64,000 nucleotides of DNA. Origin: Corynespora cassiicola (taxonomy: Eukaryota; Ascomycota; Dothideomycetes; Pleosporales; Corynesporascaceae). Made by a program: the position numbers and the translations under genes. A model generated the notes under the pieces. That model had not been told where the DNA came from, did not search any database, and was given only the letters and a program-made list of their open reading frames with translations. The number at the start of each line of letters is the position of its first letter. Position 1 is the first letter of the stretch. The stretch is from the NCBI GenBank assembly GCA_022059125.1, contig JAEUWY010000012.1, positions 496,001 through 560,000 of the forward strand, given 5' to 3'. Shown here in pieces: positions 1 to 64,000 of this stretch.

Positions 1-3000
1 AAACAGCTTGTAGATGGCCTTTCCCTGGAGAATGTCCTCTGCATCATTTCCTTCCAGGACTGCTCGGCAATGACTGTGCGTGATGAGGCGCTCAAACCTG
101 CCAAACTCACTCAGAAACTCGGAATCATCCCGAGAGCGGAAAAATACCTTGCCAGAAGCGTGGGCACTCGATCCAGCGTCACTGTCTACTGGGTTGCTGA
201 CCATCTTCCAAGACCACGAGTTGCGGGATTGATGAGTGGCCTCAACATCCAGCCACACTACCCGTGAAGGGTCGCGACAGATGGGAGACTGGTTCTCGAG
301 ATCACGAAGCTCGAGTTGAAAATCTGACAATGGAAACTCTGGACAGAGGCTGCGGATTGCCTCCGTGGCAATGTCAAGTTGCAGTGTACTTGGACATAGC
401 GGCTCTGCATGTGCGACTGTGTGGCCCGCCATGAGCTCCAAAAATGTGGCATGTCCAGTCTCTACCCGGAATCGAGCACAGTTTTTGCCGGCATCTTGGA
501 ATTTGATGAATGTCCACAGACCCTGTGGCTTACTGTACAATACTACCTCGTGCAATGGCCGCTGTAGCGTCTTCAGTTCGACCGAGTGATTGGCCTGTTC
601 GAACTGATACTGCGGGAGCAGCAACGGAGTGTATTCTGCAATTTGTACAGGGTGATGCGACCAAAAGGAGAGCCTGAACCCTTCTTTCCAAAGCGCGACC
701 GTAGCGTCGGTAAGTCGTGCCCACGAGTCGTCGCTTGTGAGGTGCATCGCTTGGAAATGCGACGTCTTGGGTACACCGAGTGCCTTGGCAACCATGGCCG
801 TGACAGTAGATTGAGATCCTGCCTCGAGCCAAATGGCTCCATCATATTTCCTGGCAAGCCGCTCTACGGCATGGCCAAAGTACACCGGCTGCCGGAGGTG
901 CTCAGCAATATATGTCGACGCCAATGGTGAAGTTGATTCGGCCATTCTGGCTCTTTCGACTGGAATTCTTGGAGAAGAGAAGCTTATATCATGTGTAATG
1001 TGTTCCAGCTCTGACAGCAGTGGCTCAACCAGAGTGGAATGAAATGCATGAGAGGTGTTGAGTTTCTTGTACCGCACCGATCCAAACGCTTGCTTGTCCT
1101 TCTTCAAGACCTCTTCTACATTTCGAATCGAACTGGAAGAACCCGCAATGGTGAAACTGCGCGGACCATTGGAGCAAGCGACACCCGAGGGGTAGCCACT
1201 GGTATCTTTTCCATTTGCACGAGCCAAGACGGTTTCAACTGTCTTTAGCTCTGCTTCTACGGCCATCATGGCGCCTCTGTCTTCACTCCATGAATCTCTG
1301 ATGAGACAAGCACGTCTTGAGATGACCTTGAGTCCGTCCGCGAGTGTGAAGACCCCGGCGACAGTCTGCGCGACAAGCTCGCCAAAACTGTGGCCCACCA
1401 GCGCAGACACATGTACACCGCAATCAATCCAGCTTTGCGCGCAAGAGTATTGCATCGCAAAGAGGGCTATCTGGAGCTGCACTGTATCCTCAATGGGGCT
1501 CTTCTGAAAGATGCCGGGATATATGCCCTTTAAGCCCAAGGACTTGCAGACAGCATCGCACTCATCTAGATGCTTCCTCAGCACAGCTACTCGTTCGAAC
1601 ACCTGCCGGTCTAAACCGACATGAGTTGACACCTGCCCGCCGAAACAGAGAATTACGGGCCGGGGAGGAGACGGTGGTGCGACGTTGATGGAAGATTGCT
1701 CGCCCCGTAAGAAAGCTTGTACTTTGTTTTGGAGATCTTGGGTTGTGTTTGCGCGCAAGATGAGAGCACGATTAAGCCATCTGTTGGACTGGCGTGCCAG
1801 ATTGAACGACAGGTTCGCCAGGGAAACGTCCTTTGTTGAATCGACCTCGGAGAGCAGGAAATCGAGAAACTCGTGGATATATGCCTGGAGGCTCCGATCG
1901 TCGGCTCCACAGAACCAAAATGGCTGATAGCAGTCAGAGCCATATGCCAACAGAGATGCGTTTCCCCTCCGAATCTTGGGCGCTTCAGTGACCACCATCG
2001 ACGCATTGGAACCCGAAGCACCGTAGTTGTTGATCAAGGCTGCTTTGAATTCGGCATTCCATGGTTTCAGTGTCATGGAGATTTCTATTTTGTCAGATGG
2101 TGTTGCATGCAGGGCAGGATTCAGGGTGCTGTGGCTTGCCTGGGGCGGAATGGCGCCGTTGTGGATCGAGAGTAACGTCTTGATCAAGGCAACCATCCCA
2201 GAAGCACATTCAGCATGCCCAACCAGGCCTTTGATGGATCGGAGCGCCAGGAGACTGTATCGTTTTTGCCCTCCGAGGACAGTGCGAATGCCGTCATATT
2301 CTGCCGGGTCCCCGACCGCCGTGCCAGTGCCGTGTGCCTCGACGACAGAGATGTCATGGGGAGAGACACCTGCTTTGCTCGTAACATTACGAAACAGGTT
2401 TGACAGCGACGGCGCATTCGGCACCGTTATGGCAGTACGGTTCTGATTCTGCAACACCTCGGTGGCCGCAATCGTCCCGAAAATCTGATCGCCGTCCCTC
2501 ACTGCATCGTCCAACCTCTTCAAAAACACGGCGCCAACAGCCTCTCCTCGACAGTACCCATCTCCGGCCGCATCGAAGGGTTTGCACTGCCCCGTCGGGC
2601 TCAGAAACGACGCCCCAGCAAGGTTTTGGAACCACAGCGGACTGGTGATGGCATTCACTCCACCCGCGAGCGCACCGTCGACCTCGCCGTTGATAAGAGC
2701 GCGGCACGCAGAATGCACAGCGACAGCCGAGCCCGAGCACGCCGTATCAATACTGAGCGAAGGCCCCGTCCACCCAAAATAATGCGATATCTTGCCCGCA
2801 ACAAAGCTCGTCAGGTTTCCCGTGGCCGTATACGCATTTGCCGCATGGCACGCCACATTATCCTGATAATCCACATTGCTGACCCCGACCCAGCACCCAA
2901 TCTTCCCCCCAGCACCTCGAGGATCCGAGCCGGAGGCAAAGTATCCCGCCTGCTCGACGGCCTGGTAAGCGGCTTGCAGCATCATCTTCTGTTGCGGGTC

Positions 3001-4482
3001 CATGAAGGTGGCTTCGCGCGCGCTCTTCCCGAAAAATTTGTGATCGAAGGCGTGGGGGTCGGGGTCCGAGAGCAGATTTGCGAACCATTTGCGCTTTGGA
3101 TCGGAGACGGGGCGGAAGGGTGTTGTGAAGGGGATGCGGGAGGGGGGAATCTCGGCGTGTTGGGAAGTGGTGGTCTGGAGGAGGGTCCAGAAGGAAGGGA
3201 GTGTGGGAGCGCCAGGGACGCGGCAGGACATGCCGACCACGGCTACATGGTTTTTGTTGGTGGTGGTAATAGTTGGAGAGGGGGAGATGGAGGATGGCGG
3301 GGATGGGAGCTTGAATCGTGCTCTTACAGAGTCAATGTCTGACATTTGCAAGAGCAGAGGGGCTACATGGCGTTGGTAGGAGGGGGGTACGCAGGGCTTG
3401 AGGCCGAATGTTATGATGGATCCTCCCCCCCCTGGAATACCGGAGTATGCGGATGCAAAGGTCTGTTCCCAGTTGCAGTGTTCAACGAGAATGGCATACA
3501 GAGCGATCTGGTGTAAACTTCCTTCTTTGATGAAACCTTTGGGCTCATATCTAGTCGCTGATACCAACTCAGAAGCATCTGGGAGGGAGAACTCAGGGTA
3601 GGCGCCGCAAAATTCAATAAGAGTTTGGACTTCGCTGGCGTACTCGAGATCGTGGAAACGACCCTGGAGCCGCATGTTGATGGTCCGGATGTTGGCATCC
3701 CGCAGTCTCTGGGATAGGGCACTACTACTTTCCTTGGGGGTGGTTACGGTCATGCGGTTTTCATCATATGTGACTGAAAGATATGTCTGTGCTTGCTGTT
3801 AGCTTGAAGTGTCTTTGCTTGGGAATACAAGAGTGGGACTGACCTTGGAAAAGTCCTTCAAGATGCGGTCTAGATCAATTCGGCTGCTGGGTGCCTCCCA
3901 CACAGCAGAAAATGAGATAAATCTGTCATCAGGTTCCAATTTTTCGTCCCTGGCATCAACCATGGCTCCAACGAGCATGGCCAGCCGTACGGCATGAGCG
4001 CCATGTCGCTCTAGTTGCTCTCGAGTCGTCGAGCAAGATACGGCAAGTGCACTTAGCAGTCCAATGCAGAAGCCCGCCGACTCGACTCCCGCACTCGAAA
4101 ATCGAATCTCTTCTTCGACGTTTTTGGTGAGGTTTCGATAGCGCACATACTGTGTCAATTGCGCGATGACGACCAGGGGGCACAAGAGCAGGTTGGGTAA
4201 CGGAAACAAAATGCCTGACGATCTGCCATGGCGGAGGTAGTCGTACAAGCCCTCTAATTTGTGTCGCCAAGGCAGTTTGGCAAGTCTCGGGAATGCACCA
4301 ACGATGGTGTCCCAGTGATGGGGGAGCTGGCCAACGGTGTCAAGGACCCAGTCGTGTACACCTGGAGTGTCAAGACAATAGGCTCTCAATTGGTCCAGCG
4401 AGTTGGCTGTAAAAGAGATGAACTGAGGCCCAAAGAGCAATAGCGTATGCTCGGGGCTTGGCTGCGACGTTGAGGCAGGCAT
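1..4482 (-). CDS. Non-reducing polyketide synthase, N-terminal part (SAT-KS-AT-PT start); runs off the left edge
   Basis: Iterative type I PKS building an aromatic polyketide from acetyl/malonyl units. Exon 1 (4482-3844) is a SAT domain with the GFCIG active-site motif (Cys139). After an intron (3843-3796) exon 2 reads open from 3795 to base 1. KS: DTACSGS active-site Cys near 2737, VEAHGTGT histidine motif, then SIKGLVGHAECASG. AT: GHSFGE near 1395, preceded by the FCFGGQVS block. PT starts near 600 with its catalytic-His region MAGH near 430. Known: SAT plus PT defines non-reducing PKSs. Inference: the KGLVGHxECxSG and FGGQVS wording resembles the clade that carries a C-methyltransferase after ACP, but ACP, CMeT and release domains lie outside the window. 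Divergent from the SDR; first gene of the cluster. Clearly a PKS; the product is unknown. Confidence 0.95.
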
Positions 4483-4768
4483 GAGGGTCAGTGTGGAGAA
4501 GATGGCTCAGGTGCTGGGCCAATACCATCGTCACTGTAGTATATATCGATACCCTTGGCACTGCAGAGCATACACCCACATTTGATACACCGAAAACAAG
4601 GCAAACGGTTTCTGCTCGGGCTCCGGTATCTGGACGACCGTCGATCTCTGGGTGGGCATAGTTGCACCTGGATTCGGGCGCCGACCTGGCCAAGCCTAGA
4701 GCTTGATAACAGAGCCAGCTTGACGTATCAGCCTCTCCAGCGTGCTCCGCCAACCATTATCGCTCGTC
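4483..4768. promoter_or_regulatory. Bidirectional PKS/SDR promoter region
   Basis: The 286 bp between the divergent start codons of the PKS and the SDR. It holds a TATA-like tatatatc stretch near 4540, the 11-bp cluster motif at 4674-4684, and a weaker variant (TCGGGCTCCGG) at 4616-4626. Shared control of both genes is inferred from the layout. Confidence 0.6.
4674..4684. promoter_or_regulatory. Cluster motif copy 1, TCGGGCGCCGA
   Basis: Eleven-base inverted arrangement TCGG-N3-CCGA, also readable as TCG-N5-CGA, the known consensus for AflR-type Zn2Cys6 regulators. It lies 85 bp upstream of the SDR start and 192 bp upstream of the PKS start. The same motif recurs in three other promoter regions of this cluster. 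Confidence 0.65.
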
Positions 4769-5743
4769 ATGGGCTTCTACTACTCTCAGCTCTTCGTCAC
4801 GCCCCAGCTCCCCTCCACCTCATTCGAAGGCCAAACCGTCATCGTGACAGGCTCGAACGTCGGCCTCGGCTTCGAAGCTGCCCGCCACTTTGTACGACTA
4901 AACGCCTCCAAAGTCATACTCGCCGTCCGCAACCTCGAAGCCGGCACTGCAGCAAAGCATTCCATCGAGTCCTCCACCAACCGCCCGGGGACCTGCGAAG
5001 TCTGGCCCCTCGACCTCTCCTCCTTCGCCTCTGTCAAATCCCTCGCCGAGCGAGCTACAAAAACGCTGCCCCGCCTCGACATCCTCGTCGAAAACGCCGC
5101 CATAGCAAACCCAGACACGTTTTCCCTAGCAGAAGGCCACGAACGCCACATCACAGTCAACGTCCTGAGCACCATCCTCCTCGCCCTCCTCCTCCTCCCC
5201 AAACTCCGCGCCACAAGGCACCAGTTTGTGGACGCGAACCCCCACCTCACCCTCGTGACCAGCGAAATGCACGCCACATCCTCCTTCCCGGAGCGCAACG
5301 CCCCTTCCATCCTCTCTGCCCTCAACGACCCAGAAGAGACGAACATGAAGGAGCGCTACGCTACCTCCAAGCTCCTCGAAATCCTCCTGGTGCGCGAGCT
5401 CGCGCCCAAGATTGCGGAGATGGGCGTAGTGCTCAATATGACGAATCCCGGCCTGTGCCACTCGCAGCTTGCGCGCGATTACGGACGGGCGTTTTGGATG
5501 TACAAGCTCGTGTTTGCGCGGAGCGCCGAGGTGGGGAGTCGCACGCTGGTTTCGGCGGCTGCGGCGGGGCGGGAGAGCCATGGGAGGTATTTGACGGATG
5601 GGGTTGTGTGGGAGGGGGGGTTGGGGGCGTTTGTGAAGAGTGAGGAGGGGGAGGAGGTGCAGGGGAGGGTTTGGGAGGAGGTTAGGGGGGTGTTGGAGAG
5701 GGTTGCGGAGGGGTGTTGTGGGGTTGTTGGTAGGGAGATGTGA
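4769..5743 (+). CDS. Short-chain dehydrogenase/reductase, cluster tailoring enzyme
   Basis: 324-aa single-exon NAD(P)-dependent oxidoreductase of the fungal retinol-dehydrogenase-like SDR group. Visible motifs: the cofactor loop TGSNVGLG near residues 28-35, ENAAI after the fourth strand, a catalytic Ser in LVTSEMH, and the YATSK catalytic Tyr/Lys. The first in-frame ATG is at 4769 (MGFYYSQ...), a normal N-terminus for this group; the frame is open a little upstream but without an ATG. The C-terminal third is very G-rich on the coding strand. It is divergent from the PKS and shares its motif-bearing promoter, so it probably reduces or oxidises the polyketide or a later intermediate. The substrate cannot be read from sequence. 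Confidence 0.9.
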   Translation: MGFYYSQLFVTPQLPSTSFEGQTVIVTGSNVGLGFEAARHFVRLNASKVILAVRNLEAGTAAKHSIESSTNRPGTCEVWPLDLSSFASVKSLAERATKTLPRLDILVENAAIANPDTFSLAEGHERHITVNVLSTILLALLLLPKLRATRHQFVDANPHLTLVTSEMHATSSFPERNAPSILSALNDPEETNMKERYATSKLLEILLVRELAPKIAEMGVVLNMTNPGLCHSQLARDYGRAFWMYKLVFARSAEVGSRTLVSAAAAGRESHGRYLTDGVVWEGGLGAFVKSEEGEEVQGRVWEEVRGVLERVAEGCCGVVGREM

Positions 5744-6095
5744 CGAAACGATAGCTTGTTTATCACAGCTTCTGAATACTTTTGTATGTGATGGATTGTC
5801 AAGGGGGGATTTTGTAATGCATGAAATTAGTCACTGAAGTGCCGTTGTGTAAAGACATGTGAGGATCGTATTTTGTTCCTTGGATACACTGCTCTGTTAT
5901 ATGACCCCTCCATGTTTTTGCTCCAAAGTAAAAGCATGTATTCGTGACGATAACTAAGTTTAGTCCATAGTAGATCGAGTTACGCAGGAAACTCAGGCAG
6001 CGACACGTAGACGTCATAAATCGAGCAAATAAAACTTCAAAGAATGTAGTTTGGATTCTAACTAGAGACAGCCAATCGATGTAAGAGTCAGCCTA
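5744..6095. other. Convergent intergenic region, SDR/NmrA
   Basis: 352 bp between two convergent stop codons. It should hold the 3' ends of both transcripts. I see no gene or repeat in it. Confidence 0.6.
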
Positions 6096-7081
6096 CTACA
6101 GAGGCCAAACAGCCTTATTCTCCTCCGCAAACACATCAAAGCTCTTCGGCGGACGGCCCGTAACCTTGAGCACCGCATCATTGGACCCTTCCTCAAGCCC
6201 ACCCGCAGCCTTGACCTCGAGGTTGGTGATAAAACGTGCGTAGTACTCGGACACGCCAGCCTGAACCAACCCCTGGTACCTGCCTTCTTCGTCTTGCTTG
6301 ACGTGCTCGATGGTGCGCCCAAGGGTCTTGGACAGCTTCGCGGCAATCTGCGCCATTGACATGAGCCTCAAGCTTCAGAATCAAAAAGGGGGGGGGGGGG
6401 AATGCTGGAACATACATCATCGTACGTGAGATTTTCGGGACCAAGAATCCTGATATCAGTATCGTGCGACTTCGCATCCGTCAAGGCGTGGAACGCGACA
6501 CTGGCAATATCATCCGCACTAACAAACGGAATGACGCCGTCCTGGCACGCCGTAAAGATCTTGCCCAGCTGCGTGATGGTATACACCAACCCCGGCTCTA
6601 CAAGATTCTCTGAAACGCTGCGTCAGCCTACTGCTCCATATCTCTATCTTGCAGATTGGCGGGGGGAGCATTCACCCATAAACCACGACGGCCGCAAAAC
6701 ACACCACTCCACCCCCTCATCAACATAATGCTTCCACACCCTCCCCATGCCATCCCGCCCGTACACTGCCGACGTGCCCGCGCAGAGCACAAACCTCCGC
6801 ACGCCCCTGGCCTTTGCGTAGTCGACGAAGTTGATCATGGGGACCCACGGCTGGGGGACCTGCGGCTCCATCATGTAGACGGCGTCGATGGAGAGGCTGG
6901 AGAAGGCGGCGCCCCAGCTGGCCTCGTCCGCCCAGTCGAACTTTACGGCGGGCCAGCTGGCGTCGGTCACGGCGTCGGGGCCGCGGCGCGAGGCCACGAG
7001 GAAGGGCTTGTTTGCCAGGGTGAGGAGGTGGGCTACCCGGGTAGCCGTCTTGCCCGTTCCGCCCAGGAGGAGGATGGCCAT
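6096..7081 (-). CDS. NmrA/EasG-like NAD(P)-binding protein, cluster tailoring enzyme
   Basis: Three exons: 7081-6676, 6609-6416 and 6347-6096, giving about 283 aa. The N-terminus MAILLLGGTGKTATR is the dinucleotide loop of the NmrA-like atypical SDR family, close in style to ergot-type EasG reductases. The middle carries the WFMENLVEP and PFVSADDIASVAFHAL blocks typical of the group, and the SDR catalytic Tyr-Lys pair is not evident. The second intron contains a run of about 13 G (on the plus strand) near 6388-6400. The family includes redox enzymes of aromatic polyketide clusters and redox-sensing regulators, so catalysis is likely but not proven. It is divergent from the methyltransferase, and the shared promoter has the cluster motif. 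Confidence 0.85.
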
Positions 7082-7426
7082 GTCGTGGATTCGCAGAGTC
7101 TAGGACAATTTGTTTTGGAAAAGATTGGTGTAGCTGGGACATGCCACAGGTTGGAGGGGGGGAAGTTTCCAACTCGACGAGGTGCGGTGCCTTTGGTAGA
7201 GAGAGGGAGGGGACGTCCGTCGTCCTCGATAAATGTCAGCTCCCTCCATGGGGCTCGGGCGCCGAGCCAGCCTTCCTCGTGCGCAACTGCCAACGCAACC
7301 TGCCCTCCGAGCCGCGAGGCTTTCGCAATCCGGCGTTGTGAAAACTCTCATGTCCGGCCGGACGTCCATCCAAGACCCATATCAACGGGCCCGCACGCCC
7401 ATCCCAGGCCTCAGCCTGCCCCAACC
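7082..7426. promoter_or_regulatory. Bidirectional NmrA/methyltransferase promoter region
   Basis: 345 bp between divergent starts, containing one perfect copy of the cluster motif at 7255-7265. No other gene is supported here. Confidence 0.55.
7255..7265. promoter_or_regulatory. Cluster motif copy 2, TCGGGCGCCGA
   Basis: Identical to the copy at 4674. It lies 162 bp upstream of the methyltransferase ATG and 174 bp upstream of the NmrA-like ATG. A regulatory role is inferred from the position and the recurrence. Confidence 0.65.
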
Positions 7427-8362
7427 ATGATCATCACCCCTCGCTTCCACCTCCTCGAAATCGGCGATCAGCCATGGTGCCCCGAATTCCTGCGCGAATA
7501 CTCGCACCTGGCGCGGATGCACATGTGGAACATGTCCAGCGGCGGTGGCGGGGGTACCGGAGTTAAGGCGCAAACGACGACGATGACGCCCGCATCCTTC
7601 GCCTGCGACGTGCTGCTCGCGCACATCGCCGACCTATCAGCCTACGTGCTCGTGGACCCCTGCGCGGGCGCCGGAGGCCCCATCCCCATCATGGAGCCTG
7701 CGCTCAATGCGAAGCTGGCGGAGCGGGGGAGGCCGCCGGTTCGCTTTGTGTTGTCGGATTTGTGGCCCGCGGTGGAGCGGTGGGAGGTGATTGCGAAGAG
7801 GAGTGCCAACATTAGCTTTGTGGCTGAGCCGCGGGATGCGACCAAGGTGGCGCGCACGGCGGGCGAGAGGGAGAAGGAGTGTCGGGTGTTCAATTTGTGC
7901 TTTCATCATTTTGATGACGGGGTGGCGGAGTTGGTGTTGAGGAGTGCGGTGGAGTCGGCGGATGCGTTTGTGTAGGTGTCCCTCTTGCTGTGTCTTCTCA
8001 CCTGGCTCGCGGCTGACCTGACCTGACCTGACCGCAGCATCTTTGAAATGACGAATCGGACCCTCACTGCGTTTTTGAATACTACCTTCATTGTGTTTTC
8101 TCCGTTTTTTATGACCCTGGCTTGGTTTAGGACGTCGCCGATTCATCTCTTCTTCACGTATGTGATTCCGCTCGTGCAGCTCATGTTTGCGGTGGATGGC
8201 TATGTGTCGTGCATTCGCGGGCGCACAAACGAGGAGCTGGAGGACCTGATGCGGAGGCAGAAGGGGTTGGATTTGAGTGGTTGGGAATTTACGTCCGGCG
8301 AGGCGACGGTTCTGCCGCCGTTTGGTGTCATGTACTGGTATCTAGGAGTCAAGAAGTCGTAG
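7427..8362 (+). CDS. SAM-dependent methyltransferase-like protein in the PKS cluster
   Basis: Two exons (7427-7971 and 8038-8362) give 289 aa. The intron is phase 2 and contains three tandem ACCTG units before the acceptor. Residues 77-84 (VDPCAGAGGP) look like motif I of class I SAM methyltransferases, and NLCFHHFDD resembles the motif IV/post-I region. The C-terminal half has hydrophobic stretches (FIVFSPFFMTLAW and HLFFTYVIPLVQLMFAV), so it may touch a membrane. It resembles uncharacterised fungal proteins annotated as methyltransferases rather than classic O-methyltransferases, and the acceptor (O, C or carboxyl) is unknown. It sits between two other tailoring genes. Confidence 0.75.
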
Positions 8363-8743
8363 TTTTAAAGTTGTTCCGCCAAGTGTCCGTAGAAAAGTAA
8401 ATTGGCCCGGTCTAGGTTACTTTGGCACTGGACTTGACTATCTATATTTTGTTTGAACATGCAATCATTTCATCTCTCCCCTCTGTTGTGACAATTAATT
8501 CCAGACCATAGTCATGGCTTTGGTGTTGGATGGAGTACGTACTGTACATTTTGATCTCCTATCGACCGAGCTCTCCATCGAGCCCCCTCAAAAACGCCCG
8601 CTCGTGTCCAGTGATTAACTTTGCATCAGCTCGGACGCCGAAATGCGGTCCAAACGAGGGCGAGCTGAGGCCATGTAACATGTAGATAGGATAAGAGCGG
8701 CTAGGCCTCAGAGGACCCAAATCACATCGTACCCCAAGTCAAC
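8363..8743. promoter_or_regulatory. Upstream region of the flavin monooxygenase
   Basis: 381 bp with the third copy of the cluster motif (A variant) at 8631-8641. No gene is supported. Confidence 0.5.
8631..8641. promoter_or_regulatory. Cluster motif copy 3, TCGGACGCCGA
   Basis: Differs from the other copies only at the central fifth base (A for G), keeping TCGG-N3-CCGA. It lies 102 bp upstream of the monooxygenase ATG. Confidence 0.6.
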
Positions 8744-10753
8744 ATGAACACTCTTGAGGTTCCTGCCAACGGCACTGAAGGCCGCAAGAGTGAATATTCT
8801 CATGTGGATGTTCTAATCATCGGTGCTGGACCTACCGGGCTCATGAGCGCCCTTTGGCTGGCGGAATACAATCTCAAAGTCCGCATCATTGACCAGCGCG
8901 GGACGCGAGCTCTCAATGGCAAGGCTGACGGGTTGCATGTTCGATCGTTGGAGATTTGGGAAAGTTTTGGCTTGGGAGATATTTTTGCCAATAATTGCGT
9001 CCCGTTTTCGCAATGGGCTCTCTGGGTATGTTCGAGCGGTCTGACTTGAGACTATATGTGGCTGACATGTATACAGGCACCGAACAGCGAAGGCCGCCTG
9101 TCTAGGCAAAAGGAAGAACCAGCCATTGGCACCACGGGATCCAAATTCTCCTGTGGCACAATGCATCAAGGCAACATTGAGGCGACCTTCATCGATGCCA
9201 TCAAGAGTCGCTCTGGTGTGCAAGTTGAGCGCGGCGTAATGCCAACAAGCATTGCCTTGGATGAGAACCAGGTTAATGACCCAAATGCATACGCTGTCAA
9301 AGTAGATCTACGACGTGTTCACGAGGCTGAATTGAATACGTGGGACGTCAATGCCCACAGTGTGCAAAAGGACGGCAGCATCAAGGTAGAACGGGGTTTC
9401 ATCGACGCTTCTGTCGTGCATACCGATGGCTCTGATACCATACCCACCATCAGCGGTATACCGGGTAGCACTGAGACTGTGCATGCCAAATATGTCATTG
9501 GTGCAGACGGTGCGCATAGCTGGGTCCGACGCCAGCTCGGATTCCAGATGGAGGGCGCATCCCACAACGCCCAGTGGGGCGTCATCGACGTCGTGCTCAA
9601 CACCGACTTCCCCGACTTCAAGAAACATTGCTACATCCTCTCTTCCGTCGGCACCGTCCTCAGCGTACCCCGCGATAACAACCTCACACGTCTCTACATC
9701 CAACTCCCCGGATCCGATCAAGATGTCTCGCCCGTCACTGGCATCGCCACCGCCCAACACATGATGGACTCTGCAGCCAAAATAATCGTCCCATACCGCC
9801 TCTCGTACAGCTACTGCGACTGGTGGACCGTATACAAAGTCGGCCAGAGAGTGTCCAACCACTTCGAATCCCACCAACGCGTCTTCCTCGGCGGCGACGC
9901 TGTGCACACGCATACTCCCAAGGGTGGCCAGGGGATGAACGTCTCGGTCCAAGACGCCTACAACTTGGGCTGGAAGCTCGGCGGCGTCCTCAAAGCGCAG
10001 CTCCACCCGTCCATCCTCTCGACATACGAGTCGGAACGCCGCCCCATCGCGCAGCTCTTGATCGACATCGACACCGTGCTCGCAGGCAACTTGTCCAAGC
10101 GGGAGCATCACGCCACCCTGGACGTGAACTCGGTGTACGATAAATTGCGCGACTTCAACAGTGGCGCGAATATCTGCTACCCCCCGAGCCAGCTCGTCGC
10201 CCCGCCGCCGCAAAAAGCACCGCGCATCAATCTGCCGCTTGGGATGCGCATCCCCACGTTCCCGCTGGTCAACCTAGCGAGCGGACTGCCGGTCGATTTG
10301 CAGTCCCTATTCCGTAGTACGGGACAATGGCGCCTCCTCGTCTTCGCGGGAGATGTGACCAACGTCGAGCAACGCTCCCGCGTCAACGCCCTAGGCGCTG
10401 CGCTGAGCCGCAAGCTCACTGCTCCCCACTCGTTCAAGGCTAGGATGCCGCTGCTAGAACCGCTTCTCGTGGCATGGGCGCGCGCCCAGAGTATTGAGTT
10501 GGCGGACTTTGATGAGGTGTTTTTTCCGCTGGATGAGCGGACGGGACATGACTATGGGCGCATTTTTGTGGATCCGCCCGAGGGGAGGGAGGGGGGGAGG
10601 GGCGTGTCGGCGCATGTGGCTTTTGAGGTTTCGGTGGGGAGGGGGTGTATGATGCTCGTGAGGCCGGATCAGTGTATAAGTTGGGTTGGAGGGTTGGGAG
10701 ATGTGGAGAGATTGCATGGGTTTTTGGGAGGCGTCTTTTTAGGAGTGGAGTGA
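8744..10753 (+). CDS. FAD-dependent phenol-hydroxylase-type monooxygenase
   Basis: Exons 8744-9025 and 9077-10753 give 652 aa. It hydroxylates aromatic rings with NADPH and O2. Visible are the dinucleotide-binding GAGPTG (residues 27-32), the mid motif GADGAHSWVR, the flavin ribityl/pyrophosphate motif GDAVHTHTPKGGQGMN, and a C-terminal extension of about 200 aa like the thioredoxin-fold domain of phenol 2-monooxygenases. Length fits that family and is longer than salicylate hydroxylases. It probably hydroxylates the PKS-derived phenol; relatives in other clusters do this or trigger ring rearrangement. It is not flanked by a divergent partner, but its own promoter has the cluster motif. Confidence 0.92.
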
Positions 10754-11072
10754 GGTGCTGGACTCGAGTAGTTTGGTGATGGAGGTATTTATTTCGATTG
10801 GTTAGAAAACTCGACGACATGACCATGATGTTTCTTGAGCATGCTCAATGCTTCAACGTTGTCTATTTTCTGAACGAATTTTTTGGTTGAACGGTCTTGA
10901 AACTATCGCATCTGGCACCAATTGCAACTCTAACGACAGCTCGCATTATACAGAGAGGGTTCATGATAGACTTTTGTCTTAGCAGCAAAGACGAATTGCT
11001 CTTTTCAGTCGAAAGTCCTACTTCAATATCCTACACATCCTCCCCTCGGTCAGTTACGGTTTATCATCCAAC
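10754..11072. other. Convergent intergenic region
   Basis: 319 bp between convergent stop codons of two flavoprotein genes. Nothing else seen. Confidence 0.5.
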
Positions 11073-12440
11073 TCAAGTCAACATCCTCGGAATAACCTCA
11101 TACTCTGTGAAATTCCACAACCTAGCCGAATGATCGGAAACCCACGCACTGCCAGTGTACCACGTATTCCTATACCCCTGCAACCCCTTCAGCTCGTCAT
11201 AAAACCTATCCCTAATCTTATCTGCCGATGCTGTAACCCCAGCCGGCGAATGATCAGAATAAGCCACAAACCGCGGCTGAGACCCAGGCGCAATCCGCTG
11301 TACCGCAGCCACCATCTGAGCCCTGACCTCGGCCTCCGGAATGCGAGCTGGAGACTTGTACCACGCCCAGTACACCCCCTCCGCAGCCGTAGCCCACACC
11401 ATGGGCGAGGCCGGATCCTGCGGAATCAAGAGCGAATTGCTAGGATCCACGTTGAAGTACTGAACCGCCGGGTCGAGGCGCGTGTTAGTGAGCAAGCCAA
11501 CATACAGCGCCTGATTCTCGAACTGAGAGAAGATGCCCTTCTCGCGAGAATCGAGGCCGAAGGGTGCCAAGATGTCGACTTTGGGAGGCGCGCTGATGAG
11601 GAGCTTCTTTGCTTTGATGAGCTTGTTGCCGCTGGGCGTCTTGACGATTAAGCGGACGCTGTTCCCGGAGCGCGAGGCGTTTTGCACGGTGGAGTTTAGA
11701 AGCGCGTCGGCGCCCAGGTCTGTGAGGGCATTGTCAAATATCTCGTGTGCGTTGCGGCTGGCTGGTCCCACGTTGGCGCCGAAGACGCCCTCGAGGTAAT
11801 GACGGTCTACTTGTTTCAGGATGTGAATGGTGGTTGCGTTGAGGACGTTGCCCTGGGCGGGAGTAAAGAGCGAAAGCGTATAAGCGACGCTTTGGAGGTT
11901 GTATTTTTCGATGAATTGGCCGAATGGAAGGAGGAGGTCTTCGGGTACGGGTTCGGGCAGGTCCCAGCCGTACTCTAGGTAGGGGTACTTGGCCAGCTGT
12001 TCAAAGTAGCCGGTGAAGTTGGCGGTTGGCATCGTGCCATTCGGAAGCACTGTGCCGGTTTTGAAGTCGACGTATCGGCTAGTCGTTGTGCTTCCCCTGT
12101 TGGCTGCGATCGGAACGTTGAGACGGGCGAAGAAGTTGCGGACGACGGTATAGTTCTGGAAGTTGGAGACGCCATAGTTGACAGACACACCTCCAGGAGC
12201 AGTGTATGTGTTCACATGGCCTCCCAATTCTTTTTCTTTTTCGATGACAACGACCTTCTTGCCAAGGTCTTTGAGTCGAATGGCTGCATAAGTTCCAGAC
12301 GAACCACCGCCGATGACTGCAATGTCTCGTTCGATGGTGTTTGCTGCGGAGAATGACTCGTAGTCTTGTGCCGCACTAATGGCGGGATAGGCCAAAGAGA
12401 GAAAATAGCTGAAAGCGACAGATGATTTCATGATGATCAA
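11073..12440 (-). CDS. Secreted flavin-dependent amine-oxidase-like oxidoreductase
   Basis: 455-aa single-exon protein. Residues 1-23 form a hydrophobic signal-like segment ending AISAAQ, so it probably enters the secretory pathway. Then follows IAVIGGGSSGTYAAIRL (FAD dinucleotide loop) and VVVIEKEKELGGHVNTY, typical of the flavin amine oxidase/phytoene desaturase superfamily. The C-terminus has the VSDHSARLWN block where this superfamily contacts flavin. Close fungal relatives are often labelled beta-cyclopiazonate dehydrogenase-like, but that substrate is not implied. It is divergent from the MFS gene with the cluster motif between, so a late oxidation step in the pathway is likely. Several NxS/T sites fit secretion. 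Confidence 0.85.
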   Translation of the reverse strand: MIIMKSSVAFSYFLSLAYPAISAAQDYESFSAANTIERDIAVIGGGSSGTYAAIRLKDLGKKVVVIEKEKELGGHVNTYTAPGGVSVNYGVSNFQNYTVVRNFFARLNVPIAANRGSTTTSRYVDFKTGTVLPNGTMPTANFTGYFEQLAKYPYLEYGWDLPEPVPEDLLLPFGQFIEKYNLQSVAYTLSLFTPAQGNVLNATTIHILKQVDRHYLEGVFGANVGPASRNAHEIFDNALTDLGADALLNSTVQNASRSGNSVRLIVKTPSGNKLIKAKKLLISAPPKVDILAPFGLDSREKGIFSQFENQALYVGLLTNTRLDPAVQYFNVDPSNSLLIPQDPASPMVWATAAEGVYWAWYKSPARIPEAEVRAQMVAAVQRIAPGSQPRFVAYSDHSPAGVTASADKIRDRFYDELKGLQGYRNTWYTGSAWVSDHSARLWNFTEYEVIPRMLT

Positions 12441-13022
12441 CGACTGAATCTAAAAAAAGGATGCGATGAATGTTCACAGAGTCTAGGGATATCTGGCATT
12501 TAAATAATCATATTGAACTCGTGAACCTCCAGCTTAAAGCTCAAAATCTAGAGGCTGTGTAGAGCTTACGCGTGACTAGATTTCGCCCTAGGTTACCTGA
12601 GCGGCGACTTGTTTGTATGAGAAGGATTGATGACGTTGGGCCGGATTATGGAGGCTTTCCATGTGTAACATTGGTATAAACACACATATCCACGATTATA
12701 ACTTAATCTCGAAGAGAAAATCACAAAGTAGATTGTCCCTTGAAAATTTTTTTCATGTTCTTTGTGCGAAACTTGGTGATGTTCTGTTCCCGGTGAAAAT
12801 CCAGCTCAGCCCGGTGACTTTGTTACACCAGACCGCACATGGCCGACGTAGCTGAGGGCCTTATACAAGCAAATCCAGCTCGGGTCTCGGGCGCCGAACG
12901 TGCCCCCAAAATTATAAGCCGCCTTTGAACCAGCCTCAAGGTTGAGTGTCCGAGCATATTTCAAATGCGAAGGCGGATGCGAATGATGACATTCAGCTAT
13001 TCCACAAATTTCATCTTAGACA
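12441..13022. promoter_or_regulatory. Bidirectional oxidoreductase/MFS promoter region
   Basis: 582 bp between divergent starts. It contains the fourth cluster motif at 12887-12897. The rest shows no supported gene. Confidence 0.55.
12887..12897. promoter_or_regulatory. Cluster motif copy 4, TCGGGCGCCGA
   Basis: Perfect copy, 125 bp upstream of the MFS ATG and 446 bp upstream of the oxidoreductase ATG. Its position favours control of the transporter. Confidence 0.62.
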
Positions 13023-14621
13023 ATGTCTGATTCGAAGACAAAGTACTCAATCAGCGACCCGCAGCCACAGCTCGTTGGTGGCGAGATGATTATGCAGGTC
13101 ATGGACGAAGAAGCTACCGCAATCGGAAGTCTTGCGGATGAAAGACATTCTCAAGTCGAACAGGTAAGAAAATTTGGTTGCATCACGTGGTGGTAATTCA
13201 GAGCTGCGAGCTGATGGCAAAGTCAGGCGCCCCGAAACATAGACCCATCCTGCGATCCAAACGACCCGCTGAAATGGCCCTCTTCAAAGAAGCACATGAT
13301 TCTTATTCTCGTGTCTCTCGGTGCGTTTCTGGGAGACTTTGGCATGTCCGCTGGAATTCCTACCGTAGTGCTGCAATCCCACGAGTGGAACAAGCCACCC
13401 AACGTTACCAATTATCCCAATAATCTCGCCGTGGTCATGATCGGGACCGGCTCCTTGATTTGGATGCCTCTGGCTAATTGTTGGGGTCGTGCGCCTGTAT
13501 TCTTTTGGAGTACGCTGATGGGATTGCTGTTTACGTTAGGGTGTCTGTTGACTAGAGATTGGGAAACATTCTATGCTATTCGCGCACTGCAGGCTGCGAC
13601 CCAGGCCACTGGATCCACAATCGGTTTAGTGATTATTCACGACTTGTTCCTCTTCCACGAGTATGCAAGGAAAATCGGGATTTGGTACGCCTTTTTTCTC
13701 ACTTCGCCATTTGCTGGACCGCTGCTAGGGAATTTTATGATTGCAGGTCTGGGGGAGTGGCGGCCGGTGCTTTGGCTGGTTTTTGCTTTTGCCGCTACTC
13801 TGTTAGGTCTGACTCTCGCATTCTTCGACGAGACAAAGTACAATCGCTTTATCTCGGTTGAGAAACAGCCCTGCCGTAGAGGTGGATTCTTGGAGCGTAT
13901 GACGAGAGTCATTGGCATCTGGCAGCTTCGACATCATGAAGGTTACTTTGACAGCGTCATCGAAAGCTTCTGGAAGCTCATCTCAATCTGTTTCAAGCCA
14001 ATAATCCCCATTACTGTGCTCACATATGGCGTCATTTTCATGTGGAGCATCGGCATCAACCAGAGTTCTGCAATCTTGCTTGAAACTCCACGGATAGCCG
14101 GTGGCTATGGACTCACCCCCCGAGCTATAGGATATATTTACTTTACGCCTATAATTGCTACCATCATTGGAGAACTTTTTGGCTATTTTTATAACGACTA
14201 CATTTTTCGGCGCTACACGAAGAGGCACAACAATAAGGTTTTCCCCGAGGTTCGACTTCGAGCTACCTACCCTATGGCTGCCATTATGATCCCTGGGCTT
14301 ATACTTGTGGGGCAAACACTGGAGAAGCACTTACACTGGATAGGTATTATTTTCGGCTGGGGGCTCTATCAAGCCGGTGTAATGGTGGTCAGTGTAGCCA
14401 TCGTAGCTTTCATCTCCGACTGCTATCCAGAGTACCCAGGGGAAGTAAGCGCACTAGTTAATTTCGGTCGAGCAATGTGCGGCTTTGTAGTAGGATACTT
14501 CCAGCAAGAATGGGGCGCTGGTCAGGGTTTTGATGTTAGTTTTGGACTGCAGGGGGTAGTCACGGCTGTTTGTTTCGGAGCCGTGGCTTGTGTGCAACGA
14601 TGGGGACGAAAATTGAGATAG
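13023..14621 (+). CDS. MFS transporter (DHA1/polyamine-drug type), cluster efflux
   Basis: Exons 13023-13163 and 13227-14621 (phase 0 intron) give about 511 aa. The cytosolic N-terminus ends in DPNDPLKWPSSKKH, the signature that precedes TM1 in fungal DHA1 transporters. About twelve hydrophobic segments follow, with a long central loop (near residues 235-270), and the motif-A-like region is IWMPLANCWGRAP. It probably exports the cluster product or gives self-resistance. The last-third helices (YGLTPRAIGYIYFTPIIATIIGEL) match the same subfamily. It is divergent from the secreted flavoenzyme, with the cluster motif close to its start. Transport substrate is unknown. Confidence 0.88.
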
Positions 14622-14696
14622 AATTCATAGTATCCTTCATGTGACCAATCCGAAAATGTATCTTAGTCGTCTAATCTTGAACTCTCTATTGAAACT

Positions 14697-17133
14697 TCAA
14701 TTTTCAAACTCAATCGGATTGATTAGGAAATCTTGGGTGTCCAAGTCCAGCACCGGATTCCAATCTCCCGGCATGAATGTCTCGAGCGAAGTCCCACTCA
14801 GGGCAAAGTCCGTGTCCGTTGTTCTCCGCCTTTTCCGACCTTTGTCCGACCCTTCTTCTTGGCTTTCCAGATTCATAATTAGGGAATCTCCAAACTGGAT
14901 CGCCAAGGGATCCCATGGCGCTTGGACGTTTGGTGAGGACACCGCTGCTGCTATGCCATTAGGCGTCCGGACGCCAGAAGTCTGTGCAGACGCGTGACGA
15001 TTCGGCGTGGAAACAAGACTAGGCTCCTTCAATAGATCGATGAGCTCGATGATCAGACCAAATGTACGCTCTATTTGCGATGCACGGTTCTCAGATTGAG
15101 TGCGGCTGTTGACTTCAGTGAAGCAGCTGTGCACGTCACGTAGTAATCTGAGGTCCATGCAAAGCCTTTCTTTCGTGATGAGCGTATCGGTAGAGGCATT
15201 TGTCAGCAATATATGCTTGGTAAGAATAAAGAACGCCATGATGGGAAAAACGTCTAGGAGAGAGCTCAAGTGGCCTGTAGCAAAGGTACTGGCCTTGCTG
15301 TGAGTTGCGTCATCGTCAGAAGAAGCGTTACTCTTAGTCGACACCACTGATGGACGACGAATAGAATATAGCATGTTTAGCATGCTTTGGTCGTGTTTTT
15401 CGTAGGATATGAGAAGAATAAGACAACTCGCACGTGCGTCGACGATAACGTCTTCTTTGTGAAGCTCAGCGTGTATACGACTGTTGGCTTGCAGTCGCGT
15501 TGCGAGAAAAGTGAGTTGGAGCTCTGACTCATGGAGTGAGGAGAATGGCAATGTATGCACGCAGTACTTGTTTTCCCAATCATCAAGGCTCCGCGCAATA
15601 CTCGCCAACTCATTTGTGGTTTTTGGCGCAGTCCGACAAGTATCGGCGGATAGGTATTGATAGAGCTTCTTTTGCGTCTCTGCGAGATGCATGCGACTAG
15701 TGATGCTGGGATCGACAAACATAGTTGGGCTTAGTTGGGGAGACAACCGGCGGTCGGAGCCAGGTAACCAACATATCGATGACCATGACAGAGATAAATT
15801 CTTATCTTGTAAGTAGAGCGACATGTATGTCTTGCAGCGCTCTTGCGCTTCATCTGGTGTAATTTCCAGAGGTGCGGCATGTGCCTGGTGAAGACCTGTC
15901 ATCCTCGCAAGCAGGCATGCTTGTGCAAAAATGGCATTGCTTTTCGATGCAGTATAATATCTCTGCGCCGTAATACTCTAAATGAAGTGTTATTGGGGGA
16001 ATTAAGCGACTGTTCAGAGGACTCACAAGGAGACACAATGCTTGAACATTGATGAGTTTCGGAGTGGTAAAAATCCAGGCTTGACATAGTGCCGCTCGCA
16101 TTGCGTGGAAGAATGGTAGAGATATTGGCGATCCCATCAGTGGGTCACTTCCACATATCGAGCTTTCCGAACCGAGGACTAGGAGAATGATTGTGTTGAA
16201 ACAGATAGCCCATGCCTCGTTGGCTGGTATTTGGGGTGTAGTGTAGATCTTTTCGATATTGGCTCTAAGATACGGTTCCATGAAGAGATCAGTTGCATAG
16301 TCGACTTGCGCAAAAAATTGGGGCAGCACCATTCTTAGTAGTTGCTTTGGTGGCAGCCGAATTGCTGTGTGTTCCGGTACATCCAGAGATGGTTCGGTGC
16401 TTGCATTTGAACAGATACGTTCCAATAATTCCTTACATGCATCTGAACCAATTGAGAGATTGCCATATGATGGGTCTAGGGATAGGAGTGTGTCAGTGCT
16501 GCTGGTATTTGCTATCTTGTTGTTGGAGAATAATGTCTCTTGTGTGATAGCAGTGTCCTGAACCTCCTGTTGCGCAAATTTCCCATTCTTGATAACAACA
16601 TCTCTGAGCTCGCAACAAAGTGTCAGGAGAGTATCGGGTCCGTGGTACTGATCGGTCGTATGACCTTGGCCTAGTACGATGCGTTTCTTTGGATTCAATT
16701 GAGTATTGGTGTCCACACAATCTGTGTCATCGACCATTTCAACGACCTTTGTATTTTCAATACCATGTTGAAAACCACCCGTCTTGAGTAATGCGGTAAG
16801 CCAAGATATCTCCCCTTCGATACTACTAAGGCGACCTTCGAGTCTGTCGAACTTCCGACATCTTGATTTGGGTTTCTTGTAAGTTTTCTAATCGGATGTT
16901 TTTGAAAACGTTACGACTTACAAAAGTTTGGTGTGATTCACACGTTTCTCGGGAAGGCTGTATTCACAGTCGCTGTTGTCGTGCCTGCAATTCATACACG
17001 CTGGTCTCTCGCGCCCACAGCGAACTTTCCGCTCCCTGCAGCGAGCACACGCAACATCTTGCCGGTGAGATAATTCCTTTTGCTCTGCAGTCATGAATGA
17101 ATATTCTGACTCCATAACAGTATACTCAGGCAC
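14697..17133 (-). CDS. Zn2Cys6 transcription factor, likely cluster regulator
   Basis: Three exons: 17133-16922, 16861-16027 and 15977-14697, about 775 aa. Near the N-terminus is a complete binuclear zinc cluster, C-x2-C-x6-C-x5-C-x2-C-x6-C, with the basic run RERKVRC. A short heptad-like linker follows (RKFDRLEGRLSSIEGEISWL), fitting dimer formation. The middle region resembles the fungal-specific transcription factor domain (PQFFAQVDYATDLFMEPYL and ACLLARMTGLHQAHA blocks). The C-terminus has a basic KGRKRRR patch and an acidic tail. Start: ATG 17133 or the in-frame ATG 17115. It sits at the end of the PKS cluster, tail-to-tail with the MFS gene (75 bp between stops). Control of the TCGGRCGCCGA promoters is an inference. 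Confidence 0.88.
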
Positions 17134-19079
17134 GAGAGATTCGCAATTGAATACCGTCTAGTAGAGTACAACAGGTAAATGATACATTGAATGATCAGGA
17201 ATTACGTAGTTGCTTACGAAACAGTTCGCGGAGCCTCTAAACTGATTTTTTCGGCGCTATCGGAGTCCGGTTATCGCAGTGTCGTATGCAGAGTACTAGA
17301 CGGTCCCACGAGCCTCGCGATTGTGACGTATCTTACACTTGGCTTTTGATTAGTTTCTTTATTATATCCTAACGATTTGCATGTTACCTGTCAAATGGGG
17401 AAGTTTGTGCATAGGGACGCCTAGTTGCATGTTATCCCTCCGATCAGCGGAGGATTAAAGCCCACCTCTTGTGAAACTTCGAATGACGCATTGGCGGATA
17501 AATCTGAAGTTATTAGCATTGCTTTCTCCAATCAGAATTATCGCATTGTTTTATGTATTCCTTCTCATCTAGAATGAATTTTACTGTATTTCCTGTGTTA
17601 TTGGCTATTCAAGTTGTCCCATTAGCTCTGTGCTCGATGTAACCGCGAATTGCAGTATCCCTCAGCCTCTAAACAGATTTTATTCTCATTATATTGGCAC
17701 ATTTTGTATATTAAACCACACTTGCTCATATCATGAGAGTTGAGGCGGCGAATAGAACCTTGAATCTTCAATGCGCTTTTAGTATCGTTGAGTAAATTTT
17801 CGTGACAAAAAGAGGCAAAGCAAATGGCGGGGCACTTTTAGTAACGAAGCACTTTACCTACTTCGTCACACCTTCTCTCTCTTGTATTCTGTACAACTCT
17901 ACTGCTTTGTTCTTGTGGAACTAGATGCTTCAGCTGGTAAGCCATCCAGCCATCGATCTTCTGTGATAGATGCACCCCGGCATTTTTTCTTTGTATACAT
18001 TGGCTGTGCGGTGAGCAGACTGGGATTATTTTTGCAAGGATATTTGAAATCACCTGAGCTTTGGCGGTGTCTTTGTATGGCGAGGCAAGCTCTATGACTA
18101 TGGATGTGCTATTGTTTCACCCGCTAGTGATTGTTATCTTGCGTCTTTTCTGGTCGTTGGTCATAGTAGTTGCTAGAAAATCTATCTAGCAACTATTTAC
18201 CTCTGATCTTGGCAATATACAGCCGTTTTAGGTCTTCAAAATCTTCGGCAACGGCCTTCACAAACAATGCTTCCGGCATTGGCAATATGTTGGGACTACC
18301 TAAATGGACGGTTTATTCATCGCATGTTTTAAAAATTCTAAAACTGTAGATCTCCCGGTAGCACGAATCTTACGTGAGGCGAGATGGATCTGGAAATGGT
18401 GTAACAAGGCATCAGGTCAGCCTGACGAGGAGGCGGACTACAAAACATCTACACCGCCAGGCTGAGCACTAGGCAGTGCTCCGATGCCTAATGAATCACC
18501 GATTCATAGTAATTGACTAAAGTTGAGTTGCGTACATGTTGGTAACACTCACGCAGGTTCCTGTTTCTCCATCAACCACGGCTCGCGTAAAACCAGGATT
18601 CAACTTGGACGCGATGGGCACCGGAAGACACAGCATAAGACGTTACACAGTGTTTGTCACGATACATTTGTTTGCCATGATGCGTTTGCTTGTGAGATTT
18701 TAGGCTTTTGGTCTTAATGAGTCTGACCAAAGCGTTGAAAGGAGCACCACCTCGAGCATTAGCTGGTCCGGGCGCTCTTAAAGGATTTCGCCCAGATTAG
18801 ACTGCCCTGTACTACCTCACCCATGATTATAAGCGCAACCAAATTTCGGGATCCGGATTATTTGAACTGAATCTTTAAATCGTATTGGGACTACCAATGC
18901 TCGGGACCCGGAATGCGAGTGGAGGACGAGGAGCATCCTTTCCATAAAACCGCTACCTTGTTAGTTGACTCGAGCCAAACTAGTTTCTGCACATGATTGC
19001 ATTGATTAGTCTCACCACCTCTAATAACGCTGATCTTCCATTTGCCAGTCTCCCGTACAACCAGCCAAATCTTTACCAG
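17134..19079. other. Long gene-poor spacer at the cluster border
   Basis: 1.9 kb between the regulator start and the next gene, moderately AT-rich. Short open frames here have no recognisable domains or convincing exon structure. I see no tRNA and no copy of the cluster motif. It is likely the right boundary of the cluster. Confidence 0.5.
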
Positions 19080-19832
19080 ATGGTAGCCGAATCGCAAGCC
19101 TCGAGCCCTGCACGGACGGGTGGCCCCAAGCAACGACATGACGCCTTAGACAAGTTAGCCATTCTTTGTGGACCAATAGCACAATTCTTATTCTTTATTT
19201 TTCTCCCCGCATCGATGCAACTACCACCGATCAGCCCATCGTTCACCCCAGAAGTGACTGCAGCCCACTACCGACGCAACGAGACGGGCATGAAAGGCGG
19301 CATATGTCTGATGCTCATGACTGGCGCATTCTGGCCCATCTTCTGCGCCGGTGTAAACCGCCAGCTCTCAAAGATTCCGGGCATTAGTCAAACGGCACTT
19401 TGGGGGCAGCTGGGCTCGGGCGTTCTGGGGTCAATCTCCATGATGATACCTTCGTACTTTTTCTCGGCTGTCATCTATCGGCTCGACCGCGACCCGATAC
19501 TCACTCAGATGCTCAGCGATCTTGCGTGGTTTGTCTATGCCATGGGTTTCCCAGTGTTCATGGGCCAGGATCTGATGGTTTCGTACGCCATTCTGTCGGA
19601 CAAGCGCCCCGAGCCACTGATTCCGCACTGGGTGGCTTGGGCCATGTCTGGGTTGACGCTCACTCTTTACCCAGCACTCGGTGTACACTGCGTGAAGAGC
19701 GGGGCAGTTGCATGGAATGGTGCTCTAGGGTTTTGGTTGGGCGCTGTAGGGTTTGGTGGACAGGTGGGCCTATTGGTGTTCTTCCTCATGAAGGCGCATG
19801 CAAAGCCCGATCCGGAGCCAGAGCCGTATTGA
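19080..19832 (+). CDS. Uncharacterised multi-pass membrane protein
   Basis: About 250 aa if started at ATG 19080 (MVAESQ...). An in-frame ATG at 18993 would add 29 residues without membrane character. About six to seven hydrophobic segments are visible, for example AILCGPIAQFLFFIFL, GGICLMLMTGAFWPIF, WVAWAMSGLTLTLY and GFGGQVGLLVFFLM. It ends in a charged KPDPEPEPY tail. I do not recognise the family. It lies outside the run of motif-bearing promoters, so I would not assign it to the PKS cluster, although it is the nearest gene to it. Confidence 0.65.
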   Translation: MVAESQASSPARTGGPKQRHDALDKLAILCGPIAQFLFFIFLPASMQLPPISPSFTPEVTAAHYRRNETGMKGGICLMLMTGAFWPIFCAGVNRQLSKIPGISQTALWGQLGSGVLGSISMMIPSYFFSAVIYRLDRDPILTQMLSDLAWFVYAMGFPVFMGQDLMVSYAILSDKRPEPLIPHWVAWAMSGLTLTLYPALGVHCVKSGAVAWNGALGFWLGAVGFGGQVGLLVFFLMKAHAKPDPEPEPY

Positions 19833-20226
19833 TCTGGAGTTGCAGTTGGGTTGTATGAGACTCGGGCTATTGGAAAGCCGCTAGACATTCCGTTTGTTGA
19901 AAAGGAAGAAAAGATTTGTCCAAGGTGTAGGGTCTTGTTCGACAGCATTGCCTGTCAGCTTTCCACTGATTTGATTGCAGAGGAAACTTGGAAGAGAGAG
20001 ATAGAGATCGGTCGAATCATTCAATGACTAAAAAATCGCATTTCAAAATCACGCTTCAAAAATGACATAACAAATGCTAGGATAAGCAAGATGTACTAGA
20101 ACCATTTATCAGCACGTGACTTCAAGCTAATCCTCTTTTGTCAATGACCGCCAGTTTCCGCCGCTGGTCGGAACGCAGCAGACCTACAACTGCCACTCCC
20201 ATCAAACACACTGCACCGTCCGGATT
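19833..20226. other. Intergenic spacer
   Basis: 394 bp between co-oriented genes, presumably terminator and promoter sequence. No distinct feature seen. Confidence 0.4.
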
Positions 20227-22015
20227 ATGTTGAGGCCGCGATCTATTCGACCACTGTCGCGAGGACTAAACCAGGCCTCATCTTCGCTGAAGAGATCCGC
20301 CCCTACGGCATGTGCTCGTAGAAGGGGGCTGGCTACTGTCGCCGCCGAGGAGAAGGTTTGCGTGCCTGACTGCACTTTTATGCCGCGCCTCTGACCCGTC
20401 ACGCCAGGACCCTGTCGAACTCGACCAAATCACCACCCTTTCCAATGGCATCCGTGTCGCGACCGAGGCCCTTCCGGGCCATTTCTCTGGCATTGGAGTC
20501 TACGTCGACGCCGGCTCGAGATACGAAAACGATGCGCTGCGCGGCGTGAGCCACATCATCGACCGCTTGGCCTTCAAGTCAACCACCAAAACCCACGGCG
20601 ATGACATGATTGAAAAGATTGAGTCTCTGGGTGGAAACATACAATGTGCGTCATCGCGAGAGTCGCTCATGTACCAGTCGGCCACATTCAACTCCGCCGT
20701 TGAGACGACCGTCGGCCTTCTTGCGGAGACCATTCGCGACCCGCTCATCACAGAGGACGAGGTCCAGCAGCAGCTAGAAACGGCAGATTATGAGATTGGA
20801 GAAATCTGGTCCAAGCCTGAACTGATCCTGCCGGAGCTCGTTCACATGGCGGCATACAAGGACAACACGCTGGGCAACCCGCTTCTGTGCCCCAAGGAGA
20901 GGCTGCCGTACATTAACAGAGATGTTGTGGAAGCATACAGGAAACAGTTTTTCAAGCCTGAGAAGATGGTGGTTGCATTTGCCGGAGTCGAGCACGGCCA
21001 AGCTGTGCGTCTGGCGCAGCAGTATTTCGGGGACATGAAGAAGGGCTCTGGACCATCGCTGATTAACGCATCGGAAGACGTTTCTGTGTCGAGCTCGTCC
21101 AACTCACCGCCACAATTCACCGCATCCCACCCTACCCCCATGGGTGCGCCCCCGCAGTCCTCGAAACTCCTCTCCAAGCTCCCGTTCTTCAAGAACCTCT
21201 CCACATCCGCAACCTCGCAAGCGTCCGTAAACGCATCGCTAGACCTCAACTTCCCGTCGATTGATACTTCGATCCCATCCAAGTACACCGGCGGCTTCCT
21301 CACGCTTCCCCCGATCCCCATTCCTCTCAGCCCTGCCATTCCCCGCCTCTCCCACATCCACCTAGCCTTCGAGGCCCTCCCTATAAATTCACCCGACATT
21401 TACGCGCTCGCGACGCTGCAGACCCTGCTCGGAGGAGGAGGTTCTTTTAGCGCCGGAGGACCCGGCAAGGGCATGTACTCGCGTCTATACACCAACGTGC
21501 TCAACCAGCACGGATGGATCGAGAGCTGCGTTGCCTTTAACCACTCCTACACCGATTCGGGTCTGTTCGGCATCGCGGCTTCGTGCTCGCCCGCCATGGT
21601 CGCCCCGGTGCTGGACGTCATGTGCCGCGAGCTGCACGTCCTCGGCGAGGAGACGGGCCATTACGTCCTCCGCAAGGAAGAGGTCCAGCGCGCCAAGAAC
21701 CAGCTCCGCTCCTCGCTACTCATGAACCTGGAGTCCCGCATGGTCGAGCTCGAGGATCTCGGCCGGCAGGTGCAGGTCCACGGCCGCAAGGTCGGCGTCA
21801 AGGAGATGTGCAAGAAGATTGAGGAAGTTACGGTGCAGGATCTGCGCAGGGTCGCGAGGGATGTGTTCCGCGGTGGCGTCAAGAATGTTGGTGAGGGCAG
21901 TGGAGCACCTACGGTTGTGCTGCAGGAGGGTGAGGAGGAGGGCCTCAAGAGGAGGGATTTCAACTGGGACGAGATTCAGGGCAAGATTGCCAAGTGGGGG
22001 CTCGGCAGACGGTGA
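20227..22015 (+). CDS. MAS2: Mitochondrial processing peptidase alpha subunit
   Basis: Exons 20227-20355 and 20408-22015, about 578 aa. Exon 1 encodes an Arg/Ser-rich mitochondrial presequence ending in RRGLATVAAEEK. Exon 2 opens with DPVELDQITTLSNGIRVATE. The M16 zinc site is degenerate (VSHIIDRLAFKST instead of HxxEH), as expected for the non-catalytic alpha subunit, and the glycine-rich substrate loop is clear (GGGGSFSAGGPGKGMYSRLY). With the beta subunit it removes presequences from imported matrix proteins. A Ser/Pro-rich insert near residues 290-350 (SSSNSPP to FPSIDTSIP) separates the two M16 halves. Essential housekeeping gene. Confidence 0.96.
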
Positions 22016-22237
22016 AGCATATCTGGAGAAAAACACTAGGATAATGTGCTGAGGAGTGTATGATGTTGTATATGATGGCGATCCATGTATCTTGTTGTAT
22101 TACTAGTAGACTTGGCCATGTACATGGAGCTGGCAAAAGCATTTTGATGTAGAAAGTTACAAGTGTTGGTACAATGATGGTACATGGTCTTGACATAATG
22201 GTTCGCGTGGTGTACGTCGAGAGAAGGTGTGCATCTT

Positions 22238-23334
22238 TTACTCGAAGTGCGACTCTGGGTTCGGTGCTGCGTAGCCGCGCTTCAGCAGGAAGTCAGAGAG
22301 TCGATCTTCCATTCTGGCGAACTGGTGGCTTGTAAGTGAAAGCTTTGTATATAGGAAGAGGAGGCACCCACGAAGCTTTTTCTTTCAATCACCCCATCCT
22401 TGATCCAGAACCCGTATCCACCCAACTGATTAGCCATCATGACATCTGTAAATAGTCGGTCGCCTACGACGGCGATTTGGGAGGGCGAGGTCACGCCCGA
22501 GTCGGGTTGGGATTGGAAGTAGGACAGGACTTCGGCTTTGCAGCCGGGTTTCTGGGGAGTGTTAACAGATGGTGAGGACCAGTGGGAACTAAGATGGGTA
22601 GAGAGGGAGCTGGATATGTATGTGAAGACTTGCCTTGGTAGAGTGCCGGAGCACTTTTACGCCGGTGTTCTTTTCCAGGAGCTCGGCTTGGGCGAAGCCG
22701 GGGTCGGAGGAGGTGCCGGCTGTGTTAGAGACGATGAGGAGTTTTGAGCCGGGGTAGGCGGTGCGGAGGGCTTGAAATTTTTCCTTTCAAGGTTGTTAGT
22801 TTCGAGAAAGCTTGATTAAATTAGACGATGTTGGTGAATGGCAGTTGATTTTTTTGCAAGAGGCTGAGTATCTGGTCTGGAATGATGTGGAGGAAGGAAA
22901 ACAAATAGATAAGTGTCGGCCATGTTGAATCGCGAAGAATGTGATATACACAAGGTATCCTCGAAAGTAGAAATACAAAAGAGAAGTATAAATGTCTCAA
23001 TAAAAAGATTTAAAGAATAGTAGTATGGTAAAACAAATAGTGAAGCTATCATTTTGAACAAAAGGAGAAAATGACGTATATTGAGTGATGAGGGATGGCG
23101 TTAGTGGCCTACCTTATATGCCGGAAACACTTCATCGGTATGAGGAATTGCAAAACAATTATCCTTATCTAGGACTACCGCCTTGATATCCACCTCCTTC
23201 TGTCCATCCTTCTTGGGAAATGCTTTTGATAGGGGCACTGGAAGGTGGTTGAAAGTCGAGACAGTGTGCTGAGGAAGGCACAAAGCGGGATCCCTCAGCA
23301 GCTTGAACACGTTAAGAGTACCCGAAATATTCAT
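22238..23334 (-). CDS. GEP4: Mitochondrial phosphatidylglycerophosphatase, Gep4 family
   Basis: Four exons (23334-23113, 22783-22634, 22551-22372, 22321-22238) give 211 aa, a normal length for Gep4. This HAD-superfamily phosphatase dephosphorylates phosphatidylglycerophosphate in cardiolipin synthesis. Motif I appears as VVLDKDNCF (DKDN nucleophile), motif II as LLIVSNTAG, and motif III/IV as GDRLFTDVMMANQLG. Intron 1 is unusually long for this window (329 bp). Intron 2 starts with GC (gcaagt) instead of GT, a known minor class that keeps the frame here. It is divergent from the SmD3 gene. Confidence 0.92.
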
Positions 23335-23750
23335 TGCACAAAAGTAAACCGTTCGAAGCGGTGATGTAGGACGATGGGAACAACAGAGACAGCTGACATA
23401 ATGACGCTAGCGGCTCAAGCGCAGATGGTCCAAGCTCCTCCGCTCGGAATAACTTCAACATCGCAGGTGAACTAGGTCACCAATTTCGCGTCCTCACCCT
23501 CCGCGTACCCCACACCTGTCGCTACACCCGCGCTTTTGGCAGTCTATTCAAAGGACCGCCCGCGAAAAGGTCAGTGCGCATTTCTGTACCCTATATACGC
23601 GCTCCACGCCTTTTAATCTGTTCATCCCAAGGCATTTCACGATCAAGAAGTCTAACGTTGGCGCATAGTATCGGCCCCACGACGACAACACGCGCGATCT
23701 ATATCCGAATAAACTGTCTGTTTGTATAAGACAAGAGAAAATCAGTCAAG
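23335..23750. promoter_or_regulatory. Bidirectional Gep4/SmD3 promoter region
   Basis: 416 bp between divergent starts. No specific site recognised. Confidence 0.4.
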
Positions 23751-24246
23751 ATGACTAGCACGATCGGTATCCCCATTAAGCTGTTGAACGAGGCGACCGT
23801 ATGTACTCGATAAAACCCGTTGGCCTCCCTCACCGAGTTAACCCAATGCTAGGGTCACATTGTTACCCTCGAAATCACCTCTGGCGAGGTCTACCGTGGA
23901 AAACTTCTTGAGGGTCAGCAAGGTCCCTTCACCTACTTCGCGCGTGCTAACATTCAGCAGCCGAGGACAACATGAACGTCCAGCTCAAGGACATTACGGT
24001 CACCGCCCGCGACGGTCGCGTTTCCCATTTGGAACAAGTCTATATCCGTGGCTCCCACGTCCGCTATTTCATCGTCCCCGACATGCTGAGGTAGGCAACG
24101 ACAGCCGGACAGCGCAGGCGACAAGCTAACAGAGCACTAGGAATGCGCCCATGTTCCGATCGCGAGGCACTAGGGGTCGCGGTGTTGGTCTTGCACGTGG
24201 CCGTGCCACTGTTAACCGCGCCCGTGGCCAGCGTGGAGGACGTTGA
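23751..24246 (+). CDS. SMD3: Small nuclear ribonucleoprotein SmD3
   Basis: Four exons (23751-23798, 23853-23913, 23961-24090, 24141-24246) give 114 aa. Sm motif 1 runs from [19 protein letters not shown] through GEVYRGKL to NMNVQL. Sm motif 2 is [11 protein letters not shown], preceded by the SmD3-type LEQVYIRGS. The tail is the RG-rich segment [16 protein letters not shown] that is arginine-methylated in this family. It is a core subunit of the heptameric ring of U1, U2, U4 and U5 snRNPs. Three introns in such a short gene fit a highly expressed fungal splicing gene. Confidence 0.97.
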
Positions 24247-24692
24247 AGAGGGAGAAGGGTTGACGAGGAGCTCTAAACGAACGATTTACTACTACCCCGG
24301 CCACGCGCGAGACAGTCGCCGCGAGACACCACCGCGGTCAAAATTGAGGAATCACGGTTTTTATGATGTGCGGAATCTGGGATGAAGGGTTAGAATAGAA
24401 TAACCTCCAAATACGATCCCACTGCTTACCTGGTTCAGGCTCAAATATTGGTTCTCTACCCCATTAAACACGGCGCCGGAAAGGCGGGCAACTAGTGCAA
24501 ACGAATCTTGAAACTTGTCACAAAACTTACATGTGATGATGAATTTCGTGATTGCTTACCTACACATACGGATGCTGCGAAGAACGTGCATGCTGCCCTA
24601 GCTAGTCCGTGGGGTCAACCCCCCACATCCTCAAGGCCAAGACCTCCGAAACTCCGCAACAACACCACACTCTTGCACTCACCACACCCACA
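24247..24692. other. Intergenic spacer
   Basis: 446 bp between co-oriented genes. Nothing beyond probable 3' UTR and promoter is seen. Confidence 0.4.
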
Positions 24693-25638
24693 ATGGAGGT
24701 CAAGAATCCCCGGCGCATCCTCGCCATCGGCGCCCCCGAATCCGGCGTTCTCAGCCTCCTCAAAGGTCCCCTCCCCCCCTCGCTTCCCCCTCTCTTCCGC
24801 ACACCCGCTAACCCCCCCGCAGACCTCACAGGCTCCGCCCCAGAACCCCCCTCCGCCTCCACAGCCGGCCTCTCGCACGAATGGGACCTCAAGACAAAAT
24901 ACTACACCGCCAAACTCCCCATCTGGATTGACGAAATCCCCTCCGTCGCCGAATGGCGCGCCGAGTTCACAAAGCCCGAAGCCAGAGAAGTGGTCTCTGT
25001 TCTGGGGGCGTGGATATACTGCTTCCGCAAGCCGGTCAGCGAAGCGGATTTGCAGACGATAAAGGATACGATGGAGGCCGTGGCCGAGGTCATCGAGAAG
25101 GCGTGTGGGTATGCGAGCGATCAGGTGTGTCTTGCGGTTGCGATGGCGCAGGGGCGGACGCCGTATCTCGAGATGAGCGGAGAGGAATGGGAGGGGGTAT
25201 GTTTGGAGTATGGGTTTGAGTTTGTGGATGGGGAGGCTAGGGGGAAGAATGAGTTTGGGGAGGAGGTGGGGGTTAAGAGGGTGGAGGAGGCGATTATGGC
25301 GCAGGAGTGGGATGGGGGGTTGGGGGTTGATGGGGACGAGGACGAGGAGGGGTTTGGGGGTTCGTTCGAGGCGGAGGAGGCGGAGATGAATATGGAGTTG
25401 TTTGGGATGAAGAATGCCGTTCATGGAGTGGAGGAGGATGAGGAGGCGCAGGTGGAGGAGTTGGAGAATATGATGAGGAGGATGATGGCCATCAAAGGTG
25501 GGTTGGAAGCAATGTTTTTATTGTACAGACAGGATGCTAATGGTTTTTTCGTGTACAGACATGGGCGAAGGGATGCCGGAAGCAGAACGCAAGCGCTTCG
25601 CGGCCAAAGCGGTCAACGACCTAATGAAGGACCTCTGA
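24693..25638 (+). CDS. p34/Irc6-like adaptin-binding protein
   Basis: Three exons (24693-24765, 24823-25497, 25559-25638) give about 275 aa. With the first intron removed the N-terminus reads ILAIGAPESGVLSLLKDLTG, a degenerate Rab/P-loop-like fold start seen in alpha/gamma-adaptin-binding protein p34 and yeast Irc6. Then IWIDEIPSVAEW and VVSVLGAWIYCFRKP follow. The C-terminal half is acidic (DGDEDEEGFGGSF...), ending in ELENMMRRMMAIKDMGEGMPEAERKRFAAKAVNDLMKDL-type helices characteristic of the family. The likely role is clathrin adaptor (AP-1/AP-2) assembly or trafficking. Its stop codon is 3 bp from the stop of the convergent methyltransferase. Confidence 0.8.
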
Positions 25639-25641
25639 GCA

Positions 25642-26490
25642 TCATCTGCTCTTCTGCCCTAGGCATATCAAGAATGGAAAGTCCATTTCTCTCGCCGGCT
25701 TTCCGTCCTCGGCTTCGACCTCTTTTCGCAACGTAAATGCACGCTCGATTTGCACTTCGTTGAATCCGGTTCCGTCGATGATGGTCTCCACCTCGTCCTT
25801 TTTGATGCCGTGCCTCTCGACGCCCTCGCGCTTCTCCTTGGGGTGGAATGGCACAGCATCCGGCCCGAAATCCTCATAGTCGGTCAACGCAATGTGCCCT
25901 CCCGGTCTCAAGCACTTGAGTAGCGTGGCAAAAATATCGGGCAGACTGGGTATGTGGTGCAGCGTCAGGTGGCTCACGATCAAGTCGAATCGGTACGGGC
26001 CATCGTGACCCGACTCTCCACGCCGGGTGGCCAACGCAGCAGCAGCGCCCTGGATGTGCACATCATCTGGTTCCTGGACGAGGACGTTTACTGCGGCTAG
26101 GTTTGCTTTGTCGGGATTGGGCAGGCCGGCGACTTTGGTATTGAATGCGGCAATCATGCCGTCTGCCGTGTCGACGCCAACAAGAGAGCGCACGTGTGGC
26201 GCTAGCATGAACGATAGCAGGCCGGTCCCACAGCCTATCTCGAGAACGTCGAGGTCTGTTGGTAGCAATCAGTTTCATCAGAACCTTTTTCCCATTCCCC
26301 TTCCTCCTTCTCCCTCATCAAACTTGCCTTTGGCGCTGCCGTCGGCAAAGGACGGGACGTAGCGCTTGATGGCCTCGTATGCCTTTTCGCAGCTCTCGAC
26401 ATGCTTCTTGTTGCCGTCCCAGGCCTCGGCCTCGGCATTGAAGCGGGCATTGTTCACCTCGAGCGAGGATGGCGTGGCGGTGGTGGCCAT
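25642..26490 (-). CDS. SAM-dependent methyltransferase, class I
   Basis: Two exons (26490-26328 and 26255-25642) give about 258 aa. SAM motif I is DLDVLEIGCGTGLLSF, the acidic loop is VGVDTADGM, motif IV is FDLIVSHLTLHHI, and motif V/VI contains LLKCLRPGGHIALTDYEDFG. The intron begins with GC (gcaagt), which gives the only in-frame junction into motif I that I could find. Family type: methyltransferase 11/UbiE-like, substrate unknown. It overlaps functionally only by position: convergent with the p34-like gene, stops 3 bp apart. Confidence 0.88.
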
Positions 26491-27234
26491 GGTGGAGAGG
26501 TTTGGGGCTCAAACTGGCGACAGCCGAGCGGGAAGCTTTATGTGGGATCGCGGGGTTGCGGGGTCGGTCTCGTGGAGGAGGCGAGCGATCGGCTGTCCGT
26601 AGCCTCTTGGGCGGATGCCATTTGAAACACTTTGGCTGGCTTGCCTTGACTAACTTTGAATCCCAGGATGCGGTCTCTGCTGCTCGCAGCGGGGTTGTTG
26701 CTTCGGATGGAGCAGCCGGATGGGTCTGATCAGCTACTTGCCCCCTTTCCAGCCGCAACTTCTCGTGGCGGGTGTGCTCGATATCCTTTTGACTTCCTAC
26801 TATGCTTTTGGCTTCCCAATCGTATACCCGACTTAGCAATCATGACTGATGTGTTTCGACGATTTCGTTTCACGCCTTTTGCCGGCGCGCCCAGGGTCCC
26901 ATAGGCTGCTCGAAGCGGCTAGCATCCGATAAATTGGGTGAGGCTATATTTGGGTGCGGATAGGATTTCAGGAACGCAACGCCGTATAACGCTCTGACCA
27001 GGTAGGCTCCAGACCCGTGGTTCTTATCGGGTGCTCTTTTTCGTCGTGCTTTTCCGTCAGTCGATAACTGCGCCGTCACTCATTACTTGATTCTACTAGG
27101 TTTGCTGGAGACGTTTGTTGACAGCCAGTCTCGTGCATACAAAAGAGCTGTTTACTGGGACCACAACCAGGGAAAGAGCACTGGACATTGGATTGCAACC
27201 CACGGCTACACTGCCCAAGGCCAACCCCTCCATC
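26491..27234. other. Divergent intergenic region
   Basis: 744 bp between the methyltransferase start and the membrane-protein start. It probably carries both promoters. No gene supported. Confidence 0.4.
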
Positions 27235-28311
27235 ATGCTTACTCCCCTCTCACTCTTCCTCCTCTCCTCCACCGCCCTAGCCACCTCGTCCATAACCTGG
27301 CTCCACCCTCAACGTAGCGCCATCATCAAGCTCGACACCCCAGCCTACCCCTTCTGGCAGCTCGACAAGGTAAACGCGCCCAGCCTCCTCCGCTCCGCCG
27401 CCCCATACTACGAGGAATCGCCCACCACTCCCTCGGCCATCCTACTCAACCTCACCCTCGCCCCGGACTCGCGCTCTCTCTACTTGAACAACGAACAGCT
27501 CCTCCCGCTCAAAGATGCCAATGTTCCCCCACTGCTCAAGGCTTACCAGGTCCCGGCCAGCATCCCCGAGCGCAAGGTGCGCAATATCGTCGAGGCGGGG
27601 GTGCTCGATCGGGAACGCGGGTGGGAGGACCTGACGCTCGCGTGGCGGCTGTTGGATCTCGACTATGACCGGCTCGTCTCGCTGGATGGCGGGGGTCACC
27701 ATGGGAGCGCCACGCTGAGGTTCCGCGTCTTGGGGATTGGGGCCCATCAGAGGTCTGACGTGCTGGATGCGGAGAAGCAAAAGGTGGTGCATGTCAAGGT
27801 CGAGGGCGGGTGGGAGTATCGGGTTACTGATGTTCAGGTTAGGGAGGTGGGGGAGTCATATGAGGGGGAGTTGGCGGTGGAGAGGCAGACGGGGTGTTCG
27901 TTGTGGTCGTGGAGGTGTGGTGATCAGGGGGTGCGTGGGTGTGGGGCAGGATACTATCGCTTTGTGTGGAGGGAGAGGTTTGACGGCTATGGGAGGGTGG
28001 GATCGCTGAGGCATGCCGTTATGAAGAAGGGGGCGGCGTTGAAGGAGTTTTGGGAGGACGCCGGAGCGAGCATGGTGTTTGCTTGGGCGGTGTTGACCAG
28101 CATTGCGGTGGGATTGGTACTGGTGATGAAGGGGTGGCAAGCGTGGAGGGAGCAGAGGGTCAAGAGAAGGGAGGAGATTGTCAGGAGGGTGGCTGAGGTG
28201 GAGGGGCTGTTGGGGGAGAATGATGATGGGGAGGGATTCTATGGGGGTGACGACGAGAAGGAATTGGACCAGGAGAAGGAGTTGGATGTTGTAGATGGGA
28301 TTACAAGGTAA
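27235..28311 (+). CDS. Uncharacterised type I membrane protein
   Basis: 358 aa, single exon, started at ATG 27235 because it opens directly with a signal peptide (LTPLSLFLLSSTALATS). The ectodomain of about 270 aa contains a cysteine group (TGCSLWSWRCGDQGVRGC). A single transmembrane helix lies near residues 287-305 (MVFAWAVLTSIAVGLVLVM), followed by a basic then acidic cytosolic tail (EQRVKRREEIVRR ... EKELDQEKELDVVD). This topology suits an ER or secretory-pathway protein; an EMC10-like role is possible but I could not support it from motifs. The 3' half is strongly G-rich on the coding strand. Confidence 0.65.
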   Translation: MLTPLSLFLLSSTALATSSITWLHPQRSAIIKLDTPAYPFWQLDKVNAPSLLRSAAPYYEESPTTPSAILLNLTLAPDSRSLYLNNEQLLPLKDANVPPLLKAYQVPASIPERKVRNIVEAGVLDRERGWEDLTLAWRLLDLDYDRLVSLDGGGHHGSATLRFRVLGIGAHQRSDVLDAEKQKVVHVKVEGGWEYRVTDVQVREVGESYEGELAVERQTGCSLWSWRCGDQGVRGCGAGYYRFVWRERFDGYGRVGSLRHAVMKKGAALKEFWEDAGASMVFAWAVLTSIAVGLVLVMKGWQAWREQRVKRREEIVRRVAEVEGLLGENDDGEGFYGGDDEKELDQEKELDVVDGITR

Positions 28312-29284
28312 GATTGCTGAGCCTGTGATTGGAGATATAGTCGTAATACTAGGTACCATGCTCAATGATGTTTTGCGTTGGCTCTTTCTAGAGAACCCGA
28401 GTGATTACCACCTGAACAAGTCAAATACGACTCATGTCAACTGTCCACTCCCCAAGTCCTTTTTGTCAATCACTCTTGCATCAGAGTCCGGGCGTTGGAA
28501 AGCTCAGCCTCACGATGCGTGTTCCCCGTCATGCCCTGAATGCCATGCCCCTGCACGAACCACCCCGGTATAATTGGAAAGATCACCACAAACGGACCTA
28601 CTCGCGCGGCCCCACCCATTATCAATTCCCAAGAGGATGATGCAATGGCAGACAAAGGAGCACCCTGCTCGCACTCCGCCCGCTCCGGAGGGCAGGGCAT
28701 CCGGCCAGTGCTCTTCTAAGCTGGCGAGCCATGGTTCGCTCACGAGCCCACCAGGCCGGGCGGCTTGGGCGGGCCTGGGACGGTGATTGGACCGGACGGG
28801 CACCAGGCAGCTTCGCGGCACCACGAGCAGCGCACGCGGACATCACATGGGCAGCTCCGCGAGGTACATCGCCACAGCTGCCACGGGCGCTGGACGAGTC
28901 GGTGAGGGTGCCAGCCAGTGGTGGCCGGGCGCGCTCCGCCATAGCGAGCCCCCAGCGTGATTCGAGGCCGCCCCCGCATTCTCGTGACCACGGCGACTGG
29001 GCAGACGGCGGCGACGCCCTCAGCAGCATTGGAAGGGCCCGGGGCGAGTGAAAAGGTGCAACGAGGACGGGGAGCAGCAGCAGCAGCAGTAGCAGCATTG
29101 CCCGCCTTCCTCTCCGCGTTACCGTCGCCCGGCGCGCCCGCCCTCCGCCCGCGCTCGTTCTTGTGCGGCCCAGCCAATATATCCGCGCCCGCTCGTCAAT
29201 CCCCCCCTCATAAAACCGAACCGAACCACACCTCCCCCTCCAGAGCCGCCGCAAGCCGACCGCGCTGGAGACATCGGCGACATC
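28312..29284. other. GC-rich upstream region of the Aro80-like gene
   Basis: 973 bp without a supported gene; open frames on both strands here are byproducts of high GC. An AGC microsatellite lies at 29073-29096. The stretch next to 29285 is CT-rich and may be a 5' UTR. Confidence 0.45.
29073..29096. repeat. AGC trinucleotide microsatellite
   Basis: Eight AGC-type units, one interrupted (AGT), about 190 bp upstream of the regulator start. Confidence 0.8.
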
Positions 29285-32200
29285 ATGTCTACCGCCTCGA
29301 ACGCCTCGCCTCCGGCATCGCGACCTACCGCTGCCCAGCACACTCGCACATACCAGGCCTGCATTCCGTGCCGCCGGCGCAAGGTGCGCTGCGACCTGGG
29401 CCCCGTCGACAACCCTCACGACCCACCCTGCGTCAGGTGCCGCCGCGAGAGCAAAGAGTGCTTCTTCAGCGCGACCCGCCGCAAGCGCAAGCCCCACGAC
29501 GGCGCCGACGGCGACGCTTTCCTCGACGACGTCGACGACTACGAGGTGCGCAATGGGAGGAAGCGCCTGCGATCCGACGAGGGCACGCCCGGCCGCCGCC
29601 CCGAAAGCATCAACATCGCCCGCGCCAACACCCACCAGGCTCCCGCCAGCGCCTCCGCCTACGTCTCGCAGCCGCTGACCCCCGGGGGCTCCGTCGGCCG
29701 CTACGAGCCTCTGCGCCGCCCCAACACGGCCCCCAATGGACTGTCCAAGCCCACCGACGAGGAGGAGCAGAAGATCAGCAATGCCACCACCGCCATCCTG
29801 CAGGCCGGCGAGGTCTACAGCGGCCACGACGCCCTCAACCTGCTGTTCGAGGCCGCCGGCCGCAACGGCGACTTCGAGGGCCACCACCGCACCGGCAGCG
29901 CGGGGAGCTTGCAGCGCCCGCAGCTGGGCACGGGGAGCACGCCTGGCTCGCAGACCAACTTTGCCAGCCCGCAAGCCAACGCGAGCCTGACGCCGGGCCT
30001 GCACGCGCGCACCCAGTCGCGCTCGGGGGTAGAGCCCACCGTGGACCCTGCCATCCAGCAGCAGCAGCCGCAGCAACAGCAACAGCAACACCACCACCAC
30101 CAGCCGCAGCGTCCGGCCACCCCGGAGCCCCCAAACGAGGCCGCCTTTGCCGAAGCCGTCAGGGCCTGGTCCAAGTTCCGCTTCGTGCGAGCCGGCTGGC
30201 TGACGTCCAAGGAGGCAATTGCCTACATTGACTACTTCTACACCTTCCTCTCGCCCCTCACGCCCATTGTCGTGCCCGACTACCGCGACCATGCCTCGCA
30301 CGGGAAGCTGCTCAAGGAGGAACCCATGCTGGTCATCACCCTGCTCACCATCTCGTCGCGCTTCGCCCCGCCGCGCAACTCGACCGGAGCAGGCGCCACC
30401 TCGCGCGCATATCTCATCCACGAGAAGCTCTGGAAGTACCTCCAGGGCATGATTGACCGCATGATATACGGGCAGGAGCAGTTTGGTGGCGGCTTCTGTG
30501 GCGCGGGCCAGCAGCCAGGCTCGGACGTGAATCCGCTGTCCCGGAAGGGATTGCGCACGCTGGGCACGGTGGAAAGTCTGATGCTGCTGACCGAGTGGCA
30601 TCCGCGAGCTCTGCATTTTCCGCCCGGTGATGACGATGACGAGCTGGTGCCGAATGACGACTTTACAGACATAGGCACGCCTATTGTGAATCCCGGCGGA
30701 CCAGGACCGAGTGCAGATCTATTCAAAGGCGTGGGCGGCCAGCGTATCGACAGCTGGCTGGAGCCCTGCTGGAGGAGCGACCGCATGTGCTGGATGCTGC
30801 TAGGAAACGCGACCTCGCTGGCCTTTGAGATTGGCGTGTTTGACGACACGAGCGAGGTCGAGTTTGAAGAAGCGAACAGGCACCTCTCCCATGCTACTGT
30901 CAAAGCCTACTTCCGCCGGAAGAACCACCTCAAGGATCTTTTAGTCATTTACGTCACGCAGACGAGCGGTAGGCTTGGACTAACTTCTATGCTTCCCAAG
31001 GTCGAGCGCGAAGACCAGGACCTGCACGCCCAAAAGACTCCAACCGAGCTGTATGTGGAGCGCGTGAGTAAGATCAAAGCGCCCCCGCCGCAGTACGGAA
31101 TGCGGTCGGACGGGCAGCGTCTGCCATTAGAATCAGTAGCCACCCAGGAGCGACACGCCGTGCAAGACTACGTGCTAGATTTCTGGACGCGAATAGCCAA
31201 GGTCATGGAGATGGGCAACCTGAAGCTCTTCCCCAACCGACGGCGAACCAGGGAGCTCTTGAAGTCGGGCAACTACGAAGAGTTGCTCAAGAATTTCCAG
31301 ACGCCGCTCATGGACTGGAAGAGGTCTTTTGACCAGGCCCCACAAAGTAAGCTATACCTTGCCCATGCCATTGTGATGTATCTGACTGTATCAAGTCCCC
31401 ACGCAACTTCGCCATGTCCTGACCATTGAATTCGAATACACGCGAGTATACCTCAACTCGCTCGCCCTCCAGGCAGTCGTAGAACGGTGCACTCACAACA
31501 CGCCCCAGCAGACGCATGCCCAGCCCAACGGCGTAGGTTCGTCCTCTTCACGAAGTGGAGGCGAGGGCAACGCAATCCCATTCAGTACGCTGGTCAAGTG
31601 GTATGGAAACGACCGCCACTATATCAAGGAGGTCATCGACGCGAGTCGAAACGTTTTGAAGATTGTCGTTGACGGCCTCTATCCAGGAGATTATCTGCGC
31701 CACGCCCCCGTCCGCACTTTTTTCCGTATAGTCTCCGTGGCCATCATCCTGCTCAAGACGTTTGCCCTGGGCGCCACAGAAGACGAAGTAGCCTACTCCC
31801 TCGGCCTCCTCGACCGCGGCGTAGAAGCCCTCCGAACCTCCATCGTCGACGACGTGCACGTCGGAAACCGCTTCGCGGACCTCGTAGAAACCCTGACCCA
31901 TCGCATCCGCGCCCGCTTCGTCCGCATGGCTACAACCGGCAACTCGGGCCTGTCCCGCTCCGGAAGCCGCTCCCCGCCTCGCACCCGCGCCCAGACGCCC
32001 ATGATGCCTCCGCCGCAACCCCTCGGCGGCCAGCAGCAGCCGGGCCACCTCGCCCCCGGCTTCGGCAGCGGAATGCATTACCAGGGTAACTCTACGTCTG
32101 TGCCTGGCTCCCCCTCGCTCAGCATCACGGCCTCTGGGCGCGCTACGCCGAGCCATCCCCTCTGGGGCATCTCGAACGAGACGTACGACCCCAACTCGAA

Positions 32201-32480
32201 CTCCATCTCCATCATGCCGCCGCCCGGGTTCGCGGGCAATGGGTCGGCCGGGGGGTACAGCAATAGCAATTGGCAGAACCAGTGGATGGGCGGTGGCGCG
32301 AGGGATGCGAATGGCAGCAATGGCGGCGGGTATGATCAGGATTGGCTTGCCCTGCCGTTGGATCCGCTGTTGGATCAGTGGGGGGCGGATATCAGCCAGA
32401 CGGCCATGGGGCCGGATGTTGGGGGGTTGGATATGTTGGATATTTTGCTGAATATGGGGGGTCCGCCGGGGAGTGCGTAG
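29285..32480 (+). CDS. Large Zn2Cys6 transcription factor, Aro80-like
   Basis: Exons 29285-31346 and 31396-32480 give about 1048 aa. The zinc cluster (residues 22-59) reads ACIPCRRRKVRCDLGPVDNP then PPCVRCRRESKECFF, with the long DLGPVDNPHDPP loop between Cys3 and Cys4 that marks the Aro80/aromatic amino acid regulator group, followed by ATRRKRK. A Gln/His-rich run sits near residues 258-275. The fungal-specific domain includes FLSPLTPIVVPDYRD and LLTISSRFAPPRN. The C-terminus is rich in Ser, Pro, Gly and Asn. Family knowledge: Aro80 activates aromatic amino acid and sometimes GABA catabolism. The orthology call is from recall, not a search. Confidence 0.82.
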
Positions 32481-32966
32481 ACTCTCCCTAGAGGTGAGGA
32501 TTAGGCTGTGCGTTTTGGCCATGGTGATGATACCCCAAGCCCTTTTTTTTGGTTTGTATGTGCTGGTTCACGCTTTTTTTGGTTGGTTGGTTTATGTTTT
32601 GCTGCGAACGAGAGAGCAAGAGTTTGCATTGGGTGGTGATTATGCTTTTAAGCCCCCCGTTTTTGGGTTTTTTTTTCTTTTGAAAATTTGAGGATATCTG
32701 GGCTGGATGGAATGGAATGGTATGGCGTTATTTATGGCAGGTTTTTATTTTTGGTGGAATTGGATGGGATGGGATGGTAGATAAAAACAAAATTGGGGCT
32801 CGCGAGGGCTTAGGTAGTGTATATAGCTGCGGAGGAAAAGTATTTATTTTGAGGATGGTATCCGGGGGCCTTGAGGATTTGTTTGTTTGTGAGTGATGTG
32901 ATGGGAAGGAGTCTCTGACTGGCTTCTTTGTTGTGGAGTTTGGTTTAGGCTGTGTTGAGGATTTGG

Positions 32967-33045
32967 GTCCAGCTCACTTGTGTCCAGCTCGTCTGTGTCG
33001 AGCTCACTTATGTGTCCGGCTCACTTATATATTCTGCTCGCTTAT
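32967..33045 (+). repeat. Five-unit degenerate 15-bp tandem repeat
   Basis: Units begin at 32967, 32982, 32997, 33014 and 33031, with consensus near GTCCAGCTCACTTAT. Two-base spacers precede the last two units. The GCTCACTTGT core matches nine of ten bases of the GCTCGCTTGT core in the terminal repeats of the transposon at 36.8-38.7 kb. Confidence 0.7.
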
Positions 33046-34141
33046 AGAACACGTTGAGAGTTTTCTGAAGAGCTGTAAGTTTTTTTTCTCTCAGCTTTAA
33101 TGTGCCAGGACTAAACGAGTACAGAACGTTAAGTGTTTTATTCTTAGTTGAAAGGCTGGCGTGATTTTAGGAAGTAAAAATATATCAAACAGAGCGTAGT
33201 ACAGCAGGCAAACTAATAAGCATGCATGGCGTCAGCCGCTCTGGAGGACCAGGCTGTACAACAAAGCTCGTATTTACAATCTGCTCGTATCATTTGACCA
33301 CTATATTCATTCCAACATGCTGGCTTTGATTTGTCCCCTCAAGACCCTGGCGATATTGAAGGCTTGCATATTGCCAAGGCCGTCTCCCATGAGCGTGCTC
33401 CGCGGCGGTACCGTCTTCTACATAAGACGCTTTTGTCCCTCCAGACTTGATTTCGGTCTGACTAGCTAGTGGAACATTATGGTTAACGAAACATACGAAC
33501 TCTTGCCAAAGGCATTTGGAATGGTCAGAAATCATAGACCAATTGGGCCAACGCAATGCAACCCGCCACCAGTCGTCAAGAAGCAACGGGATTCAGGCCA
33601 TGCGGTGCGCCTGTGGAGTCAAATCACATCAATGTTCGAAAATATGCCCTATATGACAAAAGACACCTTACTAAAGACAATTTGGTATCTGCTCAAAGGG
33701 GCATTGACGCCAATCAGCCTTATTAAATCTAGCATTATAATAATTTTGTCAAGATCTAAGCTTCATATCTCTGCTTAATTAATATAAATTTCCATCAAAT
33801 GCGTGTCATAATTTGCAATGCTATTAGATGTACACTTGAGTACAGAATGCGAGAGAGATAATGTGAGGGTGAGAGATCATTTTGTGGTTTAAACAATAAT
33901 TCAGACACACTCTTCCCACATTCCGCTTCATGACGCCAAGGGTCGGCGTTTAAAGACTAAAAAGCAAGTATCTGACTGCACATCTCCATAAGGCTGGCCC
34001 CAAACAGACTCCAATCACCTCGAGCCTTTTCTCTTGCCAAGGTCGACAGATAACTCTAGCCTCTGCAATTACTTCTTTCCGTGCCCTCAGCTCACTTTCA
34101 GCCACCTCAGCCTTGCGCCATGCGACAAAATTAGAGTTTTG

Positions 34142-34158
34142 CCCCCCCCCCCCCCCCC
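34142..34158 (+). repeat. Homopolymer C17 tract
   Basis: Seventeen consecutive C residues about 170 bp upstream of the membrane glycoprotein gene. Its length may be uncertain because of sequencing slippage. Confidence 0.85.
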
Positions 34159-34327
34159 TTCCAAAAGCCTGAACGGTCCTTTTCTTACATATCAAAACGC
34201 TAACCTCACCGATCAATGCAATGACGGTGCATGAAATTGATATCCTAGGCTACTATACGAATATTTATATCAGGCTCTCCCATCGCTATAACCTGTTCGC
34301 TATTTCATTGCACAAGTCTTATAAATT

Positions 34328-36668
34328 ATGGCAACTCACTACCATACACTGGATATGAATGAAGATTCAGATAGAGAAAGCCCCAGGATTTGCGCTTCTG
34401 ACATCGACGTACCCTTGAACGCAACCAATGGAGTAAGACTACAATCGAGGTCCAGGAAATGAAATAGTTAACATAGAACTGAATAGGTCATGCGCAGGCT
34501 CGGCTACCTGCCGTGCTTACTGTTAATTTCCAGCGCCTTAGGCAGCCTTGCATTTGTTGCCTGTATTAGCTTCCTGTGGTTCGCTAATGACGATAATATT
34601 CTTTGGAAGAATATCGCGATCGCAGGCTGGACAGCTAGGTCAATCGCTGTTGCTGCTGTAGTGCTTAGAACATCGATTACAGTCCAGGCAGGTATTGCTT
34701 CTTCGATGCTAGCCAGCATTTTACTTGAAGATGCCGGAATCGATATGCCAAAACTTGCTGTGCTCTCTATCATGAGAGCGGCTGCCCCAGCGCCATACAC
34801 ATTGTTCCGGCATACATGGCCCGCCATCTACACCAAGAACTGGATATTCTCAAGTCTTGCTGCTGCATTGACGATCACCAGTGTGTTCTTGCAGTTCACA
34901 TCTACAGTCTTACTCGCGGATCTTGATACTGGTTATGTCACAGGGTAAGCTTGACAACGTTTCCTTCATCGGGATCTTAACGAAACTGAACACCCAAGAA
35001 AGGCCATTCTGATACATCTTTCAGGAATCTTGCGTCCTATCCCGTCACGATTCGAAAAGCCCCCAAAGTAGGAAGCCCGAAATGGAACGTTGGTGTACGG
35101 GAATATTCTGCTTTTGCTGAGTATTCTGAAGGTATGGCTGCAGATGGGTCATCCGGCCTGTCCGATACCGGACTCACTATGCGAGCTTTTTTACCGATAA
35201 GTAGACAAGAAAATCGGACCTCTATACAAAAATATGAGGGTTTTTCACAGGTATTCGATACGCGCGTGGTCTGTGTACGGCCAAATATCACAAACCTTGA
35301 AGTGTATCTCAACTCCTCCCTTCCGGTGTTGCACGGAAACATGTCCATACCATCAGATTTGAGGGAGATCGCTGCGGCTTCTCGTTTACATGGAAACGAA
35401 ATGGATGAATTCAACTGCCAAGTCTCGATTGGCGCTGTGTCCGAATCTCAAAAGTACATGTATCATCAATCAGACTGGAAAATGACGGTGTGTCAATTTT
35501 ACGGCGGCGCTGGTCACCTTCAAGAGGCCTTTCGGGAAGTTGATCCTCCGGAAGGTAACGTGGTCAGGAGCATTTTACAAAAGTCATATCTTCTTGTAAA
35601 CTTCACAGGTGATCTATCGTCACACGAAACCCCTATTACGGAATTTACAAGCGATCCGCAGGTGAATCATGCCTACCTCGGACGTCTGTTCAACGACTCT
35701 ATACCTGGCCTGATTCGACGAAATAGAGCTGATTGGGTAGATCTATATCGAACGAATGGTAACTACACACCAGCCGAGATTAGAACGAAATTGAGCTTCA
35801 GCCTTTGTTTCTCGTTTTTTATGGCAAGACCATTCAACATTTCCGCTTCATCTTCGGTTCCACTCGTAGAACCAAGATATAGTTACGACTCTGATAGTGG
35901 ACGTGTGAATTTCGACGACGTTCGAAAGCAGATGTTGACTTCATCAGGGTCTTTGGAAGATCGGGGCGTTCTTTCGTTAGAACCTCAGAAATGGTCCGCC
36001 TACTGGGGTGGATATTACTCATACTTTCATGAGACGGATGTCGCTTCATTGCTTTCGATGGAAGATGCCGGTGGCGCACGAACAATTCATTTGATAGATG
36101 GAATGACTCCTTCATTTGCGAGAGCAGATATCAGCATAGGGGGTCTGCTTCTCGACATTCTTCGCTCTAACGGTACTACTGCAGAGGCAATGCAGAGTAT
36201 GCTGATGGTCGCGCTGGAGTCGCGCTACCAGGACTATTTCTTTTTCGTGGGTAGAACTGCGACAATGGACGGAAGTAACTTCTCAAGTCAACGAGCCGAC
36301 TTTGTTTCTGTGCAGATTCCGGGAGGCCAAGGCCGTACTGCCAATCATGCAGCAGGAGCCACACAATCCTACGTACTTATCATGAGTGCTGTATTTATAC
36401 ATAGTGTTATAGTATGCAGTATAACGGCATGGTATCTAAAGGGTATGTTATCACAAAACATTTCTAGGTCACCACTGACGCGATTACAGCAGCAACTGCC
36501 ACTCTTCTTTGGGAGTCATGGTCCAACATAGCTCAAATTATCAACTCAGACACTGTAGGCTATCTAGAGAAAGCATCAGCTGCAAAAGACTCTGAAGTAA
36601 AAGCATGGATGCAAAGCGAGAATTTGCATCTAACTTCTATCAAAGTCAAAGCATCTCCCAAATTGTGA
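34328..36668 (+). CDS. Large fungal membrane glycoprotein of unknown function
   Basis: Four exons (34328-34432, 34487-34944, 35025-36442, 36490-36668) give about 719 aa. N-terminal hydrophobic segments are LPCLLLISSALGSLAFVACISFLWF, IAVAAVVL and IFSSLAAALTITSVFLQF. A long ectodomain of about 440 residues with many NxS/T sites follows, then a C-terminal helix (SYVLIMSAVFIHSVIVCSI) and a cytosolic tail. It belongs in style to the lineage-expanded fungal membrane proteins with three N-terminal helices and one C-terminal helix, whose function is unknown. Each splice junction restores frame. A fragment of transposon-end sequence starts 20 bp after the stop codon. Confidence 0.78.
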
Positions 36669-36687
36669 TTCGAGAAGAAAACACGCT

Positions 36688-36705
36688 GTAACGTAAAGGA
36701 GAAGC
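36688..36705 (+). repeat. Solo transposon-end fragment
   Basis: GTAACGTAAAGGAGAAGC closely matches the outer end of the transposon terminal repeat that starts 138 bp further on (TATAACGTAAAGGACAAGC), in the same orientation. The adjacent iterated units are missing. Confidence 0.5.
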
Positions 36706-36826
36706 TAGTTGCGCACCTTTCTAACAAGCTTGTACTAAGAAAATGCTTTTCTATACATATAACATAATAATAGTAGTAATATAGCATTCTACGCCCTGCA
36801 ACCAAATCCATAAAGAAACCAAAGTA

Positions 36827-36917
36827 TAACGTAAAGGACAAGCGAGCGGGTCAGACAAGCGAGCGGGTCAGACAAGCGAGCGGGTCAGCCCCCCTGACTG
36901 CCCCAACGCGCACCACC
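36827..36917 (+). repeat. Left terminal inverted repeat with three 17-bp units
   Basis: After the outer end come three direct copies of a 17-bp unit (GACAAGCGAGCGGGTCA), then a 28-bp stretch ending ...GCGCACCACC. The right end is its reverse complement but with two copies of the unit. It remains GC-rich, unlike the interior. Confidence 0.88.
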
Positions 36918-38634
36918 TCCACCCATAATGCCACCACAAAATAATCCTCAATCAGTCTCTAGCGAAGCCCTTATTATTCTTGCCCTCTTAGCTATTTAAA
37001 ATAATTTAATTAAGAGCGTGCGACGCGCTGCTAATATCTATAAAATTCTATTTAGTATTTTTTAGGCTTAACGTGTTAGACAACCTGCGCGATATAATTA
37101 CCAGTCTAACTTAAAACAGCTGACTAAGCTTAAAAAAAAATAATTATTACTTATATTCTTAAGCTAGACTTATAAAAATTCGTACTTATACTAAATACTA
37201 TATAAAATATAGCTAATTAGTTATTTACTACGCAAGAGGCGAGCTATATTAGTATTAAGTAGCCTAATAACTTTATTAAGCGTTAGCTAGAGTTTTAAGT
37301 TTAATTAACCTGCTAGCAGAATTACTAGTAAATTTTATATAAAAATTTTAAAGTTATTAACTTTTAGTTTAAATTGCTGTATTATATAAAAAAAAAGTAT
37401 AGTATTATTAATAAAAACACGTATAATTTTAACAAGATAAACTTTATAATAAGCGTAATATTAGCTTAATTAGTAGTTATAGTATTAAAAAAACAGAATT
37501 AATCTAAAAGCACTTAGCTAAATAATTAAAAGTAAATTATAATAATTTAGAAAATTAACGCGTACAGCTAAGTAATTTTTTTTTTATTATTTTTACAAGT
37601 AAATACTACTTCTAAATATAGTATAAAAGTAATAATATTTTATTTAGCTAGTATATATTATTTAGCAAAACAGGCTGGACGATAAATAAGCTAAAAATAT
37701 ATTAGTTAAAATATTTTAATATTTATACGCAGAGCTGTACAGTAGAAATATACTAACTATTTATTATTAATAGCTATAAAAGCTATAACTTTTTAGCTTT
37801 TTAGAACTTCTGTAAAAAAAGTAAAATTATTACTTTTTATATATTTCTGTATTTATTATATTTTTTTTAGCTACTTAATATAAAGTACTTTTCGCTCTTA
37901 AAGCGGGCGTATAGTAATAAAATCTCTAGCTTAGCACGCGATTATATTAACTATATTAATAAAATTACTTTTCTGCCAGCTTTTAAAAAAGCTTTTTAAT
38001 AATTATTTACTAAAAAAAATATACGCGCGAGCTTTTAAAAAATAAAAATAATTTTATATAATTTATAAATTATACTATTAAAGCTTAACGTAAAGCTATG
38101 TACGTTTACGCTAGCTATTTCTAAAACTACTTTATAAAAAGCTAGAATACTAAGTAACGCGTATAAGCTAGAGGCTTAGTTAATATTAATTTATAATAAA
38201 ATTAGAAAAAATAAAAGCTTATTACTAGTCTTAATTATTAAAGCTTTTGTTTAATTTAATAAAAGTGCTGTAATACTAACTTATAAAGTTATATTACTTT
38301 ATACGCGGGTTAAAAATTTTAAAAAAGCTAATAAAGCTGCTACGTAGTGTATAAAGTAAAAAATAAAGCAGATTTAGTATAAAAAAACTTTAAAAAAAGC
38401 TAAAAGAGCTAAAATTATTACTTAAAAAAATATTAAGAAGTAATTAAATAAGAAGAGGCGTAAAAAAATAGCTTATTTTAGTAGCAGCCAGCAGTTAAAA
38501 ACGCGCTGCACGCGATACAGAGAGCAAAAACATAACTCTCGTACGTGTAAAACAACATTATAAACACTGTAGTTACTTTCTGTATCAATTTATTATTGTG
38601 TTTTTCTAAGGTGGTTGAGTAGATGGTGGTGCGC

Positions 38635-38698
38635 GTTGGGGCAGTCAGGGGGGCTGACCCGCTCGCTTGTCTGACCCGCTCGCTTGTCCTTTACGTTA
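38635..38698 (-). repeat. Right terminal inverted repeat with two 17-bp units
   Basis: Reverse complement of the left end with one 17-bp unit fewer. Apart from that unit count the shared ends look identical over about 64 bp. Confidence 0.88.
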
Positions 38699-38770
38699 TA
38701 CGATTCAAACTTGCGAATATTTACAACTGAAACCAAAAGGCCTGAACTTCACGGTTTGTCCCGTCATTCC

Positions 38771-40096
38771 TCAGTAATCCGCTGGGACCAGCGAGTTCGC
38801 CCATGCCTCAACGTTCACATACCCATCCCCATCCTTATCTTCCATAGCATCATCCTTCGCCGCATCGAATCCCAAATTCGCCTCAGCCTCATCCGGAATA
38901 CCATCACCATCCGCGTCCACCGCCTTGGTACCCCCAGCAATCGTTCCCGGCCCATTCATTGGACTCGCGTTCTCATCGCTGATCAGCTGCCCACCCTTGC
39001 CCCAGGACGTTAACTCCTCAACCAACTTCTTGTCAACGCTGTCCCGGACCTTGCTCGCGCCAGCCTTGTTCTGGACATGCTTGAGCGCATCCGCCGCGCT
39101 GAGCACCTTCCCAGGCGCCGGGTGCGGCCACTTGGCCTCCACAATCTGCATGCCCCCATAGTTCGAGCTACTAGCCCCCAACTCCTTCCCATTCAACGCC
39201 CCATCCTTGTCACTATCATAGAAATTGCCCTCCACATAGCCCTTAAAGTTCGCATTCCCACGCGTGAACGCCGTCACGCTAGTACTCGGCCCCGAAACAA
39301 AGTAATTGCCCACAATGTTGGCCTCGCTCTGGCCCGAGCTGTCGCCGGCGATGTACCCGCCGCCGCCGCCCCAGTTGTAGACGACGTTGTTGGTGAAGTC
39401 GTTTGAGCCCTTGACCTTTGGGTTGCGCGTCTTGTTGTCGATGTACAGGTTGCGGAACAGCGAGATGCCGTTTCCGACGTCTGTTTGCATGAGGCCGCCG
39501 CACGAGTGGGTCTCCAGGCCCTGGCCGATGATGCTGTTTTGGATGGTGATGTTGGATACCTCGGAGCCGGAGATGGAGAAGGTTTCGTCGCGGCCCCAGG
39601 TCACGCTTAGGTGGTCGAAGATCATGTCTACGCCGTGCGGGTTAGTTTGATGGGATGTGGGGGGGAGAGGAGGAGGCATACTCGAGCCTTCGGCAATGGT
39701 GATAGCGTCCTTGCCAGAGGTTCCGCCTTTGCCCATGCGGATGCGGATGTAGCGCACGATGGTGTCGTCGGCGTTGGAAAACGACCATCCGTTTCCGTAC
39801 ACCGTGATGCCGTCTCCCGGAGCCGTCTGGCCTAGGATGCTGATGCGCTTGGACACGACCATGCGCTCCTCGATCTTGATCAGTCCGCCCACGGCGAACA
39901 CGACGATGCGGTCCGTCTTGGACACGGCATCGCGGAGGGATCCCTCGCCCGAGTCGTTGAGGTTGGTCACCACGTACACGCTTCCCTGGCGGCCGCCGAT
40001 GGCATTTGCGCCGTAGCCTTCTGCGCCGGGGAAGGCGAGCAGGCCGGCTGCTGAGTGGAGGAGGGAGGCGAGGGAGAGGACCGCAAAGGTACGCAT
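38771..40096 (-). CDS. Secreted pectate lyase (PL1-like) with C-terminal calcium-binding repeats
   Basis: Exons 40096-39682 and 39627-38771 give 423 aa. ATG 40096 is chosen because the signal peptide (RTFAVLSLASLLHSAAG) begins there; an upstream in-frame ATG at 40141 gives an unlikely leader. The parallel beta-helix enzyme shows GSLRDAVS, IVVFAVGGLIKI, a SILGQTAPGDGITVYG block, and the FDHLSVTWGRDETFS region typical of fungal pectate lyases. It cleaves polygalacturonate by beta-elimination using calcium. The tail holds two DxDxDG loops (DADGDGIPDE and DKDGDGYVNVE), which look like EF-hand or thrombospondin-3 style calcium sites. Confidence 0.9.
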   Translation of the reverse strand: MRTFAVLSLASLLHSAAGLLAFPGAEGYGANAIGGRQGSVYVVTNLNDSGEGSLRDAVSKTDRIVVFAVGGLIKIEERMVVSKRISILGQTAPGDGITVYGNGWSFSNADDTIVRYIRIRMGKGGTSGKDAITIAEGSSMPPPLPPTSHQTNPHGVDMIFDHLSVTWGRDETFSISGSEVSNITIQNSIIGQGLETHSCGGLMQTDVGNGISLFRNLYIDNKTRNPKVKGSNDFTNNVVYNWGGGGGYIAGDSSGQSEANIVGNYFVSGPSTSVTAFTRGNANFKGYVEGNFYDSDKDGALNGKELGASSSNYGGMQIVEAKWPHPAPGKVLSAADALKHVQNKAGASKVRDSVDKKLVEELTSWGKGGQLISDENASPMNGPGTIAGGTKAVDADGDGIPDEAEANLGFDAAKDDAMEDKDGDGYVNVEAWANSLVPADY

Positions 40097-41137
40097 TTTG
40101 AGCGGAGGTGGACGGGGAAAAGAACGGAAAGGGTCAAACAACAGAAAGAATGAGAAAAAGGACGAGAAAAGGGCAAACCCGGACCTGCTCAGAGGAGCGC
40201 GATCGCGCCATGATATTGAAACACGGTGAAATTCGTCCCTAGAGCACTATAGTTCGCAGCGCCGTTCATTGCCTGATCGGAGCCATGTCACTTCTTGATG
40301 TGGTAATTGTGAGCCGCCGCTTAATCTATGCGATGCACACGAATCTGGGGTAATACGTCCTCCAATCGGAGAATTATCCGTAAAGAGCCAGGTGGGTGGA
40401 GGTGTGAAACATGTTTCCTCGCGTGAGAGCCACGATAGTGAAACCGAGGTTGGCGGCTGCGGTTAGGCGAGGATTGGTTGGGGGATGAGGTTGGTGGTGT
40501 TGGTGGAGCTGCGTTCCGCCGGGTTCCTGCTCCTCTTTCGTTTAACAGGGTACTCGTGTCATGCCGAATCCGCTGTGGAGCTGGTGGGATTTAAGGGGAT
40601 GTTTTTGAGTCGTAGGAGTATTACATCAAGGCCATCATAGGGCATACCCTGGGCAGCGCAAGGGGCTATATAAAGCACTCAGGGGTTATGTAAGCTACTG
40701 CACACTAAAGAACTCGCATGTCAACCGCACATAATGCAAGAAAATAGGAATTGAATTAGAGAAGGTGCAGTCATTCATAACAGGAAATGTGCCGATCCTC
40801 TGTTCTCTGAGTTTGTCTGTATCGGTTCATCATTGATCCATAGGCTTTTAATAATCGTTAAGTAGGACATATCCAAGGAGCGATCTTGAAGTCCGTCAGA
40901 GGTATTCATAATGTTTTGATTTGTCAAGCAAACGTGCAATTCGATTCAATACTATCCTAGATACTAAGAAAAACCAAGACGATCCACATTTTTAACAATT
41001 TTGAAGTCAGCAAACATAACGAAAAACAAAAACGACACCTAGAATGAAGACCATACTCCCGTCTATCAAACATTAAATAAAACGCAGCCCCCTACCCCAA
41101 ACTCTGCACATTCCTCCACTAATCCCCTATCATCCAC
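40097..41137. other. Gene-free spacer
   Basis: 1.04 kb between co-oriented minus-strand genes. It includes the lyase promoter on its left side. I see no gene or repeat. Confidence 0.45.
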
Positions 41138-42166
41138 CTAAGGTGTAGCAACCCCCAAACCAACACCAATCATCCCCTCCCCTCCAAACTTCTCCAAATC
41201 ACCCTCGGGCAAGCAAGCATTGCACGGAATATCATCGGTCTGGAACCCAACACTAGCCGTAATCGTATACTCATCCCCATCCCTCCACTGACCGCGGTTG
41301 GTCGCGTACCACAGCGGCCACGCACGCGTATACATGGCACAAACCTGCTCCTCCACAGCCCCATTCTTGAGCTGCAAGTACGCATTGAAGAAGCTGCAAA
41401 TCTGGGGCTCGGAGCCATCCGAGGGCGGGTGCGCAGTGTTATACTCATTCTGCTCTGTGCAGACCTGATCGCAGATGGCGGGATCGTAGTCGCTGACCTG
41501 AGTAGCCGGGAACGTCTTGGCGCCCATGAAGGTGTACGCGCCGTTGCAGTCGAGCGGCGCGTTGATGGCCGAGTCGTTCAGGAACTGCGAGTGGTAGCCT
41601 GCCAGGGTGGTGGGGACGGGGGCGGGAGGGCTCTCGGGGGGTGGGGCAGAGTAGCCGTTGCTTCCGGCGAGGACGACGTGGAAGTCATTGCGGTATTGAC
41701 CGAAGTTTGTTGCGAGCTCGGCGGAGATGGGGGAGCCCCAGAGGGCGCATTTGATCAGGGTGGTGGAAGGGGGGTTGGGACAGTCGTCGGCGGGCTCGAG
41801 GCTGGGGGAGCGCTCGAAGAAGATGTTGAAGGAGGTGCATGTTGCCGTGGAAGAGCAGAAATCAGCACAGCCAGAAACATCGTAGGAAGAGAGTGTGTGA
41901 TAGCCCAGGTAATTTGGTGCATTAGGGGAGGCCTGGATGTTGGTGAAGGTCGAAAGATACCCCAGGGGAGCGACAGCGGATTTGGCAGCCCAGGCGAAAT
42001 CTGCATCGACAAGAAAAGCGTCAGCAGTATCAGGGCTAGGAACAGGGCCAGATCCTTGAGGTAGCGGAGAGCAAGCGTCCGGAGTACGAGCAGTAAGGCT
42101 ACGTCCTTGAGGGAGGGCAGTAATGCCGCCAGCGAGGGCTAGGAGGGTAGCCAGCTTAGAAGACAT
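41138..42166 (-). CDS. Secreted cysteine-containing protein, PAN/WSC-like
   Basis: 342 aa, single exon. ATG 42166 is chosen because MSSKLATLLALAGGITALPQG is a clear signal peptide with a Kex2-like continuation (SLTARTPD); the frame is open 53 codons upstream without signal character. Two similar cysteine-patterned halves are visible: SGCADFCSSTATCTSFNIFFERSP with IKCALWG, and ICDQVCTEQNEYN with ICSFFNAYLQ and VCAMYTRAW. This resembles the fungal secreted proteins with PAN/apple-like folds often found near cell-wall genes. A Pro-rich linker joins the halves. Function unknown; extracellular binding is the likely theme. Confidence 0.75.
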   Translation of the reverse strand: MSSKLATLLALAGGITALPQGRSLTARTPDACSPLPQGSGPVPSPDTADAFLVDADFAWAAKSAVAPLGYLSTFTNIQASPNAPNYLGYHTLSSYDVSGCADFCSSTATCTSFNIFFERSPSLEPADDCPNPPSTTLIKCALWGSPISAELATNFGQYRNDFHVVLAGSNGYSAPPPESPPAPVPTTLAGYHSQFLNDSAINAPLDCNGAYTFMGAKTFPATQVSDYDPAICDQVCTEQNEYNTAHPPSDGSEPQICSFFNAYLQLKNGAVEEQVCAMYTRAWPLWYATNRGQWRDGDEYTITASVGFQTDDIPCNACLPEGDLEKFGGEGMIGVGLGVATP

Positions 42167-43504
42167 AGTTGGTTGCTGTATGATAGATTTTGGGATATAA
42201 GTAAAATTAAAAAAACTGAGGATTTTCGAACAGTGCGGAGAAGAAAAGAAAATGATTGTTGGAGCTCTCTGTCGCTGGATGTGAGAAGCTGATGCGACAT
42301 GCTTATATGCCTTTGAATTATGCATCGAAAAACATCCAGAGTAACAAGATACATTTCAGCAACCGTGGATCGACCAGTTCAGCTTCTCGTGGCCCCATGA
42401 GAAGGACCCTTTAGCACATACTTTGACATCTCTAGGACAGCGGAACAGTATCAAGTTTCACGTGGCCTCGGAGCATTGCCATGGTTGTTCATCGGGAGCA
42501 GACTGCCATTTCGCCGTCTGCGATGGAGTAGATGAAGCTGCTCCCGATTCTCCGACATTTTCTTCTCCGAGGGCCGGGGTCACCGCTATTGTACCAATGG
42601 ATAGCAGCATGGCTTGGGACACATTAGACCCTCTCAGCCGCATACATTCAGCTATACGGCAATGAACGTGACGAACTTCTTCTCTAATTCTCTTCAAAGA
42701 TCGGTGCAGATTCATTGAAATTAGAGAAGGCTGTACAATACAAGCCCTGCTGTTGATCTTGTCTCTTACCTTTTCTTCGTCCTCGTCGTCCCTATGACAA
42801 ACCGGACCAAGTCCGCTACCAAACTTTCATACCCAACACTATGGCACATGTCAGATGCCATCCTGGCTCCTGGTAAAGTAAACGGCGCAGATCTCCCGTG
42901 CGTAGGTCTAGAACCACTTCAGATGGTTTCCATGGTACCAGCCTGTCTCAGAATCTTGAGCCAAATCGCCGTCTGGATATTTGCCATAAATAGCGCAGAG
43001 ATGCTAATCAGAAATCGTGACAAACAGGCGCTGTTTTCCGAAAAACTTCATTCAATCCACACACTTCGGGAATAGTGAGCGCTCCAAGCCGAGCAACCCA
43101 TGGGAGATAGCCCGAAACCGAAACATCCAGAATCGCGTTTTAGGGAGTAAACAGCTGACTGGCTGCGCCGATTGCCCGGATTACTGTGGAGCGGTGCTAA
43201 TGATACGGAGTGGTCGCTCTCCACAGTGGAGACGAACTTCCATCGTCACTCCGAATGCGTCGTTGCGATTGTCAGTCATCGCGACTCGCTCTCCAATTGG
43301 GGACTATCTGCGGGATGATCTCCCGAGGAAACGTCATCGCAAGAAGTATTCCTACTGCGACCCCCGCACCTTTTCGCCATGGTGGCCGAAAGAGGGCCGG
43401 TAGAACGAGGTGGAACCGCAATGCCCCTGTGACCCCATAAAGTGGCATCACGCGCTGTTGCAAGCGTCTTTGTACCATCAATGCTGTGAATTTAATTTCC
43501 CGGA
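42167..43504. other. Divergent gene-free spacer
   Basis: 1.34 kb between the secreted-protein start and the cyclase start. Several short open frames overlap on both strands, none with a domain or exon support. Confidence 0.45.
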
Positions 43505-44650
43505 ATGGCGGACAGACTCAAGACTGCTCAGAATCGCCTTTCGGCTGTGGCGGCTACACTCACGGGGGGCTTGATCAGATCCGGGTATCAATTCCCCGCA
43601 TTGGAAGACCTGCCAAAAGTGGATGGAGAACCTCAAGGATGCCTTTGGGGGTTCTTCGACAAAGACGGTATCAAAGATGAGGTTGGATGTGCGTATGTCT
43701 CGTCATTTGCGCGCGACGTCTATTGACAGAAATTCTAGCAATAAACCTCCTGACACCCTCGGTCGTGCAAGCCGCATCCCGCGAGATCCAGTCTGGCGAT
43801 CATGTCCAGCTGGATTGGCCTCTACACAATGTGGAATTTCCCGGGTTCCAGCGGAAACCATTCGAGCAGACGAAAATCGATCTAGACGAGAAATTGGGCT
43901 TCAAGAGCATGGACGATGAGCTATACATTAATACGCAGTCGGGAAGCCAGTGGGACAGCTTGAAACATTTCGCACATCAAGCGACCGCAAAGTACTACAA
44001 TGGGCTTACGCACGATGAAGCAAGGAGATCGGACACGAATGGAATACATAATTGGTGTGAGAGGGGCGGTATCGTCGGAAGAGGCGTGTTGGTCGACTGG
44101 CTGAGATGGTACGAAGCCACCAAGGGACAAGTACCGAGCCCAGTCACAAGGCACGAGATATCCGTAGACGAATTGAACGAGGTTCTGAAATGGCAGGGCA
44201 CATCGACCAGGCAAGGGGATATCCTGTTGGTTCGCAGCGGATATGTAAGATGGCACAAGTAAGTCGACTACATTTTTCGTGCGAAGAGTTGCTCACCATC
44301 AAAGCAATGCATCAAAATCCGAGCGAAAGTATGGTACCCAAGAAGCCGGCGTGGCTATTGGTATCGAAGGCAGTGAGAAGTCGGTCCGTTGGCTCTACGA
44401 CCACCATTTTGCTGCCGTTGTTGGTGATACTGTTGCGTTCGAAGCCTGGCCTCCTCAATTCGAAACCGGTTGGTGTCTGCACGAATGGCTTCTGACTCAG
44501 TGGGGTACACCTATTGGAGAGATGTGGGATCTAGAAGGTCTGAGCAAACTTTGCGAGCAGAAGAATCGTTGGACATTCTTTTTGACCAGCGCGCCACTGC
44601 ATGTTAAAGGTGGCATTGGAAGCCCACCTGGTGCGATTGCCATCTTCTAG
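43505..44650 (+). CDS. Cyclase-family (kynurenine formamidase-like) hydrolase
   Basis: Three exons (43505-43688, 43739-44258, 44305-44650) give 349 aa. It matches the putative cyclase family PF04199 in its fungal form: LPKVDGEPQGCLWG at the start, NLLTPSVVQAASREIQSGD, the metal-site region SGSQWDSLKHFAHQATAKYYNG, GVLVDWLRWYE, and DILLVRSGYVRWH. The prokaryotic HxGTHxD motif is replaced by the QWD-x2-KHFAH form usual in fungi. It ends with LTSAPLHVKGGIGSPPGAIAIF, also conserved. Expected to be a metal-dependent cytosolic amidase or lactone hydrolase; substrate unknown. Confidence 0.85.
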
Positions 44651-45380
44651 TACCTGCTTAGGTTGTATCAAACGTCAGATATTTTGTTCATTTGCCCTTC
44701 TCGTAGCCTCTTATCCTGATTTGTCTCAAGATCTATTATTCTAAAAAAGGATCAATCAATAGTCCTTCAAAACTTCAATTAGCTGTAAGACCCTACGCGA
44801 GGTCACCTTTGAAATCCCCGTCGGCATCAAATTTTTCATTTCCGTGTCACATGCGAAGGATGTCCAAGCATGTCAAGAACTGTCACAAAGCTATTGTGAA
44901 CTTGTCGAACAAAAGAATTGTGGTTTCAACATGGCCACAAAGGCCTATGTTAACGTTCATATGTACGTACTGTATTCTCATTGACTAGCTGTGTACCAAT
45001 AATAGCTACCGGGTTAACAGCTACACTGCAACGCCTTGCATTACAATTCTTGATTTGTGAAGACATGAATCGAAAGAAGTTTTTCTTCCGGCTTGAACAT
45101 TTCCCCCTTACTATCACTCAATCTAGATGCTCATGTATACGACAACTTTGAAACCGTTACAAATCAAGCTTAACCACACAAACGAACAGGACCTTTTTAT
45201 GGTCGGGTTTTACATTGTGTGGTGATATATCGACACTGTGGTGGGATATTTATGCCCTCACAGATAATTGATAGGATTGTAGGGAATTTGGCGACATATA
45301 TATTCTATTCCACTTTTAATTCAATATGTTTATGCAGGACTACGGAAGACCTTGAAACCTGCAACTCCAATAGGAAAGTG
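44651..45380. promoter_or_regulatory. Upstream region of the zincin gene
   Basis: 730 bp. A TATA-like atatatattc lies at about 45296, some 85 bp before the chosen start. No gene supported. Confidence 0.4.
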
Positions 45381-47063
45381 ATGGACACAATTGTTGAAAG
45401 TTGGAGCTGGCAGCCAAGGGCTCGAAGTACTTCTTTCAGCCGGACTGCCAAAGAATCGCCTGAGCAAGGGCGACACAGACATTCGCAGCTCAGATGTGAT
45501 GATGCGAGATTGTGGAGCAAGCTAATTTGGCGTGATTACATGCTTGAGAACGTCAAAACTCAGCATGTGCCAGGTGGCAAGCGTCCATTTCGTAGCGTCC
45601 CTAGCCCACATCTCGGTAACCTTGAGAATGGTATCCACAGTATCTTGAGAAGAGAGAACTGGATACTGGGTGGCGGGCTGGTCTATCACGATGATATGAT
45701 CTTCGAGCGCATGCAACCCGCACTGCGATTGGCGACCAAATTTCTCACAGTCCCTTCGATATTGCGACTGTGGCTGCGGATACTTCCTTCACATTCGGGT
45801 GAAAGAAGGAAGCACCCGAATGTTGAGAATTGGTATCTTCCTGAGCCTGAACTGGGCTGGGCTACGGAAGATGCTGCCCTCAAGGTTTTGGCAGCGGAGA
45901 TGGAGAAATTGGCCGCAGAGATCAAATTCTCCTTTGCTGCCATAGACACCGACCAGTACCAGACCACAATACATGGTAGTCACCTGTTTCCGGGGCAGTA
46001 CATCCAAAAGGTTATGTTCAAAGGTGATACCTCGCTGATTGCAGATGCTGAAGGGTTCCATCGCATCCTTCTCAACGTCGCTTATGCTGACTATTTGAGC
46101 CAGGACGAAACATCGGAAAATCGCACCGAGGAGTGCGATCTTCGTACCCAGTTTTACTTGGCGGTAACACTTGCCCACGAGATTTCGCACGCCTTTTGCG
46201 CTAGATACTGGCTTCCTCCGGGAGACGAGATTTACGTCGAACCATACTACAACTTGGAACAGGGTGAACCAGAGATAGGTTCTGGAATTCAAGACACTCT
46301 GTTCGGGATGAAGTTTGATGCCTGCGTCCACCCTAAGCGAGGCGTCAGTATAGAAGCGGCGCGGAGGTTGCACGCATGGGTGGGTAAGAAATCCATATGG
46401 ACGTACCCGCGCATTGTATACCCAATTGACACACTATGGCTCCACAAATTCTTCACCAAGGAATTTTGGGATGCCGTCTCTTGGGCCAGGAACAATGCCC
46501 TGGACGAGTTCAAGATTCCAACCAGTGTGAAGCAATGGGTGGCCTGGGATACCGAAACGAAGGCGCGCAAGCCCAAGAACAGAAGAAGAGAAGGCAAAAA
46601 AGATGCCTTGAAGAAAAATTGGGCTTGGTATGCTGCGGAAGATTTGGACGAGGTCAACCGTGTGGGTTATTGGCAAGAGAGAGAATGCCAAGATCTCGTT
46701 GAGAAGATTGTCGCTGAAAGGCGCCATGTCCCAGTCCAAGTCTTGACTTCATGGTTGGATAAGAAAAGCATCGACACGAAAACGAAGGAAAGAGGTAAAC
46801 TGATCTTTTCTGTCAAGTTTGCGGATGGGAAACAGGAGTGGATTGAGTGCTACGACACTCTGGATTTTAACCACTTGCTTGAAGACTATTTCGTCAGGAA
46901 ACCAAAGGCGGATGGTCTCGAGTGGTTTAAATCTGTACTCAATCCACCACTTAGTGGAGCTACAGCGGCAAATCGTAAGCGTCCATTATCCGATGGGGCC
47001 TACCAAAATGATGACTATTCGGATAGAAGTTGTCCAAATAAACGAGCAAAGTCGGAACCTTGA
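45381..47063 (+). CDS. Zincin-like protein of unknown function (HEISH)
   Basis: 560 aa, single exon from ATG 45381, which has a good context (G at -3 and +4); an alternative ATG is at 45252. The central sequence TLAHEISHAFCARYW contains the HEXXH zinc-protease signature, followed by an acidic region (PGDEIYVEPYYNLEQGEPEIGSG), so a SprT-like or related metallopeptidase fold is possible. The third zinc ligand is not obvious. The basic KPKNRRREGKKDALKKNW stretch and C-terminal PNKRAKSEP suggest nuclear localisation. I do not recognise a named family. It is convergent with the nucleotide kinase, so it may or may not belong to the viperin neighbourhood functionally. Confidence 0.7.
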   Translation: MDTIVESWSWQPRARSTSFSRTAKESPEQGRHRHSQLRCDDARLWSKLIWRDYMLENVKTQHVPGGKRPFRSVPSPHLGNLENGIHSILRRENWILGGGLVYHDDMIFERMQPALRLATKFLTVPSILRLWLRILPSHSGERRKHPNVENWYLPEPELGWATEDAALKVLAAEMEKLAAEIKFSFAAIDTDQYQTTIHGSHLFPGQYIQKVMFKGDTSLIADAEGFHRILLNVAYADYLSQDETSENRTEECDLRTQFYLAVTLAHEISHAFCARYWLPPGDEIYVEPYYNLEQGEPEIGSGIQDTLFGMKFDACVHPKRGVSIEAARRLHAWVGKKSIWTYPRIVYPIDTLWLHKFFTKEFWDAVSWARNNALDEFKIPTSVKQWVAWDTETKARKPKNRRREGKKDALKKNWAWYAAEDLDEVNRVGYWQERECQDLVEKIVAERRHVPVQVLTSWLDKKSIDTKTKERGKLIFSVKFADGKQEWIECYDTLDFNHLLEDYFVRKPKADGLEWFKSVLNPPLSGATAANRKRPLSDGAYQNDDYSDRSCPNKRAKSEP

Positions 47064-47524
47064 TCCAACCGGATGCCAGCCTCAATTAAGATAGTGGATA
47101 CTTTTTTGCAACGTAAATCAAGACCTTAAAATAATAATAACTTAATTAATCGATGATTTTGCAATGAATAAAACTGTTTGTAAACGAATATAGGTGCTTG
47201 ACTAAAAGCGACCCATAGGAGCCTCAAATTGACCAGTAAAATCTGCCCTGTCTATAGAGATGAAGCGTCCGAGCGAAAAAAAAGAATAGCTTTTGCAGAT
47301 ATAGTGGAGGAAGAGTGCTAGATTTCAAGAGCTTACATCGGAAAAAAAGGCGATGACCAATGACTTACACGGGTGGCTGCGTGTCCAAGGCCTTTCGTTG
47401 TTCCTATTGTCGTAGGCACCATAGTAGCGGGAGTGGAGACGATGTATTTAATGAGCTTGGAGCGAATTGGTTTAACTGGACAGTTCGCAGAGCATTCAAT
47501 CATGGTTGAACGTAATCATGTTCG
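47064..47524. other. Convergent intergenic region
   Basis: 461 bp between the zincin stop and the kinase stop. Nothing beyond 3' UTR is supported. Confidence 0.4.
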
Positions 47525-48325
47525 TCACATCTCTGAATCCCATTTCGCTCCCAGATTCTCCCATATCTTGCTCCCTTCGAGCCGTTCCGTCAATTCAGCG
47601 ATGTTTCCCTGCTTCGTTCCATTTGCATCAACCTGCGCTTGTAAGTATCCAAGTGTTTCCCTAGGGAGTTTTAGAACTTACACGTAACAAAATGCCGCGC
47701 TGCTCATATGCTTCCTCTACTACTAAAGTCTCACGTCGATACTCTGCAAAACGCCTTTCAAACTTTTCTCTACTATCATTGTCATCTCGACCTCTACCCA
47801 AATATCTTGCTCTCGCATTTTCTTCCGAGACTTCAAATAGAAGCACCATGTCGAGTCTTGTACTTGTCCTCGGTTGACCGTCATTGCCCAGGGCAGGTGG
47901 TAGCTTGTCTTGGGCCACCCATGTATCGAAACTTTCCAATTGCTCCACGCATCGAGGAAATCCATCAACGATGACTCCCTTGCATTTCCCTTTGCATTTG
48001 CTGATAGCTTCGGAGATTGCTCCACAGATGAATGGATATAGTTCCTTGGAGGTTAGGAAACCTTGGTTGTCCAGTCGGTCTTGGATTTGAGCTGCAAGGT
48101 CCGTTCCGCGGTTCTCCCGCATCCAGCTACGCAAGCTATCACCCACAGAGTAGTGCAGCATATCATGTTTTTGGGCAAGGTGCACAGAAAGGGTTCCTTT
48201 GCCGGCGCCCGGCGCTCCTGAAAGCAAATCAGAACAGACCCAACTACTTGAGATGAAGGGAAAGTACCAAGCACAAAAATTATTGCGAAGCCACTGCGGC
48301 ACTTGCTGGGGGTGACTACAGCCAT
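47525..48325 (-). CDS. UMP/CMP-kinase-like nucleoside monophosphate kinase paired with viperin
   Basis: Three exons (48325-48268, 48217-47682, 47632-47525) give 233 aa. The P-loop GAPGAGKGT (residues 20-28) appears only after the first intron is removed. The NMP site is HYSVGDSLR, DGFPR lies at 104-108, DMVLLFEVS is the core strand, and RGRDDNDSREKFERRF is a short lid with the R-x-DD pattern of UMP/CMP kinases rather than the long lid of classic adenylate kinases. It would phosphorylate CMP or UMP (or a modified form) with ATP. Ascomycetes already have an essential UMP kinase, so this is probably an extra copy. It is divergent from the viperin gene with 483 bp between start codons, fitting supply of CDP/CTP to viperin. 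Confidence 0.9.
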
Positions 48326-48808
48326 GAAACTAGTGGCTCTTTAGTGAAGATGAATTAAGAATTTATTGTTTCCGTTTGCTGAAGGTTTCACAGGGGCGAG
48401 GCGGGGCTGGGCTGGGGTCCATAAGAAGGAGGCAATCTGTGCCAGCGTCGCGGAGAGCATTGGCCACGCGAACAGGCTGGAAGCGGGCGGGGGCGGCGCG
48501 GTTGCCATCCTGCACGTGAGTGCAGGGTTCCCATGAGGGGTTCTTGCCCAGCAACCCATAGTTAGTCCCCCACAGCTTTCTCATGCCTGATTGTTACTAC
48601 AACCAAACACCAAAATCCATTGGTTCTTCAGCACTACCACACTCAATACATTGCATGGTCCTGTATTCACGCTCCACGTCAGAAATACCGGAATACAGTG
48701 ACCGCCAATCCAACAGGCTGCTACACGATCCCCGGCGGCGTAGTTAGCCGACTGCTCCACTTGTTCAATACGCACCTGAGAAACGATACAGTGTTTGATT
48801 TGACCAAG
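48326..48808. promoter_or_regulatory. Bidirectional kinase/viperin promoter
   Basis: 483 bp shared by the two divergent start codons, with a G-rich plus-strand stretch near 48390-48420. The viperin frame is open upstream to about 48620 but without an ATG, so this is not coding. Co-expression is inferred from the layout; I recognise no specific operator. Confidence 0.6.
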
Positions 48809-49837
48809 ATGTCAATGTTTACAGCCCCCTTGATCGGTGTGCTTTGCATATTTGTTTGCATTCTGATCAAACACCGCTTCATTCGAAGCCCGGTGAACGG
48901 ACCTGCCAAAGATCCATTGAACGCAACGAACGACCCAGTCTCTGTAAACTACTTTCCTTCGCGGAAATGTAACTACAATTGCGGTTTCTGTTTCCATACT
49001 GAGACTTCCTCCTTCGTCCTTGATATCAAAGAAGTCAAGCGTGGCCTGCGATTACTCAAGGAGGCGGGAATGCGTAAACTTAATATCGCTGGCGGAGAAC
49101 CGTTCCTATACCCTAAACTCCTCCATGAGATGCTGAAATTTTGCAAGGTCGAGCTAGGTGTAGAAAGCATCAGCATCGTGAGCAATGGCAGCAAGATCCA
49201 GGAGAAGTGGATGAAAGAGAACTGCCAGTGGTTGGACATCCTAGCCATTTCTTGCGACTCATTTAATCCAGAGACAAATATACGGATTGGGCGCGGCGAT
49301 GATGGACAAAACGTAAACCGACTTTTCAAGATCGCGGAATGGTGTCGGAACTATGGCGTCAAATTCAAGCTGAACACGGTCGTGAATACACACAATTGGA
49401 ACGAGGATATGGCCAAAAATATCAAGAAGCTCGACCCATTCCGCTGGAAGGTTTTCCAATGTCTCATTGTGGCTGGTGAGAACGATAGCGAAGAGAGGAA
49501 GCGGGACGCGAGACACTTCCTCGTAACCGACGAGCAATGGAAGCACTTCTGTGACCGACACAAGCACCTCAAATGCTACGTACCAGAGGACAACTCATCA
49601 ATGGCGAGTAGCTATCTACTCTTGGACGAATACATGTGCTTTCTGGACAAAGGTGAAGGAATGATGACAAAGAGCGAGTCGATCCTGGACGTCGGTGTTA
49701 GAAAAGCGATGAATCAAGTTGTTTGGGACAAGAAATCTTTCATCGACCGAGGAGGTATCTACGATTGGGGCAAGTCGGACAAGGCTCAGCCCGAAAAGTG
49801 CGGCGGGTTAGGCAATATGAAAGAGCTACAGTGGTGA
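48809..49837 (+). CDS. RSAD2-like: Viperin-like radical SAM enzyme (ddhNTP synthase)
   Basis: 342 aa, single exon; ATG 48809 is the first in frame and has A at -3. Residues 3-20 form a hydrophobic helix (FTAPLIGVLCIFVCILI), a likely ER or lipid-droplet anchor like the vertebrate N-terminal helix. The radical SAM cluster site CNYNCGFC has Cys54, 58 and 61. Then GGEPFL (95-100), VSIVSNGSKI, DILAISCDSF, RIGRG, FRWKVFQCL with GEN, YLLLDEYMCFL and KSILDVGV, all viperin hallmarks, and the conserved end RGGIYDWGK, with a fungal tail finishing in Trp. Known reaction: CTP (or another NTP) to the 3'-deoxy-3',4'-didehydro chain terminator that stalls viral polymerases. NTP preference cannot be read here. 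Divergent partner of the kinase. Confidence 0.95.
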   Translation: MSMFTAPLIGVLCIFVCILIKHRFIRSPVNGPAKDPLNATNDPVSVNYFPSRKCNYNCGFCFHTETSSFVLDIKEVKRGLRLLKEAGMRKLNIAGGEPFLYPKLLHEMLKFCKVELGVESISIVSNGSKIQEKWMKENCQWLDILAISCDSFNPETNIRIGRGDDGQNVNRLFKIAEWCRNYGVKFKLNTVVNTHNWNEDMAKNIKKLDPFRWKVFQCLIVAGENDSEERKRDARHFLVTDEQWKHFCDRHKHLKCYVPEDNSSMASSYLLLDEYMCFLDKGEGMMTKSESILDVGVRKAMNQVVWDKKSFIDRGGIYDWGKSDKAQPEKCGGLGNMKELQW

Positions 49838-50443
49838 AAAGGTACTTCGAGACTATAGATAGGCTGCTGAGATAAGGGCTTCTGTTCACATCAAGAGGGA
49901 ATTATCGGCTGGAACTACAGCGTCTAATCTGCCTTTGCTATTATGTTTGTCTATGCGAGTGACTGGCTTGTGGGGTAAACTGATTTTAATGGTATATACT
50001 GCAAATTGAATAGCTGTTACAGGATACGAAGCGAGACAGGTGTATTGCCCGCGCAGCTAGTGATTCTGCACACGGCTCACAAAATGGCACTCATGGAGGG
50101 AAAAAAAACTGTTTGAATTGTTACAAGAGAGTGGGGAACACATAGACTATGAGGCCTTTGGACACAAAAACTTGACAAACGCAATGAACCCAAGACCTCG
50201 TCCAAATAACGTCCATTGCGCGCAAACCCATAACGCTGGAAACAAAAATTCGTCATTTACGTTTCCAATGACCTCATAGCCTTGGAGGATATATGAACTC
50301 ACAGATCACATGATGATCCAAGTCACACACCTGCTGACCCGAGGCCCCTCACTTCAGCACCTTTATATTTACTGGCATTTCAGGCCCAGTCAACCCCTCC
50401 AAAGACTTTGATACATCCTTGAACTACAACCATAACGACTGAC
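49838..50443. other. Intergenic spacer
   Basis: 606 bp. CT-rich and TATA-like sequence close to 50370 suits the promoter of the next small gene. Nothing else seen. Confidence 0.4.
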
Positions 50444-50835
50444 ATGAAGTTCTCTATTCTTACCTCTTCGCTCATGGCAGCCACCTTTGTGGCAGCAAGC
50501 CCCGTAGTAAGTAGCAGTCTATCCGCCTCGTGAATGATACACTGTATTGGGAATCCGAATCTTCACCCATTTATTCACTACAATATGTTTCCTGCTGTAA
50601 TCTTTCTAACTCAGTCTACAGTTCGTGGCAACGGAGTCAAACCGCACGGTCACGAACGCTCTTGGCCAAGAGCTGACGATCCGATGCGTCGAATGTCCTT
50701 GCTCCGGCTGGGGCAAATGCCGCTGTGTTAGGAATGGGTGTTGCTTGATAGGCAAGAAACGTTGTAAGTTTGAGAGCGGAAAATAGTCGCTACTTGGTAC
50801 TTGGCTGATCATGTCCAGGCCCATTCCAAGATTAG
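50444..50835 (+). CDS. Small secreted eight-cysteine peptide
   Basis: Exons 50444-50506, 50622-50763 and a 17-base exon 50819-50835 give 73 aa; if the last intron is retained the frame stops at 50786 and gives 75 aa with a different tail. Residues 1-19 are a signal peptide ending in VAASP. The mature part carries eight Cys in the pattern C-x2-C-x-C-x5-C-x-C-x4-C-C-x6-C, fitting four disulfides. The mature region is basic. Such proteins in fungi can be effectors, antimicrobial peptides or other small secreted factors; nothing here decides which. Confidence 0.72.
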
Positions 50836-51261
50836 AGTGACTGTGGGTAGGATACATTGCACAGATCAAGGCATCAATGGAACATCGATACATCACATGG
50901 CAAAACAAGTTTAATTTTAGATGACCCAATTTGTATATCATTGGGATATGTTTTGGGGAGATGGCTGTTTTGGGGCTACTTGCAGGGGCAAGAAGTCTAA
51001 AGAAGCGCGACATCACCCCCATGACATATAGAGTTGAGTTATTACGAGAACTTCACGATAGTACGAATGTAAGAATATCAAATGCCATTTACCGAGACGT
51101 CTGGGTGCCTATTGTATGTGATGTTTCTGGTTTTTGTTCTCCTTGAACCCCGAGGATGCGGCGTAGTTCTACGCCCCACGCCTAATTCAAGATAAAAGCA
51201 CGGCTCACCGCCATCACAACATCGAAGAAGCTGACTTCAACCGCCAGCAACATCCAATGAA
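50836..51261. other. Intergenic spacer
   Basis: 426 bp between two plus-strand genes. No feature seen. Confidence 0.4.
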
Positions 51262-52189
51262 ATGGCTTTCGCACGCATCCAGAAAGAATACGATGAGTTT
51301 TGCCTCCAGTTCCATGACCTGTTAGAGAAGAGTGACTTTTCCATTCCCACGTTCCTCGCTTTTGGCGCCGTGTTCCAGCTCCTGAGCCTCGCCTATCTAC
51401 CCAGCCGCGTCAGCGCGCTGATTCCACTGCTTTGGCTGGGATGGCGCTTCATTAGATCTGCATTTGCCTCTCGCAAAGTATTCGTTACATCTTTCACCGA
51501 TATAAAGCGTGAGCTGCACGCAACGCAATTGCCTGGCAGCGCGGATGGCGTTGTTGTGTTCATCCTTGGGGCGCGACTCAACCAGTAAGCACAACTGTTT
51601 TTCTGTTGCCCATCCTTCACTGATAAAGAGCAGCCCGTTTGGTAAACTTGCACCAGGCTCGCTTCCTATGGATACTGCTTTCAAAAACATGTGGAAGGAG
51701 GCAGAGAAGAATCGAAAAAGATGGGGTTGTAAGTCGGACGATATAGAACCTTAATCCGCACAGGATTCCTGACCTCTATTAGATCTAGGAAAAACAGCTA
51801 CCATGGCTGATACCTCCGATAGCGAGGGATCGACTACTATCTGGGTTACTTACTGGCGGGATGTAGCTGGGTTGCACGCGTTTGCGGCGTGTGCTGCTCA
51901 TCGTGTGGGCCAGGACGCTTGGTTGGCTGGAAAATCTCCGTATTTGGGTGTGATGCATGAGTTGTACCATTCGCCCAAAGGCCACAATGAAGCGATATAT
52001 GGGAATTTCCGGAAATGGGGCTTGGGTGAGTGATATTGATTTGTGTTGGGCCATCGCTAATAAGCTGCCATAGGTGCGACGAATTTTAGCGTTGTAGATG
52101 ACAAGGACGGCAATCCCAGTGATGCCAATGTCTTGATTCCAAACTCAAAGGGTTCAACTATGTACTCGCGAATGAAAGTCAAGGCATGA
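51262..52189 (+). CDS. Monooxygenase af470-like protein (DUF4188 type)
   Basis: Four exons (51262-51584, 51634-51728, 51783-52025, 52074-52189) give 258 aa. Two hydrophobic helices near the start (FLAFGAVFQLLSLAYL and ALIPLLWLGWRFI) suggest membrane association. The domain matches the fungal dimeric alpha/beta barrel family PF13826: VVVFILGARLNHPFGKLAPG, FKNMWKEAEKN, TTIWVTYWRDVAGLHAFA, and HELYHSPKGHNEAIYGNF. Members occur in secondary-metabolite clusters (the fumagillin region gave the name) and alone. No partner biosynthetic genes lie next to it, so its substrate is unknown. All four junctions keep frame. Confidence 0.85.
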
Positions 52190-53002
52190 AATAGTGGAAT
52201 GGAAAGAGATAAAACTTTGGAAGGTATGGTTGCTCCCAATTTCAGAAGGGTTGAGACTTAGTTGAGTCGGTAGATTTCTTTGTTCCGGTCATGGACGTAT
52301 GTTGAAGGCTCATGATATCTCACGTAGGCTGAGGATATGGCACATTACCATACTGCCAGTCAAGTGTCTGTAACAGATCAGGATATTTGCTAAATCTTTT
52401 CGCATTTCGTTTCGAATTTTCCATGATCCTCTGCGGTCTAGCCTTCACGCTGTCGCATTGCCGATCGAGCCTCATCGTCACATCTGAAATGCACCAATAT
52501 TGACTGTGAAGCAAAATCATCAAACAAACGCGACAGCCAACCAAACGGAGTTCGCTCGCTATTGGCGATTCAATGTACTATCGACTCCCGGTGTCGCTGT
52601 GTGGATGCCTTTATGAACTGCGATGAATCTCGTTTGTTACTCTGCCTGGGCAAGTCACCGGTGACCTTTTTTTTCGGAAAATGACGTCTCCGTTCATACG
52701 GCCAACAGGCATGCGCAGATCCTTCAAAGCGATAGGGGGCAAAGTTGAGTCACGCTGCGGGCTGCAGATGAGATGGCCATTGTTGGTGCATCCGAGGTCG
52801 GCCTTATCGATAAGCGCCTGCGCACAGACCGAGCTTCTTCTTTTTCGTGTCACTCGATCAGTGTTGGCCACTTCATGACTGTTTGGCTCATCTCGTCTTT
52901 GGGTGGCGGCTTGCGTCGATGTACTCTGTGCGAACTCTGCATCGAGCCTTGTTGAAAACATCACTCGGAAGATTCCGTCTCCGACCTCGATCTCAAGTCA
53001 TC
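52190..53002. other. Intergenic spacer
   Basis: 813 bp. Overlapping short frames on both strands near 52.6-52.95 kb have no domain. It probably includes the AlkB promoter. Confidence 0.4.
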
Positions 53003-54181
53003 ATGGATCTGTCTACAGCAGCCTCGCCTGCAGCGAGCTCTCAAGTTCGTATGTCACGTGCTCTTGACTGTACGAGTGGGATTGACTCAATATAGGGTTC
53101 ATCGAATCACCATCACGATACTCATGCTACACCGCCGAATTTCATCACAAGAGAGCATTGGAGGTACCAGAGTATGAGAAGAGCTGAGCTTGAGAGCGAC
53201 CCTACCGTATTCGACCTCAGCAAACGCGACCAATTTACTGAAGAGCAAAATCAAATATGGCTACCAGCTGGCACCATACCAGCAGCGCAAGTGCAAGCTG
53301 CTTGTGAGGCTTACAGTGGAGGGCGACCACTCAGTACCCCAGCCAAAGACGTTCCGTTCTTTGAACACCGCGATTTCCCAGGCCTACAAGTTCTTCCTGG
53401 TCTACTCCCCCCCGAGACGCAGGTGCTATTCACATCATGTCTGATGCATCGTGATTTGGCGGATCCCGGCCACAAGATCAACTTGCAAGCCGATTATGAC
53501 ATACCATATCCGCCAGAGTCAAAGAGTCGAGACCAGCCGGGGCCTCAACGGTTTGACTCTTCATTCTTCACCCGCGAACGTGCTGCATCTGAGGACCTGC
53601 TCAAGCCCAAGGAACCTGAAAAGAACAAGCCCTTGAACCAGGAACAGTTCCTGTACAGTAAACTGCGCTGGCTCACATTAGGCGAACAGTACGACTGGCC
53701 GACACGGAGCTACGCAAAACACGCCACGCCCTTCCCAGCGGACCTTTCAAAGCTCGTCACCGGCCTCTTCCCACACATCCGCCCTGAGTCCGGCGTCGTT
53801 CTGACTTATTCGACCAAAGACTTCATGCCCGTTCACCGCGACGTCTCCGAACAGTGCGAACGCGCACTTGCAAGCTTCAGCGTCGGCCTTGATGGCATAT
53901 TCATCCTCGCCCGGGGAGAGGACGACGGCGTTGGCGAGAATGCCCCCAGAACGGTGGCCATCAGAGTTCGCAGCGGCGACTGCGTGCATCTCGATCGCGA
54001 TGCACGATGGGCGTGGCATGCCATGGCTCGAACGATTCCTGGCACGTGTCCGCCTCATTTGGCGAGCTGGCCTGTGGGGACTCCGGGGGCGACGCCGGAG
54101 GAAGAGAGGGCTTACAAGAAATGGAAGGGGTATATGGCGACTAAGCGGATCAACGTGAGTTGTCGGCAGGTCTGGGATTAG
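53003..54181 (+). CDS. AlkB-family 2-oxoglutarate/Fe(II) dioxygenase (ALKBH1-like)
   Basis: Exons 53003-53044 and 53096-54181 give 375 aa. The small first exon uses a weak donor (gttcgt); if it is wrong, ATG 53174 starts a 335-aa form. The N-terminal block (ITREHWRYQSM ... DPTVFDLSK) resembles fungal ALKBH1 homologs. Iron ligands: His261 and Asp263 in MPVHRDVS and His322 in WAWHAMAR. The 2-oxoglutarate arginine is Arg371 in INVSCRQVW. It would oxidatively demethylate nucleic acids (DNA, tRNA or mRNA); the exact target is not predictable. A Pro-rich, Lys/Glu-rich insert lies near residues 150-200. Confidence 0.88.
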
Positions 54182-54540
54182 TCATTGTACTCGGTGACTG
54201 TCCGGATCATGTTTAGATCTTGCCCCTCTGGTCTGACAACAAAGCGGCTTCACCGTGAAGCGGTCTTGAAATACACATCTACTAATAGATTGTTTGACTC
54301 ATTCATAAGAAACTTGCTTTTGTGAATCACCAGTATTTTACCACATGCGTAGAGTCATGCTCTAAGCAAAGGACTCATCTACTCTTTGTAACATGAACGG
54401 CACCCTGAACGATTTTCTCATTTAATTTTGCGCAAACTACATATTGACAAACTCTATAGTCATATACTGAACTTTTCAAGCTATTTTTTTTTTTCATTTG
54501 CTGACTTTATTCCGAGCGCTATCTTATAATTAACCCCTGA
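54182..54540. other. Intergenic spacer
   Basis: 359 bp, AT-rich toward the right, with a T-run near 54486. Nothing else seen. Confidence 0.4.
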
Positions 54541-55060
54541 ATGCCGAACCCAATCTACAGTCGCCCAGAGTACAGTAGCTATAATGAACGATACAGTCGT
54601 TACACCTCGATCGATAGAAGCAAAATAATATTATCGAACCCAAATCGTGAATTGAAGAAATTGGGAGAAGAGATCAAAGGTGAGCAATCCAGACTCCTAG
54701 GTATCCTTGCTAAGATACTTGATAGACTGTTATATCAGGCTACGATGTGCAGACAATCAACATAGAGAAAACGTGAAGATAGTAACCAATGGTTTCGATC
54801 AAGACCGAATTTGGCAGGCTTGGGTTGGGTATCTTTCTCATGAGAATATCGTATTCAAAAAGGGCCCTACATGCTCATCCCAGTCGCTCGCACTTCAGCA
54901 GCTCAAAGATGATATAGAAGAGGAGTGCAAAAGAGATAGTCTAGAGTCAAATAAGGAGGAAACAGCGGAGCATACCACCTATAGAAGTGTATACATACGA
55001 TCGAAGGGGTTAAGCAGTAGATCCAAGCATGTAGGAAACATCCGAGTAAGATATAAATAG
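54541..55060 (+). CDS. Small unknown protein A of a three-gene series
   Basis: Exons 54541-54679 and 54753-55060 give 148 aa. The intron is phase 1 and the acceptor is chosen as gtgcag, because an earlier cag gives a quick stop. Exon 1 is rich in Tyr, Ser and Arg; exon 2 has a strand-strand-helix-like core (WQAWVGYLSHENIVFKK then LALQQLKDDIEEECKR). I recognise no domain. Two further small genes downstream have the same phase-1 intron at the equivalent point before a similar core. Codon use is more AT-rich than the flanking housekeeping genes. Confidence 0.5.
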
Positions 55061-55577
55061 AGCTAGTCCTGTATCAATAAACTCAATCAGATCAAGCAAG
55101 AGGTATTTTATTTCTTGTGTCTTAGTTGCAAATCCTTATAGGATAGTCTTGAAAGAATGTATTTATTCTCAGATTCTAGGAACTGGAGTATGAAAGAATA
55201 AACGTCCTTTGTTCTGAGTTTTGTAGTGAACAGATCCATAAGAGATGAATCTTACAGCTGATGACTGGCTCTATGTTGAACTTATACAGTCTTTCTGTAT
55301 GACTGGCTCCCAGTCGGGTGTGTAGAATTAAAGAAATAGACCTTTTAAAGTCATAGCTGAGTGAATAAGTCATCGAAAAAAAATACAAGGAATGCCTCAC
55401 AACAGACTCCTTCCTGTTTTTTAAACCACAATCTGAACTCACATTATTAAATTTCAGAACAATTCTGCGACATCCCGCAGAAAGCATCTTACAGGACAGA
55501 GCATCCTTATCAAAAACTTAAACCCATTTCTGATCCAAAAGGCTACTACCGCGTAGAGGCAATCATCATTGACCATT
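55061..55577. other. Intergenic spacer
   Basis: 517 bp of AT-rich sequence between two small genes. No feature seen. Confidence 0.4.
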
Positions 55578-56072
55578 ATGGCTCCACGAGCAAATTCCCG
55601 CACAATTGGAGAGATACAACGAGAATACCTTGGTATGATACTTGATATGATAGTGGTTCTCAGCTAAATGTTTGGCCTAGAAACCTTTCACCAAATAGTC
55701 AGAAACTCTCATTCAAGTTACGGTATTGAGGAAGAGTGGATTTTAGGGAGTGACACGAAAAAGAAGGGAAAAAGGATACCGACGTATTCTATACGGCTTT
55801 ACGTGTTTAAGAACAAGAAATTCATTTATCAATCCAGGGCCACAGATTTGGTGACGGACCAAACAGACCTGATGGAATTGGCTTTACGGAAAGTCAAGGA
55901 TTGGAAAAGGCTTATTGAGGTCGAAAATATTTCCTTCAGCAAGTTTGTACACCATTATCACAAGTACGATCCACAAGAAAGGCTTGGCCGCAAAGAACAA
56001 GACAGGCGTTATATGCCAAATAAGGTTATGGAGATAGTGACGGCAGGAGAAGACTCTGAGAAAAATGATTAA
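55578..56072 (+). CDS. Small unknown protein B of a three-gene series
   Basis: Exons 55578-55632 and 55699-56072 give 142 aa, again joined by a phase-1 intron. Exon 1 (MAPRANSRTIGEIQREYL) is a short basic leader whose TIGEIQREYL resembles TIAEVADFARGIV of protein C at the same exon end. Exon 2 has YSIRLYVFKNKKFIYQS followed by a predicted helix (TDLMELALRKVKDWKRLIE). The C-terminus is basic and His-rich. No known domain; homology with A and C is a hypothesis based on intron position and layout. Confidence 0.5.
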
Positions 56073-56775
56073 ATTACTTCAGTGCTGATAGAGTTGGAGT
56101 AGAATTTTATTAGCAGGCGGGAGTCTGGAACAGATCAGAGTAGGGTTAGAGCGAGTGGGAAAGGGCGGAACAGTACCTCAGAAGTGGGATGGGTTTCTCA
56201 AAGAGAGGCGAAATAATTTTGCTTCTATATGCTTGTGCTTTCCTCTGTATATAGTGATTCCAATCGTCTCGATGCTTAATACTCTTATTCTAGTACTTTA
56301 ATTCGGATCATATAAATCTCTTCCAATAATGACGTAGCTTACATTTACATATATGTAAAAGCGACTGAAAGAGATTGGCTATAACAGAAATCAGCGTATG
56401 GCATCATTACAGGAGGCGTTAAAGTGTATCCATAATATATAACTTACTTAATACGGCTAGTCTGTACATTTTAATCCTGCCAAAGCATAGCATTTGTTAA
56501 AATAATATTCCCGTGTAAAACACTGCATAAAATTAAATCAAACAAAATACTACAATTAAGTTATGTTTTACAAACAGAGGATATCAAAATTGAATTTAAA
56601 AACAGCTTAGTGAAGAAAAAGTTGCGTTAGTATTGGTTACAAGGAGTACAGTGAAGTAATTAGAGTTCTCTATATAACTCTGCAAAAGGCCCTTAACAAA
56701 ATTCTAGGTCAGACACCTTTTTATTGATATCTTTTAAACTTAGGCTGTATATTAAAGGAATTGGGAGCAAGAGCC
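56073..56775. other. AT-rich intergenic spacer
   Basis: 703 bp of AT-rich DNA with no supported gene. It does not show the CA/TG depletion of the transposon relic. Confidence 0.4.
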
Positions 56776-57456
56776 ATGGATCCTCGAGAATTAGTTTCCG
56801 AAACATATCACGTTTGCATCACAGTGCGAGGAGGCGACACCAGTAATTGGCTCATCACTGTAAAAGCCGAAGATAGCCTTAGCAGTCCGACTACCTCTAG
56901 GCACGGTGGCATCGGTGGACTGATTGAACGATTCAAGAACCACTGGGAACGCGTGCCTAGAAATACTGGCAGGTATAACCAAAGAACTCCGTACCCTGAT
57001 TACCTGCGACCAAAACTCAAGCAGCAGCTTCAAAGAAGTCAGGAAAGAGGATGGCGAAAAGATGCGAAAGGAATTCAAGCAGCTGCGCAGCATGCAGGCG
57101 AAAGAGTACCTAGCAAGAGGGAGGCGTTCACCATAGCTGAGGTCGCAGACTTCGCAAGGGGTATAGTGGGTAAGTATATCCATGTATCAATGTTGACCTC
57201 TTAATTTGCCCCTGTAACTTGCGCAGGAAAAGAAATGATCGAGAAAAGGAGTATGAACGTTTTCCATGTCTACTCCACTCGAGATGGTAACGGATACACT
57301 GCTACTTTATGGGGCGAAGGCGATGATCCCGAGCACCCTTTTCTTCTCGCTACAGGCTATGGTGCGGATCATAAAGAAGCTTTGGTTGCATTAGATAGAA
57401 GCTATATGGAAAGGGCGCGTCGTGAGAATGAGGCAGCTTTGGCCAGTCGCTTCTAA
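56776..57456 (+). CDS. Small unknown protein C of a three-gene series (dsRBD-like core?)
   Basis: Exons 56776-57169 and 57227-57456 give 207 aa, phase-1 intron. Exon 1 has a basic, Gln/Arg-rich middle (KLKQQLQRSQERGWRKDAKG) and ends TIAEVADFARGIVG. Exon 2 has FHVYSTRDGNGYTATLWGE, then PFLLATGYGADHKEALVALD leading into a helix. This beta-beta-beta-alpha order with GYGADHKEAL before the last helix is reminiscent of a double-stranded-RNA-binding fold, but the lysine signature is weak. It is the best-formed member of the series. Function unknown. Confidence 0.58.
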
Positions 57457-57912
57457 ACAACAGGAGTTATCATTACCATGGGCCACGGCATAAAAGGCTT
57501 CGACAATGGATTAGAAACGGTACAAGTGCTTTTTTGGCGGGAGTTACGGCTGGATCGAAAACGAGGATAAACAGCATTTTATCACAAAAATGCTTCCCTT
57601 TGAATAAAATGGATTTGTGCCTACTTTCCTGTAGCCTTTTTTATACTAAAATAATGTGGTGATGAAGAAAACGATGTTGAAGAATGCGACGTAGATGGAG
57701 GATAAGTCAAGATCACCATTTTTCGGTTACTCGGGCTTCATATTCACTGTGAGCTCAGAGAGAAAATGTTAAATATTCAAAAGTCTATTCATGTTTCTTG
57801 AACATAAGATATTTCGCGTGATAATCAATGCTTGAAGCTATGTACAAGAAGCAATTGTTTGGCACTGCCCTTCATCACTCAAAACCGCGTTATACAATCC
57901 ACTATATACCGC
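57457..57912. other. Intergenic spacer
   Basis: 456 bp between convergent genes. Nothing seen. Confidence 0.4.
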
Positions 57913-58718
57913 TTAGTTGGCACCAGTCCAGAGAGCTGGGCCAGGGAAGGGGTAGCTGGTGGGCGAGACGTAGAGGTTGAACAGAATTCCGGGGTCGGTG
58001 CGCTTGTAGAGCGAAGTTCCGGCAACACCGCCAGGAGGCACGGCAGTTCCGCTGCCACCGACCTTGAGGTTGATGCACTGGGGGTACATCTGAGCACCGT
58101 TGTCGTTGTTACCACCGTGGAGAGCGATGATCTCGTGGCGGATGACATAGTTGCCAGCCTTGAGGTTCCTGGGGATGACGGTGCTGGAGACGAAGTTGTT
58201 GTCCATCATTTCGTCAGTGACCCAGTAGCCGGATCCGCCGGGGGTGATCAAACCGCCCTGGCTGATCTTGGTCCAGCGAAGGCTGGAGGGGCTGAGCGTG
58301 CTGCAGTCGCCTATTTTTGTCAGTGATGCATCTTTAAATGGTTAGTGTGAGGACGCTTACCGTTGCAGGGAGCAATGTAGTTGATGATAGGTCCCTTGTG
58401 GCTGTCGGGCCAAGTGTTCCATTGGAAGTCAATCTTGTCGCCAGCGTTGAGCTCGACGTAAGATTTTCCCGCAGTAGCGCTCTTGTGGCAGTTGATGTCT
58501 GCACTTCCAAAAGCGGCGGGCTCGACGAATCCGTTGTCCTGGTTCAGGGCATCCCAACCAGTAGTGACAGGGCGGGTAGACGCAGGGTGGTAGAACCAGA
58601 CAGGGTCAGAGCCGGGGAAGGCCCTTCCTCCAGCAGTGATGGTCTTGACGAAACCGTGGGCAGACGCCGTGTCGAGCAGAGTGGCAAGAGCCGTGACAAG
58701 GATGGCGGTGGAGTACAT
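57913..58718 (-). CDS. AA9 lytic polysaccharide monooxygenase
   Basis: Exons 58718-58361 and 58310-57913 give 251 aa. The signal peptide (residues 1-20, ending DTASA) leaves His21 as the mature N-terminus, the first ligand of the copper histidine brace. His107 in PDSHKGPIINYIAPC is the second ligand and Tyr195 in GAQMYPQC the axial tyrosine. HEIIALHGGNN is the conserved second-sphere segment. The C-terminus ends in the family-typical PGPALWTGAN without a cellulose-binding module. It oxidatively cleaves cellulose or related beta-glucans outside the cell. All catalytic residues are present. Confidence 0.95.
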
Positions 58719-60228
58719 CTTTGCAGTATTGGTCGAAGACGCAGGAGATCTGATTGTACTTGATGAAGCTGCGGATCTGAACTGATGCTGCTACTGGAAG
58801 GAGATCGTCCCCAGCCTTTATATATGTTACTTCTATGCCCAGGTATCACAATATCGAGCGCCCAAGAAAACGGAGTGTTCTCACCGACCTATTTCGGAAA
58901 GTCAGAGGCGCTTAGAGTGATGTTAATTGCACAAGACTTGTCAGATCAAGATTCTGGGCAAATCGCGATAGGACCGAAATGGCGAAGTCTAGGCTCTCGA
59001 CCTTGGATTGGCACCATACTAACCACGTGAACAAAATTGGTCAGACATATGGGGGACAAGGCTGCAAGCGAAAACGATAGTCACCTATTCGAAATTGAGG
59101 GATACCCGAATGGTGTTGGCGGAGAATAAGCTCGCGCTACGTAGATTATTGCAGTGCCGTTAGGCATGGATAAGCGCCCGGTTTCGCCGCATGAGTTAAT
59201 CTATTTCCCCCGGAAGGCTGCGAGAATTTGCCGGTAGCGAGGCGATGCAGAAGGATCACCAGATGGCGAGGGCAACAAAACACACACGTCTGATGAGCCT
59301 CCAATAGCTTCTTGGTCTAGCTGCATTTCGCAATTTATATCAACGTGGTGAAGATGCCCGAAGATACCCCAATCCCCGCATTTTCCCCAATATGGCCTTG
59401 TCGCTGAATAAAAAGCAATATATTTTTTCAGCAGTACGATGCTAGGCCATGCGATATTCGTTCCGAAGGTGGCGGATTACCCTTTGCTCTCGGGTTTGCT
59501 CTCCATGGCTTCTTCTTGTCTCGCCACCACCGCGGAAGGGCAGTTCTTGGCTAGGCGTATTTTCGTTCCTGGAATGCTAGGAAATCCGCTGCGTCGATGG
59601 AGATTCAACACTATACACAGTGACTTTTTCGCGATATCTTTGCAGATATTCGAAAGGGGGCATATTCCTACACCCCCGGACAGAAGCTGGTTAGCTCTAG
59701 CACAGGTGACATGATGGGTCTCTCAGAATGAGATAGGTTGTATCTGGATGGGGAATGCCGAAGAATATTCCCCATGTCTGGTTGCAGGACTAGAAGGTCT
59801 ATCGTTTCATTTCAGTGTGTATGTTTTTCCCTCAATCCTGGGTACGGAAGAGAAGGCTGCATCCTCCCTAGTCGCTTGGCGAACGGTGGTACCACATCAC
59901 CGTTTCATCTGTTGGCCGCTTTGGTATAACCTTTTAGAGGCGTTCTGGTATGAAGGGTGACACGGCATATTACTAGAGAAAAACTCATGCATGGAGAAGA
60001 TGACAAGGACTTTCATCTCCCTTCATGTTAGGTGTAGATTGGGGATTCTAATAGCGAGAGAAATATGCCCGAGTTTCTTTATTTCTTGACAAACCAGAAC
60101 TGGGGTTTTCTTCTAAAAACGAGTTGACAAGGAAAAGCCAAGACTTATCGAATGTTCCGATAGTGTTCGAATATACCATGACTCAAATGCCTGCTTTGCA
60201 ATACTCTCTTTCAAGATTGATAGCTATT
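58719..60228. other. LPMO promoter and gene-free spacer
   Basis: 1.5 kb. The part next to 58718 is the LPMO promoter, with a TATA-like ttatatatgtt at about 58818. Short frames near 59.44-59.96 kb have no recognisable domain or splice support. Confidence 0.45.
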
Positions 60229-62468
60229 TCAACGCACCTGAACCGCATTCGACAGCGAATATGACTTTGCGCCTCCCCCTAAACTCACCCAGAGTGTCAA
60301 CGGGTCTTTTCCAAGCTTTTCTTTTGTTGCGCTGGCGGCGCTAACGACGTTTCCCGGCACTGTTACGGGGAAACTGGTTTCACATTGCGTATTCTTGGCG
60401 TTGACTACGACTCCGGTAATGGATCTGCGATCATCCGAAAGCTGGTAAATCAAGTTCGGGAGACATTCATCACGCGTTTTTCGGGCGATGACAGCTCTGG
60501 CAATGTCGTCGTGCTTGAGAGTGATCACGGGCCACTGGGTGCTACAGAAGGAGTTAGCTTGCGCCGCAGTAATATATCGAGAAGGAAGAGGTCGCCTCAC
60601 AGCCTAGTAAATTCATAGATCACGGCCTCGGTCCACGCCATGAGTAAGCTCCACTTCTTTCTTTTTCCTAGCAGTGTAATCTGCGGCGTGTCGCTTATCC
60701 TCATGTTCGCCTGGTGGAACATGTACGGATCCCACCTCAAGCCGAGAAGGTACTTTGTGTTCACACTTCTTTCGTATTCTAGCTGGGCATTGAAGTCACC
60801 TTGTCCATTCGCGATCGCCTTCCATTCCGTGTTGTCGCATTCAGGGAGGTCACAGTTATAGTAGATGGTGGTTCCGAATCGGCCAATAATGTACGCGCCC
60901 TCGTATCCGTTCTCCTTTACGTTGGTAATGATGGGATGGAAATCTGACTTCCGACTGGCTACATTCATCAAGACTGGGCGCGCGTTATCGCCAACTGTAT
61001 ATTGGATCCCGTTTTCTAACCAAGCTCGGATCGCATCTCCGTTATGCAATCCGGTAATCCCTGGGGGAATGAGTCCGTTCGGTGAGAAGTAGGGCGCTGA
61101 TGAAGCATCCGTAAATCCGATTCGTTTGAACCTAGAGCCCATCAGCCCGCGCGTTTTGTGCATCGAGTAAGCGACATACCACTCCTGATTCCATGTGATC
61201 TCCTTGACCACATCAGCATATGTCGCGTTTGTTTCATCCTCATGCGTGAATGTGTGGGAAACATGAAAATAGGCATTCATGTTCTTCTTGTCCGAAAAGT
61301 AGACCTTTAAGGGATCTAGATCTGAACATTTCAGAGCCCAAGTATACCTTTTGAATTTCTTATCCCATAAATCCTTCCCGGTTCCAATTGGTTTCATATA
61401 TTCGGGAGGTCCATCAATCTGGTCTGGATAGTATATCCCTTCTTGTGGGTCGCAAAGCGCAGGCTCATTGTCATAATCATGTTCTACTGCTTCTTCGATA
61501 TTTCCATTTCCATTGTGTCCAAGCTCAATCATGTATGATGAGCCAGCAGGAAGCTTAGAGTTGACCTCCTTCATCCATGCAATGTGTTCCCTGAAGTCAT
61601 CTGGTTTAATGCGATAAGATACACCAGTTTGATAGAGCTCAGTCATGACAAACACGTCATCTACCTGGGTGTTCAGATAGGTCCTTCGAAACCCCAAGTA
61701 TATTCCGTGCGTTATCCAATGAATCCATGCATGTGATAGGAGGGTAGATGACGTGAGGTCTGGACTGAATGTGGAAAACCACACCTGTTGTTCGCGTCCC
61801 GTGGGAAACTTGTTGATGACAGCAGCGGTCGACTTGGAGCCTGTACCACCAAATTGGGCTATCTCTGTAGCCAATTCAGAGTCTGTAATCTTCGCTGGGT
61901 ATTTTGCGAGATTCACGGTGCCCATTTGGGCGTTTCTGAAACGTACATTAGCTCTAGGAACGTTTCTCCGACCAATATGGAAGGCTCACACCACGATGTT
62001 TGCTGTTGCGAACTCACTTGAGTCTGTTATGGCAACCGGTTGATCAGCAGTGACTGTATTTCCCAAACTTTGAACACCAAAATCCGCATTCGGCCAAGAA
62101 TTCAGCCTTACGAGCCTGATACCAAAGAATTCCTGATAGCTGTATATTTCTTCCCATTGCTTCTTGTTGACTGCTGTGGCCCAGTCGTCGCCGCCATTGT
62201 ATCCCCGGGAGCTCACCGTGACGATGCCGCCAAAATTTCCAAAGTCGGGAGTAGAATTCAGTCGTGGAATTGTGGCCCCCGGAGCCGATAAATCGATGGT
62301 CAGGTACGGGATACCATAGCCCTGCAGTACCGCAGTCGCGGAGATGGTTGCGTTTGCATCGCGGGCAAGAATTAGCAAAGTGCTATTGACAGTGACTGCT
62401 GCGTCGGAGAGTCCCGTCAGCATGAATACCACAACCAAAAAGTAGAAAAAGCTTCCCAGAGATGCCAT
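60229..62468 (-). CDS. Agd3-like secreted polysaccharide deacetylase (CE18 type)
   Basis: Exons 62468-61990, 61935-60601 and 60541-60229 give about 708 aa. ATG 62468 opens a signal peptide (FFYFLVVVFMLTGLSDAAV); an upstream in-frame ATG at 62549 is possible. The N-terminal beta-rich part (LLILARDANATISATAVLQGYGIPY) resembles the carbohydrate-binding half of Aspergillus Agd3. The catalytic half has the metal Asp pair in LNTQVDDVFV and a histidine pair in HVSHTFTHEDETN, with GFTDASSAPYFSPNGLIPPGI and FVIYEFTRL-like regions. Agd3 deacetylates galactosaminogalactan in the biofilm matrix. Partner genes of that pathway are not in the window. A short extra 3' exon is possible after the donor-like gtgcgt at the end. 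Confidence 0.88.
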
Positions 62469-63729
62469 GGAGGTCAGAATTTCACAATCAAAAGTTGGCG
62501 GAAGGAAGTAGGCCTTCGAGATGGGATATACTTTGAAGTTAGGTGCCACATAAGAACCCCAAATAATGGTGGTATTGTATCGTATGATCGCATCTAATGT
62601 GAGGATGCTATATCCATACGAGCCGCATGGATTGAAGCACGCCGCGTCGGGTCAAGATCATCAAGTCTGCATGGATTTATCCAAGAGACGAAGACCATAA
62701 GTGAAAGAAGTATCGGAATTATAATAGCTCTACTGTTAGCATCTTGTGGCGTGATGAAAAATGCTGGGAGTTACAGCAACCTCAAACCTCATGGATGACC
62801 TGTTCGCCGGCTCCCACAAGTTGAGTTTTTGTGGACCAGGGAATGAAAGCTGAATCGCTTGGTTTTCTCCTGGGCTTTACTCTAGTTCGTTATTAGAGAA
62901 CCTCTTCCCCGAATTGTCATTTGCAGATGAAGTGTAATATGGGTGATCGGATAATATCTAGATCCCGGTGTCGGTAAGCTTCAGTGGCAAAAATAGCCTA
63001 GAACATCGGCGATGAAATTTGCACGCACGGCGCGAAAATGTCGTCCAAGTAGCTTCGGCCTGATTCGAGTGATGAAAGCCCGAATATAGCGTAAGGCTTG
63101 ACTGACGGTCCACCGAGATGATCTGTTGGCCAGGAATATGCACCACCTTCGTCCACAACAGTAGTTTAGAAAGAATATAGTCTTTGTGCTGCAATAGCAA
63201 AGTACTTTGTTGCAGGGCTTGTTTTAGATATACCCGTGGTGGAAAGACTTGATGAAGAGACGCGTATACGAACTGTGCGGAACGCGTACGGATAACTTAA
63301 GACAGATCTAATTGCAGAGCGATCAAGATGAAATAAGGCATGCTGATGCCGTCAACGATTAATCATAAAATTGTTCGGGTAGCAGATGGATACAGTCGAT
63401 GGGATGGAAAGGGAGACTGGCGCGAACTTGACGCGCGGGCGAAAGTCTTTGCTTGTTACGCTAAACCATATCAGGAAGTCCTGTCACATCGAGGGACCTT
63501 AACGCGTCGGCCCCAAAACCTGCGACTCCTCAACACAAACTGGAATATCTACTCAACAAACGATCGACCATTTCTGGTGCTGCCATGGGGCTTACACTTT
63601 CGTGGCTATCCCTACCAAGCATTACTAATCAATGCTCCCGATGCCTTCGAAGGGCTCCACACAGCCTCCTTGACTATGCATTGCTATGAGAATGCATCGG
63701 AAAGTTGCCAAGTGCTTGAACCGTTTTCA
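62469..63729. other. Gene-free spacer
   Basis: 1.26 kb. It includes the deacetylase promoter. A plus-strand frame at 63340-63753 overlaps the next gene's end and has no recognisable domain. Confidence 0.45.
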
Positions 63730-64000
63730 TCAATGATCAATACCCCTGGTTGAAACTCCCATATACTTTGCTCCGCCAAAACTTCGTTCTAGACCAGCTG
63801 GCTCATGCGCTATACGACTCGTGTCCACTTGGCTGTTAAACCGCTGCGATACACTAGGGATCTGTTGTGCCACAGCTGCTTTCTCACGGGCTCTGTACTT
63901 TTTGAGCAACAACCAGACAATAACACCCATAAGCAATGCTCCGCAACTGACGCCCACACCAATCCCGATCTTCGCGTCGGTTTCGAGAGCTGGCTTCGGG
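63730..64000 (-). CDS. C-terminus of a single-pass membrane protein; continues past the right edge
   Basis: The minus-strand frame is open to the window end and stops at 63730. Visible are a short juxtamembrane segment (PKPALETDAK), a transmembrane helix (IGIGVGVSCGALLMGVIVWLLL), a basic stop-transfer run (KKYRAREK), and a tail of about 55 residues ending in GIDH. The layout is that of the many fungal glycoproteins with a Ser/Thr-rich or WSC-type ectodomain, one helix and a short tail, but the ectodomain is outside the window. Confidence 0.7.
   Translation of the reverse strand, partial: PKPALETDAKIGIGVGVSCGALLMGVIVWLLLKKYRAREKAAVAQQIPSVSQRFNSQVDTSRIAHEPAGLERSFGGAKYMGVSTRGIDH

Follow-up and report, generated by a model that had tools for sequence, protein, structure and literature searches.

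A viperin gene and a gene for a nucleotide kinase of the adenylate-kinase superfamily lie head to head in the window, which is the whole 64,000-nt stretch of Corynespora cassiicola DNA analyzed here (contig 12, positions 496001-560000, of a 44.35-Mb genome in 23 contigs). The viperin-kinase pairing, which had been proposed in a sequence-only reading of this DNA, was confirmed, and a divergent pair was found again at the only other viperin locus detected in the genome. This second locus, on contig 6, with its divergent adenylate-kinase-superfamily gene, is new here. We estimate a probability of roughly 60% that viperin and kinase constitute a fungal two-gene module, in which the kinase would feed or recycle (ddh)nucleotides.

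The viperin and the kinase of the window

The two genes of the window diverge from a common intergenic stretch, and their coordinates, together with those of the second pair, are collected in Table 1.

Table 1. Features of the two viperin-kinase loci; positions are those of the window, and in the last two rows those within the contig 6 stretch 1392500-1402400
Feature	Position	Strand	Remarks
Kinase gene, adenylate-kinase superfamily, three exons, 233 aa	47525..48325	-	ATG at 48325, stop ends at 47525
Kinase intron 1, 50 nt	48218..48267	-	GT..AG, within the P-loop codons; placed from reading frames
Kinase intron 2, 49 nt	47633..47681	-	GTAAGT..AG; placed from reading frames
Intergenic stretch, 483 bp	48326..48808		ATG to ATG; presumed shared bidirectional promoter
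Viperin gene, intronless, 342 aa	48809..49837	+	single open frame; hydrophobic N-terminus, radical SAM core CxxxCxxC, C-terminal tryptophan
Kinase 2, adenylate-kinase superfamily, broken pieces	4542-3751	-	
Viperin 2	4951-6045	+	one predicted intron, 5770-5820

The earlier identification of a viperin, based on its CxxxCxxC and GGEPFL motifs and its C-terminus, was confirmed. The frame contains the cysteine motif RKCNYNCGFCFHT and GGEPFL, ends in ..KELQW, and matched the model NF038283 with 253.4 bits, above the cut-off of 180. The best model by E-value was TIGR04278, which is of the kind "exception", even though its score of 389.6 bits was below the cut-off of 450. Against the prokaryotic viperin models of PADLOC the window viperin scored 236.7 bits (not-associated), 216.9 bits (kinase-associated) and 193.1 bits (fusion). 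The nearest solved structures were 9dfn (365.9 bits), 9dfu (362.7 bits) and 6b4c (358.2 bits), the last of which is the Trichoderma virens viperin according to a table row in PMC8124187. In two trees, with 14 and 13 prokaryotic viperins and no animal sequence as comparison, the window viperin, viperin 2, the T. virens viperin and 9dfn formed one side of a branch with 100/100 support, which does not support a recent transfer of the viperin from bacteria. Most eukaryotic viperins were described as one clade that probably derives from the last eukaryotic common ancestor (PMC10732462). The alignments showed NYF in the window viperin and 9dfn, versus NYH in the T. virens viperin, viperin 2 and 9dfu; this residue, where the radical SAM core begins, may influence substrate choice.

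The splice sites of the window kinase were placed from reading frames alone, and the spliced frame is open for all 233 aa. The P-loop GAPGAGKGT, the DGFPR motif and a short lid are preserved, so that the coordinates and anatomy of the intact short-lid NMP kinase proposed to share the 483 bp with viperin held up. The protein matched PF00406 with 77.3 bits, above the gathering cut-off of 26.8, while the Pfam scan gave no match at an E-value of 1e-3 to PF02223, the CMPK2/thymidylate kinase family. A CMPK2-like identity was therefore rejected, and in this the window kinase is unlike the partner kinases of prokaryotic viperins. The score was below the model's own cut-off for all 22 NCBIfam models matched, among them the top adenylate kinase model NF001381 (96.6 bits, cut-off 187) and the UMP/CMP family model TIGR01359 (80.7 bits, cut-off 207.6). 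Because of the latter score, and because of its tree position outside the UMP/CMP set, the label "UMP/CMP-kinase-like" given to it by the sequence-only reading was not confirmed. In the kinase tree its branch was long and fell outside the set of five UMP/CMP rows (95/96), a placement that is unsure at such a branch length, and the UMP/CMP clade was not resolved once kinase 2 joined the tree. The BLASTP identities to nine reference kinases were 22-32%, the highest being those to human AK1 and 3umf (32%), with yeast URA6 at 27%.

The variable residue of the SxGD motif helps select the base. This residue was A in four UMP/CMP kinases, T or S in four adenylate kinases, V in the window kinase and I in a further short-lid kinase encoded on contig 1. 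Given its role in base choice, the valine would fit a pyrimidine substrate, though it is no proof of one. Judged from these features, the window kinase is a diverged member of the adenylate-kinase superfamily, an NMP kinase with an intact frame. Its relatives were found neither in viral contigs nor in genome contigs by scans that detect close relatives only; a bacterial or viral origin gained no candidate from them, while a distant origin of this kind is possible.

The search of the genome with PF00406 returned nine matches in five genes (11 candidates scored). The gene on contig 23 is URA6, since it reached 240.7 bits against TIGR01359, above the cut-off of 207.6, and hence the window kinase is not the sole essential URA6 of the genome, an objection that the sequence-only reading had raised against itself. 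The contig 1 kinase (2563457-2563975, minus strand) scored 152.2 bits against the same model, below its cut-off, and the genes on contigs 20 and 8 appear by motif reading to be ADK1-like and ADK2-like, respectively. PF02223 matched one gene, on contig 4, through three exon matches; this is presumably an ordinary thymidylate kinase, and no second such gene appeared in the genome. Kinase 2 was missing from the PF00406 matches and was noticed through the open frames beside viperin 2, so that other decayed relatives of the kinase may have escaped this search.

The second locus and the age of the pairing

Viperin 2 is 55% identical to the window viperin, and kinase 2 lies divergently upstream of it across a gap of 408 bp. 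The frame of kinase 2 is interrupted by an in-frame stop, which is not removed by splicing, as it is not covered by any GT..AG segment with a length of 40-150 nt. Its P-loop is altered and its letter make-up is unusual, and viperin 2 contains GREP where the three other viperins aligned show GGEP. These features could mean that the second module is decaying, and they suggest that the second pair is no longer maintained. Repeat-induced mutation of the second locus was considered and rejected, because in none of the four genes did the dinucleotide ratios cross the usual thresholds for such mutation.

For kinase 2, Pfam gave just a weak AAA_17 match, in the first piece, and a search with the second piece returned itself and one match at an E-value of 3.65. 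The first piece scored higher with URA6 (88 and 81) than with the window kinase (76). Taken as a whole, with X in place of the stop, kinase 2 scored 125 with the URA6 of the same genome versus 111 with the window kinase. The tree grouping of kinase 2 was not starred, and both it and the window kinase were long branches. When the open frames of the two loci were compared, the kinase match was weak (E-value of 0.004 for the second piece) and little better than an unrelated 37-aa match at an E-value of 0.006, and no clear further gene common to both loci was seen in the stretches compared.

The identity to the T. virens viperin was 57% for the window viperin and 55% for viperin 2, and that to 9dfn was 57% and 52%, respectively. 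Viperin 2 aligned somewhat better with the window viperin (score 840) than with T. virens and 9dfn (789 and 807), for which shorter PDB sequences were used. The trees neither established nor rejected the two viperins as sisters (p-AU 0.197 and 0.196). The pairing looks old, because the distance between the two viperins is about that of each from the T. virens viperin. From these comparisons the adjacency would date back roughly to the time when these viperins diverged, provided that the two pairs did not arise separately.

The recurrence lies within one genome and is not independent evidence, since a duplicated chance adjacency would look alike in kind. Such an account, in which a viperin and a diverged kinase became neighbors by chance and were duplicated once as a short block with no joint function, is unlikely, although it is the main rival of the module. 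It agrees with the broken state of kinase 2 and with the dependence of the two loci on each other if they came from one duplication. It also agrees with the promoter words, because those common to both intergenic stretches were not in excess over chance (8 8-mers versus a shuffle mean of 5.6, SD 3.2). On the other hand, adjacency and orientation were kept while the viperins diverged to 55% identity and no clear further gene stayed common to the loci, and the pairing of viperin with a kinase is seen again in bacteria and vertebrates. Moreover, a crude expectation, computed from six adenylate-kinase-superfamily genes in 44.35 Mb, for one of them to begin on the opposite strand no more than 500 bp upstream of a particular gene was 3.4e-5, so the chance of such an adjacency would be about 3e-5.

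The surroundings of the window pair were viewed in a Pfam scan of 20 of the 56 frames of at least 150 aa, which covered spliced genes in part. A 629-aa frame without a Pfam match (45174-47063, plus strand) lies tail to tail with the kinase gene and contains a HEISH (HExxH) motif, by which it is perhaps a metallopeptidase. A putative cyclase fragment (PF04199; 43681-44262, plus strand) and a 2OG-Fe(II) oxygenase (PF13532; 53096-54181, plus strand) lie near the pair. An Agd3-type deacetylase with a CBM87 domain is split over two frames (60597-62651, minus strand), and a Zn2Cys6 domain was also among the matches. Such genes, like the short introns, are in keeping with a filamentous fungus. The viperin-kinase block is located between two AT-rich stretches, a milder one at 54-57.5 kb (GC 0.41) and a block at 36001-39000 (GC 0.34). 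The latter, with a TpA/ApT ratio of 1.37 and a (CpA+TpG)/(ApC+GpT) ratio of 0.86, resembles the product of repeat-induced point mutation and is perhaps a mutated mobile element. It is improbable that the pair makes a secreted or intracellular ddh-nucleoside natural product, antimicrobial or signalling, instead of acting in cell-autonomous antiviral defense. The cyclase fragment and the oxygenase frame, both about 5 kb or less from the pair, would suit such a product, but no exporter was near among the 20 scanned frames, the only MFS frame being about 33 kb from the kinase.

Kinases beside prokaryotic and viral viperins

For comparison, viperin neighbors were collected from the best 80 of 303 confirmed prokaryotic viperin loci, with flanks of up to 4 kb, some of which were ended by contig ends. 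At distances of up to 3 kb from viperin, 30 P-loop frames with lengths of 140-420 aa were present, and from these a nucleotide-kinase-like gene about 100 bp or less from viperin was picked by eye at 15 of the 80 loci; all 15 share the direction of viperin. These 15 proteins were scanned in Pfam together with those of L070, 1.1 kb from viperin and on the opposite strand, and of L031, at a distance of 2.7 kb, and with a plasmid kinase (L024). Among the 18, with overlapping counts because several models can match one protein, dNK matched 14, thymidylate kinase 11, cytidylate kinase 7 and cytidylate kinase-like 2 matched 6, while the general P-loop models AAA_18, AAA_33 and AAA_17 matched 15, 13 and 12, respectively. 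ADK matched weakly in two (best E-value 3.4e-4). A frame with both adenylate-kinase motifs tested was present at none of the best 80 of the 303 loci; the same two-motif test caught 10 of 10 control adenylate/UMP kinases and would miss a decayed gene like kinase 2. On plasmids, eight loci were viewed from 20 matched records, the weaker matches not being viperins, and in three of the eight the next annotated gene upstream was a kinase, each time matching both PF02223 and dNK.

Viperin-like genes with 29-36% identity were also present on IMG/VR contigs classed as viral (19 loci with long matches among 39), which may be prophage or misfiled host DNA. An adenylate-kinase-type neighbor of viperin was absent from these 19 long-match loci.

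CMPK2 is thymidylate-kinase-like. For bacterial viperin genes, PMC11249213 gives 15% as adjoining a CMPK2-like kinase, and it ascribes to CMPK2 a probably independent origin in bacteria. In vertebrates, viperin and CMPK2 were described as immediately adjacent and cotranscribed (PMC12889620), and PMC8801973 states that CMPK2, genomically adjacent to viperin, aids ddhCTP synthesis in humans.

It is highly improbable that an ancient viperin-CMPK2 pair was kept here and that the window kinase derives in diverged form from the kinase of animal and prokaryotic viperins, even though the neighbor is likewise a nucleotide kinase. The window kinase has a match to PF00406 but none to PF02223, the three plasmid partners match PF02223 and dNK, the 18 prokaryotic P-loop proteins match mainly dNK and thymidylate kinase with ADK weak in two, and no frame with both adenylate-kinase motifs was present at any of the 80 prokaryotic loci. 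The sequence-only reading had left the choice between a retained ancient pairing, convergence and transfer. The retained pairing is not supported, as the prokaryotic partners are mainly of the thymidylate/deoxynucleoside or cytidylate-kinase type, and neither is a recent bacterial transfer of the viperin; separate recruitment is favored, because the window kinase and the kinases paired with the examined prokaryotic viperins come from different families. Together with the second locus, this suggests that an old two-gene module of fungi took up a kinase different from that of animals and bacteria.

Proposed role and comparison with known systems

In the favored two-gene module, viperin would make ddh-nucleotides, with ddhCTP, ddhUTP or both as the probable products, and the kinase beside it would either maintain the supply of CTP and UTP or re-phosphorylate ddh-nucleoside monophosphates. 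With the genes in divergent orientation, a single promoter region could turn on both, and the pair might be used against mycoviruses. The genome would then hold two modules of old separation, that of the window with intact frames and that of contig 6 with a broken kinase. A more specific proposal, which we put forward as tentative, is that this antiviral module predates the split of both paralogues, that it acquired its adenylate-kinase-superfamily enzyme separately from CMPK2, that this enzyme is now a dedicated pyrimidine or ddh-nucleotide kinase, and that the paralogues, with NYF versus NYH, may make different ddh-nucleotides.

To our knowledge, fungi have no interferon. They keep viperin, and the presence of a kinase at each of the two viperin loci detected in this genome may point to a working antiviral-nucleotide pathway. 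The pairing would also mean that viperin gained a nucleotide kinase on yet another, separate occasion, in addition to the thymidylate/deoxynucleoside-kinase and cytidylate-kinase types of the prokaryotic loci. It raises the testable question of whether a fungal viperin needs its own kinase and whether the pair restricts mycoviruses. No description of a fungal viperin-kinase pair was found in the literature searched, which left most subscription papers outside, and the texts accessible there mention no neighboring kinase for the characterized fungal viperins (T. virens 6B4C; Thielavia terrestris SAND).

Among known systems, the characterized T. virens viperin (6B4C) is 57% identical to the window viperin and shares its branch. 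The window kinase has the short-lid NMP kinase motifs in common with fungal URA6, the eukaryotic UMP-CMP kinase and AK1, but it is only 26-32% identical to them, carries about 18 additional residues between DGFPR and its lid, has V in SxGD, and is far under the family cut-offs. The prokaryotic pairs resemble the fungal one in that a nucleotide kinase gene adjoins viperin, while their kinases are of the thymidylate/deoxynucleoside or cytidylate-kinase type and codirectional, and the fungal kinase belongs to the adenylate-kinase superfamily and is divergent. Similarly, in the vertebrate RSAD2-CMPK2 pair viperin lies beside a nucleoside monophosphate kinase gene, as in the fungal pair, with the difference that CMPK2 is thymidylate-kinase-like, whereas the fungal kinase is a member of the adenylate-kinase superfamily.
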